A stretch of 64,000 nt of DNA from Ryuthela nishihirai. Lineage: Eukaryota > Arthropoda > Arachnida > Araneae > Heptathelidae. This document shows positions 1-64,000 of this stretch, in pieces. The stretch is taken from contig JAWZYU010000010.1 in NCBI GenBank assembly GCA_038380435.1, positions 49,200,135-49,264,134 of the forward strand, read 5' to 3'. The notes below the pieces were generated by a model, which was not told where the DNA came from, did not search any database, and was given only the letters and a program-made list of their open reading frames with translations. The first letter of the stretch is position 1; each line of letters begins with the position of its first letter. Position numbers and translations under genes: made by a program.

Positions 1-282
1 AATACGTATATGAAAAGACTGTCAGTGTAAGATCTAAATTTTAAAAGTGGAGAGGGAGCCTACCCGCAATAACTATGCTATAAGAGTTGTTAATCCTAAC
101 ACACTGTGTAAAATTATACTGAAGGTTAAACATCCCTATAAAATTTACTCTGTTAACAGGGGTGATAGAGAAGTAAAATGTATAGATAGAGAAGAGTTGT
201 GAACAGAAATTGTACAATCGATAATCCTTTCTACACAAATGAAGTGGTTCTGAAAAGAACCTTTTGTTGTTGTTGTTTTTAA

Positions 283-609
283 TTATCCTACAACCTCCAC
301 AATGCCCGCAATCTCTATCGAGGTCATGGCATCCTCGACAACCGATAGGTAGTCCATCCTTTTGACGTGGTTTAACGCTTCTACTTCCGCAAAACACACA
401 CGGCATAGAAACTCATGGGCAATGTCGTATGTTTCTATGACCGCCTCACCTTGCATCGTACTGAGCATATGCAGGATTTTGTCGGTTATAACATTCATTA
501 ATGTCTGCAAGCATTCCTCGTAGGTTATATCCTTCTGATATGAAGGAATACCTACAGACGCCAATATGCATCGTGCAGTCACATAAAACGATTGACGCGT
601 TCTCGACAT
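283..609 (-). CDS. Small intronless ORF, 108 aa, helical, possible histone-fold-like protein of unknown function
   Basis: The reading frame is open from 729, but I choose the ATG at 607-609 (protein starts MSRTRQSFYV) because a TATA-like element lies at 692-700 and the upstream codons look like 5' leader. The stop is TAA at 283-285. The protein is 108 residues and non-repetitive, with no signal peptide or membrane segment. The order short helix (TARCILASVGI), long helix (ECLQTLMNVITDKILHMLS), DIAHEFL and third helix resembles the spacing of a histone fold or bromodomain-associated fold. That is a shape impression only; I do not recognise the family. It matches none of the repeat families in the window. 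It could be a host single-exon gene, a retrocopy, or a gene from a mobile element. Confidence that it is coding is moderate. Confidence 0.45.
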   Translation of the reverse strand: MSRTRQSFYVTARCILASVGIPSYQKDITYEECLQTLMNVITDKILHMLSTMQGEAVIETYDIAHEFLCRVCFAEVEALNHVKRMDYLSVVEDAMTSIEIAGIVEVVG

Positions 610-643
610 TCTACCAGAGACTTCAAAACTATGACAGCTCGAG

Positions 644-771
644 AGACTGACAGAACACTGAGCAGAATGTTCATGTCTTAACAAGTCCCTGTATATATAA
701 ACAGTGCTCAGCCTTCTGATACGTGTCACTCGCTGGTCACTCCACGTTACTTTCCCCTTGTTGTGACGTCA
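644..771 (-). promoter_or_regulatory. Candidate promoter of the 283-609 ORF: TATA box, initiator-like TCAGT, CRE-like TGACGTCA
   Basis: On the minus strand a TTATATATAC element (691-700) is followed by arthropod initiator-like TCAGTG (656-661) and TCAGTC (644-652 region). A perfect CRE palindrome TGACGTCA lies upstream at 764-771. The order CRE, TATA, initiator, ATG fits a compact RNA polymerase II promoter. The TATA to TCAGTG spacing is about 40 nt, longer than the usual 30, so the start site is uncertain. Confidence 0.35.
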
Positions 772-779
772 CCTACCCT

Positions 780-1500
780 TAGAGAACAACAACATCTATT
801 TTGAAACCTTATCACCAATCACCCTGAGCGCTGGACACTCAACCTCCCAGGGCGATTGCATCATGTCTCACGAGATGTTTCGAAGCTTGCTACCTGATCG
901 GTAAGTGAGTGACACGTATGTGCATGATGAAACTCCACGTACGACTTCAGGAATGCCGATAACAGAGTTTGAAACTTTTCCATTGCAGGATCGGTTCTTG
1001 TTCAAGGAGTTGACAGAATGAAGCTAGGGACTGAGGTAACACATTCAACTCTCGTTGCCGCGGAGAAGGTTTTTTTTTTTCGATAAAACGCATCTACAGA
1101 AAACTGATTTATTTCTACCGTACAATCCTTTTTCAATAAAGGTAAGGGAATTTTGATGAGTGTTTAATTACTAGTGAGTTTAATAGCAGGAAATTTTAAT
1201 TATAAAGGAATCGTTTAGTCGTCCTGGCTAAATGAATAGCAAAGAGTTTTAATTACTAAGGAATAAATACAACTCTGTGAGTTGATTTACAATTTGAGAT
1301 CTGCATTAGACATTCAAAAAGAGTTGAACGGAATTGTAAAATTTCAGATGAATACAGGAGATGTACTAAAAATACGCATTGGATGCAGCCTGTTAAATTT
1401 TTAAGGAAAGAGAATTTTGGTAAGTGTTTAATTACTAGGGACCTGATTTTCTGTGAGACGTTACAACTGTATCATTCCTTTCTATGCAATTATTCTGAGT
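780..1500. other. AT-rich intergenic stretch, no supported feature
   Basis: No open frame of note and no repeat family recognised. A T10 tract lies near 1070-1080. Two short stretches sharing 'gtgtttaattacta' (1161 and 1425) hint at an old local duplication. Confidence 0.4.
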
Positions 1501-1576
1501 CTTGCATCAGCCGAGGGAAGGAGAGGGCTTAAACTATAGGTAGGGCTTAAAAGGTCAACGGGGGGGTCTGCAGGAG

Positions 1577-1836
1577 GAGGGAGGGCTTAAAATATAGGTC
1601 AACCATTATGGCAAAATAAAGAAAAATCGGGAATTAGATTTAAAATAAGGAGGTTTTTCCAAAAATAGTACTCTTCATTGTCAACAGATGGCACCATGCG
1701 TTTTTTCAATAAGGGGGGGGGCTTAAAATATAGGTGGGGCGACCGGGGGGTCCGAAAACGAGAAATTAGAGTGAAAATAAAGGGGTTTTTGGGAAAATAG
1801 TACTTCTCACTGTCAACAGATGGCGCCACTGGGGGA
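1577..1836 (+). repeat. Two-copy tandem repeat, about 140 bp, carrying a CAGATGGCRCCA motif
   Basis: Unit 1 (1577-1697) and unit 2 (1718-1836) share in order GGCTTAAAATATAGGT, a GAATTAGA/GAAATTAGA block, GGTTTTT, AAAATAGTACT and TGTCAACAGATGGC. A partial earlier unit begins near 1525 (agggcttaaactataggt). The conserved CAGATGGCGCCAC end resembles the AGRKGGC core of CTCF-type insulator motifs; that is a motif resemblance only. Confidence 0.6.
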
Positions 1837-1860
1837 GGGGAAATTATTAATTATTAATAA

Positions 1861-2010
1861 GGAGGTGTGGCCGGTTACGTAATGATTATGTAATGATTAC
1901 GTCATGTTACGTCATAGGGGAGGGGGGGGGGCGGAAGTGGGCGTGGCCGGTGACGTCATAGGGGGAAAGCACTAGTGGGGGATCCTCCGGGTGGCACTAT
2001 ACTACTATCG
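1861..2010 (+). repeat. Dispersed GC-rich repeat family E, copy 1, with repeated TTACGTCA motifs
   Basis: The stretch carries several TTACGTMAT/TGACGTCA motifs, then GCGGAAGTGGGCG, GGTGACGTCATAGG and a terminal CACTATACTACTATCG. The same string of motifs recurs in reverse complement at 32175-32250, so 1931-2010 is a copy of a dispersed element, probably the end of a small transposon. Confidence 0.55.
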
Positions 2011-2665
2011 ACCTTTGCTACATCTTTTCTGCAGCAGAAATCTAAAGTTTCTCTTTTCCCTTTTGTGAATGTTTCTTCCTCTGAAACTGACATGTAAAAC
2101 GATATTTGCTCTCAGTGCTTGCAAATTAAAAAAATAAGCCTTCATGTTTTTATGTTTTGGGCCCTTCTTGAGTTCAGGGCCCTGGTGCAGTTGCATCAAC
2201 TGCACCACTGGTTGAGACGACGCTTCTACAGAGGTCCAACTAGACTGTGCAATTTTGTTCTCCAAACTCTTCTGTCCTGAACTGTATCTGCTGCATCTGG
2301 CTACTGTAGGCCAATTTTAAAGAAGTCCTGTTTGACATTGTCTGCCCACTGCATCTTAGTTATCTATAGTTATGCAATATCTATCTATATTTATGTAGTA
2401 TCTATAGTTATGCATACGGGCAACATGGTCTAACCAATGAGTCTCTCTCTGCACAAAATGCTTCTCAGGAGGTTGCTGACTCCCTTACCTAACCTCGTCA
2501 TCACTTACAAGGTCAAACCACCTAATGCTCAAGATACTGAGTAAACATCTAGAATCAAAGGCATCTTTCTGTTATCTCACTTATAAAGGTGCAAGTTTCA
2601 CTACCTTAACTAACTCTAGAAAGAACCAAACTAATATAAAGCCTAATTTTTGGCCTTTAGGTGTG
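2005..2665 (-). pseudogene. LINE reverse transcriptase C-terminal relic, same family as 29346-30145
   Basis: The minus strand encodes scattered fragments of the region downstream of a non-LTR reverse transcriptase. It shares long stretches with the better preserved copy at 29370-29810, including cctaatgc-caagatact-g-gtaaacatctagaatcaaa and gggcaacatgg-ctaacca. Frames are broken by stops and indels. The 2005-2265 segment keeps an open frame of 86 codons (IAQSSWTSVEA) corresponding to the C-terminal tail. Confidence 0.6.
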
Positions 2666-2950
2666 ATTATACATGTACAGATTTGAAATAGTAACCGTTA
2701 CTGTTAAATTACTATAAAGCTTTTAGAAATAAAACTCACAATTCCTTTTATCCGAAGTCTTTTCTTTAACAAACCTCGGTCCCTATACATTTCATGCCGG
2801 GGAAACATTTTCGCGGGTCCCATGAAAATACACTCGGGTATATATACTCCTAACCTGTGAAGATAAAAACATGATAGTTTTAACTTATATATAGACGACC
2901 ATAGCCAATGACTATCCGGAAATTACTTAATTTTTCCTCCCTTTATGTTC

Positions 2951-3684
2951 TAGCCCCAACTGTGCCAGCATTAAGATTTCTTTTCAGCTACTACACATCT
3001 TGCCTTCATTGAAAAAGGGGACAACGATGGTGTTGGAAAGGCCGCCGTCGCCATTTGGATGAGACGTTAAGCATGCATAAGTGTGCAAGAAAGAGCGTTA
3101 AAGAACAGCTTCCATGATCATGGTGGGGGCGGAGTGGCTCAGTCGGTAGCGCGCCAGGCTCGTAATCTGTAGTTCCCAGGTTCGAGTCCCAGCTGGGTCA
3201 GCGTTGAGATTTATCTCCGCAAAATTCCCCGCCCTGCCCACGGTCAGTAGGGGACACTGATGGGTTTGGAAAGGCCGCCGTCCGTCGGATGGGACGTTAA
3301 GCCGTGGCCCCGGGTGCAGGTAAAGCCATATCTTGTGCACTTTAAAGAATACACTGGATAGACTTGAAGGGAGGTACCATATGTCACTCAACAGCTGTTC
3401 CAGTGAGTCCCCTCCCCCAACCTTCTCTGAATCTTCGGGGTCCATGTGACCTGGCCATTTAGCCCATGGTGTGCAAAAAAGTGCCGCTCAGAGGTAAAAC
3501 AACCCAACAACCCATGATCATGGTAGAAGGCTTCCATGATCTTGATAGAAGGCTTCTATCTGTCTCCTAACAGCTCTGCAGAGGGGGGTCCATCCCCAAC
3601 CCTCTCTTAGCCCTCGTGGGCCTTGTAAACTGGCCATTTAGCATATTGTCTGCAAAAAAAGATCGCTCAAAGGAAAAATAACCC
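2951..3684 (+). repeat. Old SINE A copy, split by a younger SINE A at 3124-3511
   Basis: The left part (2951-3123) carries the diverged central block, including TTTGGATGAGACGTTAAGC at 3054-3072. The right part (3524-3684) carries the 3' half ending in aaaataaccc. The two halves read as one old copy if the 3124-3511 insertion and one TSD are removed. Confidence 0.7.
3124..3511 (+). mobile_element. SINE family A, full length, TSD CCATGATCATGG
   Basis: Full tRNA-like head with A box at about 3135 and B box at about 3180, the central ACGTTAAGCC block, and a tail aaaacaacccaacaac. A perfect 12-bp TSD flanks it (3112-3123 and 3512-3523). It sits inside an older SINE A. Confidence 0.95.
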
Positions 3685-3689
3685 TTCTT

Positions 3690-4350
3690 TTAGATTATAC
3701 TATGTACTGATAGGTATACTTGAAGAATAATATTGTTATGAATTAAAATGGATGAGCACTCAATGTGAGTTCAAGCAAATATTTTACAATGTTAATTACA
3801 ACACAATGCAATTTATTACAAAAGCATGGATGAAATTATTTATACAAACTTAGTCAACCGGCACGTAACTCTCTAACAAAACAAATATAAACTTTCAGAA
3901 GAATCCATTATCTCAATTCTATTCAAATCCAAATCACAAAACAAGGCTAAAATCATTCAATGAACGATAAAATCGTGTTTGTGAATAAATATTCAATCTA
4001 ACGAGAATATCCTTACCTATTCTTAAACAAACTAAATAATTATACACTAAATGACATCCTTCTAAGGTTTTAGTCATCAAGTACTCCAAAACAGCGGCTA
4101 CGTGTACCGGTTTCTCAGAACCAATTCTTTTCAGACGTTGATCACCACGCAGAAGTCGATAAATTCTTCTTTTCCTTTACTAACACGATCCACACTAATA
4201 AACTAATCAACAATCCGTGCACTCACCATAAAAAATACTTATTTTTTTAAACATTTATCGTGTATATACTGAAACTAACTATGTCCCCTTTCACATATTA
4301 ATAACTCCAACTTAACAATTCTATCTTTCCTTTTATTCAGATAGGTTCTA
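3690..4350. other. AT-rich intergenic stretch, no supported feature
   Basis: Only stop-rich AT sequence. I see no repeat family, no coding bias and no structured element. Confidence 0.4.
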
Positions 4351-4364
4351 TATTCCAATTCGTT

Positions 4365-4745
4365 GGGGCGGGGGTGGCTCAGTCGGTAGCGCGCCAGGCT
4401 CGTAATCTGTAGTTCCCAGGTTCGAGTCCCAGCTGGGTCAGCGTTGAGATTTATCTCCGCAAAAATTCCCCCTCCCTGCCCACGGTCAGTACGGGACACC
4501 GATGGGCTTGGAAAGGCCGCCGTCCGTCGGATGGGACGTTAAGCCGTGGTTCCGTGTGCGGGAGAGCCATACCCTGTGCACGTTAAAGAACACGCTGGAT
4601 GGCCTTGACGGGAGGCTACCATCTGTCTCCCAACAGCTGTTTCAGTGGGTCCCCTCCCCCAACCTTCTCTGAGCCTTCGGGGTCCATATGATCTGGGCAT
4701 TTAGCCCATGGTGTGCAAAAAAGTGCCGCTCAGAGGTAAAACAAT
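4365..4745 (+). mobile_element. SINE family A, full length, TSD CCAATTCGTT
   Basis: Complete head-to-tail copy with intact A and B boxes. A 10-bp TSD lies at 4355-4364 and 4746-4755. It is close to the family consensus, so relatively young. Confidence 0.95.
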
Positions 4746-5276
4746 CCAATTCGTTCGTTACGTAATTCTCACGCATAAGCATACTCGAGCGTTCATGACA
4801 CGTTTATCATAAATTCACTGTAGCATGTTCATCTGTCGTAACAATATATCAAATAAATTAAACAGAGGTAGAAATTTCATTTAAAATAAAGAATTTTTGA
4901 AGCCTGCAAAGAGAGTTTTTTACACCAACGGGTTGGCAACAGTATAGAGAGAACGGTGACGACAGAAAATCCTACAAAGTTTATTTATAGACGCTTAATT
5001 AAATTTAATAACTTCTCTTAATTTCTTTAAGTTTTTTTTTTCTTTTGTTTTTCATCAAAAGAAAAAGTATCTTATAAGACATAAATCCCGAAATTTAATT
5101 AAAACTGCTTTTATCTTCCCTCTATTTTTGCTCATTGTCTACTAGGAAAAATATTAATAATGCATCACGGGAATTAATCTTCACCCCAGACCAAGCACTT
5201 ACGTTTTTTTATAAATTGGTGAATTTTATGTTCTTGATTTCGATTAGCATTTTTTTTCATTATATCCCTTTGGCTT

Positions 5277-5312
5277 CTCGTTCTTGTGTTCTTGTGTTCT
5301 TGTGTTTTATGT
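5277..5312 (+). repeat. Short tandem repeat (TTCTTGTG)n
   Basis: About four direct copies of an 8-bp unit, the last one degraded. The surrounding open frames on both strands derive from this biased sequence and are not convincing genes. Confidence 0.7.
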
Positions 5313-5432
5313 GTTCTTCCTTTTTCAGTTGTGTTGTTTTTCGTTTCCTTATTGCAGCCCACACAGCGGAAAACAAAGGAACAAAGCGAAATTGCATCAT
5401 GTGGCCAAAGTTAGCAACATCAGGCGGTGGCG

Positions 5433-5837
5433 GGGACGGGGGTGGCTCAGTCGGTAGCGCGCCAGGCTCGTAATCTGTCCCAGGTTTCCCAGGTTCCCAG
5501 GTTCGAGTCCCAGCTGGGTCAGCGTTGAGATTTATCTCCGCAAAATTTCCCCGCCCTGCCCACGGTCAGTAGCGGACACCGATGGGCTTGGAAAGGCCGC
5601 CGTCCGTCGGATGGGACGTTAAGCCGTGGCCCCGTGTGCGGGAGAGCCATACCCTGTGCACGTTAAAGAACACGCTGGATGGCCTTGACGGGAGGCTACC
5701 ATCTGTCTGCCAACAGCTGTTCCAGTGGGTCCCCTCCCCCAACCTTCTCTCAGCCTTCGGGGTCCATGTGACCTGGCCATTTAGCCCATGGTGTGCAAAA
5801 AAGTGCCGCTCAGAGGTAAAACAATCCAATCCAATCC
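5433..5837 (+). mobile_element. SINE family A with expanded B-box region, TSD AGGCGGTRGCG
   Basis: The head contains extra direct repeats of CCCAGGTT just before the B box (near 5475-5510), which lengthens the tRNA-like part. An 11-bp TSD with one mismatch lies at 5422-5432 and 5838-5848. Confidence 0.93.
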
Positions 5838-6165
5838 AGGCGGTAGCGATTGGATTGCTCCTTTGTCCTGGATAGCCAAAACTAAGGGCATACAAAGGAA
5901 GAAAAAAAGACTTCCCGGAAAGTTTCTGGATGATTCGAGAGTGGTACTGAAGAACAGATCTCGCTCAGTAAATAAAAATTTGACTCTAGAGTTATATATG
6001 AAGTTACAGCATATGAAAAAAATCCTTCAAACTTTGGTGAAGAATATTTGACACCATTTCCATTAATATTATTTACTTTTCTGCTTATTTGACTACAGAC
6101 TATAGGCTGACTATGGCAAAACTGAAAGAAAAAAAAGCCGCATTCGTAGTATTTTTATACTATTT

Positions 6166-6520
6166 GTTGGATTGTTTTAGCTGTGAGCGGCACTTTTTGC
6201 ATACCATGGGCTAAATGGCCAGGTCACATGGACCCCGAAGGCTCAGAGAAGGTTGGGGGAGGTAACTCACTGGAACAGCTGTTGGGAGCAGATGGTAGCC
6301 TCCCGTCAAGGCCATCCAGCGTGTTCTTTAACGTGCACAGGGTATGGCTCTCCCACACACGGGGCCACGGCTTAACGTCCCATCCGACGGACGGCGGCCT
6401 TTCCAGGCCCATCGGTGTCCCCTACTGACCGTGGGCAGGGCGGGGAATTTTGCGGAGATAAATCTCAACGCTCACCCAGCTGGGACTCGAACCTGGGAAC
6501 TACAGATTACGAGCCTGGCG
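6166..6520 (-). mobile_element. SINE family A, 5'-truncated within the tRNA head
   Basis: The tail is at the left (gttggattgtttta). The copy ends at GAGCCTGGCG, so the A box is missing. The short TSD CTATTT (6160-6165 and 6521-6526) indicates the copy was truncated when it inserted. Confidence 0.85.
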
Positions 6521-6618
6521 CTATTTTTTAAGCAAACTACTATAATTACTTCCAAGTATCGAAATAGAAAATTAGTTTTTGAAGCAATGCTACGGCGACT
6601 CAACGTTAATAAAATCCG

Positions 6619-7381
6619 ATGAGGAGGGAATTGCTCAGTCAGTAGCACGCCAGGTTCGTAATCTGTAGTTCCAAGGTTCGAGACTCACTAATGACAGCTC
6701 ACTAAATCATAATTTTATCCGCTAACCCCCGCCATTCAGAAAGGGGATACTGATGGTTTCGGAGGGCAGCTATCCGTAACAAAGGACATTACGACGAGGT
6801 TACAGTGTGCAGAGAGTTATCCTCTGTGCACATTAAACCACAAGATGGACGGCATTTGCGGAGGCTTCCATCTGTCTCCTAAGAGCTGACCAATGGATCC
6901 TCTTCCCCAACCTTCTTTGAGTCCATGGGGTACTTGAGACCATTATGTACAAAAAATGCCGCTCACCAGGTTGTTGGGTTATTTTACCTCTGAGCGGCTC
7001 TTTTTTGCACACAATGGGCTAAATGGCCTTGTCACAAAGACTCCGAGGGCTCAGACAAGGTTGGGAGGCAGGGTACCTAGTAGACAGCTATTAGGAGACA
7101 GATGGTAGCCTCCAGTCAAAGTGATCCAGAACTTTCTTGAATTTACACAGGGTATGGCTCTCCCACACATGGAGCCACGGTTTTATGTCCCATACGACGG
7201 ACGGCAGCCTTTCCAAGCCCATCGGTGTCTCCCCTACTGACCAAGGGCAGTAAGAAGTGTATTGCGGTGATGAATCTCAACACTGGCCGTGGTGGGACTC
7301 GAAGCTAGGTACTGCAAATTACGATCCTGGCGGGCTACCAATTGAGATATCTCCTCCCCCCCCTCAGAGATAAAACAACCC
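6619..7381 (+). repeat. Old SINE A copy, interrupted by the minus-strand copy 6970-7362
   Basis: Diverged head and centre occupy 6619-6967. The tail cctcagagataaaacaaccc resumes at 7363-7381 after the nested copy. Many substitutions relative to the consensus indicate age. Confidence 0.7.
6970..7362 (-). mobile_element. SINE family A, diverged, nested in an older copy
   Basis: Full-length minus copy from ttgttgggttattttacc to the degenerate A box near 7335. Moderately diverged. It is inserted in the tail of the 6619 copy. Confidence 0.8.
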
Positions 7382-7526
7382 CGACATAAGCAACCCTCTT
7401 TACGACACAGACTAGCCCCATTTAAAGTAATCCAATATTTTCAATTTTTCTATTCACAATTACTTAATTAGAGAATATTATCATTCGAAAAACAAAACGT
7501 GCTAATAAAATAGCAAATTAAGCACG

Positions 7527-7740
7527 GTCGCTCAAAAAAGTATCCGAACACTATGGTTGATTACAGAATTCAGGAAAAAATATCTGGAGAGCGATTTTTT
7601 TAGAAATTAGTGATCTGGCAACCTTCGTGTCATGTGACACGAAGGTTGCCAGATCACTAATTTCTAAAAAAAATCGTTGCCAGATATTTTTTCTGAATTC
7701 TGTAATCAACCATAAGTGTTCGGATACTTTTTTGAGCGAC
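7527..7740. mobile_element. Palindromic Tc1/mariner-type MITE, full length
   Basis: Near-perfect palindrome of about 214 bp centred near 7633. Both ends are GTCGCTCAAAAAAGTATCC / GGATACTTTTTTGAGCGAC, and the centre is built around CACGAAGGTTGCC. The same arms occur at 7931, 23846, 26730 and 27189. No coding capacity. Confidence 0.9.
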
Positions 7741-7742
7741 TG

Positions 7743-7775
7743 CAGGTGGTCATATTATTTTAATACTAGATCGTG
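7743..7775 (+). repeat. Tc1-type TIR fragment (same family as 36203-37425)
   Basis: GGTGGTCATATTATT plus AATACTA matches the right terminal inverted repeat of the Tc1-like element ending at 37425. It is stranded between two palindromic blocks. Confidence 0.6.
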
Positions 7776-7808
7776 TGGGCTCACTCACGGAAATATTGAG
7801 CGTGTGCA

Positions 7809-7907
7809 GTTACCGTTCACAGCAAACTGGAGCGTGTGCAGTAACTGCACACGCTCCAGTGCTGTGAACGGTAACTGGAGCGTGTACAGTTGCTGTACAC
7901 GCTCCAG
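7809..7907. repeat. Nested perfect hairpins with the arm CTGGAGCGTGTRCAGT
   Basis: A 33-bp palindrome at 7827-7859 is enclosed by 15-bp arms GTTACCGTTCACAGC (7809-7823) and their complement (7861-7875). A second 33-bp palindrome, with a TACAG variant, follows at 7875-7907. It could fold into stacked hairpins. Confidence 0.9.
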
Positions 7908-8042
7908 ATATTTTTCCTGAATTCTGTAATCACGTGACACGAAGGTTGCCAAATCACTAATTTCTAAAAAAAATAGTTGCCATATATTTTTTCTGAATTC
8001 TGTAATCAACCATAGTGTTCGGATGCTTTTTTGAGCGACTGT
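7907..8042. mobile_element. Palindromic mariner-type MITE, right half
   Basis: Begins with a short copied segment (AGATATTTTTCCTGAATTC), then CACGTGACACGAAGGTTGCC, and runs to the terminal GAGCGACTG at 8042. Only one arm of the palindrome is present. Confidence 0.8.
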
Positions 8043-8173
8043 ACTCTGATGGGTTGTGATTACGAGTTTCGGGAGACTGGATGACAAAACGCAACATGTG
8101 TGTTTGGTTAATCTATCTCTAATCCTATATGTTAAGGAAAATTTCGTCCTGTGAAGCCCTCTATTTGCATAAG

Positions 8174-8525
8174 ATTGGATTGGATTGTTTTACCTCTGAG
8201 AGGCACTTTTTTGCACATCATGGGCTAAATGGCCAGGTCACATGGACCCTGAAGGCTCAGAGAAGGTTGGGGGAGGGGACAAACTGGAACAGCTGTTGGG
8301 AGACAGATGGTAGCCTCCCGTCAAGGCCATCTAGCGTGTTCTTTAACGTGCACAGGGTATGGCTCTCCCGCACACGGGGCCACGGCTTAACGTCCCATCC
8401 GACGGATGGCGGCCTTTCCAAGCCCATCGGTGTCCCCTACTGACCGTGGGCAGGGCGGGGAATTTTGCGGAGATAAATCTCAACGTTGACCCAGCTGGGA
8501 CTCGAACCTGGGAACTACAGATTTC
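8174..8525 (-). mobile_element. SINE family A, 5'-truncated, TSD GCATAAG
   Basis: Minus copy ending at CTACAGATTTC, so it lacks most of the tRNA head. TSD GCATAAG at 8167-8173 and 8526-8532. Confidence 0.88.
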
Positions 8526-8830
8526 GCATAAGAAAATAGAAATGGAAAAAAGATATTATGGAAAGAGAAAATTTAGAGAAAGGGGGGGAAAGATCTTCTC
8601 AAAATCATTTTTCCGAAAAATTGTTCGGAGGTGGGGGCGAAGTGTTGTCTGATAATAATTTTCTTTTTGGAGGATCCTTTTTCTTTCCCTTAAATTTTTT
8701 CTTTCCGTAATATATATATATATTTGTTGCTGCATGATTTTTAGGGGCTTACAATTTCTTTTCTTTTCTTGGGAGAACTATGTATTCTTATTGATGGGAG
8801 CACTTTTAGCACTAGAACCTCCTTATATGG

Positions 8831-9224
8831 CAGTGGTGTCCAACCTACAGCCGTGGGTCGAATACGGCCCGCTAATAATTTTTATATGGCCCGCACGGAA
8901 AATGAACTAAAACAACGTTTTATATTTTGTTAATTACTTGAAGAACCATATTACATTGGACGCAAAAACGTGTCACGTGTTGGTATCGTGAATTCTGTTT
9001 CTTTTTATCTGTGTTTTCTATCAAATATTCGCATGCCAGACCGGAAGCTCCCAAATGCAGTGCAGTTATATGTACGCTAAATACAGTTACAGACTTCCTT
9101 TTATATGAAACAAGATATGGGAAATATAATACACTAATCTTTCTCGAATCACTCAGTGGGGCCAGCCAATATCTAACTTTGAATATGGGTCCCTGCACAG
9201 TAGGGAAAAGGTTGGACACAACTG
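8831..9224. mobile_element. Non-autonomous hAT element (394 bp), TSD TTATATGG
   Basis: Terminal inverted repeats CAGTGGTGTCCAACCT and AGGTTGGACACAACTG with one internal difference. A perfect 8-bp TSD TTATATGG (8823-8830 and 9225-9232) is diagnostic of hAT insertion. No transposase frame inside. Confidence 0.88.
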
Positions 9225-9425
9225 TTATATGGGAACAAGAGTTGACGTGTCATAGGGAATTGTGTCCACGTCCCACTGTCCGAAATACCTTAACATCCCC
9301 CGAAAAGAAAACATCATGTGGTCATCTGGCGGTTTTATCGAACTAGAGAACCATACATCATCATCTTTGATGGGTCTATTCTCAGTGTCTGAGTATTCAG
9401 GCTCATTATTCTGCACATCAGACAA
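9225..9425 (-). CDS. Unassigned 66-codon ORF next to an hAT element
   Basis: Open minus-strand frame with acidic, non-repetitive composition (NNEPEYSDTENRPIKDDDVW). There is no ATG at its left limit that I would defend, and its stop lies in the hAT target site. It may be an exon or a relic of an unrecognised element. I do not recognise the product. Confidence 0.2.
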   Translation of the reverse strand: MSDVQNNEPEYSDTENRPIKDDDVWFSSSIKPPDDHMMFSFRGMLRYFGQWDVDTIPYDTSTLVPI

Positions 9426-9449
9426 TCATCCTACACATCTTTGACGCGT

Positions 9450-10500
9450 GTACACTCAGCATGCGAGTTTGCACATCAAAGATCGTTTGATACGTGGAAT
9501 GACAAACCTGCAGATATTTCATCTAGGGACCATTAGACCACTTGGGACACTGACCCACAAAAAATATTCCCAAGAAATAATAATATGGCGAATAGTTATG
9601 CAGCAACACTTTCCGTATGAATTCACCATCCCACAAATCAATCAAATACCTAGTTTTGCTTAAAACCACATGTCGCTGTTTTCTGGAATATTTATCTTTC
9701 TGTGAAACGTTCAATAAGTTAATGCAGACAAACAAATACCTTCTGTAACCGAACTCTGCGAACTTGAAAAAGAGTGAAAAATTCCCACATTTCGAAGGCT
9801 AGTCAACGTATCCATTTCACCTGAAATCATAGCCACACAAAGGTAGAAACGTATTTGTAAGAGTTCAGACAGCCTGGTCATAAAAGCTACAAATAAAAAA
9901 TACATAAAAGCTACCATTCCCGTATTTAACACGATATTCTGGTGAAACATAGAACTAACTGATTGCCAAAAAGATAGATTTTCTGGCCTGGTAAACATGT
10001 ACTAGGGAAATCTATACGATGAAAAACTCCCTTAACGTATTCGTGGCAACACTCAACAACTCACATCTCCCCATAACTCTTTTAATTTTAAAGGAGAATC
10101 TATTACATTTTACAGCTGAAAATATCTCATAAATATCTATTATTTTTCTCTCTTGATGTGTTTTCGTACAACCCTTATTTCCACGGTTATGGGGCGCGAT
10201 ATGACTTTCTATTGACTTAGCATTAAGGGTTACTTTTAATGTTAATGTTTTGATGATATACAAGTTTATCACAGATATTTTTATTGTCTGTCGTACTTAG
10301 AAAGATAGCCGACGAATGCTTTGAATAATACCTTGAATGTCGTTTACATCAACATTATTGAATTTCTTCCGTACCATTTTATATTTGTTTCCCAATTCCA
10401 ATTTCTACTTTCCTTCTTGTTTTCGAAATATTTGTTTCACCTCCAAACTTTTGCCTCACCCTTCATATAAGTTGATTTATCGATTACAATTTACATTTGC
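9450..10500. other. Intergenic stretch, no supported feature
   Basis: Short frames on both strands without conserved motifs. Nothing matches the repeat families found elsewhere in the window. Confidence 0.35.
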
Positions 10501-10521
10501 ATATTTCACGAAAAGTATGTG

Positions 10522-10911
10522 GGGCGAGGGTGGCTCAGTCGGTAGGGCGCCGGGCTCGTAATCTGCAATTCCCAGATTCGAGTCCCAGCTGGGTCAGCGT
10601 CGAGATTTATCTCCGCAAAACTCCCCGCCCTGCCCACGGTCAGTAGGGGACACCTATGGGCTTGGAAATGCCGCCGTCTGTTGGGTGGGACGTTAAGCCG
10701 TGGCTCCGTGTGCGGGAGAGGCATACCCTGTGCACGTTAAAGAACACGCTGGATGGCCTTGACGGGAGGCTACCATCTGTCTCCCAACAGCTGTTCCATT
10801 GGGTCTCCTCCCCCAACTTTCTCTGAGCCTTCGGGGTCCATGTGACCTGGCCATTTAGCCCATGGTATGCAAAAAAAAGTGCCGCTCAGAGGTAAAACAA
10901 CCCAACCCACG
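10522..10911 (+). mobile_element. SINE family A, full length
   Basis: Complete head, centre and tail (aaaacaacccaaccc). GTATGTG occurs on both sides (10515-10521 and 10918-10924) but is offset from the tail, so the TSD is tentative. Confidence 0.92.
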
Positions 10912-11049
10912 ATATATGTATGTGCCGTTTCTTTTGTTTCTTGAACAACAGAGTTGATGAGTTGCGAATGCCAAGTGAGGAGGGGGGAAGCGAGGTCTCT
11001 TACTTACTTCGCTGCGCCTCTTACTTCATTGTTGCAGCTTTCCAGTCGA

Positions 11050-11416
11050 AATGCTGGGCCAGTGTTGTGATTTATATCCTCAAAACTCCCCGTCATGCCC
11101 TCGGTCAGTAGGTGACATTGATGGTCTTGGAAAGACCGCCGTCGATATGATGGGATATATTATAATATATATACTAAAATAATATTTATAATATGCCAAA
11201 ACAAGGCCGTTGTGCGGGAGAGCCATATCCTGTGCATACTAAAGAGCACACTGGATGGATGACCTTGATGGGAGGCTCCCATCTGTCTCCCAACAGCTGT
11301 CCAGTGAGTCGCCTTTCCCAACCTTCTCTAAGCCACCGAGGTCCTTGTGATATGGCCATTTAGCCCATTGTGTACAAAAAGAGTGCCCCTAAGCGGTAAA
11401 ACAATTCAACCCAGGT
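11050..11416 (+). repeat. Old SINE A copy with an AT-rich internal insertion
   Basis: Head-proximal block and tail are recognisable. About 50 bp of AT-rich sequence (11155-11205) interrupts the central ACGTTAAGCC region. Confidence 0.7.
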
Positions 11417-11490
11417 TGCAAATGTTAAGCTGGATTCTCGGGTTGAAATTCAAAGTGTTAAGATTCTCTGCAGTTTCCCAGTCTTTCTGC

Positions 11491-11813
11491 CAGGGCCGAC
11501 GCGAGGCGAGTTCAGCCAACACCGGAACCCGGCCCTCCCTTTAAAAGACCCCGCTGTCCAGGAAAAGCTCACCGTAAAAAAAAAGAAATTTCTGTCAAAA
11601 TTGACCGAAATAACGAAATCGGTCAATTTTGATGACGTAATTAAAAAATTTGCGGCGAAAAAGGCGAGAAAAATAATGCAATATTTATATAAGTATTATA
11701 TATGTAGATATGTACCGCACTTTGTACTTATAATAAATAATTTATTATAAAATTTAGAAGTACATATAAATGTGTTTTTTTTTTTGGCCCCGCAAAAGTT
11801 CACGCTGGCCCTG
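11491..11813. mobile_element. Non-autonomous hAT-type element (323 bp), TSD CTTTCTGC
   Basis: Ends CAGGGCCGACGCGAG and its imperfect complement CACGCTGGCCCTG. A perfect 8-bp TSD CTTTCTGC lies at 11483-11490 and 11814-11821. The interior is AT-rich and non-coding. Confidence 0.85.
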
Positions 11814-12115
11814 CTTTCTGCAAATGAGATTGGTACAAATGAGAGGATTGAAAAGGCACTGCGCGACATGGAGAGTCATAAAAACCGAGTTTTAACGAAT
11901 ACACTGAATAACATTGAAAAAATAACTTTTATTTCTGCCTAAATATTGTGAAATCTTCTCGGCTTTTGAGTCTTTAAGACTTGGCCATCTACTTTAAACC
12001 AATACACAGAACAAAACACACTCAAAGTTAGAACAAAGCAGTGTAACTACATAACCTATAAACCAGGCCCATCCAACACAAACTTAGTGAAGAGAAACTA
12101 AAAAAGAAACTCAAC

Positions 12116-12149
12116 CCAGGTTGCAATGTTAAGGAATTGCAACCTGGGC
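12116..12149. repeat. Hairpin CCCAGGTTGCAAT / ATTGCAACCTGGG
   Basis: 13-bp inverted repeat with an 8-bp loop. The left arm also occurs as a single copy near 11412, suggesting an end of a small foldback element. Confidence 0.5.
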
Positions 12150-13500
12150 ATAAAAAAAGCAATGTTCTTAAAAGAGCCGCGAAAAAAATTCAACTTAAAA
12201 CCGAAAGTATACATTCTAATGGGTAATGAAGTGGAAAAATCAATATTTTTAAGGCTCAAGATAATATAGAGTTAAGAAAAAAAAAACAAAAATATACATT
12301 TTTAAAACGTACTATTGAACTGGTAAAATCGTTTAGTTATGCCCTTAAAAAATATTCAGTTAAAAAATCGTAAAAAATGAACCAGATTCAGTATATTGAT
12401 TATTTATTACATGAGACGTAAATTCTTTTGCAATGAGTAGCATCCGACTCATGAGCCACGGGTGGGATGGTCCTACTACAAATGTACAAATCGATTGTCA
12501 TTAAATTTCAAATATTTCTCTAAAATATCCATGTTAAGATAAAGTTATGATTCATAAATATTTTATTAATTTTTTTAAAGTTACTTTTTAAGGTTTCTTT
12601 GCTTAACTCTGAATTAATTTTATTCTGTTCACTTCCAACCAGAGAATTATTTTTATCTCCTACCACTTCAATTTTCCGTATTCGGTTCATATCTCTGCAT
12701 GATCAAATAACGAAGTTCAAAGCTGAGCTAGAGACATAACCCAATTTCTATACCTTTCTCAACAAAAAAATGTCCAGCAATTTTAAGAACAGAAAGCTTT
12801 CTTCTGAAATATTTCCAGATATTATTACTCATTCAAGCTTCACGAAGCTTTTCAATCAATTCTATCAAAAGTTTTATTCCTTTAAAATAGTTCACGAGAT
12901 TAATCTTAAAAGAACTTTTATATTTGTTTCTTGTTTTGACATAATCGCTAGCTGTGTTGTATTTTCCACGGAGGTATGAATGAGAGGATTTTTTTTTCAT
13001 CTTTCCCTGTCCAAGGAAAATGGTGCTGACGCAGCAGGGCGGTAGCCATGTTGTTGCATTCAAAACAAACCGTCTGCCGCTGCAATCAAGCCTACTTTTC
13101 ACGGGCTATACTCAGTTTTACTGTGCGTTATATACGGGAAGATTATTTTTTAGCTTAAATGTGGTTATTAAGAAATCCCATTTAAGCTATTTGTAATTTA
13201 TATTGCTTTTTTTAATGCAATGAATATTTCCATACAGAATTACTGTATAGCAGAACTATTTATGTATTTCGTTGAATACGACAATAACAAACAACTACCA
13301 GATTTTGAAAGCTTATTTATACTGCACTGATAATAGCAGAAAGCATTTTATGGATAAAACACTAAACATTATATGCAATAGCAGCATTTAAACTGCAATA
13401 AAATCACATTTGTAAGATTCAGAAAATAGCTGTTTTACGCTAAAAAAATTCTCATTCCACAAAAATAGAAAAAATTTTCTTAACAAAACTGAATAAAGCC
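12150..13500. other. AT-rich stretch, no supported gene
   Basis: Small open frames around 12770-13100 occur on opposite strands of the same AT-rich sequence and lack recognisable domains. No repeat family assigned. Confidence 0.35.
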
Positions 13501-13524
13501 AATAATATAAGAAGTAAAAAAAAG

Positions 13525-14115
13525 AACTAAAAAAAATATATATTTATACAAAAAAAAACGCCCCAGATGGTGGCTCGAACCCACCAGCTCTATGTTTGTA
13601 CCTTGGGTTGGGTTGTTTTACCTCTGAGCGGCACTTTTTTGCACACCATGGGCTAAATGGCCAGGTCACATGGACCCCGAAGGCTCAGAGAAGGTTGGGG
13701 GAAGGGACCCACTGGAACAGCTGTTGGGAGACAGATGGTAACCTCCCGTCAAGGCCATCCAGCGTGTTCTTTAACGTGCACAGGGTATGGCTCTGCCACA
13801 CACAGGGCCACAGCTTAACGTCCCATCCGACGGACGGCGGCCTTTCCAAGCCCATCGGTGTCCCCTACTGACCGTGGGCAGGGCGGGGAATTTTGCGGAG
13901 ATAAATCTCAACTCAGACCCAGCTGGGACTCGAACCTGGGAACTACAGATGACGAGCCTGGCGCGCTACCGACTGAGCCACCCCTGCCCCATGTTTGTAC
14001 CCTCAGCTTCACATCTCTCCCCCATCTCATGCTCATTCTCCTCCCTCAACCAGAGTTAACAATCAATACAAAACAACAATTATTGCAATCTCTCAAAAAG
14101 AAATCTCATAAGGAT
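13525..14115 (-). repeat. Putative tRNA-related repeat family C, copy 1, split by SINE A
   Basis: On the minus strand, an A-box-like TGGTTGAGGG (near 14050) is followed by B-box-like GGTTCGAGCC (near 13575) and a T-rich tail. With the SINE A removed, the two boxes lie about 75 nt apart. A parallel arrangement is found at 14150-14440. Confidence 0.4.
13603..13990 (-). mobile_element. SINE family A, full length, TSD ATGTTTGTACC
   Basis: Complete minus copy. The perfect 11-bp TSD at 13592-13602 and 13991-14001 shows it inserted into the tRNA-like repeat of family C. Confidence 0.95.
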
Positions 14116-14149
14116 TGAAATACATCCTTCCTCAGCCACAAAGGAAAAT

Positions 14150-14440
14150 TTCAAAATAATATCTGAAAAAACTATATGAAAAAAAGCAACTAAATATTAT
14201 ACTAAACAAAAATAATAAAAAATTAAAAAGTATAAAAAAAAGAAAATATATATATATCCACAGGGTGAAGGGAATATAATATCCATTTAAAAAAAATGCA
14301 ACGTTCCAGACAATGGCTTGAACTCGACATCTCAGTGCCTGACTCCTCAGTCTCTCATACCTATCTTCATGTACGCCTAACCTATCCCTCAACCAAAGTA
14401 AAAATAAAATAACTACAAGCAATAAACTCGCTCTATTTGA
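14150..14440 (-). repeat. Putative tRNA-related repeat family C, copy 2
   Basis: Shares TGGTTGAGGG, GAGTTCAAGCC, a CCA-TGTCTGG-CG block and a T-rich tail with copy 1 in the same order and spacing. The match is imperfect and old. Confidence 0.4.
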
Positions 14441-15054
14441 AATCCATACAGAATTAAATAAATTCAGTATTCACCTTAAAAGGGACAGTTAGAACCCTAT
14501 CAGAAGAATTAACGAAAAGGAGAAAAGCATTACACTCTCCTCTCCTCTTTTAACTAAAATTATTTAAACGATTTGAAAATTTTTCACCCTAACTAATAAT
14601 CGCTGTCACTCACCTATGACAATTTACACCAGATACAGTAAATTAATCTAAAAATAAATTCAAAAATATAAGACTCCAATCCAAGAAAAAAGGGGGCATT
14701 TAAACAAAACCCTTAAATGCTATCCAAATTTAAAAAAAAAAAGAAAGATTATATTTCTCACCTTATGAAAATACTTTATTGTAATTTACTTTTCCCTTCT
14801 TACACTAAACTTATTAAATCATGAAGAGAGAGGAATTTAAACACTGAAACATTTAAACAAAATATCTAATACTTCCACCTAAAATAAAATAAAAACAAAA
14901 AAGAAACTCCTTGATATTTTAATCACCTCTATTTAAAAGTATGTAAATTCATCATCCATTAAATAGAATACACACTAATATTCAATTACAGTCAACAAAA
15001 TTTTTTAACTGAGAAAGCCTGCAGAAGGAATTCTCAAATAAGTGTAACGTAAAA

Positions 15055-15077
15055 TCAATCAATCAATCAATCAATCA
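15055..15077. repeat. Microsatellite (AATC)n
   Basis: Five to six tandem AATC units. Confidence 0.9.
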
Positions 15078-15099
15078 ATATAAGAAGTACATCTTCACA

Positions 15100-16500
15100 T
15101 TTATCACTGAGTACAATCCGAAGAAAATAAAAAAAATCTGGTGAAGAATCGAGGTTTGTAACTCGAAATAAAACCGATTTCATAGCGGCGTAATTTCAAC
15201 ACGAAGTTGCTTGTATCATTATATAATTATTTAAACTTTTATAAAAATGACAAACTTACCGATGAAAGATAATTCCTGGTATCTTTTTTGAAGGGCGATT
15301 CGTGCAGCCGTAAGCTGAACAGGCTGCCATAATACAAATGTCGGAAAAAATTAGATTTTTATAGCGCAACACTTCGTTACTCACCTATACTACTGATCAA
15401 TGTTTTGAATAGAACAACATGGCTGCCGCGCAGTCGCCGTAGCATCATTTTCAAGTGCTTAGGGCTCCTCCTCTTATCTTCCTACCTCCATGGTATTTTC
15501 CGTTTCAAAAATGTTTACCATAATTTATTGCGTTGCCAGATTACAGATTCTGAAAAAAAGTTCAAATTCTAGTCTGGAGGTGTAAAGTGTATATTAAAGC
15601 GATATGGCAACATGTCATTTGGTCGAAGGACTGGAAGATGCATAGCGGACATTTTTCTTGTATACTCGTGGTGACGTTATTGAGTGACGGAGGATTTCGG
15701 TGCCTTGTAATTCCGCAGACACTTCTCCGATTGATTCCAAATTTGAAGTGGTAAGTCCTCTTGTGTCGCCAGTGTTCGGTTGAGTGATCGGGTTCTTAGA
15801 TGACATAGGTCGGGATTAAAATCGTAGCGAGTGTCCGAAATCTCTGAGAGTGCTACAGTCGCCTCGACTAGCTTTGATGTTATAAATGAAATAGCACATT
15901 AACGATGAAGAATAAGAATAATTTTCAATGGACAGACGGTTCGCTTCAAACCTTTGGCGGGATGTAGCCAGTAGATAGATATAGCACGTCGAAGTGTATA
16001 TTTAAGCTATTAAAAGATTGCATGGCATTTACATGGCGTAAGCACAGCTAAATTCAGTACGTCGAATTTAATACTATATGAACTTACTTAAATTTTGCAT
16101 TTTTTTTTTGCATAATTTAATTTCCGGTTGAGAACAAGGCAATTGTGAATATTGTTGAAATCGGAATTTGAACTCATTCAGTAAATTTTTTTATGCAACA
16201 AAATATTTTTCAATGTTATCATTAGAGCTGAAAATTTGCCTATGGCTTGATATCTACGTTTTTATTACTACTAGTAACAAGGAATATACTCAGACTATGA
16301 TAATATTCCAAGCGTAGAATATATACACACACCCCTCCCTTTTTGAGACTCTGAATTTATAATAACATTTTCAAAGGCAATCCTAAATAATCATAGAATG
16401 AAACATGTGAACACCTTTTAAACTCTATGGATACACCCCTATACTTAACAATATGCCTATTCACTAATAATATATTAAAAGTATACAATTAGAGGCACTT
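15100..16500. other. Unassigned region upstream of the LINE
   Basis: Possibly includes the 5' untranslated region of the LINE whose ORF1 starts near 16.57 kb, but I cannot place its 5' end or a TSD. No other feature supported. Confidence 0.3.
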
Positions 16501-16587
16501 TGTGAAGTACTAGGGTAAATCAGCAAGTAGGTTTCTCTTTTAATTCTGCGGAAGGCAAGTAATGACACTGAAGACAATACATAGGAA

Positions 16588-17301
16588 ATGTCCCCACATA
16601 ATTTGCATTACCTTGCATTTTATTACATACACATTTCTTGTATCGGAATGACTGAAAAAAATTTTAGAAAGATGTCATCTGAAGCCAAAGGTAGATGGAG
16701 ATGCTACAAATGCCAGAACCAAAGGTCTTCAAATATGTTAAGCCTAGAAGCGGAAGGCAATCCTGCGACAGTGCTCCAAGTGGAAAATGCGCCCGAAAAG
16801 CGGGCAACACAGAGCGAGGGAACTGACGACAGGAAGCAGCCAGACCAAAAAGCGAGAGCTTTTGTGGGTGAACAGATCAGTTACAGTGATTTGTGCCAAT
16901 TGAAAGAAGATATTGTTGCAATTCTGAGGACTGACAATCTTGCAGTTAAGGGTGAATTGGCACTTACTAAAGCAGAATTAAAAGGTGTTAGAAAAGAATT
17001 ACTTGAAGTAAAGAAATCAGCTGACTTCTGCTCTTGTAAAATCGATGATTTTTCTAGAACCATAGACTCGATTACGAAGACTGTTTCTGACGTTAAAAAA
17101 GAAAATGCCATCTTAACGCAAAAAGTTAATTCGTTGGAAACAAATGTAGCTAGACTGAAAAATGATAATATGGATTTACAGCAAGTGTCCAGAAATATGA
17201 ATATAGAGATTGTAAGACTAAAAGAAACACCAAACGAAAATTTGCCAGAATTAATTAAAACAATTGGCGAGAAGTTAAAGGTAACTGTTGGTGAGAACTA
17301 A
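16588..17301 (+). CDS. LINE ORF1 protein with partial PHD-type zinc finger and coiled coil
   Basis: A 237-codon frame, unbroken. Residues 15-42 give H-x2-C, a tryptophan at 37, then C-x2-C at 39-42, which is the second half of a PHD finger. The N-terminal cysteines appear lost or frameshifted upstream, so the annotated ATG is unlikely to be the original start. Residues about 105-225 are rich in heptad-like Leu/Ile/Val with Lys/Glu, consistent with a coiled coil. PHD-containing ORF1 proteins that multimerise on RNA are known in CR1/Jockey-group non-LTR retrotransposons. The downstream endonuclease and RT remnants support this reading. Probably no longer functional because the partner ORF2 is broken. 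Confidence 0.7.
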   Translation: MSPHNLHYLAFYYIHISCIGMTEKNFRKMSSEAKGRWRCYKCQNQRSSNMLSLEAEGNPATVLQVENAPEKRATQSEGTDDRKQPDQKARAFVGEQISYSDLCQLKEDIVAILRTDNLAVKGELALTKAELKGVRKELLEVKKSADFCSCKIDDFSRTIDSITKTVSDVKKENAILTQKVNSLETNVARLKNDNMDLQQVSRNMNIEIVRLKETPNENLPELIKTIGEKLKVTVGEN

Positions 17302-18746
17302 ATTCAAGTCGCACACAGAGTGCCATCTGCAAATAAAAGTAAACCGAGACCGATCATCGCGCAATTGGATTCGCGACGAAATAGAAATAAATGGGTCGAA
17401 GCATTTAAACGAAACAAATTTTAAACGGAAAAGAGTTGATTGGAGACGATGGTGAAGGACTGGTTTTCGTCAATGAACATTTAATCCCTGAGCTAAAGCA
17501 TGTGCTATATGAAACTAAAAAGTTTCAAAGTACTAATGGATTCAAATACGTTTGGACTAGGGATTGCAAAATATTTTTGCGACGTAGAGATGTACTAGCC
17601 CTGTAATACATGTTAGATTCTTAGAACACCTAAATACTATTCAGGTTTGATAGTTACCGATTCTATTTTTGTATTTAATTCTTTTTTGCTCTGTTATGTT
17701 TGTTGGTAATTTTTCACTTATTCAGTTAAATATATGTAGTGTTAGAGCACATTTTGATGAATTTTTGACGTACTTGGGGACTTAAAAGGAAAGACCCAGT
17801 TTAATTATATTGACAGAAATTTGTATCTACTCTTGGGAAGTCTCACTGTACAAAATGGACGGTTACAAATGCTTATCATTTTGTAGGGATGATTACATAT
17901 CAGGTAGAGTATTAATTTATGTTAGCTGTGACATCGATGCTATACAGCAACCAATCACGATGAATTGCGCAGACATTGCGGTTTAAAAACTTGAAATTGA
18001 TAACAAAGAGTGGACATTAATGGCTGTATACAGATCTCCTTCTGAAAATGTATCTAATTTCATTTCCGAATAAAACGGAATCCTAGAATCACTTGATACT
18101 CTTAATATTTTCTATCTTGGAGACATTAATATTAACTTATTAAATGACAACACAAACACTGATGAATATATAGGACTATTAGCAGAAAATGGTTTACTTA
18201 ATATGATAGAAGAGCCAACCAGAATTACGGAGAACTCGTCTACACGTATTGATCATTTATTTCTTAGAACGAAAGAGTTATATAATTGTAATATATTTCT
18301 GGATGACATTGGAATTACAGACCACTGCTTAGTTAAGGTTAATTTAGATATTAAAATTAAACAAAAATTAAATATTGATGAAATAAAAATAGTGGATTTA
18401 AAAAAGATTAACGAACTTAATTGCAAATATAAAATGAGATGATATATATATTGACGGCTCTGTTAATGCTTCTTTTAAAAATTTAATTGATACGCTAAGC
18501 CATTCAATTGATGAATCAACGAAAATAAAGAAAAAAAGTTTTAAGAAAATTAAACTGTGCATGAAAAATGAATTAGTAATTTTAATAAATTATCGTAATA
18601 CTATGTATAAAGAAATGAAGAAAAATCCTTCAGATATATCGCTTAAACAGTCATTTTCCCGATACTGAAATTTTGTCACTAGTGCCATAAGGGAAACAAA
18701 AACACAATACTTTACTAATAAATTTTCCAAAGCAGGTAAAAACCAG

Positions 18747-18799
18747 TTGGTTGTTTGTTTGGGGTTTAATGGCGCATCGGCAACAAGGCCATAATGCGC
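18747..18799 (+). mobile_element. 53-bp hairpin-bearing mini-insertion, TSD CAGGTAAAAACCAG
   Basis: A 53-bp segment with GGGGTTTAATGGCGCAT and ATAATGCGCC forming an inverted repeat (TGGCGCAT / ATGCGCCA) is flanked by a perfect 14-bp TSD (18733-18746 and 18800-18813). The long TSD points to target-primed integration of a very short retroposed RNA, possibly the 3' end of a retroposon. Confidence 0.8.
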
Positions 18800-20159
18800 C
18801 AGGTAAAAACCAGAAAAAGCAGTGGAATGTAATAAATGAAATATGTGGTAACTTTAAAGAGAAAGAAAACTAACCCCGTACAATTAAAAGTAAAAACGAG
18901 TTAATTAAATAAGATGAAAACCCTTGTAAATTTGCAAATTTGTTCAATGATTATTTTGCCGGAATTGCACGAAATTTGAACAAAGATTTGGTTCAAACAA
19001 ATGCTGATTGGGAGGGAGACGGAAAAAAAAACTGCGGTAAGTTCTTTCTTCTTAACACCAATAATAGCTAAAGACATTAGGACTCAAATTATACTTCTAC
19101 CAAAAACTAAATCTCCAGGTTTTGATGGCTTAACATCAGAAATAATTCATCTGTTGGGAGAAACATTTATCGAAATACTTGTAAATCCATTTAATCTATC
19201 CATTGAGCAAGGAATTTTTCCTGATGTTTTGAAAAAAGCTACCATTGTTCCTATTTTTAAAGCTACCATTTTTTCCATACTCAAAAGAATTAGGGAATTA
19301 TAGACCTATTGCATTACTCTCTGTAATATCTAAAATTTTTGAGAAATGAGTGAAAAATAAATTATATGAATATCTGGAAAAGAAATGTTTTCTCAGTAGC
19401 AATCAGTTTGGGTTTAGAGAACAAATGGCTACGGGTGATGCTTTATTGTAGGTAACAAATACGATTTACACAGCTATGAATAACAGTGATCATGCATTAA
19501 CAATCTTTCTGGACATTAAAAAAGCATTCGATACGGTAAATCATCAAAAATTAATACAAAAATTACAAGCTGTTGGAGTTAGAGGAGTGGCATTGAATTG
19601 GTTTCGCAGTTATTTAGCTAACAGAATGCAAAGAGTAAAAATAAAAGATACATACAATGCTTGGACTAAAATGGAATACGGAGTGCCCCAGGGATCAGTT
19701 CTGGGTCCCTTATTATTTATTATTTACATTAATGATTTAGATTCCAATTACCTAACAGGTAAATTTTTTGCTGATGACACTTGCCTGACGTATACTGATT
19801 CTTCGATTATTTTTAAACAAGCAAATAGTGATCTAGAATTAATTAGAAACTGGACCACAAGTAATTTTTAACAATAAATCTGACAAAGACAAATGCAGTT
19901 TATTTCTACTTAAAGAAAAATAGTTCTGTTACAGATATTTTGCCTCGCAATAAATTGAAATATCATGATACAAATTGTTCATCGAAAAATCACTGTAACT
20001 GTCCCCAAATTCCTTTTGTGCCGTCAGTGAAATATTTAGGTATTTGGATTGATGCAGGCCTAACTTGTAAAGTGCATGTAACATGGGTTACAAAGGTCAT
20101 CCGTAACCTGGCTCGCTTATATCTCGTAAGACATTTAGTTTCATTTAAATTTATGTATA

Positions 20160-20812
20160 TGTTACCGCTAAAGCTCGAAAGCCGTTAATGTGCACATTAC
20201 CTAGCTAATCTACAGATTAACTAATTTGCTCCGTTAACGTGCGGAATCAAGAGTTTTCCGCATTTTACCTAGGTAATGTGCACATTAACGGCTTCCGTGT
20301 CGTTAAAGTTCAAAAGTTTGTTTCTCTCATAGTGGTGAATCTCTTGAATATGAATCTTCGTGTCACGTAATTCACTCGTCCGCATTATAAAAAACGCACC
20401 GGATGAGCGGAGGCCAAGTGAGAACGAATCGGTAAAGTGATTCATTCTTGATAACGAATCACTAAAATGATTCGTTCTCACTTGGCCTGCTCATTTTGGG
20501 GGCGTTTTTTATAATTCGGACGACTGATTCATGTTGACAGAGGGATGACCTTGGTTTCAACTCTACTCTCGAACACTAGATAAATAACATTATGTTAATT
20601 TAAGCGTACAGAAACGTTCCTGTTGTTCCAGCAAAGATCTTATTTTCACTTTAACGAGTGCCTAGTAGGTAATGTGCAGATTATCCAGGTAATTTGCAGA
20701 TTACCTAGGTAATTTGAGAAATGAAACAATTTTCCGCACGTTAACGGATCACCCTAGTTAATCTGCACAATACCTAGATAATCTGTAGAATTTCTGCACT
20801 TTAGCTGTAACA
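20160..20812. mobile_element. 653-bp non-autonomous DNA transposon inside the LINE RT, TSD TATA
   Basis: Terminal inverted repeats TGTTACCGCTAAAG and CTTTAGCTGTAACA. With a 4-bp TSD TATA (20156-20159 and 20813-20816), removal rejoins the RT frame exactly between codons for MY and TL, which supports these boundaries. Inside are many short repeats of AGGTAATGTGCA, ATTACCTAG and CCGTTAA in both orientations (subterminal repeats). The superfamily is not assigned. Confidence 0.75.
20377..20522. mobile_element. 146-bp foldback element nested in the 20160-20812 transposon, TSD ACT
   Basis: Arms CGTCCGCATTATAAAAAACGC and the complementary end are followed inward by further pairing arms around GCCAAGTGAGAACGAATC. 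A 3-bp ACT flanks both sides. Almost the whole element folds into one hairpin. Confidence 0.75.
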
Positions 20813-21479
20813 TATACACTATATTATGCATTAATCCATTCTCAATTAACGTATGGTATAAAATCTTGGGGAGGCATATATTTCAATAATTTTAAACAAC
20901 TTTTAGTGCTGCGAAAGAGATTAATTCGCTTATTAACTAAAAGCCCAAAAACGCAACCTTCATTACCTTTGTTTCGAGAAGCAGGGATTTTGCCTTTACG
21001 CTACGATTATTTTTTCGAAATTATTAAATACTTTTACTTTAGAAATGATAGCATTAAAACTGATACGAATAATTACCAATTACGACGAGATAAGAACATA
21101 AATTATGAAATTCCTGCATTGCATAAGGAAATTTTTAGGCACTATTATTTGTACTTAGCACCGAAATTCCGACGAATTCGAAAATATCACGAATTTTCGT
21201 TTGTTTTCTAAAGTTCTCAAGAACTACAATTTGAAACTGGATGATGTGGAAACTTTATTGCATTAAACTACTAGGACTGTTTATGTAACATAGATATTAA
21301 ATGTTTCTTCCTTTCTGACTTTCTCACTTCTGGATTTTTAGAATTTTTTTGATTTGAGTTATTTTCGTTTTTTGTGTATTATATTCAATGTGACGACTGA
21401 TGTTTTAAATTGAAATTGTGTCTGTATGGAGATCTCACGAACGAGCCTACTCTTGTGAGACCTCTAAGGTTTTTGTATA

Positions 21480-21525
21480 CTGTAAAACATTATCTGAAAT
21501 AAAAATTATCTATCTTATCTATAAG
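21480..21525 (+). repeat. LINE 3' end with TATCT microsatellite tail
   Basis: gaaataaaaa is followed by TTATCTATCTTATCTATAAG, after about 270 bp of 3' untranslated region. A simple-repeat tail instead of poly(A) is typical of several CR1-group LINEs. Confidence 0.55.
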
Positions 21526-22330
21526 TCAATCAGTTTTTGATGTAGTGAGAAGACGGGTTAAGACTACTTGTCCTGCTCTTGAAGTCACTTTTTGACGGCG
21601 TAGTCCTCGGAGATTCTTCTACATCTTCCCAAACAAGCAAAAATTTGGCATGCCAGATCTGGACTGCATGGTGGTTGGTGGGCAACACTCCCTGTGGCCA
21701 GGGTCGTGTTTAGACATTCCTAGGCTCGGCACAAAGGCATCCAGGCGCTTAAGATTTACGGGTTCTTATTATTGTTTATTTCCTACCAGAGGTTTACAAT
21801 AAAGTCGATATGCCAAAAAATTTTAGAGACTAGCTTAAATGTTGAAGTTGTTTAATGCCACGGTATTTTTGGAAAATTAAAAAAATATATATCAAGGACA
21901 GTACAGAAATATGAACATGTAGATAGATATTTCAAATTCCTAGCCGGATATTTTGGCACCTGAGGCGAGGAAAAAAATGGCGATTTTTGGTAGATATTCA
22001 TTTTGCCCTTGAAGGCTAAAAAAATAAAAAATAAAATTGCAACTTTTTAAACGATATAATTCTAATAAATAGCAAAATATCCAGCATTTAAATTAATATT
22101 AAATTTACTTTTATGGTATTTTATTCCGAAATTTGGAGTCTCTCAAATAATGGCGTCCTGAGGCTGTTGATTCAAAATCTCACCTATCTGATCTATCCTG
22201 ATTAAATTGAGCACAAAAGTTAATAAAAATTAAGAACAAAGCGAAATTAACACGTTAGGACAAATATTATATAAGCAAAGCATACAAATATTAAGAGGAA
22301 TAATCCTTTAAATAATTTTTAGCCTTTATT
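21526..22330. other. Unassigned AT-rich stretch
   Basis: Around 21700-21730 (CAGGGTCGTGTTTAGACATTC) and 21955-21975 (TTTTGGCACCTGAGGCGAGG) the wording resembles ends of degraded hAT-type elements, but I find no TSD and do not claim one. Confidence 0.25.
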
Positions 22331-22333
22331 TTG

Positions 22334-22545
22334 ATTTCACTATGGCCGAGTGGTTAGCGCGCTTGGCTACTGGTCTAAAGGACCTGGGTTCGATCCCCGG
22401 GTAAGGCACGGATGTATGTGTCGTTTTTCTGCTGAGGTCTTGCCATCCTCACCGACCTTCTACTATGGCATATAAACTGACAAGCTTCTGTCAGACCTCT
22501 GTGGCAAGCAGCTGCTTGAGGGGGTATTTATTATTTTTTTTATTA
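22334..22545 (+). mobile_element. SINE family B, full length
   Basis: tRNA-like head with A box TGGCCGAGTGG (near 22345) and B box GGTTCGATCCC (near 22388), a central cctctgagg-like region, and a 3' tail ctgtcagacctctgtggcaagcagctgcttgag ending in an AT-rich run. The head looks like a class II (Ser/Leu-type) tRNA but lacks a proper acceptor stem, so it is not a tRNA gene. Confidence 0.9.
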
Positions 22546-23167
22546 AATGTGTTTAGATATAAGATTTCTCTCAGTAGCTGTTCAAAGATCTCGAACATAT
22601 TGTACTCATTAAATTAAATAAAACATTAATGATTTGTAGGGCACTCGAATTGTTAAACCGCGCAGCCAACCACAGAAACAACAAATTTATAACAAAGCTT
22701 AAAACAATTTAACACAAGAAACCCCTAAAATTCAAATGCTAAACAAAAGTACGATCAAACAGCCGAAAATAGTAAAGGTTATTTATAAAAATGTCTTAGA
22801 CAAATTGAAGAAATAAAGTAAATTCAAAATCCAAATGGCTGTTTCGCTTCGATGTGCACAATCGGTCCACGGCTGACTCGCCCCATCTCGACGACTGGTT
22901 TGAGGGTTTTTTTTATCTTTCGAGAGCTGGAACAGCTCGTGCACCTAAACGATCGTAGCTTGAGGCGGAAGCGGCTTTTGTAAATGTTAAAAGTTCAAAA
23001 AACTTAAGCTAAGCTCTCAAATGTTAAAATTTCAAGAAATGTTACATGCGAATTCTGTTCTCTTCCAGAATTTTTCTGTCTGTTTCGATTCATTTTATTC
23101 CATTGCTTTAGAAGAAATATATTCATTCAAAAATTCACTGAAATATTGGTTTCTTCTGATATCGATT

Positions 23168-23549
23168 GGGGCGGGGGTGGCTCAGTCGGTAGCGCGCCAG
23201 GCTCGTAATCTGTAGTTTCCAGGTTCGAGTCCCAGCTGGGTCAGCGTTGAGATTTATCTCCGCAAAATTCCCCGCCCTGCCCACGGTCAGTAGGGGACAC
23301 GATGGGCTTGGAAAGACCACCGTCCGTCGGATGGGATGTTAAGCCATGGTCCCGTGTATGGGAGAGCCATAGTCTGTGCACGTTAAAGAACACGCTGGAT
23401 GGCCTTGACGGGAGGCTGCCATCTGTCTCCCAACAGCTGTTCCAATGGGTCCCATCTCCCAACCTTATCTCAGCCTTCGGGGTCCATGGGACCTGGCCAT
23501 TTAGCCCATGGTGTGCAAAAAAGTGCCGCTCAGAGGTAAAACAACCCAA
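23168..23549 (+). mobile_element. SINE family A, full length, TSD CTGATATCGATT
   Basis: Complete copy with a perfect 12-bp TSD (23156-23167 and 23550-23561). Confidence 0.95.
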
Positions 23550-23845
23550 CTGATATCGATTAAACCTAAAATACTAATCTTTTTTTTTTAAACCGTACTA
23601 TTAGTTGAGGTTGGTCTTTTGGCCACCGTTTTGACTTACTGTTTCTCTTAAAATCTCATCATCTCATTTTCAAAACTAGAAAATATTTTCACTCTGTCGT
23701 CTGTAAATATTAATTTTTTACAGCTATTTCAAAAATTTATTTTTGGCAGTTTAAAGTCATTATAAGCAGCAAAATATTGTCATTATCCGTCATATCTTGG
23801 GCACGCGCAAGCTCATTCGATACTTTCGTGTTGTCGTCTTTGGTA

Positions 23846-23970
23846 CAGTCGCTCAAAAAAGTATCCGAACACCATGGTTGATTACAGACTTCAGAAAAAA
23901 TATCTGGCAACGATTTTTTTCGAAATTAGTGATCTGGCAACCTTCGTGTCACGTGACACGAAGGTTGCCA
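23846..23970. mobile_element. Palindromic mariner-type MITE, left half plus centre
   Basis: Starts CAGTCGCTCAAAAAAGTATCC after a TA and runs just past the centre (CACGTGACACGAAGGTTGCCA), then stops at a SINE A relic. The right arm is missing. Confidence 0.85.
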
Positions 23971-23976
23971 ATTGAT

Positions 23977-24371
23977 TGAGGGGACCCACTGGACAGCTGT
24001 TGGGATGTTAGCCTACCGTCAAGACCATCCAGCGTGTTCTTTAACGTGCATGGGGTGTGGCTCTCCCACACACGGAGCCACGTCTTAACATCCCATCCAA
24101 CGAGCTAAATGGCCAGGTCACAAGGACCCACAGTTAAGAGACAGCTAGAATCACCCCGTCAAGGCTATCGTGCATGTTCTTTAATATGGCCACAGTATCG
24201 TTCTCTCTTGCACACGGAGCCATGGCTAATATCCCGTGCGATGGACGGCGGCTTTTCTGATCTAAGGAAGGATGGGGATTAATACAGATAAATCTCAACT
24301 CTGGCACCATTCAGACTCGAACCTGGAAACTGCAGAATAGGAGCCTGCCTAGCTATCAACTGATCCAATCC
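23977..24371 (-). repeat. Two joined fragments of old SINE A
   Basis: 23977-24101 covers the central part and 24102-24371 covers nearly the whole element again on the same strand. The junction is abrupt, as in a partial tandem copy or deletion between two insertions. Confidence 0.65.
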
Positions 24372-24397
24372 TAATTCCCAAGTGAAAAGTGAAAAGG

Positions 24398-24530
24398 TGG
24401 TCTGTCTAACAGGTGTTCGGTGGATCCTATTCTCCAACCTTCTCTAAACCCTTGGGGTCCTTGTAACCTGGTCATTTAGCCCTTGTGTACAAAACAAGTG
24501 ACTCATAGAGATAGAAAAAGAGACAACCAA
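24398..24530 (+). repeat. Old SINE A fragment, 3' half
   Basis: Diverged match to the region from the CCTCCCC run to the gaggtaaaacaacc tail. Confidence 0.55.
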
Positions 24531-24665
24531 AAAAAAACAGCTTTAAGAAACTAAAACTCTTGTTTGTTTTTTAGTTTTTATATGCTTGTAATCTATGCAG
24601 CTTTTTGCATCCATAAATTTTTAAAACATACAGGTACTGGGAAAAAAAATGGAAACAGCTCCATG

Positions 24666-25052
24666 GGTTGGGTTGTTTTACCTCTGAGCGGCACTTTTTT
24701 GCACACCATGGACTAAATGGCCAGATCATAAGGACCCCGAAGGCTCAGAGAAGGTTGTGGGGAGGGGATTCACTGGAACAGCTGTTGGGAGACAGATGGT
24801 AGCCTTCCGTCAAGGCCATCCAGCGTGTTCTTTAACGTGCACAGGGTATGGCTCTTCCGCACACGGAGCCACGGTTTAACGTCCCATCCGACGGGCGGCG
24901 GCCTTTCCAAGCCCATCGGTGTCCCCTATTGACTGTGGGTAGCGCGGGGAATTTTGCGGAAATAAATCTCAACGCTGACCCAGCTGGGACTCCAACCTGG
25001 GAACTGCAGATTACGAGCCTGGCGCTCTAACGACTGAGCCACCCCCGCCCCC
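24666..25052 (-). mobile_element. SINE family A, full length, TSD AACAGYTCCATG
   Basis: Minus copy with a 12-bp TSD carrying one transition (24654-24665 and 25053-25064). Confidence 0.94.
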
Positions 25053-25170
25053 AACAGTTCCATGTTATCTCAGTAGAAAATTACATTCAGAGCTCAATAC
25101 CTTTTTTCAATATGTTTTTTATCGAAAAATATGCCTAAAGGTAGATCAAAGATCTCAATTAAATCTATCT

Positions 25171-25511
25171 ATATCTTGATTTTAAGCAATATTCGTTCAG
25201 TATTCAAAGAGTTAGGAAGGCTGAAATATCTAACAGGCTACAAAAGCATTGACTTCAATATTTAATTAAAACATTAAAACACTTTAACAGATCAGAGATC
25301 ATAGTTGACTCTAGTACAGTATCGATAGAGTCTCTTAACCTGTTTCAATTAAATTTTGGGATCAGTTTTTTTCTAGCCTGTTAAATATATATTAAATATT
25401 AGCCAGCAAATAATTTAATATATGTTAAATATTAGCCAGCATTCACAGCTTCCAGCGATCAACAACAAATCTTTGAATACTGAACAAACATTGCTTAAAA
25501 TCGAGATTTAG
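25171..25511. mobile_element. MITE family D, inner arms, relic
   Basis: Inverted repeat with arms 25171-25212 and 25465-25510, sharing CGATTTTAAGCAAT and TTCAGTATTCAAAGA. Equivalent arms lie inside the MITE at 55208-56092. A 40-bp direct repeat with TTAAATATTAGCCAGCA lies near 25380-25443. Confidence 0.55.
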
Positions 25512-25516
25512 AAAGA

Positions 25517-26160
25517 TTGGGTTGGTCTGTTTTTCATGTGTGCGGCATTTTTTTGCACACAATGGGCTAAATGCCCAGGTCACAAGGACCCCGAAGGCTC
25601 AGAGAAGGTTGGGGCAGGGGACCCACTGGAACAGCTGTTGGGACAGTTGGTAGCCTCCCATCAAGTCCATTCAGCGCGTTCTTTAGCGTGCGCAGAGTAT
25701 GGCTCTCCCATACACGGGGCCACGGCTTAACGTCCCATCCGACGGACGGCGGTCTTTTCAAGACCATCGGTATCCCATACTGACCGTAGGCAGGGCGAGG
25801 AGTTTTGCGGAGATAAATCTCAACGCTGACCTGGCGGGTTGTTGGGTTGTTTTACCTCTGAGCGGCACTTTTTTGCACACCATGGGCTAAATAGCCAGGT
25901 CACAAGGACCCCGAAGGCTCAGAGAAGGTTGGGGCAGGGGACCCACTGGAACAGCTGTTGGGGACAGTTGGTAGCCTCCCATCAAGGCCATTCAGGGCGT
26001 TCTTTAGCGTGCACAGGGTATGGCTCTCCTGCACACGGAGCCACGGCTTAACGTCCCATCCGACGGACGGCGGTCTTTTCAAGACCATCGGTGTCCCCTA
26101 CTGACCGTGGGCAGGGCGAGGAGTTTTGCGGAGATAAATCTCACGCTGACCCAGCTGGGA
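25517..26160 (-). mobile_element. Two SINE A copies in direct tandem (25517-25837, 25838-26160)
   Basis: Both copies are truncated in the tRNA head and share private variants (GGTCTTTTCAAGACC, GGGGCAGGGGACCC, a shortened GGGACAGTTGG). They are therefore sister copies from a local duplication or from one dimeric insertion. Flanks on both sides contain GAGATTT. Confidence 0.85.
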
Positions 26161-26399
26161 TTTGATTGAGATTTTTAATTTATCTTTAGATATATTTTTT
26201 AATAAAAATCACATTGCAAAAGTTATTAAGCATTGAATGTGATTTCGTATCGAGATAACATAAAACTGTTTACATTTTCTGTCCAGTATTTATTTTGAGC
26301 AATAAAAATTCATGTATTGTTTGAAATGAGCATGTAACTGTGTACACAAAAGTGCCTCTTAAGATCACCTTTGCTTACAAAAGGAATAATAATAAATAA

Positions 26400-26553
26400 A
26401 TAAATATCTCGTAAAGCAGTTGCTTGCCACAGAGATCTGACAGGAGTCTTTCAGTTTGTACGCCGTATTAGAAGGTCTGGGAGGAAGGCGAGATCTGAGC
26501 AGAAAAACAACAAAAACATCCATGCCTTACCCGGGATTCGAACCCAGGTCCTT
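26400..26553 (-). mobile_element. SINE family B, partial
   Basis: From the 3' tail (gcagttgcttgccacagag) to the B box ggattcgaaccc on the minus strand. The tRNA 5' part is missing, replaced by a SINE A fragment. Confidence 0.8.
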
Positions 26554-26670
26554 TACACAATGGGCTAAACTGCCAGGTCATAAGTATCCCAAGGTCTCAG
26601 AGAGAAGGTTCAGTGAAAGGGATCCACTGCACAATTGTTGTTAAGAAACAAATGTGAGACTTCCGTCAAG
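26554..26670 (-). repeat. SINE A fragment fused to SINE B
   Basis: Begins at cacaatgggctaaa and covers the 3' third of family A. It joins directly to the B copy without any TSD. Confidence 0.6.
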
Positions 26671-26684
26671 TGTAGAGAATTTTT

Positions 26685-26854
26685 CTGCGTTGAGAATTTT
26701 CTCTTCTAACGCAGAAAAATTAGTGATCTGTCAACCTTCGTGTCACGTGACAAGAAGGTTGCCAGATCACTAATTTCTAAAAAAATCGTTGCCAGATATT
26801 TTTCTCTGAATTCTGTAATCAACCATAATGTTCGGATACTTCTTTGAGCGACTG
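26685..26854. mobile_element. Palindromic mariner-type MITE with replaced left arm
   Basis: The centre and right arm run to GAGCGACTG at 26854, followed by TA. The left arm is replaced by a small unrelated hairpin (TTTTTCTGCGTT / AACGCAGAAAAA, 26686-26726). Confidence 0.8.
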
Positions 26855-27188
26855 TACAGTTACTTCGAAAAGTGTTTGATTTGACATGAAAAGATTTCTA
26901 AAATTTTTATATAAAGAATGCTGGAAAAATTTTGTGTTCCAGATTTTTTTATGCAATCATTTGTTCATAAATTAATTTTAAAAAAATCCTCTTAGCTAAC
27001 TTTAATTTAATTTGTAGCCTGAGCATTTATATTCATCTGGGCTTGAATTACAACCGAGTAAATTGTAGCCTGGAAGGGCAGGATATATGGGTAGAGTTCA
27101 TGGGGGCCCCTCCCCCTCCTTCTTTTCAGAATGCTAGTATCCAGAGGGAGGGACGAAAAAAAAGCACTAAACCTATGTATTACCTGTA

Positions 27189-27290
27189 CAGTCGCTCAAA
27201 AAAGTATCCGAACACCATGGTTGATTACAGACTTCAGAAAAAATATCTGGCAACGATTTTTTTCGAAATTAGTGATCTGGCAACATTCGT
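27189..27290. mobile_element. Palindromic mariner-type MITE, left arm only
   Basis: CAGTCGCTCAAAAAAGTATCC after TA, near-identical to the 23846 copy. It ends just before the palindrome centre. Confidence 0.85.
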
Positions 27291-27520
27291 TCGCCTTGTG
27301 TTCACAGCGGCCGTGACTCCCGAGAGCTATAGGGTATTCCCACCTTATGTGACCGCTAATTCATAAGTAGAATAGAAATAGAAGACACGACACAACATAA
27401 ATATAAAAAATGAATTTTAATTAGGAAAAGATTTTTGGAAAATTTTCTAGTGTTTTTTCTTTTTTCTTTTGGGGGGTGCCAGAACCCCTTGACCCCTCCC
27501 CCCCCCTGGGTTCGCCACTG
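27291..27520. mobile_element. hAT element right end, TSD ACCTGTAC
   Basis: Ends GGGTTCGCCACTG, the complement of a hAT start CAGTGGCGAACCC, followed by ACCTGTAC (27521-27528). The same 8-mer lies at 27182-27189, at the start of the mariner MITE arm. The left end of the element has been lost. Confidence 0.6.
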
Positions 27521-27899
27521 ACCTGTACTAGTAAACAAATTTGTTAATGATCATTGAAAAATGTTTATACCGGAACTTTCCAAAGTAGATCCCAGACTCT
27601 GAAACAGCGATTGCAAAAACGCTACATTAACCCCACAATACTTTTTTTTTTCCTGTTTTTGAAGCAACATAAAGTCTTCTTTGAGAATATCTCACCGAAT
27701 TTTCCCTTTAAGTTCCCCTTCGAGAAAGACAATGTCTAGAAAATGAACTTTCGGTTGTCTTCGTTATCTTCTAGGCACGTCTCTAAACGACCACCATTCT
27801 CATTTGACCCCATTTGTGCTTCCCAACTGCCACCAATAATACTGCTGTTGCCACACAAAAAAAGCAGAAAACACTCTTTCACGATGTCCCTTTTTTTCT

Positions 27900-28360
27900 T
27901 TTGCCTTCCCACTGCTTCGAGATGTGATCGCGTGATTGTCTGGGAGCTAGAGGCGAGCGAGGCAACTGCGTTTTATTGTTCTAATAGTCTCTCGAATTCT
28001 CCGCCGGTCTGGGGAATCATCGGAGCACACACACACAGGAGCACACCTTGTGACGCACGTGCTCCTCCGTGGAAGCCTCACCGAGTCGCGTGTCTTCGCG
28101 GTGTGGGCACAAAGCAGTCTTGTAAGTGATAGCACGAGGGCAGCAGAAGGGAAAGAGAGAGCTATCGAATTCTGCGAACAAATCTTGCAGCTTTGAGAAG
28201 AGGTATTTTGGTATTGCATCAACGGTGGGCTTCGTGACGTGGGTTTATGCTTTGTGGAGAAAAAAAACCTGCGTCGTGGTCGTGATCGAGAACGAAACGT
28301 TTCTTCTTGCAAATGAAACTCGTGGAGAATTGAAGAATGTAAAACGATAGATCGAATTTT
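27900..28360. other. CpG-containing unique stretch, possible promoter or first exon
   Basis: Unlike its surroundings, this stretch is non-repetitive and rich in CG dinucleotides, with long frames on both strands (27743-28129 plus, 27947-28441 minus). A donor-like CTTGTAAGTG lies at 28119-28128. No protein motif is recognised. It could be a 5' exon and promoter, but the evidence is compositional only. Confidence 0.2.
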
Positions 28361-28442
28361 AGGGAAAGACTTTTTATTTTCTGTGTTGTTTCTTGAGATA
28401 TGTTTGGAATAGTTGGAAAGATTGTTTAATATCGTGTCCAAA

Positions 28443-28680
28443 TGGATTGTTTTTCAGCGTCAGTGGACTAAATGGAGGAGTCACAAGGCCTTAAAGGCTC
28501 AGAGCTGGATGCAGGATCCACTGGGAAGCTGCAGAAGGGAGATGAGTATCACATCAAAGCCATCCCGAGTGTTCTTTAATGTGTAGAGGATATGGATCTC
28601 CTGCAACAGGAATATGACTCCATCATATAAAAGCATCCTTTCCAACTCCATTGGTTTCATCCTGAAGAAAAGGGGACACT
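28443..28680 (-). repeat. Old SINE A copy
   Basis: Strongly diverged but collinear with family A from ggattgtttttcagcg to the gaaaaggggaca block. Confidence 0.6.
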
Positions 28681-28809
28681 TTGGGAAAAAAATTCCCCCC
28701 AGGTACAGTGGAAACTCGCATCTCGGAATGTTATGAGCATCGACACTATCAACGGAACATTGGTCCCTTGTTCAAAAAGAGTCATTGTATCATTATCACT
28801 GTCTTCATT

Positions 28810-29092
28810 CGGGGGAGGGGGGATCAGGCGGTAGGTTTTCAGGCTCATAATCTGCGGTTCCCAGATTCGAGTCTCACCTAGGCCAGCTATGAGATTTATC
28901 TCCGCAACACTCCCCGTCCTCCCCTCTGTCAGTAGGGGATAGCGACAGGCTTAAAAAGGTTTCCATTCTTCAGATAGACGTTAAGCCGTGACTCCGTGGG
29001 AGGAGAGTGATATCCTGTGTAATTTAAAGAACACTCTGGTCATTTAGCCCATTGTGTGCAATAAATGCCACTCAGAGGTAAAGCATCCCAAT
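28810..29092 (+). repeat. Old SINE A copy with internal deletion
   Basis: Head with B box ATTCGAGTCTC, the ACGTTAAGCCGTG block, then a jump from acactctgg to tcatttagcccattg, which removes about 100 bp of the 3' half. Confidence 0.7.
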
Positions 29093-29262
29093 TCAATACT
29101 TCCGAATTGTCCTAAGGCAGAGGGCTGGATCTAGTGGAAGAGGGTCCATTCCATCCATCCTTTCTGATAAAATCAATAACCGGAACAGGAAAGAAGGAAA
29201 AGTATTAAATTTATACAGTATATTACAAGTATTTTGCAAGAAAATGTTTGAAAGATCACTAA

Positions 29263-29345
29263 AAATAAATTACCGCTCAAGCAGCTGCTTGCCGCAGAGA
29301 TCTGAGAGCATCCTGTCAGCATAACCAAGTCTTTCTAGATTCATT
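29263..29345 (-). repeat. LINE 3' tail shared with SINE family B
   Basis: Minus strand reads CTGACAGGATGCTCTCAG, then ATCTCTGCGGCAAGCAGC, TGCTTGAG and AATTTATT. SINE B copies end CTGACAGGCTCCTGTCAG, ACCTCTGTGGCAAGCAGC, TGCTTGAG, TATTTATT. The similarity extends about 55 nt to the 3' terminus and then stops, as expected for a shared reverse transcriptase recognition tail. Confidence 0.7.
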
Positions 29346-30145
29346 ATCACCATCCTCAAGCAGCCATGGGCTACGGAGGTCCAAGTAGACTGGGCAATTT
29401 AGTTCTCCAAATGCATCTGTCCTGAGCTACATCTGCTGCATCTGGTCGCTCTAAACCAGTTCTAACAAGGTCCTGTTTATATTGTCTGCTCACCCCATCC
29501 TAGGTGCTTTAGGCACACTGTTCATAACTGTATTCGCTAATCTATAATTATCCATACGGGCAACATGGGCTAACCAAAAGAGTCTCTCTCTGCACAATAT
29601 GCTGCTCAAAGGAGGTTGCTGACTTAGCCTAAACTCATCATTACTTACAAAGTTGAGCCACCTAATGCCCAAGATACTGCGTAAACATCTAGAATCAAAA
29701 GAATCAAGTTTCCTATTATCTTGTTTACAAAGTGTCCACGTTTCACTACCATAAATAACCCTAGAAAGCATCAAACTATTATTCAGTGTAATTTAGTATT
29801 TAGGTGTATACGCCTATTTCTCCAGACTCTCCATAGATTTTTAAAAGTCCCAGAGGCAATCCCTATTCGTCTGTTAATCTCATACCGCACATCACCAATA
29901 TCTGTTACATAGCTCCCAAGAAAATTAAGCTGAGACACCTGCTCAAGAGTGGAACTATTCAGATTAATTGAACCGCAGCCTGCCTGTCCAACTCTCATCA
30001 GTTTAATTTTCTCTCTGTTTATAACCAAACATACTCTACTACCAGTCTCATCAACAGCTCGAATGAAAGAGTTCATCTCATCAACATCATTTGTCAAAAG
30101 GGAAAAATCATCAGCATTATGCTGATGATAAATCAAAAATTTTCA
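29346..30145 (-). pseudogene. LINE reverse transcriptase C-terminal half, relic
   Basis: Two adjoining minus-strand frames. 30136-29783 has an RT palm C-like NADDFSLLTNDVDE near its start, then LNFLGSYVTDIGDVRYEIN and WRNRRIHLNTKLH. 29774-29490 continues with VIYGSETWTLCKQDNRKLDSF, RCLRSILGIRW, and the C-terminal CRERLFWLAHVARM segment. The frame break between them and a lost tyrosine before ADD mark it as dead. It stops abruptly at 30156 where an hAT end begins. The clade (RTE, CR1/L2 or other) is not decided. Confidence 0.8.
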
Positions 30146-30156
30146 GATCTCTATAC

Positions 30157-30300
30157 CAGTGGTTCTCAACCTTTCATGCCCCACGTACCCCCTGGAACAG
30201 TGTAGGTAACTGGCGTACCCCTTGTATAGATAGATAAAACTATAATTATAGTATAACAATGGGAATAAAATAAAACATATATATATATACATTAAATTTT
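30157..30300. mobile_element. hAT MITE left end (family of 32418-32777)
   Basis: CAGTGGTTCTCAACCTTTC, GTACCCCCTGGAA, AACTGGCGTACCCC and an AT microsatellite, matching 32418-32690. I cannot find its right end nearby. Confidence 0.7.
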
Positions 30301-32160
30301 GTATTCATAAATTACATATATCGATAAAACACAAAAAATTACATTTTTGCACAACAGTGTTGCCAACTTAAGTAATCGTAATTATTTTTTATTATATTAT
30401 ATTATAAAATTTTCTTGTCGATTATAAACAGAGATTTTAAAAGCATATATAAAAAGCGGCATGAACCCTTTTGCTTTTCTTATGCCGTTAGCACCTAGGG
30501 CTATTGCCGCTTCTCCCGCCGTTCCAGTCCACGGGCACATATTAACCATAAAGCCGAAATGATAGCATTTAACACACGTGTCGCGTCCGAGGCTTTACCG
30601 GCTGGATAGAGTAAATCATCAGTTTATACGTGATCAGCACCTCAGAATATTACTTTCCAAATATCTCAGAAATAATGTTAGGAAGCGGACAAAAGGAGTT
30701 CTAAGGGACTTGCAGGTGGAATTCCCCATTAGTGTCCGATATGAAATATGAGACCACAGAATGCGCCGAGTAGGGTAATTGTGCGAGTAACTGGTTCTAT
30801 GAGAAACAAGGAGAAGGTCTTAATGGAAACCTGCAAAGAGGAAGAAGTCAAATCCCTTTGCTGGATGGAAAGGCAAGGCGACTATTGGACTCCAAGGAAT
30901 AGGATTATTCACATAAGCCATTCGTGTCATGCTGTTGTGTGTATTCTGCCTCACTGCTGAGCTTAGGGATTGCGACAAGATTATTGATTTAAACAGAAGC
31001 TTAGGTCTGTTGGCAGAAGGGACTGTTACGGAGGTTGGTTATAAAATATCCGATATACTGAACTTGTTCATATCTGCTCTGCTGATCTCTTGCACATTCT
31101 GTAAATAAGTATTGTATACAATCATCCCTCTATTTACACGTTGGTTTACAAGATTTCGGATTTTACAGAATCAAGAAATGCAAGTTTCGTTTTACACCAT
31201 TATATAAATTCGATTTAACACTATGATGATTTAGATTTTTTTTTACGTGTGTAAATATAATGCATATTATATAGTATCTGTGGCATAACGTCAAGAGAGA
31301 ATATTAGACTATCATCCCAAGTAAAACTGAGCTAAATGTTTTAATTGATATCATTTATTTTCAAGAAAAAATAAACAGATCCAACAGTAAATCCTTATAT
31401 TAAAATCATAATCTGTAACAAGTTATATACCCATCCCTCAATTTACACGGTAGATAGGTTCCGGGAAATCACCGTGCCAATCGAGACTAACAACTTATGC
31501 AAAAAAGGGGAATAGGTTCCCAAAATATCCTTGTTATGAACGAAACATTCATTGAAAGGTTTATTTAGACGTATTTATCTCAAATTCAGTCTGCGAGAAA
31601 AATTCATGTCCCGCGACATCTTAAATAAAAGAAAACCCGTTTCCGTTCGGTAGCTAGAACTGACCTTTCTAGACTGAATACTTTCAGGCTGGTAAAAATC
31701 TTGTTTTAACTCATTTTTTGCAGCAAGTTTAAATTAGCATACTATTTTATATATGTAGACTAAATACAGCTGATTCCTAAGTATAAAATGTCATAAAACA
31801 CTAATTTAAAAAAAAATAAAACATTAAGTATTGGTGCAAATGCTTAATTTCTAATTCATATTCAATTCATAAATATCCTTCTTTAACATTTCAACTTCAA
31901 ATTTAATGTGTACCTCTATGTTAACTATGTGTATTTTTCGTAACCAAAAACAGAAATGCATGAGAAATTAATCTAACCTTATCAGAATTAGTGCAAATAA
32001 AGTACAAAATAATCTTACAATAATGTTTATTATTACTGCTCAACTGAAATTTGAGAAAAATACGTATAAATAAAACTTTCAGTGTACATTTTATTAATAG
32101 CAAGTAATTATTCGTAATCTATCCCCCTTTTTTCCATAAATTGTTGGTATTGATTTGCAC
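30300..32160. other. Mostly unassigned; possible coding relic 30580-30960 and pogo-like ends
   Basis: A 70-codon frame (30748-30960) with RVIVRVTGSM and a following frame at 30960-31110 look coding-derived but unrecognised. ATCCCTCTATTTACACG (31126) and ATCCCTCAATTTACACGG (31434) occur as direct repeats resembling Tigger/pogo-type ends. The rest is AT-rich. Confidence 0.3.
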
Positions 32161-32174
32161 TGTTTCCATTTAAA

Positions 32175-32250
32175 CGATAGTAGTATAGTACCAACCTACG
32201 GTAGTAGTGTAGTTCCACCTATGACGTCACCGCCCACTTCCGGCCGTAAT
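32175..32250 (-). repeat. Dispersed repeat family E, copy 2
   Basis: Reverse complement of 1931-2010: CGATAGTAGTATAG at the start, CCTATGACGTCACC and CGCCCACTTCCGG in the same order. Confidence 0.6.
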
Positions 32251-32417
32251 CTAAAAATAATCCTCGTCATAATCTAAAAATCTTATCCCAAATAAAAAAT
32301 CTTCCTTAATCAGTGCCAAGTTATATAATAGACAGGGACAAATTTGGTGGATGAGTAATTTCCCGTAACAATAATAGCTAGAAGAAAATACATCGCATTA
32401 GCCGCATAAGCCTACGG

Positions 32418-32777
32418 CAGTGGTTCTCAACCTTTTATGCTTCATGTACACCCTGGAAATGTGTATGTAACTGGCGTACCCCATGTATAGAGAGATAAAA
32501 CTATAGTTATAGTATAACAATGGGAATAAAATAAAACATATATATATCAGTGGTTCTCAACCTTTTATGCTTTACGTACCCCCTGGAAATGTGTATGTAA
32601 CTGGCGTACCCCTTGTATGGATAGATAAAACTATAGTTATAGTATAACAATGGGAATAAAATAAAACATATATATATATAACATATATCTAACGACTTTT
32701 GAGCTCTCACGGCGTACCCCAAAAAATTTTTCCGTGTATCCCCAAGGAGTACGCGTACCCGACGTTGAGAACCCCTA
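32418..32777. mobile_element. hAT MITE with duplicated left end
   Basis: Left CAGTGGTTCTCAACCTTTTA, right GTTGAGAACCCCTA. The first about 130 bp are repeated in tandem (32418-32547 and 32548-32690). The flanks GCCTACGG and ACGTACGG match at 6 of 8 positions, consistent with an aged TSD. Confidence 0.75.
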
Positions 32778-33176
32778 ACGTACGGGAATCTAGTTTTCAA
32801 AGAGAACGAAGTTTTTTGTTATCTACTTTTTCACTTCTTAAAAGTTTTAATTCGAGCTAATGCATGATGGGGGAATATGCAAATAGTATTATTTTATTAG
32901 TAATTATACTACGTAAAGAGTATTTTTATTTCTTAAAATAAAAATGTTGCTTTTTCTCATACCCCTCTGAGAAAAGGAAGCAGATTTTTGCTGTCAGTGG
33001 AATATCTCTTAATACTCTACCAGCGAAATTTCAAATATCTACTATAAACATATCATTCGCATCATTCGTTAAACGTTTCGCTGTTTCCATATTTAGTGAT
33101 CTCTAACGATATAAATTAAAGCTACGTAAATATTTGAAAATTGGGAATTCTAATATTTCATTAGTACCAATCCAAC

Positions 33177-34102
33177 CAGTGGCGGCTCGCATATGGGCAC
33201 TGTGCAACTGCAGCACCCCCAATTTCAACTTGATATTATCGATAACATTTAATATAATGAGTCCTTTTTTCTTTAATTCTTTCTTTATACTTGTACAATA
33301 TATAATCCTTAAGCTTAATGTCAGTAGCCATCCCCCAGTTTATGAAAAAGATACAAAAATCTTTGTATGGAACTGTGCGCTTCACAGTACTAGCGGCGAG
33401 GTGTTTGACTGTTGTGCGCATGTGCACATAGGAAGCTACACGCGAGGCTGCAAGGGAGAGAGAGCACTGTCGTTCCCGCAGTGCCGACCCTGGCGTGCTG
33501 GTTGAAGGTAGTTTTTTTTACTCCGCGTGTGTTGTGCTTAAAAACCGTGTACCATATTGAAATAAAATACTATAACGAGGGATGGTTGTATTAGAAACAA
33601 CCGTGTACCATATTCTTGAATGTGATAAAGTGTAGAATTAGATTGATTATTTTCAATGGTACTGTATAACTAAAAACCGTGTACCATATTCTTGAATGTG
33701 ATAAAGTGTAGAATTAGATTGATTATTTTCAATGGTACTGTATAACTAAAAACCGTGTACCATATTCTTGAATGTGATAAAGTGTAGAATTAGATTGATT
33801 ATTTTCAATGGAGAAAAATTTCCTCGGTTGTCATCTAGAGATCAAGGAGAAAATTATTGATCTTTTCGCGCAAATTAAAACAAGAATGGATTTCATTTTT
33901 AAATGAATAGATTAAGCTTGAACTGTAACAATTTAGGTTAAAGTAAGTAAAAAATGTTTGATTTTGTTCTTTTAGGATTTTATCAAGTTTCTGAATAAAT
34001 TTTCTTTTTATACATGTTTGTTTCCTTTTACACAATTTTAAAACAAATGCTAAAATTTTCTGGAGCAGTACCCCCACTAATTTTAGCTACGAGCCGCCAC
34101 TG
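33177..34102. mobile_element. Non-autonomous hAT element (926 bp), TSD AATCCAAC
   Basis: Ends CAGTGGCGGCTCG and CGAGCCGCCACTG (13-bp perfect inverted repeat). A perfect 8-bp TSD AATCCAAC lies at 33169-33176 and 34103-34110. It contains a 76-bp tandem repeat and a GC-richer unique segment (33395-33490) but no transposase. Confidence 0.95.
33599..33811 (+). repeat. 76-bp tandem repeat, about 2.8 units
   Basis: The unit starts at CCGTGTACCATATTCTTG at 33601, 33677 and 33753, giving an exact period of 76. A fragment of the unit also occurs at 33540-33560. Units are nearly identical, so the expansion is recent. Confidence 0.95.
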
Positions 34103-34746
34103 AATCCAACAGAAAAAAAGTTTTCAATTATCTCCTAAAACAAAACAGTTGCGTTTCCCACCTATCCCGGATCTAAGGGGTCAAATCATTGTTGCCATTG
34201 GAAACTTCGTGACCTTCACATTCTACCCCAAAATTTCAAATTTCTAGCATAACTACATCGATTGCAATATTTGTCGGAAATTTTGGAATTTTCAAATATT
34301 TCCACCGTTAGAGGGCACAATTATAGCTTTTGAACGACTTAGAAAGTGCAAATCGTAACATTTCATCAATATCAATTCAACACAGAAATAATTTTGAATT
34401 TATCTCTAAAAAGAACAATTTTTAAACAGAGAAGTAGCGTTTTCTACCCACCCCCTGGTGGCAAGAGGTCACATTATTGTTGCCAATGGATACTTCATGA
34501 TCTCAATCACCACCAAAATTTCGAATTCTCAGCACAAATACGTCGTTTGCAATATTCTTTTAATTTTTTGGAATCTTAAAATTTTTTCACCATTAGTGGA
34601 TGCAATTATACACTGAAGAGCCAAAACATTATAAAAAGTGCGTCTTTGTGCAAATCGAAGCAACTGCAGGAAAACGACGGCGCGTGTGAACGTCATGAAA
34701 CGATGTAAATAACACCTGATACTGAGCTCTGTTAATCAATGTTATT

Positions 34747-35990
34747 CTTGTTGTTCAGATGGGAAAGGCAGTGGCCAAATTCTAATGGCCAAACGACTGG
34801 GTCAGAGCATGCCCGAGACGGCAAGGCTTGTGGGTGCTCATGATCTGCCGTGGTTAGCACCTTCGAAAAGTGGTCCGAGGAGGGAAAAACCACGAACGGC
34901 AAGGCGTGGGCTGACCACAGCTCATCAACCACAGCTCATCAATGTTACAGGTGAGCAAAGGCTATCCTATATGGTACGAGCCAAGAGAGGGGATATTGTG
35001 GCGCATCTCGCCCATAATTTGAATGGACATTCTGTGACGCGCCTGGGTGGGTACCAGAGATTTGTCACAAAGAGACCACCCAGAGATTTGTCACAAACCA
35101 CAAAATCGTCACAGAGATTGTCACAAACCACAGAATCACTGTGACGCCAGGCGCGTTCACAGTGATTCTGTAGGTGGTCATATTATTCTGATACTACTGT
35201 GTATAATGATTCGATAGAGCCCCAAAAAAGTAAAGGGGGCGTGTCATGTCCCTCTAATTTATTTATTATTGTATTTTTTTATTATTTTTATAAATATGAT
35301 ATGGAATAATATGTCACAACACACAGTATATCGAAACCTGCTGAAAATGGGACTGCGTAGCTAGAGGCTACTCCAAGTGCCAATGATACTCTTGGTTCAC
35401 TGTCGAATGTGCATACAATGGACATGCGAGCATCAAAAATGGACCTTGAATTATTAGAAGAAGGCCTTCTGGTCCGATGAATCTCATTTCCTGTTGCATC
35501 ATGTGGATGGCCGGGTACGTGTGCATCGTTTACCTGGGGAATTGTTGGCACCAGGATGCTTGTGGGACGAAAACAAGTCATGGAGGAAGTGTAATGCTTT
35601 GGGCAATGTTCTCCTGGGAAACCCTGATCATTCATGTGCAGGAAACTATGACGTCTGCCAGCTACCTAAACACCATTGCAGACCAGGAATATCCTTTCAT
35701 GGCAATGGTATATCCCTCTAGTAGTACCTTCTTTCAGCAGGATAATGCGCCATGCCACACTGTCCAGATTGTTTGAGAGTGGTTTGAGGAATATCAGGAA
35801 GACTTCCAGGTATTGCCCTGGCCTCCAAATAACCCAGACATTGATCCAATCGAGCATCTGTGGTTTGTGTTGGAACAGCATATCCGAGCTGTGGTGGCTC
35901 AACCACGTAACTTTCAAAAGTTAAAGGATCTGCTGGTAACATGTTGGTACCAGATACCACAAGGCACCTTTAGAAATCTTGTGTAGTGTC
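34747..35990 (+). pseudogene. Tc1-family transposase 1, disrupted
   Basis: The N-terminal DNA-binding half (34785-35027) contains AKRLGQSMPETARLVG and a basic GPRREKPRTARRG linker. The catalytic half resumes at about 35305 (MSQHTVYRNLLKMGL), with WSDESHF near 35470 (first Asp), FQQDNAPCHT near 35745 (second Asp) and DPIEHLW near 35850 (Glu), the DDE triad of Tc1/mariner transposases. Several stops and frameshifts and the 265-bp insert inactivate it. Family length is about 340 residues, and the remnant spans nearly all of it. Confidence 0.9.
35029..35298 (+). repeat. Foreign insert: copy of a Tc1-2 end plus LTR-retrotransposon polypurine tract and LTR start
   Basis: CTGTGACGCGCCTGGGTGGGTAC (as at 37358), the Tc1-2 right end GGTGGTCATATTATTCTG, TGTATAATGATTCGATAGAG, the purine run, and TGTCATGTCCC onward match 37358-37740 collinearly, minus the SINE B there. 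About 100 bp of AGAGATTTGTCACAAACCAC repeats and an inverted GAATCACTGTG pair are added within. Confidence 0.85.
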
Positions 35991-36202
35991 CATGCTCGCC
36001 AGGTAATAGCTGTTTTGGTGGCACTTAGAGGACCAACATTATATTAGGCAGGTGGTGATAATGTTTTGGCTCTTTGGTGTATAATCTATCATATTCAGGT
36101 AGAATTTCACTCAAGATTTGCAAAAATCGAGTCAATATTTTTACATGGTTGAAAGAATATAAAATAAATTATAAGGAGTTGCTTATAATATATATATATA
36201 TA

Positions 36203-37425
36203 CAGTCGTATCAGAATAATATGACCACCTACCTAATAATGGGAAAAACCACCCTTGGCCTGGATGACAGCTGCGAGATGGCATGGCATGAACGCAATGA
36301 GGCCCTGGAAGGTTGCCAGAGACACACATGCAACTAGCATTCAGACTCCAGCAGAGCACAGAGGCTCTGGAGATGACATGGTTGTGGGTCCGCATGCTAA
36401 ACCTGTCAATCCAAATGGTCCCACAAGTGCTCTATTGGATTGAGGTTGGGCGATTTCTCCAGCCAAGGGAGAACGAAGACATCGCTGTCATGTTCCTGGA
36501 ACCAGTAAACTACCATCTTAGCGACATGGCAGGGCGAATTGTCCTGTTGGTAGATACCATCACCACCAGAGAAAATATCCAGCATAAAGGGATACATGTG
36601 GTCAGCGAGGATGGACACGCAATCATTGGTGTTCAGGGACCCATCCAGTTGTACCAGTGGTCCCAGGTCATACCAGGAAAACATCCCCCAGACATGCACA
36701 CTGCCACTGTCAACCTGTACTTGACCGACAAGAGTGTTCGGGTGTTGGTTCTCATGTGTCTGACGCTGTATCCACCATCATCCATCACTTCTGTGGAGTA
36801 GAAACCTCAATTCGTCAGAGAAGGCAACCTTTTTCAACTCTTCCACTGTCCAATGATGGTAGTCCCAGGCAAACTGCAGGAATCATTGCCGATGGACCTT
36901 GGTTAACATGGGTGCCTTTATGCAGCATCGACTCTGGAGACCCATGCATAACAGGGTTTGCTCTCCTGTTATCAGGGACACGTGTCTGGGTGCCCCAGCG
37001 TTCATTTCAGTGGTCAATTGCTGCACTGTTGCATGTCGATTGCCCTTTACCAGTTAACGGAGGCAACGTTCTCCTCTGGGGTCAGTGGTTTTTGGGGCTC
37101 CACAGTTATGACATCTAGAGGTACTCAGTGTGCCAGCGGTCCTTTCTTGGTACACCCTTACTACAGCACCTTGTGAACAGTCCACGAAGTCTGCTGTTTT
37201 CGAGTTGCTTCCACCCTTGCTGCGGTAGCTGATGATCATTCCTTTTTGAACGTCCGTCAAATGAATACCTCTGCTCATCATGCTCACGTTACACACTATG
37301 GCTCATCTATCCTGGCCGACCGCTTATATCTCTATGTGATCAACCTTGTCATGTGCACTCTGTGATGCGCCTGGGTGGGTACACAGTGATTCTGTGGGTG
37401 GTCATATTATTCTGATACTACTGTG
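36203..37425. mobile_element. Tc1-like transposon 2
   Basis: Ends CAGTCGTATCAGAATAATAT and the complementary ATATTATTCTGATACTACTG, next to TA-rich target. About 1.22 kb. The transposase is on the minus strand. Related end fragments lie at 7743, 35160 and 58195. Confidence 0.9.
36340..37290 (-). pseudogene. Tc1-family transposase 2, disrupted
   Basis: Reading leftward, the N-terminus is MSRGIHLTDVQKGMIISYR (37281-37225 region) with a helix-turn-helix and GAPKTTDPRGERCLR at its end. Then come VAFSDELRFLLH (first Asp, near 36800), a long open stretch 36699-36406 with VWGMFSWYDLGPL, YQQDNSPCHVA (second Asp) and NLNPIEHLW (Glu). The spacing between the last two acids is about 34 residues, as in DD34E Tc1 enzymes. 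Frame breaks occur between 37054 and 36700. Confidence 0.9.
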
Positions 37426-38305
37426 TATAATGATTCGATAGAGCCCGTAAAAAGTAAAGGGGGCGTGTCATGTCCCCCCCCCCTCAAGCAGCTGCTTGCC
37501 ACAGAGGTCTGACAGGAGCCTGCCAGTTTATATGCCAGAGTAGAAGGTCTGAGAGGATGGCAGGACCTCAGCAGAAAAACGACACAAACAGCCATGCCTT
37601 ATCCGGGGCTCGAAATCAGGTCCTGTAGATCAGTAGCAAAGCGCGCTAACCACTCGGCCACGGGACGGCACGTGTCATGTCCCTCTAATTTATTTAGTAT
37701 TGTATTTTTTTTTTATTTTTATTGTTGTAAATATATATATGTATAAGTGTATTTTTGGAAGTGCTGAGATGGGGATGTGACTCACAAGTTGTTTTCAGGT
37801 CTGAGCTGGCTGACTGCACATGCTAATAAGTCAAAAGCACTTTTATGACTAGACTCTGGCATGAGTGCTAATGCTGGAGACAAGGGGAGCAATAATGAAT
37901 AATAGTCTGAGCGTCTCTGTCAAACTGGAAGATAGTTTGAACACGTATCAAGGAACGCTGCTCTTGCTCAAAAACAAAACCCTTAAGGAGAGCATTCAGT
38001 TCTGTGTGAACTAGGGTTCAGTTTTGTGTGAACTGAGGTACGGGTCTGTGTGAACCAGGGTTCAGTTCTGTGTGAATTGAGTTACGGTTCTGTGTAAACC
38101 TGGTAGTATGTGAAGATTAAATATCTTCTCACCGAGTGTGAGATTGGTAAGGCGAGAATCTTCAAAGTTCAGATCTTCATCACATTGCATGATTGTTTGC
38201 AATAGCAAAGCAGCGAAGGCCCAAGGAATCGAGTGCATCCCCAGCACGTAATTGCATATAAATGTAAATAAACTGTGTCGTCCATATACTACTCTCATGC
38301 TTGAA
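37426..38305 (+). mobile_element. LTR retrotransposon 3' end: polypurine tract and LTR, with SINE B inside
   Basis: A purine run AAAAAGTAAAGGGGG (37449-37463) precedes TGTCATGTCCC, a typical LTR start. The LTR continues after the SINE at 37671, has a TATA-like GCATATAAATG (38246), AATAAA (38264-38269), and ends near 38305. Five copies of a GTTCTGTGTGAACY unit lie at 38000-38100. No gag or pol is present, and the 5' LTR is not in the window. The boundaries need a second LTR to confirm. Confidence 0.55.
37477..37670 (-). mobile_element. SINE family B, TSD CGTGTCATGTCCC
   Basis: Full-length minus copy from the CCCCCTCAAGCAGCTGC tail to the GCCACGGGACGGC head. The 13-bp TSD lies at 37464-37476 and 37671-37683. 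The unoccupied target is preserved at 35241-35253. Confidence 0.96.
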
Positions 38306-38307
38306 CA

Positions 38308-38450
38308 TGGATGTATGTGTCGTTTTTTTTTTTTTGCAGAGGTCCTGCCATCCTCTCAGACCTTCTAGTATGACATATAAACTGACAGGCTCCTGTCAGA
38401 CCTCTGTGGCAAGCAGCTGCTTGAGTGGGTATTTATTTTTTTATTTTATT
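38308..38450 (+). mobile_element. SINE family B, 5'-truncated
   Basis: Starts at GGATGTATGTGTCG, so it lacks the tRNA head. It includes the shared tail with CTGTCAGACCTCTGTGGC. A T13 run expands its middle. Confidence 0.85.
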
Positions 38451-38682
38451 TATTTCTACACATCACTTGGTGCAGCAAGTCTAAGGCATATGTCGATACA
38501 TGTGTAAAATCCCGCGAACCTGTGATTTCATTTTATTAAGGGACAAGCGATCTCCTCTGCTAAAGAGTGATATTTATGTCATCGAAATCGCAACACGACG
38601 TTGGGCGCAGTTCAGTCCTCGTACGTAATTAAACGTGAGGGAGTAAGAATCTGTGTTCGCCCCACCACCACGACAGAAGGGG

Positions 38683-38980
38683 TTGGGTTGGGTTGTTTTA
38701 CCTCTGAGCGGCACCTTTTTGCACACCATGGGCTAAATGGCCAGGTCACATGGACCCCGAAGGCTCAGAGAAGGTTGGGGGAGGGGACCCACTGGAACAG
38801 CTGTTGGGAGACAGATGGTAGCCTCCCGTCAAGGCCATCCAGCGTGTTCTTTAACGTGCACAGGGTATGGCTCTCCCGCACACGGGGTCACGGCTTAACG
38901 TCCCATCCGACGGACGGCGGCCTTTCCAAGCCCATCGGTGTCCCCTACTGACCGTGGGCAGGGCGGGGAATTTTGCGGAG
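38683..38980 (-). mobile_element. SINE family A, 5'-truncated, TSD ACGACAGAAGGGG
   Basis: Ends at TTTTGCGGAG, entirely without a tRNA head, yet has a perfect 13-bp TSD (38670-38682 and 38981-38993). This shows truncation during reverse transcription. Confidence 0.95.
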
Positions 38981-38999
38981 ACGACAGAAGGGGAAGAGA

Positions 39000-39478
39000 G
39001 TGGAATTCATTGTAGTATAAAATTTTTCCATCCCTTTTAGAGGTCTTTAAAAAGTTCTTGAAAAATGAATGAAATATACATAAGTTTAATAATTTTTCCC
39101 TCGATTACTTTGCCAGCATTCAAAAAGGAGAAGTCCTTCTTGCCCTCCCCCTGGGTCCGACCCTGAATCGAAGCAACTTACCATATTGTGTTGAAGGAAA
39201 TATGTGGATTCTTCGTAACTTCGCAACTTCTTCTTAAAGGCAGATGGAAATATTCCACATTACACTTATACTTGTCAAAATTTCACAATTTACAATTTAC
39301 ACTACTGATAGCCAGTTAGTAAATATGCAAATAAAACTGCAATGAGATTAGGCTCCAGCGTGTTTGTCGCAGGAAGAGATCTCGTTTGTCAAAAGTGCAG
39401 CCGCGCAAGAGAAAAAAAAAATGCTTCCATCTCTCCGCCGGATCCTTAGCAGTTGTTACTTTTTGAAAGTGACACTGC
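39000..39478. other. Unassigned intergenic stretch
   Basis: No repeat family or coding signal seen. Confidence 0.35.
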
Positions 39479-39530
39479 ACTGGCCTAGCTGGGACTCGAA
39501 CCTGGGAACTACATATTACGATCCTGGCGA
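39479..39530 (-). repeat. Old SINE A head fragment, host of a younger copy
   Basis: CAGCTGGGACTCGAACCTGG-type B-box segment, ending at the insertion site of the 39531 copy. Confidence 0.7.
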
Positions 39531-39895
39531 GTTGGGTTGTGTTGTTTTACCTCTGAGCGGCACTTTTTTGCACACCATGGGCTAAATGGCCAGGTCACAT
39601 GGACCCCGAAGGCTCAGAGAAGGTTGGGGGAGGGGACCCACTGGAACAGCTGTTGGGAGACAGATGGTAGTCTCCCGTCAAGGCCATCCAGCGTGTTCTT
39701 TAACGTGCACAGGGTATGGGTTAACGTCCCATCCGACGGACGGCGGCCTTTCCAAGCCCATCGGTGTCCCCTACTGACCGTGGGCTGGGCGGGAATTTTG
39801 CGGAGATAAATCTCAACGCTGACCCAACGTTGGTCTGGGACTCGGCTGGGAACTACAGATTACGAGCCTGGCACCGACTGAACCACCCCCGCCCC
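39531..39895 (-). mobile_element. SINE family A with internal deletion, TSD CGATCCTGGCGA
   Basis: 12-bp perfect TSD (39519-39530 and 39896-39907). It lacks about 28 bp of the CTCTCCCGCACACGG region and has a small rearrangement around the B box (CCCAACGTTGGTC). Confidence 0.94.
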
Positions 39896-39909
39896 CGATC
39901 CTGGCGAAG

Positions 39910-40950
39910 TATACCCTGGAAGAGAGGATAGAAACCACCCTTCTATAATTCATAGCTGACAAGCATTTTTTAAGTATTGGGATTCTTTAGTATTCCTTTA
40001 AATAAATGTTATTACCTAAACTCATCGAGTCCATTTCCTTTTGGGGAGACTTTAATCTCACAGGGTCCATAACACACCCACACCTGTTACTCTTCGCTAC
40101 TGTAAAATAGTTTTTTTTTTGCATTTCATATTTGGCAACACTGTTACCAAGAAATCGTCCTCCACTTCGCTATTTACTTCGAAAGTCATTTAATCAAAGG
40201 GAAAGATCAGGAAATGCGCTTGGAACTTTTTGAAAGTCGCAGCTGTCTGCAATTTGCGCTCTACAATTGTTACATTCGTCCTTTCAACTAGTCCTCAGGA
40301 TCTTTTATTGCATAAGAAAAAGCCCTCCACTCACCCTGAGGTGAATGAGTTGAGTGCATCCCATTTCATACCATCCATTCCATCTTTATTAATTTTCGTT
40401 TCATTAAATTCGCTGACGTTTCTGTTGTTGTTTTTTTCCCTAAGGAAAAGTAAAAATTTTCCTCGTAGGATGACGCTCATTAATCTTTCCTGACGGGTCA
40501 TCAATATCCTTTACGGAATTTGCAATAAGGCTACATACAACATGGGCTAAGAGCTTCTGAAAATTTTATTAATAGTAACTGTAAATCCCGAAGACATCGT
40601 ATCTGCTGTTGAGTCTGTCAATCTTCTTTCAAATTCTGTTTAAGAGCTCATTCAGAATATTCTTTCGTTAATGAAGAAAAAAAAAACACATTAAGCGAAT
40701 TCTCCTTAAGCTTCTTGAAACTTTGTGATCTGGAACTAGATTTGTGTAGCTGCCTTCTGAAGAGTGCATTGCCTTTTATTAAAGGAAAGTGGAAAATGCG
40801 TTTTGGTGAATTTAATGTACTTGTAAATTTAAAAGGTTTTTTTTTCGTTAGTAAGCAAGTATCATATTTAAAAAACGACAACTATAATAATTCACGCTAT
40901 ATATATAGAGGGTTTTATTTTGTTTTGTTGTTTTCTACGCAACCCACTAA
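39910..40950. other. Intergenic stretch, no supported feature
   Basis: Frames at 40230-40493 and 40648-40981 overlap on opposite strands of biased sequence and show no domain. Confidence 0.35.
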
Positions 40951-40959
40951 AAGCGTAGG

Positions 40960-41625
40960 CTGTATTGGTACCTCTGAGTGACACTTTCTGTCAAACAATG
41001 GAGAAGGTTTAAGGAAGGGAACCTACTGGATAGTTGTTAAGAGACAGATGGTAACCTCCCGAAAGGCCATCCAGTGTGTTTTTAAAGTGCATTGGATATG
41101 GCCATCTCCTGCTCATGGTGTCACAGTTTAACTCCCATCCGACCCAGGTTCGAGTCTCAGCTGGGCCAGAATTGAGATTTATCTCCTCAGATCTCCCAGC
41201 CCTGCCAACGGCCAGCACGGGACACCAATGAGCTTTGAAAGGATACCGTCCGTCAAATGGGATGTTAAGCCATGTGTCCGTGCGTGGAAGAAAAGAACAC
41301 TCTGGATGGCCTTGATGGGAGGGTACCATCTGGCTCCTAATAGCATTCCAGTGGGTCCCCTCCCCCAACCTTCTCTGAGACATCGGGGTCCTTGTGATCT
41401 GATCATTTGGCATATTGTGTGCAAAAAAAAAAGTGCCGCTCTGAGGTAAAACAACCCAACCCATCCGACAGACAGCAGTCATTCCAAACGCAGCCATGTC
41501 TCCTTTCTCACCGAGGGCAGAACGAGGGATTGGGGAGAAAATTCTCAACCCTGGCCCAAGTGCGACTCGAACTGAAATTATCAGATTAAACACTGGCACG
41601 AGCCAACCTCCCTCCCCCCTCTCCC
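40960..41625 (-). repeat. Old SINE A copy, split by the plus-strand copy 41144-41459
   Basis: 3' part at 40960-41143 and head at 41470-41625. Strongly diverged. The long minus frame here is only the repeat read through. Confidence 0.75.
41144..41459 (+). mobile_element. SINE family A, 5'-truncated at the B box, TSD CCCATCCGAC
   Basis: Starts at CCAGGTTCGAGTC and runs to the aaaacaaccca tail. 10-bp TSD at 41134-41143 and 41460-41469. Confidence 0.9.
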
Positions 41626-41639
41626 AGCTAAAATCCGTG

Positions 41640-43100
41640 TATCTCAGCAAAAAATCGCATGGAAGCAAATGAAATAAAATTCCTACTTACTTGCATTTAT
41701 ATGGCTTACATTATCACAACAAATATTGGAATACTGATACCCACGTCAAACGTTTGGCGCGAAATTTATCGATAATTCTTGCCATCGATAAGTTCATTCA
41801 TAGGTTTTCACCACTCCAATCACAATTAGATCCCGCCAAACATATGTCGATCTAAACTTCATTCACAGCTCTACACCCGCACTACGTCCCCAGAAATTTC
41901 TGACACTTTTCGGGATATCACTCCCGACCCACGCCAGCTAGGAACCCCATCTTGCACCCCAAGAGGGTTAGAACTAAGTGGAACCACCCCATGAAATTAG
42001 AGACCGATCGCTCAAGTAACCGTGGAACCACGGGGACTCTGCCAATTCTGCCACCGATGATGTTACACGTGTCCACCCGACAGGAATTACCGCTTTTATA
42101 TATTATGATGATTCGAACTGGCCATCTGCATTGTCGGGGCAGAATTTAACATTACGGAGCATGTTTTCGGATGTTCTGCGCAGAATGCCTGCATCAAGTA
42201 CTGTCACTTCACGTCGGATGTTTTGCTCCACTTCATAAATGTCTTGGTATTTATTCCTGTGAATACTGTATTTTGTCATTTAAAAATGATACCTGTACTC
42301 TGTCCTTCAGAAACCTTCACAATAAGAAATCGTCAGGAAATCTGAGGTGCTATAAACCCATTTTAACATGCGCGGAAAAACCTGTCTGGGGAAAAAAGGA
42401 CATTCAACATAACACAATGCTAAAATGACTACACCTGTTCGTAATAGTAGAACATGAAAATGGCTGTAAATAACGCCATCTGCATGACCACACCCTGTTT
42501 GGAAATACTATGTGTGAACTTTTCATTTGTTTCCATACAGGCTTAGAAATGAACAAACGCTGAAATGGATGAAATATACATCTATATATAAATTTATGTA
42601 TATAGTTCACATACTCACCTTCGTCTTATTCTTAACAGCATAACTCGATTAACAAAATTAACTACAACTGCAGGTTAAAATATCTTTATTGAAATCCAGC
42701 TTAATTTAAAAAAATTATAATTTTTTTGCACTGTACTTTCTCAAAATTTAACATTACCCGGTTTAAAAAGCACTTGATTAAAATAAAAAACATTATTTTT
42801 GGCAACCGGCATGCGTTGTTTCCAGGAGAAAAGAATATCTCACACTAGCAGCTGCTGGACCAAAAAAAAACACATATTTCATCACTTAAATATCATCTTG
42901 GTTGAATGAAGAATTTTGTAAAAGCGAACATTAAGTAAAAGTTAAAGATTTTTGCGTTGAAAAGAGAAATTTTCACAGGATAAACAAAGCGAAGTTCAAA
43001 GAAGGAATTTTACCGTGCCCACAAATTAGAGAAGTCACGAAAGAAGACCACATAGTTTCAACCAAAGAATGTCTAACGAGAAGACATGCTTCGGATAGGC
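41640..43100. other. Intergenic stretch, no supported feature
   Basis: No open frame with recognisable motifs and no repeat family shared with the rest of the window. Confidence 0.35.
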
Positions 43101-43112
43101 ATAAGTGGCGTC

Positions 43113-43350
43113 CCGTCCGTCGGATGGGACGTTCAGCCGTGGCCCCTTGTGCGGGAGAGACATACCCTGTGCACGTTAAAGAACACGCTGGATGGCCTTG
43201 ACAGGAGGCTACTATCTGTCTCCCAACAGCTGTTCCAGTGGGTCCCCTCCCCCAACCTTCTCTGAGCCTTCGGGGTCCATGTGACTTGCCATTTAGCCCA
43301 TGGTGTGCAAAAAAAGTGCCGCTCAGAGGTAAAACAACCCAACCCAACCC
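43113..43350 (+). mobile_element. SINE family A, 5'-truncated
   Basis: Begins in the CCGTCCGTCGGATGGGACG block and ends in AACCCAACCCAACCC, three pentamer units. No TSD found. Confidence 0.85.
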
Positions 43351-43717
43351 ATGGTATTTTGGCTATTGGTCTAAATTATTCAATAAGTATTTTGTCCCTT
43401 TCAGGAGTGAATTTTCCAATTGCAGAAAAGTTCTTTCGAGAAATTTGAAGTTCCCTAAAAAATTTAAACTATAAAACAAAATAGTTCTAATTTTGTTGGA
43501 GTACCTATGTCAATTTATGTGTTTTATTAAAACACGATAAATAACATGTAAGATGATTACCGTTGCCATCGCTCACGTAATTTCATTATACCCCTTTCAA
43601 GGAAAGTTTCTGGTTGCTCGTCCAGTCATCGTTACACAAAAAGTTGAACTTCATCATCAGCTATAAATCTTGTTCCTCCTAGGACTGATTTGGGAGGGCC
43701 GAACAAGTGAATATCGC

Positions 43718-44205
43718 TTGGCGCTGAATCAGGTTGGGTTGTTTAACCTCTGAGCGACACTTTCTTGCACACAATGGGCTAAATGGCCAAGTTACAAGGA
43801 CTCCAAAGGCTCAGAGAAGGTTGCGGGAGGAGACCCTCTGGAGAGTTATTTGCAGACAGATGGTAACCTCCCATCAAGGCCATCTAATGTGTTCTTTAAC
43901 ACAGGCAGAATGTGATTCTCCTGCACACAGGGTCACGGCTTTAGGTCCCGTCCGATAGATGGCGGTTTTCTATGCCATCGGTGTTCCCTACTGACCGAGT
44001 GCAGGGTGGGGGTTTTGCAGCGATAAATCCCAGCCACTGGCCCAGGTGGGACTCGAATATGCGAACTGCAGATTACGAGCCTGGCCAGAACCATCTACAC
44101 AAGAAGGCCATACTGCTATCAGAAGCAATTCTTATAACGTCATCACGAGTAGACCTAGAGGAAGAACCATTCTGGCAGTCTATAACCATCTTGCTATAGT
44201 GTTAA
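43718..44205 (-). repeat. Duplicated unit 1: SINE A (subfamily A2) plus flank
   Basis: The SINE (43734-44085) has private variants (gagcgacactttc, CCCTCTGGA, TTTTCTATGCC). It is followed by about 120 bp of non-SINE sequence ending GCTATAGTGTTAA. The same SINE plus flank recurs at 44344-45237, so a larger segment was duplicated. Confidence 0.85.
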
Positions 44206-44927
44206 CCCTTTCACGACCAAGGGAAACATTTTTCCCATTTTAAAATAGGTGCTTGTCGTATTTAATTATAACTTTATCTGCATTTTTTATACAGAATGTC
44301 AAAATAGAACGTATGCCGAACGCGATTACGTAAACGGGAACGTTGGCGCTGAATCAGGTTGGGTTGTTTAACCTCTGAGCGACACTTTCTTGCACACAAT
44401 GGGCTAAATGGCCAAGTTACAAGGACTCCAAAGGCTCAGAGAAGGTTGCGGGAGGAGACCCTCTGGACAGTTATTTGCAGACAGATGGTAACCTCCCATC
44501 AAGGCCATCTAATGTGTTCTTTAACATGGGCAGAATTTTAGAAAACAAAAACAGAACTGTAAGGACGCATAATATATGTACTATGTGCAATGTCCATCTT
44601 TGCCTCACTACCAAAAGAAATTGCTTCGCAGAATATCATAATTAGCACATCATTTTGTATAGTAATTTTATTTCATAATTTTGTATTATTTTAGTTAACA
44701 TTTTGTTCTAATAAACCAATAAATAAAAGACATTGCATAATAAGCGTAACTATAATTTGTGTTACCTTTATAGTCCATTGGGAAAAATATTTCCAATAAA
44801 ATTAAAAAAAAACTACACATTGTTATGTATTTTTCTTATGATTTTTATTTATTTTACGTCTAAACAAACTAAAATAAACAGTTACATACTAATATTTACT
44901 CTTAGAAACCTTATGGTCCTGAAAGGG
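44206..44927. mobile_element. TTAA-type element (piggyBac-like ends) containing a SINE A half
   Basis: CCCTTTCACGACC (44206-44218) and GGTCCTGAAAGGG (44915-44927) form a 13-bp inverted repeat with one mismatch, each bounded outside by TTAA (44202-44205 and 44928-44931). Inside lies a SINE A half (44344-44536). No transposase. Confidence 0.6.
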
Positions 44928-45237
44928 TTAACATGGGCAGAATGTGAGTTTCCTGCACACAGGGTCACGGCTTTTGGTCCCGTCCGATAGATGGCGGTTT
45001 TCTATGCCATCGGTGTCCCCTACTGACCGAGTGCAGGGTGGGGGTTTTGCAGCGATAAATCCCAGCCAATGGCCGAGGTGGGACTCGAATATGCGAACTG
45101 CATATTACGAGCCTGGCCAGAACCATCTACACAAGAAGGCCATACTGCTATCAGAAGCAATTCCTATAACGTCATCACGAGTAGACCTAGAGGAAGGACC
45201 ATTCTGGCAATCTATAACCATCTTGCTATAGTGTTAA
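44344..45237 (-). repeat. Duplicated unit 2, split at TTAACATGGGCAGAAT
   Basis: Halves 44344-44536 and 44928-45237 are collinear with unit 1. The 16-mer TTAACATGGGCAGAAT is present at both edges of the break (44521-44536 and 44928-44943). Confidence 0.8.
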
Positions 45238-45336
45238 AGAAGTTCTAGTACATTTGCTTTTGTATACATATTACTACTGTTCAAACCCTATGAATATATG
45301 TGTTTTTTTTAACTGATATGCTTTCACGTTACTTCA

Positions 45337-45699
45337 GTTGTTTTACCTCTGAGTGACACTTTTTTTGCACACATTGGGATAAATGACCAGGTCACAAAGA
45401 CCCCGATGGCGCAGAGAGGGTTGGGAGGAGGGGACCCACTGGACAGCGGTTAGGAGACATATGGTAGCCTTCCGTCAAGGCCATCCATTTTAACGTGCAC
45501 AGGGTATAGATCTTTCGCAAAGTGGCCCGCGGCTTTGCGTTTCATCCGACGGACGGCTCTCTTTCCTAACCCATCAATGTCTGCTAGTGACCGAGGGCAG
45601 TGTGGGGGAGATTTTCGGAGATTCCGTCCCAAATGGGATTCGGACCTGGGAAATGCAGATAACGGGCCTGGCGTACTACTGACTCAGCCACCCCCGCCC
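45337..45699 (-). mobile_element. SINE family A, diverged, TSD CACGTTACTTCA
   Basis: Perfect 12-bp TSD (45325-45336 and 45700-45711), although the copy itself differs from the consensus at many positions. Confidence 0.93.
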
Positions 45700-45711
45700 C
45701 ACGTTACTTCA

Positions 45712-46230
45712 TAACTTCGCTTTTATTATTAATTTAAAAAATTCTGAATGATTTTTTGAAATTTTACTACGGTAGCAAAAAGCGAAACTTTTCCAGTCTT
45801 CTATAAAGAAATCAGTTTAGCATGTATTGGTGTGAAAAGTATATCGAAGTGTAAATTTTGTGTTGTTTTATTAAATGGGGACGTTATTTATGATTTATTA
45901 TGAAATCTATGTTTTTGAAATGCATCGCGTTAATTAGCCAAAAACTTTTCCTTTTGATGTTAATTTTTCCTGCACACCTATTTTTTTTATAAAGTAATTA
46001 ATCAGCAATTATTGAATCGGAATTTATATTTGAATAGTTTAAAATTTCGTTTTGAATTTAAATTCTTTTGCAAAAGTTTAATTTCCTTCTTATTGCTTAA
46101 AAATAATTGCCTTCTCGATATAATTGATGTGTTTTCTTGTTCTAATGAAACTGGGCAATTTTATTTTGAAAACCAGGTTAAAAATTATGTAATTCGTTAT
46201 ATTCATTGTAATAGAGATCCTACATATATA
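45712..46230. other. AT-rich stretch, no supported feature
   Basis: An 89-codon frame at 46012-46281 is AT-driven and unrecognised. Confidence 0.35.
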
Positions 46231-47096
46231 CACTACAGGAAATTAAAAATGCAACATTTGCAAAAAATTATGCAAATGTGACGAAATTTAGGGAGACAGT
46301 AGCATATGGATATGCATGGAAATGATTAGGTTTGCAGGACGATCGAAACGATTGGACAGGCGCGAGCGACGTCACAGGTGCGGAAAAATTTGCACAGATT
46401 CAAACATTTTAATTTAGAGGAAAGGAACGCCACCCAGTGCGTGCGACATCGTGACACAGCTCCAGCACCTAGTATCTTGGTGTGGGGTGCCATTAGTCGG
46501 ACATCTCGGTCAGAACTGGTCATCATAAGGAAATCTCTAGCTGCCCAACGATATGTTACGAACATTTTTCAGCCAGTGCTGTCCCATTTGTTCAGCAGCA
46601 CGGCACCTTTTACCAACAAGATAACGTCTACCGAGCAAAACGTTCAGGTACTACCATGACCAGCACGCTCGCCGGACCTTTCACCTATTGAACACGTCTG
46701 GGACATGATGGGCCGACAGCTCCAACAACAACCAAGAGGTGCGCCAACCACTGTCGTTGAAATGGAACAGCGACTTCGCGCTATTTGGCGTTCTATCTCT
46801 CAGCAGGATTTTTTTTTAGAAGGAATTTCTTTCAGGAGGATATTTTTTTAGGAGGATATTTTTTTAGGAGGAATTTCTCTCAGGAGAAATTTTAAACCTT
46901 TTCTAAATTTAGAGCTGTACGATAGCCTTCCCCACCGTGTTCATGAATGAATTGCTGCGGATAGGTAAAGTGGTAATTCTCCATATTCTTTTGGTAATGT
47001 AATCAATCGCACATTTCAGTGTATGCTAACAGTTGCCTGTGTTTCAATAAAATAGCATTCATCCTTCCAGGTGTAGTATTTTTTTTTCCTGTTGTG
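46231..47096 (+). mobile_element. Tc1/mariner element 3, decayed
   Basis: Left end CACTACAGGAAATTAAAAAT follows a TA. The right end TTTTTTTTTCCTGTTGTG is an imperfect complement. It encloses a transposase relic. Confidence 0.7.
46378..46960 (+). pseudogene. Tc1-like transposase relic, C-terminal half
   Basis: VRHRDTAPAPSILVWGAISR is followed by RYVTNIFQPVLSHLF in the 46378-46659 frame. After a frameshift come the second-Asp and PIEHVWD-type (Glu) segments near 46615 and 46685. The C-terminal LPHRVHE lies near 46930 after an inserted AGGAGGATATTTTTTT tandem repeat (46805-46895). Stops and shifts make it inactive. Confidence 0.8.
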
Positions 47097-47373
47097 GATT
47101 TCTGGGCTATGTAAAGATATGGATTGAAATTAGAAATAGAAACTTTTTTAATGTGTAATTTTTTGATTCTCTGAATTTTAAACGTTTTCTATATTTAAAC
47201 TTGTACACAGCTTTTCAATATTTTCATTGAATAATATTTTTGACATTTTTATTAAATATACATCTGTGACAAAAGAACTAAAAGACTAATATTAACTCTG
47301 ATGGATATGGGATGCTTAAAAGAAAATATCGTTATTTATTTCTCACTTGCAGCATCCTGTAATAGTAGAAATT

Positions 47374-47768
47374 AGGTTGGGTTGTTTTACCTCTGAGGGG
47401 CACTTTTTGGCACATCATGGGCTAAATGGCCAGGTCACATGGACCCCGAAGGCTCAGAGAAGGTTGGGGGAGGGGACCCACTGGAACAGCTGTTGGGAGA
47501 CAGATGGTAGCCTCCCGTCAAGGCCATCCAGCGTGTTCTTTAACGTGCACAGGGTATGGCTCTCCCGCACACGGGACCACGGCTTAACGTCCCATCCGAC
47601 GGACGGCGGCATTTCCAAGCCCATCGGTGTCCCCTACTGACCGTGGACAGGGCGGGGAATTTTTGCGGAGATAAATCTCAACGCTGACCCAGCTGGGACT
47701 CGAACCTTTGAACTACAGATTACGAGCCTGGCGCGCTACCGACTGAGCCACCCCCACCCCCACCCCCC
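47374..47768 (-). mobile_element. SINE family A, full length, TSD GTAGAAATT
   Basis: 9-bp TSD at 47365-47373 and 47769-47777. The CCACCCCC run at the head end is expanded. Confidence 0.94.
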
Positions 47769-47789
47769 GTAGAAATTCGAATTAATGGA

Positions 47790-48290
47790 TGATTGGTAAA
47801 ATTCAAATAGTAATTATTTTATTAATAGTTATACAATGTAATAAAGAAATTTTTCATTTATCTCTTTCAAAAAATGACGCTTTTTCGCAGGAAAAAGTAA
47901 TGATCTGTCTTCGACAAATAATTGCAGTCAATAACTACAATATTGATCATCATACTCAGCCACCAAAATTTCAAATTTTTTCATAAATTGCTCGTTTGCA
48001 ATGTTAGTTGAAAGTTTTGCCATTTTCCACAATCAGAGGGTGCTATTAAAGCTCTCTGGATAATCCGAAACTTCAAATGTTATTGGTTTATCAATATTAC
48101 TTCAAAGCCAAAAATAATTTTCAACTTATCTATAGAAATAACTGAATGTCTGTAAAGGAGGAAGCGAGAGCAATGCTCCTCTTTTTTATGAAAAGGAGCT
48201 AAACTCTTCCTTTACTAACTGATGTTAGCGATTTTTGAGTCAATATTCAGAAAGTTATAAAACTGAAAAGTTTTATTGCCAACGATGAGT
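47790..48290 (+). repeat. Satellite-like repeat family F, second location
   Basis: Units share CCACCAAAATTTCAAATT, CTCGTTTGCAATGTT, CCATTTTCCAC and AGAGGGTGCTATTA with 34111-34345. Confidence 0.5.
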
Positions 48291-48365
48291 TGCCTTCCAT
48301 TCCATTCAGCTAGCAATTCGGTCCACTAATGCTAACGTCAAAACTGAGTGGTATGACCTTCTGTT

Positions 48366-48754
48366 ATAGGGGGGGCAGGGGGTCTCAGTCGGTAGCGCGC
48401 CAGGCTCGTAATCTGTAGTTCCCAGGTTCGAGTCCCAGCTGGGTCAGCGTTGAGATTTATCTCCACAAAATTCCCCGCCCTGCCCATGATCAGTAGTGGA
48501 CACCGATGGGCTTGGAAAGGCCGCCGTCCGTCGGATGGGACGTTAAGCCGTGGCCCCGTGTGTGGGAGAACCATACCCTGTGCACGTTAAAGAACAAGCT
48601 GGATGGCCTTGACGGGGAGGCTACCATCTGTCTCCCAACAGCTGTTCCAGTGGGTCCCCTCCCTCAATCTTCTCTGAGCCTTCGGGATCCATGTGACCTG
48701 GCCATTTAGCCCATGGTGTGCAAAAAAGTGCCGCTCAGAGGTAAAACAACCCAA
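48366..48754 (+). mobile_element. SINE family A, full length, TSD CCTTCTGTT
   Basis: 9-bp TSD at 48357-48365 and 48755-48763. Confidence 0.93.
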
Positions 48755-48763
48755 CCTTCTGTT

Positions 48764-48812
48764 TAGGTGGTTCTGGCCTGGAACGCTACCGATTGAGCCA
48801 GCCCGCTAGATC
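48764..48812 (-). repeat. SINE A head fragment inside a mariner relic
   Basis: GCTACCGATTGAGCC is the complement of the A box. The mariner reading resumes on its right side. Confidence 0.6.
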
Positions 48813-49043
48813 AGGACTTCAGGGGGAATGTGGCAATACTTCCCAATGCATTTTCTCCAGTTTTCTTGTTGTTACAGCGATGTGAGGATGTGCATTGTCT
48901 TGAAGGAGACCCACGCTTCTGATTGATCGCAGTCGTCTTTTTAAACGAAAATTCTGCTCTACTTGGGACTCAAAAAACTTTGAATAGTAGTTGCGTCGAT
49001 GGTTAGTTGCTCTGAGACTAGTCAGAATTGCGGTAGGTTTCAC
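48813..49043 (-). pseudogene. mariner-family transposase fragment
   Basis: The minus frame contains FESQVEQNFRLKRR, SVGLLQDNAHPHIAVTTRKL (second catalytic Asp in QDNAHPH) and WEVLPHSP, continuing to SPDLA at 48813. These are the mariner hallmarks around the second Asp and the (Y)SPDLAP motif. SINE insertions sit on both sides. Confidence 0.8.
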
Positions 49044-49059
49044 GCTTTCACTAAAATAA

Positions 49060-49452
49060 GGGGGCGGGGGTGGCTCAGTTGGTAGCGCGCCAGGCTCATA
49101 ATCTGTAGTTCCCAGGTTCGAGTCCCAGCTGGGTCAGCGTTGAGATTTATCTCCGCAATATTCCCCGCCCTGCCCACGGTCAGTAGGGGACACCGATGGG
49201 CTTGGAAAGGCCGCCGTCCGTCGGATGGGACGTTAAGCTGTGGCCCCGTGTGCGGAAGAGCCATACCCTGTGCACATTAAAGAACACGCTGGATGGCCTC
49301 GACGGGAGGCTACCATCTGTCTCCCAACAGCTTGTTCCAGTGGGTCCCCTCCCCCAACCTTCTCTGAGCCTTCGGGGTCCTTGTGACCTGGCCATTTAGC
49401 CCATGGTGTGCAAAAAAGTGCCGCTCAGAGAACAACCCAACCCACAACCCAT
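49060..49452 (+). mobile_element. SINE family A, full length, TSD TAAAATAA
   Basis: 8-bp TSD at 49052-49059 and 49453-49460, extendable with one mismatch. It lies in the mariner relic. Confidence 0.92.
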
Positions 49453-49464
49453 TAAAATAATGCT

Positions 49465-50060
49465 CTGGACGACAGCCGATGAATCCACTTGTTCACTCAT
49501 CTTGATTTTAATCGACAAAATGTGGATAAACATTCAGCGACACGTTAACCCAAGTACACCCGCTGACTATCAATAAAATGATTTTGCTTTACGCAGGAAA
49601 GTTTGCGCTTTAGAACAAAAATCCCATTCATATTTGAATTCCCTTCGTAGGATGTTGCACTTTATAACACTTATTACGGTTGATTTGAAAAGTACGTGCT
49701 GCATTCTGTTAATTGTATATACAAGTGACAAACTCGTGGGAATTTTATTGATAATATGCAGCATTATGTAATAATTAATAATATAAAATGTCTCAAGGTC
49801 TGTTGAAATATAAAGACCAATTTTTTTTTGTAAGCTTAAATTTATCGTAGAATATACAGGAGTTAAAATTTTTTGTTCAGTACAGCTGCTATTTATTTTA
49901 TAAAATATGGTTTAATTAAGGAAATAATTTAGAACCTATTTCGCATTTCTTACGAAATCAAAAGAAATTTTTTATAGCAATTGGTAAGTTTGAGTAGTCA
50001 GAGCGTATAGAAAATTTGTCACATGGTGCAGAGCCGGATTAGCATAATGGCCGGAGGTTA
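49465..50060. other. AT-rich stretch, no supported feature
   Basis: No motif-bearing frames. The first about 50 bp may still belong to the mariner relic. Confidence 0.35.
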
Positions 50061-50078
50061 CAACCTTAAGGAGAGAAC

Positions 50079-50463
50079 GTTGGGTTGTTTTACCTCTGAG
50101 CGGAACTTTTTTTGCACACAATGGGCTAATAGGCCAGGTCACATGGACCCCGAAGGCTCAGAGAAGGTTGGGGAAGGGGACCCACTGGAACAAGCTGTTG
50201 GGAGACAGATGGTAGCCTCCCGTCGAGGCCATCCAGCGTGTTCTTTAACGTGCACAGAGTATGGCTCTCCCGCACACGTGGCCACGGCTTAACGTCCCAT
50301 CCGACGGACGGCGGCCTTTCCAAGCCCATCGGTGTCCCCTACTGACCGTGGGCAGGGCGGGGAGTTTTGCGGAGATAAATCTCAACGCTGACCCAGCTGG
50401 GACTTGAACCTGGGAACTACAGATTACGAGCCTGGCGCGCTACCGACTGAGCCACCCCCGCCC
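50079..50463 (-). mobile_element. SINE family A, full length, TSD TAAGGAGAGAAC
   Basis: 12-bp perfect TSD at 50067-50078 and 50464-50475. Confidence 0.95.
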
Positions 50464-50691
50464 TAAGGAGAGAACTATTTAAAATTTTTGATAAAATTAG
50501 CCTCTCCTCTCTAACATGAATCTCTTTTATCTCTGTAAGGTACCTAATATTATTGTCCTATTTGGGCGTCGCAGATAAGACTAGCTTCAAAATATCTGAA
50601 AGTCCTTATAATTAATTATTGTTTTCTAGTCATGTAAAAATATTAACTTAGTTTTGGTAATTCTTCAGTAAAATTGAAGATGTACAATAAA

Positions 50692-50886
50692 AAAAAATAT
50701 CCCCTCAAGCAGCTGCTTGCCACACAGGTCTGACAAGAGCCTGTCAGTTTAATACGCCACAATAAATATGAGAGAATGGCGGGACCTCAGCAGAAAAACA
50801 ACACAAACGTCCATCCCTTACCCGGGGCTCGAACCTATTTACCTTAGTACAGTAGCCAAGAGCGCTAACCACTTGGCCACGGGATG
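50692..50886 (-). mobile_element. SINE family B, full length
   Basis: Tail (cccctcaagcagctgcttgcc) to head (aaccacttggccacgggat). GATG-AAAT strings on both sides give only a weak TSD. Confidence 0.88.
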
Positions 50887-50889
50887 CAA

Positions 50890-51410
50890 AATGGTTATAA
50901 AACAAGTTTCCCTATTCCGGAGTCTCTGGAGCTGTGACGAAAGGAGATATCGCCACGAAAATTGGTAGGTAGCTTAATGAGAACATGAGAAAGCGATTGG
51001 CCAAAGAAAAAAAAATAGTTGGAACTGCCGGCATCAGGGAAGGAAAAGGGCGCTTCAGATATGCTAATAGCGTTCGTTTGCATAATAACACGCTTCCGAC
51101 GTAAAAAAGGGCAAATGCCCACACTGCAAAGCAAACTGCCGTATGCCTCTCACGAAGAAACACGCGCTGTTAACCAAGTTACTCTACCAGATTCACAGCA
51201 TCTCGTTAGAGTGCCTGCTTCGAATTAAGCAAATTTTACTGCATTTTAATTTAATCATCGTCTATATTTGTAAGTTTTTCCCTGTCATTTTTTAAAAAAA
51301 TACGCAAAAAATATTTTGTCAGAAAGTTCCAAAAAAAGAAAAACAAGAATTAAACTACCTTATTTGGTATCGAGAGTAACAGGAAAGCATGTTAAAAATA
51401 ACGGATTCAA
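50890..51410. other. Unassigned unique-looking stretch
   Basis: Open frames on both strands (51019-51228 plus; 50895-51163 minus) lack recognised motifs. Composition is less AT-rich than the neighbours around 51030-51230. Confidence 0.3.
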
Positions 51411-51422
51411 TCCGTAGAATGG

Positions 51423-51807
51423 GTTGGGTTGTTTTACCTCTGAGCGGCACTTTTTTTGCATACCATGGGCTAAATGGCCAGATCATAAAGACCCCGAAAG
51501 CTCAGAGAAGGTTGGGGGGAGGGAACCCACTGGAACAGCTGTTGGGACACAAATAGTAGCCTCCCGTCAAGGTCATCCAGCGTATTCTTTAATGTGCACA
51601 GGGTATGGCTCTCCCGCACACGGAGACACGGCTTACGTCCCATCCGACGGACGGCGGCCTTTCCAAGCCCATTAGTGTCCCCTACTGACCGTGGGCGGGG
51701 CGGGAAAATTTGAGGAGATAAATCTCAACGCTGACCCAGCTGGGACTCGAACCTGGAAATTGCAGATTATGAACCTGGCGGGCTACCGACTGAGCCCCCC
51801 CCCCCCC
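51423..51807 (-). mobile_element. SINE family A, full length, TSD CCGTAGAATGG
   Basis: 11-bp TSD at 51412-51422 and 51808-51818. The head ends in a C16 run. Confidence 0.94.
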
Positions 51808-51819
51808 CCGTAGAATGGA

Positions 51820-52434
51820 CCTTTACGTTTCTGCACAATGAGATATATGATGATAGATTCCTGTACGCCTCAGGAAAATTTAAAGAAGACGAGATAGTGG
51901 AACAATGCTAGGATATTTCCATCCTAATCTGTGAACGAAATTTCAACGTAGGAGTGATTAATGACTTCTCAAAGCATTCGCAGAAATTTGAAATGCGAGA
52001 AATGATTTGGAAGACTACTTCTTTCAAACAGCACGCCACGCACGTCAGAAAGAGGAATCACATAATCGGTGTTGAATCTTGATCTGATTTATTGGTGAAG
52101 GGGAATAAGCCTTCGAGATGGGGAAAAAAGTTTATTTTTAAACAGTAATTTTAAATCTGGAGTCAGCATGGTACGGGGAATGATAGCTCTCAGTACATTC
52201 TAGGGATTCAACACTACTCATAAATATCAGCAATAATATATTAAAATAATGTAGTTTGCAGTGCTCACTGTTTAGTGTGAAATCAGAAAAATTAGTCAAT
52301 CTTTAAAACTAATTTTAGATAGTATTTTAGCTAAATTGCACCTCTTTTAAAGACGTGCAATTTAACTGAAATACAATAGTGTTTAAGACTTTAAGTAGAA
52401 AGTTCAATTTTGAAGTTTAACAAAATTTTGAATT
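51820..52434. other. Intergenic stretch, no supported feature
   Basis: No coding signal or shared repeat. Confidence 0.35.
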
Positions 52435-52435
52435 G

Positions 52436-53010
52436 GTCGTCCTATGGCCGAGTGGTTAGTGCGCTTGGCTACTGATCAAAGGGACCTGGGTAAGGCATGG
52501 GTTGGGTTGTTGGGTCGTTTTACCTCTGAGCGGCACTTTTTTGTACACCATGGGCTAAATGGCCAGGTCACATGGACCCCGAAAGCTCAGAGAAGGGTGG
52601 GGGAGGGGAACCACTGGAACAGCTGTTGGGAGACAGATGGTAGTCTCCCGTCAAGGCCATCCAGTGTGTTCTTTAGTGTGCACAGGGTATGGCACTCCCG
52701 CACACGGGGCCACGGCTTAACGTCCCATCCGACGGACGGCGGCCTTTCCAAGCCCATCGGTGTCCCCTACTGACCGTGGGCAAGGCTGGGAAATTTGCGG
52801 AGATAAATCTAAACGCTGACCCAGCTGGGACTCGAACCTGGGAACTACAGATTACGAGCCTGGCGCGCTACCGACTGAGTCACCCCCGCCCCAGGGTAAG
52901 GCATGGATGTTTGTGATTTCTGCTGAGGTTTCACTTTCCTCACAGATCTCTGTGGTGTGTTAAACCGACGGGCTTGGGGCAAACAGTTGTTTGAGGGATT
53001 TTTTTTTGTA
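52436..53010 (+). mobile_element. SINE family B lacking its B box, split by SINE A
   Basis: Head GTCCTATGGCCGAGTGG to GGGACCTGGG, with the ttcgagcccc B-box segment deleted. It continues at 52894 to the tail caaacagttgtttgag near 52998. Confidence 0.85.
52501..52893 (-). mobile_element. SINE family A, full length, TSD GGGTAAGGCATGG
   Basis: 13-bp perfect TSD at 52488-52500 and 52894-52906, inside a SINE B copy. Confidence 0.96.
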
Positions 53011-53019
53011 ACTGATGTT

Positions 53020-53660
53020 AAACGCGGATCTCAGATATGATAAAATCTACATTAACAAGGAGAAACATTTTGAAGGCTGACATGGGTAAAAAAAATTGAG
53101 GCAATGGGGGAAAAGAACCTAATTTGTAAAATTCAATAATTATCACTTTAAAAAGAGGAGATGCACTGGATAAAGTCACAAATTTAAAAAAAAAACTTAA
53201 TTTAGGTGAAAAAAGCGTTAATTTTTTTTTTGTTGATAAAGCAGACTGCAAACTTCAATTACTCAACTATTGCGTACAAAATTACAATTAAAGCTCTAAA
53301 AACATATGTCGTGGAGATCATGAAGTTTACATAGAAATATAGAGGGGAAGTATCAAGTAAAAAAAAAAGTGGACGTCTTCCCATACTTGTATTTAAAAAA
53401 GCAAATTTCCTAATAATTCGGAAAATTACATTCTGATAAATTTTCATCAAATGCTTATAGCAAGGCATTTTTCTGGAAAACAGGCTACTTTCATCATAGT
53501 ATCCCTCCTTTCAATATAATATTCTTACCAATTTAAAATTTTTCCAAGTTCAAAAATTTATTTGAAAAATTGAATTCTGATAAATTTTCCTCAATACTTA
53601 GGGTAAGCATATAATTCTTCATAGATTGTTGAAAAGCTTATGTGGCACGGCAATTTCGAA
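53020..53660. other. AT-rich stretch, no supported feature
   Basis: Minus frames at 53018-53251 and 53259-53468 are AT-driven, with no domain seen. Confidence 0.35.
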
Positions 53661-53666
53661 GTTCTC

Positions 53667-54743
53667 ACCAGGGCCGGATTAACAATTTTTAGACTCCGGC
53701 CAAATCTAAAATGCGCAAACGACTCATTCTTATAAACCAGTCATTGGTCACATCTGGCCCGCACACACTCTCAAATATTACTGAGAAAATTATTAATCTA
53801 TTTGTGGAATATTTTTTACCCAATTGACCTTTTACGCTTTTTTTGAAATAATGTTCTCTAGTAATAAAAATTGAATTTACGACGACATTGGCCCATATGA
53901 CATCAATTTGAGCAGAGCAGGCGATCAGATCTTCAGCTCCTAATTAAAGAGCTCTGACCTTGACTGTCCCTGAAATTTGACACATCAGTAAACATTCTGA
54001 TTATGAAAGTTGTCACGGTGAACATGGAAACGAAAAAAATTTAGGAACTTCTGGCTGCACTAAATACACTAAAAAATTTTATTTACCCAAAGGTCTCAAG
54101 ACTCGAATATTACTGTGCGTCCAAGTTTTACTAGTGAGAAAATTGCAAACTTTTTCAAAAATTACTCTGATGGCGTATTCTTAAAGTACCTAGAAAGAGT
54201 TTTTAGCATGTTGTGCGAGAGAAAAAAAAAATTTGATAAGTTTATCCCTCAAAACCATAATCAGGTCTATTGCTACCAATAGATATCTGTAGAAAGCTTA
54301 ACATCGAAATTTAAATATTTATCATTGGCTCTTAATGAATGTACAGACGTTTCTGACACAGCTCATTTAATGGTATTTGTTTCTGGAGGCGATGTTAATT
54401 TCTATTAAAATGAATTTCCTTTTTATCTAATTCTGCTGTATACTTTGAATTTTTTGTATATTTAATCTTAATCCCGATTAAAAAAGTTTTTTTTTAATTA
54501 AAAGGTACATGTTCCTTTTTGTAACAAATTGGCAAATCATTTCATATTCAAACTGTTTATATTTTATAAAATTACCCTCTTTATATTTATAACCCAAAAA
54601 ATTACTTATTTGCAAACGTATATGTTCACTCAGGGTACGACATGGGGGGAGGTTAAATTTAGTGGGCTTAATGCGATGTGACTCTTGCTAGCAGCACTCT
54701 GAAAAAATAATCTTGCCCGCCGACGAAAGGTTGGCCATCCCTG
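53667..54743 (+). pseudogene. hAT-family transposase relic (ZBED/GTF2I-repeat-like) with hAT right end
   Basis: The 54070-54420 region reads in a broken plus frame SEKIANFFKNYSDGVFLKY, then SKFKYLSLALNECTDVSDTA and HLMVFVSGGDVNFY. This is the region around the first catalytic residues (LALNECTDVSDTAHLMVFV) of Charlie-like hAT transposases. The right end AGGTTGGCCATCCCTG (54728-54743) is the complement of a typical CAGGGATGGCCAACCT start. The left end is not certain; CAGGGCCGGATTAAC at 53671 could belong to it or to another element. Confidence 0.65.
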
Positions 54744-54744
54744 C

Positions 54745-55200
54745 TATAAGCAATGCTTAATTTCTTTTCCCGCCCTTTCCTCTACATGCTTTTGTCAATG
54801 TTTCTTCGTTGGAATTTGGCAATAATGAAGCATTGATATATTTTGCTTTTAATCAAAACAGAAATGAGTTGTGATCCTAAAAGAATCATCAAAACTTGCT
54901 TTCAATCTATTAACCAATGGCTGCAAGCTTAATAAAGTTTTGCTAATTACTGGAAAAAAATGAAATAAAAACTCAAAAGCGCCAATATAATGGAGGACTT
55001 AATGAAGTAATTAGTCAACCGAATCTCAAGCGTAAAATGTCGATCCAAGCGCTACAGTATTTTCCAAAAGTATTAATAGGATTTCGAATTGCCTGAGGGC
55101 AAAAAGCAACGAGGCATTTTCGAAAGATTTAATAAATTTTCGTTCGATAATCCGACAGCTGCAACAGAAGTTTGTTTCCTTGACATGATTCAGTGAGAAG
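54745..55200. other. AT-rich stretch, no supported feature
   Basis: Nothing assignable. Confidence 0.35.
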
Positions 55201-55207
55201 TCAAATA

Positions 55208-56092
55208 CACTGCCTTACCAAAATATTAGAAAATTTCCATGCCAATAGGAATCTTAATTTCAAAGATCTACAACTTACAGTTTAATAAAAAAAAATGCGA
55301 CTGAAGATAAATGTAATTAAATCTAGATAAATTTTGATTTTCAACAATATTAGTTCAGTAGAGTTATGGAAGCTAGAATATTTCAAACAGTAATGCGTCA
55401 TGACTTTACTTCAGAAATTAGAACTTAAAAATAAGCATTGTTTCAAACCATTTAATTTAGGACATACATTTTGGGTTGGGTTGTTTTATCTCTTTGTGGC
55501 ACTTTTTTTGCACACAATGGGCTAAATGGCCAGGTCACATGGACCCCGAACACTTGGAGGTTGTGGGAGGGGACCCACTGGAACGGCTGTTGGGAGACAG
55601 ATGGGAGACTCCTGTCAAGGGCATCCAACGTGTTCTTTAACGTGTACAGGGTATGGCTCTCCCGCACACAGGGCCACGGCTTATCGTATCATTCGACGGA
55701 CGGTGGTCTTTCCAAGCCCATTGGTGTGTACTGACCGTGGGCAGGGCAGGGAGTTTTGCAGAGATAAATCTCAACGCTCACCCAGCTGGGACTCGAACCT
55801 GGGAACTGCAGATTACGAATCTGGCACGCTACCGACTGACCCCCCCCCCCCCGTCCCTAAATTTTGGGAGTTTGCACATCACTTCAATATCCGGTAATTA
55901 TGCTTTTTATAAAATAATTCATTAAATATCCCTGCTTACGTAACTCTTTAAATATTGAGCGAATATTGTTGAAAATCGAGATGTAAATAAATTTGATTAT
56001 GATCATGTTCTGTCACATTTTCCCATTAAATGCTTTTTTTTAAAAGTCAGATTTTCGTTAACATGGAAATTTTGTTAATATTTTGGTAGGTC
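55208..56092. mobile_element. MITE family D, Tc1/mariner-like ends, hosting a SINE A
   Basis: CCTTACCAAAATATTA plus GAAAATTTCCATG on the left; CATGGAAATTTTG and TAATATTTTGGTAGG on the right. The left end follows TA. Inner arms (55330-55386 and 55942-55982) match those at 25171-25511. About 500 bp once the SINE is subtracted. Confidence 0.75.
55476..55860 (-). mobile_element. SINE family A, full length, TSD ATTTTGGG
   Basis: 8-bp TSD at 55468-55475 and 55861-55868. Moderately diverged. Confidence 0.9.
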
Positions 56093-56598
56093 AATTCTTT
56101 TATATTAAACAAATGGTCTGCCATACCAAAATTTATTACATTCCTAAATTGTTAAACTATTTCTAAACCAAACAGCCATAAAATTGGAATGTTAAAATAT
56201 GCCTCAATTGCATTTGAAAATTTCCTTTTTCGTGCACTAAAAGTTTTCGGGAAACTAATATTCATTTTGCACTATTTTCTTTTTGTCTTATTAAACAAAA
56301 TTTATATCAGATCTAACACATTATCTTCCCAGTATATTAAAAATTAGGGTATGAAAAGTATTCATTCTTTGAATTATTCTGAATATATGGTTTCAAAAAT
56401 TACAAGATGTTATTAAAAATTCTAAAGTGATGTCATATTTACAAAATGGTAAGTTTAATGAATTTTATCTTAGTTTAAAAAGTCGCAGAAAATATATTCT
56501 ACTAATAATTGTATAAAAGAGTAATCCTATGGGTAAACCTTTAAAAGCAGAATTTCAAACAATTTCTTGTTCTCAATTCATACTTGTAGCCGAAGTCT

Positions 56599-56963
56599 TG
56601 GGGGGATGGGGGCTCATTCGGTAGCGCGTCAGGCTCGTAATCTCGTTTCCAGTCCCAGCTGGTTCAGCGTCGAGACTATCTCCGCAAAACTCCCCGCCCT
56701 GTCCACGGTCAGTAGGGGACACCGATGGGCTTAGAAAGGCCACCGTCCATCAGATGTGATGTTAGGCCGTGGCCCCGTGTGCGATAACCATACCCTGTGC
56801 ACGTTAAAGAATACACTGAATAGCTTTGATAGGAAGCTACCGTCTCCCAATTGCTGTTCCAATGGGTCCCCTAACCCCTTCTCAGAGCCTTCGGGATTCT
56901 TGTGACCTGTCCATTTAGCCCATGGTGTTAAAAAAAAAGTGCCGCTAAGAGGTAAAACCAAAC
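56599..56963 (+). mobile_element. SINE family A, diverged, TSD CCGAAGTCT
   Basis: 9-bp TSD at 56590-56598 and 56964-56972. The B box is damaged (CGTTTCCAGTCC). Confidence 0.9.
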
Positions 56964-57240
56964 CCGAAGTCTAAAGTTTAATTATGTCTCAAGACACTGC
57001 AATATTGTTAATTTTTGACTGTATATAGTAATTGCAGGAATAGAAAACTGAAGAGATTGCGAGCGTTTCCTTCCTCCCACCACTTTTTAGATCGTGTATG
57101 TTTTGTGGTCTGTCCACCAGTAGATATTTAACTTTGTTTTTGGAAATAAATGAAAATTATTATTAGGATCGAGTGTTTAATGAAATATTAAGAATCTCAT
57201 TTCCTGATTTCCAAATAGCAACCTCTAGCAGTGGAAAATA

Positions 57241-57443
57241 AAAAAAAATAAATACCCCCTCAAGCAGCTGCTTGCCACAGAGGTCTGACAGGAGCCTGTC
57301 AGTTTATATGCCAGAGTAGAAGGTCTGAGAGGATGGCAGGACCTCAGCAGAAAAACGACACATACATCCATGCCTTACCCGGGGCTCGAACCGAGGTCCC
57401 TTAGATCAGTAGCCAAGCGCGCTAACCACTCGGCCATGGGACG
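57241..57443 (-). mobile_element. SINE family B, full length, TSD GCAGTGGAAAATA
   Basis: Perfect 13-bp TSD at 57228-57240 and 57444-57456. The 3' end carries an A-rich run (aaaaaaaataaata). Confidence 0.96.
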
Positions 57444-57469
57444 GCAGTGGAAAATAGAAAACCTTTAAA

Positions 57470-57615
57470 CGACTATTCGAAATGTTATAAATTACAAAAT
57501 TTTGGTGGTATAGTAGTTAAGGGATTTCAATAGCGATTTACCTCTTTACCCTGGGGAGGAGGGTGGTAAAATGCAGCATATTTAAGAAATAAATGAAAAT
57601 TCTGAAGGATACTGA
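57470..57615 (-). repeat. Possible satellite-like family F unit
   Basis: On the minus strand CCACCCTCCTCCCC...AAAGAGGT and CACCAAAATTTTG recall the 34370-34608 unit. Weak. Confidence 0.3.
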
Positions 57616-57619
57616 TTTC

Positions 57620-58190
57620 ATATTAAAAATGTTATAAAATAAGCACACAAATCAACATGAAATAATTTTAATGAGTATTTAACAAAGATGACATATATTT
57701 ACATTCTAGAATGCACAATAAGTTTCAATACACTCTTATCTTCATAGGCGTTATATGTACAAGATGTTTTTTACCATGTAGTTTTTTCAGCTGATTGCAG
57801 GGTCTACAGGACAGTGACAAAAATAACACATTTTGAAATAAAGCACTTCAAATCTAAAGGCAAATTGGGATCATTAAATCCAATTTTTAGGAAGGAATGT
57901 TTTTCCTTTTTAATAATACAAGTTGAATTACAGCATTTTATGAGTTCCAAATGTGGTGGTATCACGAGTTTCCGATTAAGAAATGCAAATAAATATCTAC
58001 ATCACAAATTTCAAGTTTTTAAATTTATTTAAAAAAATTCCACATGATTGTTACTATGATGACTGTCAAAAAGAAATTAATAAAACTGTTTCGAAAGAAA
58101 AATAGATGTCATACACTACATGTAGTGTCACTGTCGAGTTTTAATAAAATGCATTTTTGTTCTTTGTAGATTGTAGGGAATAAGCAGATA
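57620..58190. other. AT-rich stretch, no supported feature
   Basis: A 72-codon frame at 57814-58032 has no recognisable domain. Confidence 0.3.
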
Positions 58191-58194
58191 TATA

Positions 58195-58257
58195 CAGTTG
58201 TATCAGAATATGACCACCTACCACACATATACAAGTGGTCAAATTATTCTATGACTA
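58195..58257. mobile_element. Mini Tc1 element, two ends only
   Basis: CAGTTGTATCAGAATATGACCACC and GTGGTCAAATTATTC with CTATGACTATG: the two ends of the Tc1-2 family joined almost directly. About 63 bp. Confidence 0.7.
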
Positions 58258-58259
58258 TG

Positions 58260-59135
58260 TCCAATATGTTTAGCTGTACTTAGCAAGATTGCTTTTATGG
58301 CCTCTGATTATAGGTGATTAGGTCTAGTTCTAGAAATGATCCTTTTCATCCCAGGGAGCCAGATGTTTTTCAACCTGTGTCCTATGGACCCAGGGAGATG
58401 TGCTGCCTGAAGATGCAGTAGCAAACAACAGTTCTGGTGTTGGCTAGTACAGGGTAAAAAGTGCAAGTTGACCGAGCTCAATGAAGTATAGCAGATTTTC
58501 TCCGTTAAATTCACATAAGCAGAAGCTTATCCTTTTGCATTCGGTAAGGTGCACATATAATGCAACCTTTCTACATCGTTTCTTGTAGAATGCTCGTTTC
58601 TTAGTCCATAGTCAGAAGCTCAATGCAATTATGGACATAGTGAGGGTAATTTGTTACGAGGTTCCTGATAAAGTATTTTTATTGTTATCTGTTAAGTTAC
58701 TTTCGTATTTTATTTATTAAATTACTAGTTATTCAGATAGTGCTATGTAATGGAAAACCCATCTCTCCATTGTTAATGCTGCAAATCTGATAAAGCTTCA
58801 AGTCTATATATTGCCAACTTCATAACTTAGTGCATTGCTTTGTTTCCTCACAGTTGGTATATTTTCAATGATAAGACACCTAATTAGAAATAAGCACCTA
58901 GGTATTTTCTTGTTAGAGGGTGCAGGTTTTATTAACTGAATATATCCCTCTCCCCACAATCCGGACAGTCACACTAAAAGCAATACCAGATAAAATCTGA
59001 TACTTTATAGAGAAAAAAAAAAATCGTGCATTTTATAAATTTTTATATTTTAACATTTTTAAATGCTCAGACGTGATATTTTAATAATAATTAACTCAGC
59101 AAGCATGTTTCTCTATGTTTTAACATTTATAAAAC
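58260..59135. other. Downstream of the terminal exon, no supported feature
   Basis: Minus frame 58308-58514 shows no domain. No polyadenylation cluster apart from the one at 59139. Confidence 0.3.
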
Positions 59136-59138
59136 ATT

Positions 59139-59144
59139 TTTATT
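59139..59144 (-). terminator. Polyadenylation signal AATAAA
   Basis: AATAAA on the minus strand, only about 16 nt downstream of the TAA at 59160-59162. The 3' untranslated region would be very short. Confidence 0.5.
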
Positions 59145-59159
59145 TGGGTCAGTCGTAAT

Positions 59160-59296
59160 TTATACATTATCAGCATCAGTGCCTTCCTCCATGTTTGTTG
59201 TCTCCAACTCTTGATCAGACGGTAAAGATTCTTGATCTGAATCCTCCATTTCTGCTTCCAATGGCTGAACCAATGGTTCAACATCGATCTTCTTGG
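59160..59296 (-). CDS. Probable last coding exon, acidic C-terminus of an unidentified protein
   Basis: Preceded on the minus strand by an acceptor TATATATTTAG, the exon begins with CC and then reads KKIDVEPLVQPLEAEMEDSD and QESLPSDQELETTNMEEG, ending DADNV and TAA. The acidic, Ser/Glu-rich, low-complexity tail is typical of the disordered C-terminus of a nuclear protein (inference). The start with two bases requires an upstream exon ending in phase 1. The exon at 62340-62579 has donor candidates in that phase. Not part of any repeat family in this window. Product not recognised. Confidence 0.55.
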
Positions 59297-59554
59297 CTAA
59301 ATATATATTTTAAAAACTGATCAAAAACTAGTATTATTAGTATACATCTATATAAATATGATAAACAAAAATTGGACTTTATTATTTGGATATTACTTCA
59401 CTTCTGCACAGTAAGGCACAATTTATTAACACTGATAAAAAAAATCCATTTTTTTTTTCAATTAGCTTTGAGAACATGATGTAAAGGCCAATGGGTGGAA
59501 TGTTATTACACTGCAGCATAATTTTAAAGCGAGATTTGATGCAGAGAAGGTTCA

Positions 59555-60300
59555 AGTAGATCAGAAGCTATTGAGAGGTTAGTGATAAAGTTTGAAGACT
59601 GGTGCTATGTTACACAACAAGGGTGTTGTTGGCAGAAAGAAATCTGTGAGATAACCTGAACCCATTGTACATGTACAGGAAGTGTTGATTTGTAACTGAT
59701 GCAAATCTGTCATATACTATCTTAAGAGATGGATTTAAAATAAGCTTCCACTTTATTGTATGAAAAGACAAACTGTTTTACTCCAAAATTCAGATGCAGC
59801 AGTCTCTGAATAATGTGGATGAAGACATGCAAGTAAACTTCTGTGATTCATCTTGTCAACATCTGAAAAACAGTTATTTATCACATTTGATTTACCAATG
59901 AAGTGTACTTCTCCGTAAATGGCTATGTCAGTAAATAGATTATGTGTGAATAGAGCACTGAAAATTCTCACAAAATCATTGAAATGCTTTTACTTTTGCA
60001 AAAATGCATGATGTGCAATGTTGTTCATCTGCTGGAAATGTTGGACCAGTTTTCCTGGACGATACAATGAATACTGTATGCTATCGGAAATACCTTCAAG
60101 ACTACTCCAACTCTTCAATGAAAGAAATATTTATCCAATAAGATGGGCCAAGACAACATATAGCAAATGCAATTCACCATTTCCAAAATGAGCAGCTTTA
60201 TAAGATCATTTCTAGTCAATTTCCTATACAACTAGAATTGGATGGACTTGATCACCTATGCTCCTGATTATGTCAACATCTGGAAAACAGTTATTTATCA
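59555..60300 (+). pseudogene. mariner/Tc-like transposase relic (IS630 superfamily)
   Basis: Fragments in changing frames: IERLVIKFEDWCYV (59570 region, N-terminal helix-turn-helix area), FTNEVYFSVNGYVSK (59892 region, first Asp replaced by Asn), STENSHKIIEM, then MCNVVHL, VGPVFLDDTMNTVCYRKYLQ (60050 region) and DGPRQHIANAIHHFQNE (second Asp). Order and spacing fit the arthropod mariner-like family whose enzymes carry an FTDE-HF motif and QQDGA. It has many stops. Located in the putative intron. Confidence 0.7.
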
Positions 60301-60310
60301 CATTTGATTA
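60271..60310 (+). repeat. 38-bp duplicate of 59856-59893
   Basis: GTCAACATCTG-AAAACAG then TTATTTATCACATTTGATT, one substitution between copies. Confidence 0.9.
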
Positions 60311-60330
60311 AGTAGTTTTATTAGTATTAA

Positions 60331-60382
60331 GGTATTTTAAAAACCTGTTCATAAAAAATACATACTATACAGATTTTCCCTG
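60331..60382 (+). repeat. 52-bp direct repeat, second copy 60896-60947
   Basis: GGTATTTTAAAAACCTGTTC then ATAAAAAATACATACTATAC, with one difference near the end. Confidence 0.9.
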
Positions 60383-60399
60383 TAATTATTTCTTATGAT

Positions 60400-61535
60400 G
60401 ATTCCTGAAGCTTCAGGAACTCACATGATTTAAGAAAGGCAGAAATCATAGCTGCTATGAACAGCATCACTGCAGAACACTGTCTACCATTAAAAACGTT
60501 TCAGTAGTCTGTAAATGGTACTGGACACACAGGGATCACTTACTAAAAATGTTTGCATGTGAAAAAAAGTCTCCTGTGCTTTATTAGTACTGTGTGTTAT
60601 AATGTTGGCTCATGATTAAAAATTTTAGTGGGTCACTTTGACTAGTGCAGGCAGGATCCTGATGTAGAAAATTTTTTGGGAGATGTCTCATATTAAACTG
60701 AATCTGACTAAACAGATGTTCTATAATGAACGTATTTTTTTTATATTTTACTATTTTCTAAACATTATTCAGCAAAAAAATTCAGGAATAAAAACAAACT
60801 CAAGGCATTCTGGTCCCATCTAGTTAAATTCAGTATTTTACCCTTTCCCTATAATAATTCCCCATACATGTGTGTATTTTTTCTTTTTATTCTAGTGGTA
60901 TTTTAAAAACCTGTTCATAAAAAATACATACTATACATATTTCCTTTTTTTTTTCTCTGTTCTGATTATAAATTTATATTTTACACTAAATTACTCATTA
61001 TAATCACTTGAAAAGTTGCTTTTTTGATTATAATACTCAATGTGTAATATTAATTTATTATATATATAAATTTAATTGTAAGAAAAAAATGATAAGGTAA
61101 CACATGAAATGTATAAAATGACTGAAAAAAATTATGAGGGCAGCTCATATTGCATTAGAGAACTTTATGTTGCAAATCAAAAGACACTGGACAGAGCAAA
61201 GCACTGTTGATGCAACATCTTGTTAAAATGTCTTATTAATGTTCTATTGTAAACCAAATGCACAATATGTTGTTATATTTTCATATCTAAATAGTTATGA
61301 AAATATAACAATGTTCACAAATGTCTTTCCTTGGCACCCAATTGAAACACATCATACCAGGAAAGTTTAGGCCTGTTGAGCACGGCACAGTCAAATTAAG
61401 ATTTTTCACTATGTAACAAGGTACTGGACTATTGGTTGCATAAGCCAATAAAGTGTAGCAGGCATTCTGAATTGGTGATCTATCTCCTGAAGTTCATTGC
61501 TATTGCATTTTAGCACATTTGTGCAATCTTAAAAT
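60400..61535. other. Putative intron sequence, AT-rich
   Basis: No exon-like frame on either strand apart from the duplicated 52-mer. Consistent with intronic or intergenic DNA. Confidence 0.35.
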
Positions 61536-61547
61536 TCCGGTAGTAGC

Positions 61548-61911
61548 GGGTTGGGTTGTTTTACCTCTGAGCGGCACTTTTTGCACACCATGGGCTAAAT
61601 GGCCAGGTCACATGGACCCCGAAGGCTCAGAGAAGGTTGGGGGAGGGGACCCACTGGAACAGCTGTTGGGAGACATATGGTAGCCTCCCATCAAGGTCAT
61701 CCAGCGTGTTCTTTAATGTGCACAGGGTATGGCTCTCCCGCACACGGGGCCACGGCTTAACATCCCATCCGACGGACGGCGGCCTTTCCAAGCAAATCGG
61801 TGTCCCCTACTGACCGTGGGCAGGGCGGGGAATTTTGCGGAGATAAATCTCAACGCTGACCCAGCTGGGACTCGAACCTGGGAACTACAGATTACGAGCC
61901 TGGCATGCTAC
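61548..61911 (-). mobile_element. SINE family A, truncated before the A box, TSD CCGGTAGTAGC
   Basis: 11-bp perfect TSD at 61537-61547 and 61912-61922. Close to consensus. Sits in the putative intron. Confidence 0.95.
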
Positions 61912-61924
61912 CCGGTAGTAGCTG

Positions 61925-62335
61925 TAATGGATAAATTTACATTGTATAAACTGCAGCAGATGTAGCACTGATTTACAAAGTGAATGCCACGATTGTCTAC
62001 ATAGCATGACAAATAGTTATTACAAAACGAATATAAAATGTATTTTTTTAGGTAAGACAAGTAATGAATACTAAAATTCGCTTACTATTTCTTGATTATT
62101 TTTGGAGGGAGTACCTCATGTGGTCTAATATAAAAAGGGTGAAGCCACCCCTGGTATATCAAAAACAGTAGTATAAGTGCAATGTGCATTTATCAATAAA
62201 TATATGCATTTCATATTACCATGTCTTTTTTTCTGATGACTCTGCACATAATTAATTTTATAGTATGCATGTACAAAACATGTTAACAAATTTAATAAAG
62301 GTTTGAATTTTAATTAAAAATATTAGAAAGCTTAA
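61925..62335. other. Putative intron sequence
   Basis: No repeat family or frame recognised. Confidence 0.35.
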
Positions 62336-62339
62336 AAGT

Positions 62340-62579
62340 TTATTTACACTCCTTCTTCGATTTGTTGAGCACTGTACACTTGAGATCTTGAGTCAAAATT
62401 TCTCTACATTTGTCCAAAACACCAGGTTGACAAAATCCATTCCTTTCATGAACTGATCGTTCTCTGCCATCATTACTATGGACAAGCTTTTGCACTGAAT
62501 CCATATGAATATCACATAGCTGGTAAAAACACTGTCGATATTGTGGCAAAACACCTGACACAAAAATATGGTTAGGAAC
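62340..62579 (-). CDS. Coding exon of an unidentified protein (VPNHIFVSGVLPQYRQCF...)
   Basis: A strong acceptor TTTTTATTTCAG (to 62580) opens an 80-codon frame starting VPNHIFVSGVLPQYRQCFYQ, with LCDIHMDSVQKLVHS, RSVHERNGFCQPGVLDKCRE and ILTQDLKCTVLNKSKKECK before TAA at 62340-62342. Balanced, globular composition, no repeats. Either it is a terminal exon, or it splices at GAGT|GTAAAT (last base 62348) or AAGT|GTACAG, both phase 1, onto the exon at 59296, whose first two bases would complete a serine codon. No upstream exon is found in the remaining 1.4 kb. I do not recognise the family. Confidence 0.65.
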   Translation of the reverse strand, partial: VPNHIFVSGVLPQYRQCFYQLCDIHMDSVQKLVHSNDGRERSVHERNGFCQPGVLDKCREILTQDLKCTVLNKSKKECK

Positions 62580-62707
62580 CTGAAATAAAAAGAAATGATC
62601 CTTATGGAATTATTACTTCATACAATTAAAATAAATATGGTGCTTAATTACAAAATGAGGTAGCAAATAAATATAACTTGAAGTTTCTTTTACAAGTGCA
62701 ACCTATA

Positions 62708-63302
62708 CAGGGGTTTATCAAAATAATAGAAACACCGATGGCGACCGAAGTATAGGAAATGCGTCACATACATATCACAGGGATGACATCACCTGTGATG
62801 TAAGTTATATAAAGGGGAGAAGATGATGTTGGCTATCATGCAGCAGTACCACAGGCACAGGTGAAATAGCTGTTGTGGTGTAATTGTTAACAATGTCAGA
62901 TCTCAGTGATCTCCAAAGAGGCATGATCATTGGTGTGCATCTTGCAAGAGCTCCAGTAACCAGAATGACAAAAATAGTAAGTGTAACATGAGGAACTGTA
63001 TTGAAGATTATGACTACTTAACAAAAAGGATAGGGTGTTGCCTCCAAACGTGCAAATTGTGGATGCCATGCGATGTTGTCAGATAGGGATAAGTGAATGT
63101 TTGCATGGATTGTACAACAGAAGCACAAGACCACGACACCGCAAATAGCAGCAAAGTTGAACATCAGTCAGAATGATCCCATTTCCATCATAACAGTTCG
63201 TCGGAAACTTCATTGTGCCAGTATTTATGGCCGTGCTGCAATCCACAAACCTCCGATTACCAACATCAATGCAACAAAACATGTAAGGCGGAGAAAAGTT
63301 TA
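62708..63302 (+). pseudogene. Tc1-like element 4, 5' end and transposase N-terminal half
   Basis: Left end CAGGGGTTTATCAAAATAAT after TA. MSDLSDLQRGMIIGVHLARA starts at 62894, then after stops RMFAWIVQQKHKTTTPQIAA, KLNISQ and TVRRKLHCASIYGRAAIHKP up to 63302. These are the paired helix-turn-helix DNA-binding domains of a Tc1 transposase. The catalytic domain and right end are absent. Confidence 0.85.
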
Positions 63303-63608
63303 ATTTTTTTTTCCTGAGCTCAGTACAATTTCCCTAACTGCACTTGGGAATAGTTAAAAAAAATTGAAATATCTCATGAGAAGTTAGCAATAAATAGCAC
63401 ACAGTATGAAATTTTGGGGTTGAATTGGTTTTTTACTACAGCTTCTAAGTTTTTTTTTTTGTCAAACTTACATATGACCTTTCTATGCTAGTGAACTCTC
63501 TAGATATTGTTCAACTTGAACTACTTATTTTCTTCAGCTGCAATTTTCATCTATAGATTATTCCTTATGACTTTTCAAAAGATATTGTCTTTATTCATAT
63601 ATCTTTTA
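63303..63608. other. AT-rich stretch, no supported feature
   Basis: Nothing assignable between the Tc1 remnant and the next element. Confidence 0.35.
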
Positions 63609-63610
63609 TA

Positions 63611-64000
63611 CAGAGTGTCTTACCTAAGACTTCAAATAATTCTCTTATTTCAACATACATAAATCAAAAAACGTTTCAAATAAAGTTCACACAGTGTTCA
63701 ATAAGTTATTCATTAGGCTATAAAATATGAATTATGGAATTGTGATGAAGATATCAAGGCCAACTTCATTTTTTTTAATAGAACCCTATTTTTTCAGTTA
63801 GAATTACTGTCAGATTTGAGATGAGTTAAATAATACATTCAGTCATTTGTGATGAACTGTTACTGAGATATTACCACTCAAAATATCGGAAAAAATGTAT
63901 CAATATTTTATATTAAAAACATTTATTTTCATGCAAATATTACAATAATAACTGTTGAAAATGGTGGCCATTAGTAGCAATACACATTCTGAACACCTTA
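63611..64000 (-). mobile_element. mariner-family element, 3' end, continues beyond the window
   Basis: Begins CAGAGTGTCTTACCTAAGAC after TA (63609-63610), which looks like a terminal repeat of this family. About 330 bp of AT-rich untranslated sequence precedes the transposase C-terminus. Confidence 0.6.
63940..64000 (-). CDS. Transposase C-terminal end (mariner-like), partial
   Basis: The minus frame KVFRMCIATNGHHFQQLLL then TAA (63940-63942) matches the usual ending (cysteine, then N-G-x-H-F-x-x-L-L) of the arthropod mariner-like transposases. The rest lies outside the window, so integrity is unknown. Confidence 0.6.
   Translation of the reverse strand, partial: KVFRMCIATNGHHFQQLLL

Follow-up and report, generated by a model that had tools for sequence, protein, structure and literature searches.

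A SINE B segment beside an RTE-like LINE in Ryuthela nishihirai: probable nested insertion and likely kinship of the LINE and SINE B tails

There are 58 reported LINE/SINE tail pairs, with CR1 and RTE LINEs predominant (PMC3747384). In Helicoverpa armigera, the RTE element HaRTE1.1 has a short 3' UTR that ends in TGA trinucleotide repeats, and HaSE1 is a tRNA-derived SINE whose 3' tail resembles that of an RTE LINE (PMC3272025). The LINE/SINE tail relationship described here, between an RTE-like LINE and a family that we call SINE B, is of this known kind. It differs from the Helicoverpa pair in that the tails there are called significantly similar, whereas ours agree at 64% over 45 nt and have different terminal repeats. 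With the RTE clade as exemplified by SR3 of Schistosoma mansoni (PMC1291365) our LINE shares an AP endonuclease, a reverse transcriptase (RT), a short 3' UTR that closes with short tandem repeats, and target duplications; its repeat unit, however, is GAT, and its duplications measure 11 and 16 nt against 10-12 for SR3. For the zebrafish LINEs ZfL2-1 and ZfL2-2, PMC4176376 describes a stem that is recognised generally and a loop that is recognised specifically. The tails studied here can also form a 3' stem-loop, with a shared stem that is tentative; but ZfL2-1 and ZfL2-2 are L2-type elements with retrotransposition assays.

We examined a window of 64,000 nt from the spider Ryuthela nishihirai (contig JAWZYU010000010.1), whose genome assembly measures 3.11 Gb. 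The minus strand carries the 3' part of an RTE-like LINE at 29341..30151, comprising the RT C-terminus, the stop codon and a short 3' UTR; we refer to it as the relic and to copies elsewhere by locus number. The first-pass annotation had recognised RT C-terminal coding sequence here, and it is real: PF00078 matches with E 9e-4, a value below Pfam's cut-off, and DNA identity to positions 2675-3491 of the LINE at L021 is 85.5%. Frameshifts are present in this RT C-terminal sequence. The stop codon TAG (29373-29371, minus strand) belongs to a GTAG shared by 7/8 aligned rows, L004 having GTAT; after it come CCCATGGCTGCTTGAGG and then a (TGA)n in decayed form. The genuine LINE 3' tail, the 45 nt before the terminal repeat that align without gaps to the SINE B tail, spans 29354..29398 (minus), and the terminal repeat itself, (GAT)n in other copies, survives in decayed form at 29341..29353 (minus). 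Over 29358-29341 the match to (TGA)6 is 15/18, a score equalled by 10/2000 shuffles and 3/4000 random stretches. A second LINE copy, 77% identical, lies at 2226..2664 (minus), and its homology ends at the stop codon.

On its other side the relic is cut by a terminus at 30157..30171 (plus strand) that we take to be hAT-like. LINE homology reaches up to this terminus, and L002, L006 and L007 match the relic as far as the same edge. Since the LINE runs right up to 30157, its left flank is lost. A 9-nt duplication, TAGAGATCT/TAGTGATCT, around the LINE plus its tail (52/19,989 random flanks) seemed to prove that the tail was native to the LINE; we rejected it, since comparison with L002, L006 and L007 identifies its 5' stretch as LINE sequence. 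No duplication around the relic and its tail is provable. The hAT-like terminus, CAGTGGTTCTCAACC, occurs in three copies in the window (30157, 32418 and 32548, plus strand), all in one orientation.

Downstream of the relic's repeat, the 57-nt segment 29263..29319 (minus) matches SINE B 3' ends (49/57 identical) and corresponds to positions 139-195 of SINE B, the right-hand portion of a copy. It departs from the SINE tail consensus at 8/57 positions, as does the oldest-looking SINE copy, at 26398. When nhmmer is run with a model of just the six SINE tails, the segment is found at E 4e-14, and 0/2000 shuffles reach its score against the SINE B tail. The five SINE B 3' ends that the first-pass annotation had listed do match it (38382-38438 and 22477-22532, plus; 57246-57302, 37480-37526 and 50691-50747, minus), and so does a sixth, 26398-26454 (minus). 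The shared tail had been said to begin at 29345, but similarity to SINE B starts at 29319. One of the stretches assigned to it, TGCTTGAG at about 29362-29355, forms the end of the LINE itself and recurs in the other LINE copies. Of the hairpin ascribed to both, SINE B has a strong version (z -2.1) and the relic a broken one (z -0.28). Between segment and repeat lies a spacer (29320..29340, minus), perhaps a decayed target duplication on a comparison by eye of ACTTGGTTATG with SINE B ACTCTGGCATATAAA; a shuffle test of the spacer against the SINE B body found nothing (1251/2000). A search of papers for the tail letters of the segment found none. The idea that the loci are contaminants was also rejected: tail and SINE A had no matches in viral_contigs or genome_contigs, and for the LINE none was confirmed in viral_contigs.

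SINE B is represented in the window by full copies at 57246..57440 (minus, duplication TATTTTCCACTG) and 37480..37664 (minus, duplication GGGACATGACACG), further copies at 22342..22532 (plus) and 50691..50884 (minus), a 5'-truncated one at 38306..38438 (plus) and an older one at 26398..26555 (minus); duplications are thus seen in 2/6. We also drew a 200-kb sample of the genome, 20 stretches of 10 kb (L009-L028) at positions picked at round numbers. It contains 28 SINE B tails at E up to 0.01, which extrapolates to perhaps several hundred thousand copies genome-wide. SINE B probably derives from a tRNA, judging by presumed A and B boxes that we assigned by eye against the pol III consensus; Rfam gave no tRNA match on 57230-57460, the region of one copy. 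In all six window copies (e.g. 57246-57440, minus) a run of at least five T separates the B-box region from the tail, and some sample copies have four. Such a run could stop pol III before the tail, and how the tail enters the RNA is then a puzzle. Among the SINE B matches of the sample, 5/28 are truncated on the 5' side near SINE position 104-115, a cluster that lies just beyond an inverted repeat within the SINE (CTGAG..CTCAG) and may mark a site where the reverse transcriptase stops.

The first-pass annotation read the segment 29263-29319 as the 3' tail of this LINE, from which SINE B would have copied its own. Two points favour that reading: position and strand agree, the probability of a SINE B tail no more than 52 nt away being about 0.003 for each LINE stop, and the order LINE then tail recurs at several loci. 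The ends of the LINE family contradict it. LINE copies in the genome end in GCTGCTTGAGG(GAT)n, the terminal repeat being (GAT)n or (AGG)n. A genome search with 29500-29100 scored 40 of 5358 candidates; most of the 41 matches listed stop near query position 160, where the repeat ends, and just three, the window, L002 and L004, pass position 170. The aligned copies L003 and L005-L008 show CATGGCTGCTTGAGG plus a GAT-type repeat, then unrelated DNA. Exact CATGGCTGCTTGAGG(ATG)4 ends number 27,771 genome-wide, against 0 for the reversed control. Two copies carry perfect target duplications that start from the last trinucleotide repeat unit: L021 with ATGTTGTTAGG (11/11), which adjoins the LINE's 5' edge, and L024 with AGGATCCCAGATATAT (16/16), where about 14 nt of other sequence separates the duplication from the start of LINE homology. 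These intact 3' ends lack the segment, an outcome that the first-pass annotation itself had named as refuting its reading, and 0/7 LINE ends found by BLAST in the 200-kb sample carry it. A pattern scan of the same sample found ten LINE-end places, three of them without LINE support, and a SINE tail within 110 nt in 0/10. Pieces of the L021 copy, read in two frames, match PF03372 (E 9e-15) and PF00078 (E 6.5e-19 and 3.7e-14); because this copy has both AP endonuclease and RT, we class the family as RTE-like, and the clade's short 3' UTR with short tandem repeats and target duplications are present as well.

A further candidate, that tail-bearing LINEs form one subfamily, was rejected: they do not group in a tree of LINE copies (14 rows, L022 left out), although support is poor for every branch in it. 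For the LINE family as a whole, the native ends and the 0/7 count refute the idea that the segment is the LINE's tail, and we give that reading almost no credence. It is also at odds with L004, L038 and L039, where the LINE sits inside a SINE B copy and is flanked by SINE sequence left and right.

These three loci point to another origin. At L039 the order is SINE B 8-133, LINE with (GAT)n, SINE B 132-195; at L038 it is SINE B 18-131, LINE, SINE B 132-195; and at L004, by BLAST, SINE B 8-143, LINE, SINE B 135-194. The two SINE halves have just 0-2 nt in common at L038 and L039, which implies almost no target duplication. At L004 we see by eye the repeat TTAAACTAACGG / TTAAATTGACAGG, and an automatic duplication test begun at an inner LINE edge found none. 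At L002, ACTCTTGCATATAAAC on the left and ACTTTGCATATAAC on the right of the LINE both resemble SINE B 124-139; the left 16 nt agree at 15/16 positions, as do 19/5000 random stretches, and SINE B continues from 124 on the right. L002 and L021 are 95% identical over their last 1.67 kb.

Because L004, L038 and L039 are nested, the LINE most likely struck a SINE B copy of which the segment 29263-29319 is the right half; otherwise the segment is a truncated SINE B beside the LINE. Our favoured account, which we hold with reasonable though far from complete confidence, is that the RTE-like LINE put itself into (less likely beside a truncated) SINE B copy, and that the SINE B tail nonetheless comes from this LINE lineage. 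Under the nested origin, the most likely one for the window copy by comparison with its sister loci, an RTE-like LINE with its own end GCTGCTTGAGG(GAT)n would have inserted into a SINE B copy, and the hAT-like element together with decay would have removed the left side. Against nesting, neither the relic nor L036 has a left SINE half, and a duplication around the relic is not provable.

The main rival to nesting is that a 5'-truncated SINE B landed beside the LINE 3' end after the LINE had inserted. In its favour, 9/28 sample SINE B tails have BLAST matches starting from SINE position 85 or later, and repeats occur near the truncation point at L022 (8 nt), L020 (8 nt) and L024 (17/19 nt), counted without a shuffle control. 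But no duplication was found around the relic's tail, and the three sister loci of the same order are LINE-in-SINE; we consider this alternative unlikely. A general caution follows: a tail common to a SINE and its LINE neighbour can be a nested SINE, and only LINE termini with target duplications can tell.

Genome-wide there are six exact junctions of LINE repeat and SINE tail, of which four are identical; the four loci that we fetched from the six are L036-L039. Their LINE-to-SINE B junctions, (GAT)n|ATATAAACTGACAGG, are identical to the base and lie on three contigs. L036 and L037 have the SINE B right part only, and the left flank of L036 is unrelated; the left LINE edge of L037 was not resolved. 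The flank of L036 and the identical junction in L036 and L037 would suit a chimera in which LINE RNA and a SINE B tail, joined by template switching or read-through, were inserted as one unit. No duplication was found flanking such a unit in either copy, however, and the same junction in L038 and L039 comes with both SINE halves, which makes a chimera very improbable. A target preference for SINE B was considered and set aside: by a rough estimate, six exact junctions (four identical) are not above what chance nested insertion would give.

Both families, the LINE and SINE B, end in GCTGCTTGAGG directly before the terminal repeat. Over the last 45 nt before the repeat, L021 and the SINE tail at 57302 are identical at 29/45 positions without gaps (hand count), the final 11/11 included. 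By estimate, 29/45 identities against 11 expected at 25% have a tail probability below 1e-6, in a register that was compared after the match had been noticed. An alignment of seven LINE and five SINE rows over the 45 nt has 24/45 invariant columns and no internal gaps; the row for the relic, 29355-29399, is shifted by one base and has a gap at its end. Given the ungapped 29/45 likeness with 11/11 at the end, the SINE B tail probably comes from this RTE-like lineage or a sister. We regard the kinship of the two tails as likely, not proven.

The likeness could instead be due to chance, with SINE B mobilised by an unrelated LINE. Blind searches are in keeping with this. A SINE-tail profile had listed 29381-29353 before any likeness was sought, at E 2.2, 20th of 26 rows and behind unrelated places. 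When a covariance model of 11 SINE tails alone was run on seven loci (35,815 bases), the LINE ends of L005 and L007 ranked 2nd and 3rd with E 1.5 each, after a full-length top match that looks like a SINE B remnant; the remaining 5/7 LINE ends (L003, L006, L008 and a pair from L015) were not found at E 10 or better. In an earlier unanchored test the 11-nt end match was attained by 33/2000 shuffles, and the terminal repeats differ, (GAT)n in the LINE and (TATTT)n in SINE B. Set against these are the 29/45 ungapped identities in a register fixed by the terminal repeats, with 11/11 at the end, and the fate of the alternative partner that we tested, the CR1-like LINE, which has another 3' end in 6/6 loci including the window copy. 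Chance is a possibility that we take seriously while thinking it unlikely, and convergence over the 45 nt may be another explanation.

The proposal in the first-pass annotation that this LINE family mobilised SINE B thus gains from the kinship at the true LINE end (29/45), although the stretch it cited, 29263-29319, was the wrong one. The 45-nt tails are similar by direct count; descent, and recognition of the tail by the RT, are probable readings of that similarity. A tRNA-derived RNA would have picked up its tail from a sister of this LINE, and the reverse transcriptase of that sister would start copying at the acquired tail. Because the loop has changed and SINE B ends in (TATTT)n, a sister family is a likelier direct partner than this LINE; none was found among the LINE places in the 264 kb of window and sample or at the CR1-like loci.

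In both tails a stem can form between positions 25-29 and 35-39, GUAGC or GUGGC with GCUGC, and all five loop positions differ between LINE and SINE B. Folds of the 45 nt use this stem for both, but the 57-nt SINE fold and the covariance model pair 27-30 with 37-40, not the shared stem, and the fold of the LINE end is no better than shuffles (43/200). We offer as speculation, and a doubtful one, that SINE B parasitises a sister LINE with the terminal stem GURGC/GCUGC kept and the 5-nt loop wholly exchanged, a natural loop swap that would mark a change of partner specificity. To our knowledge, tail recognition has been less studied in the RTE clade than in L2. It is the true LINE end that points to the origin of SINE B, with a stem possibly kept while the loop changed.

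The CR1-like LINE of the window, with a coiled-coil ORF1 and RT, spans 16588-21525 (plus). It is abundant in the genome; in a search that scored 150 of 9064 candidates, many copies among those listed are without stops. Its 3' end consists of a long hairpin and ATCT-type repeats. The hairpin matches SINE B at 14/16 positions, as do 33/2000 shuffles and 144/2000 random stretches (SINE copies included). As a partner of SINE B it was rejected, the window copy and five others all having this other 3' end with ATCT-type repeats, degenerate in L034.

Elsewhere in the window, 221-660 (minus) holds an intact ORF of 108 aa, with a 3' stem-loop of histone type downstream of it (35.4 bits to Rfam RF00032). 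The ORF has no Pfam match and no homolog in the protein collection searched, and we regard the locus as a predicted orphan gene with a histone-mRNA-like 3' end. The window also contains a second SINE-like family of about 300 nt, with some 30 copies in the 64 kb, many of them more than 90% identical, such as the one at 38680-38981 (plus).
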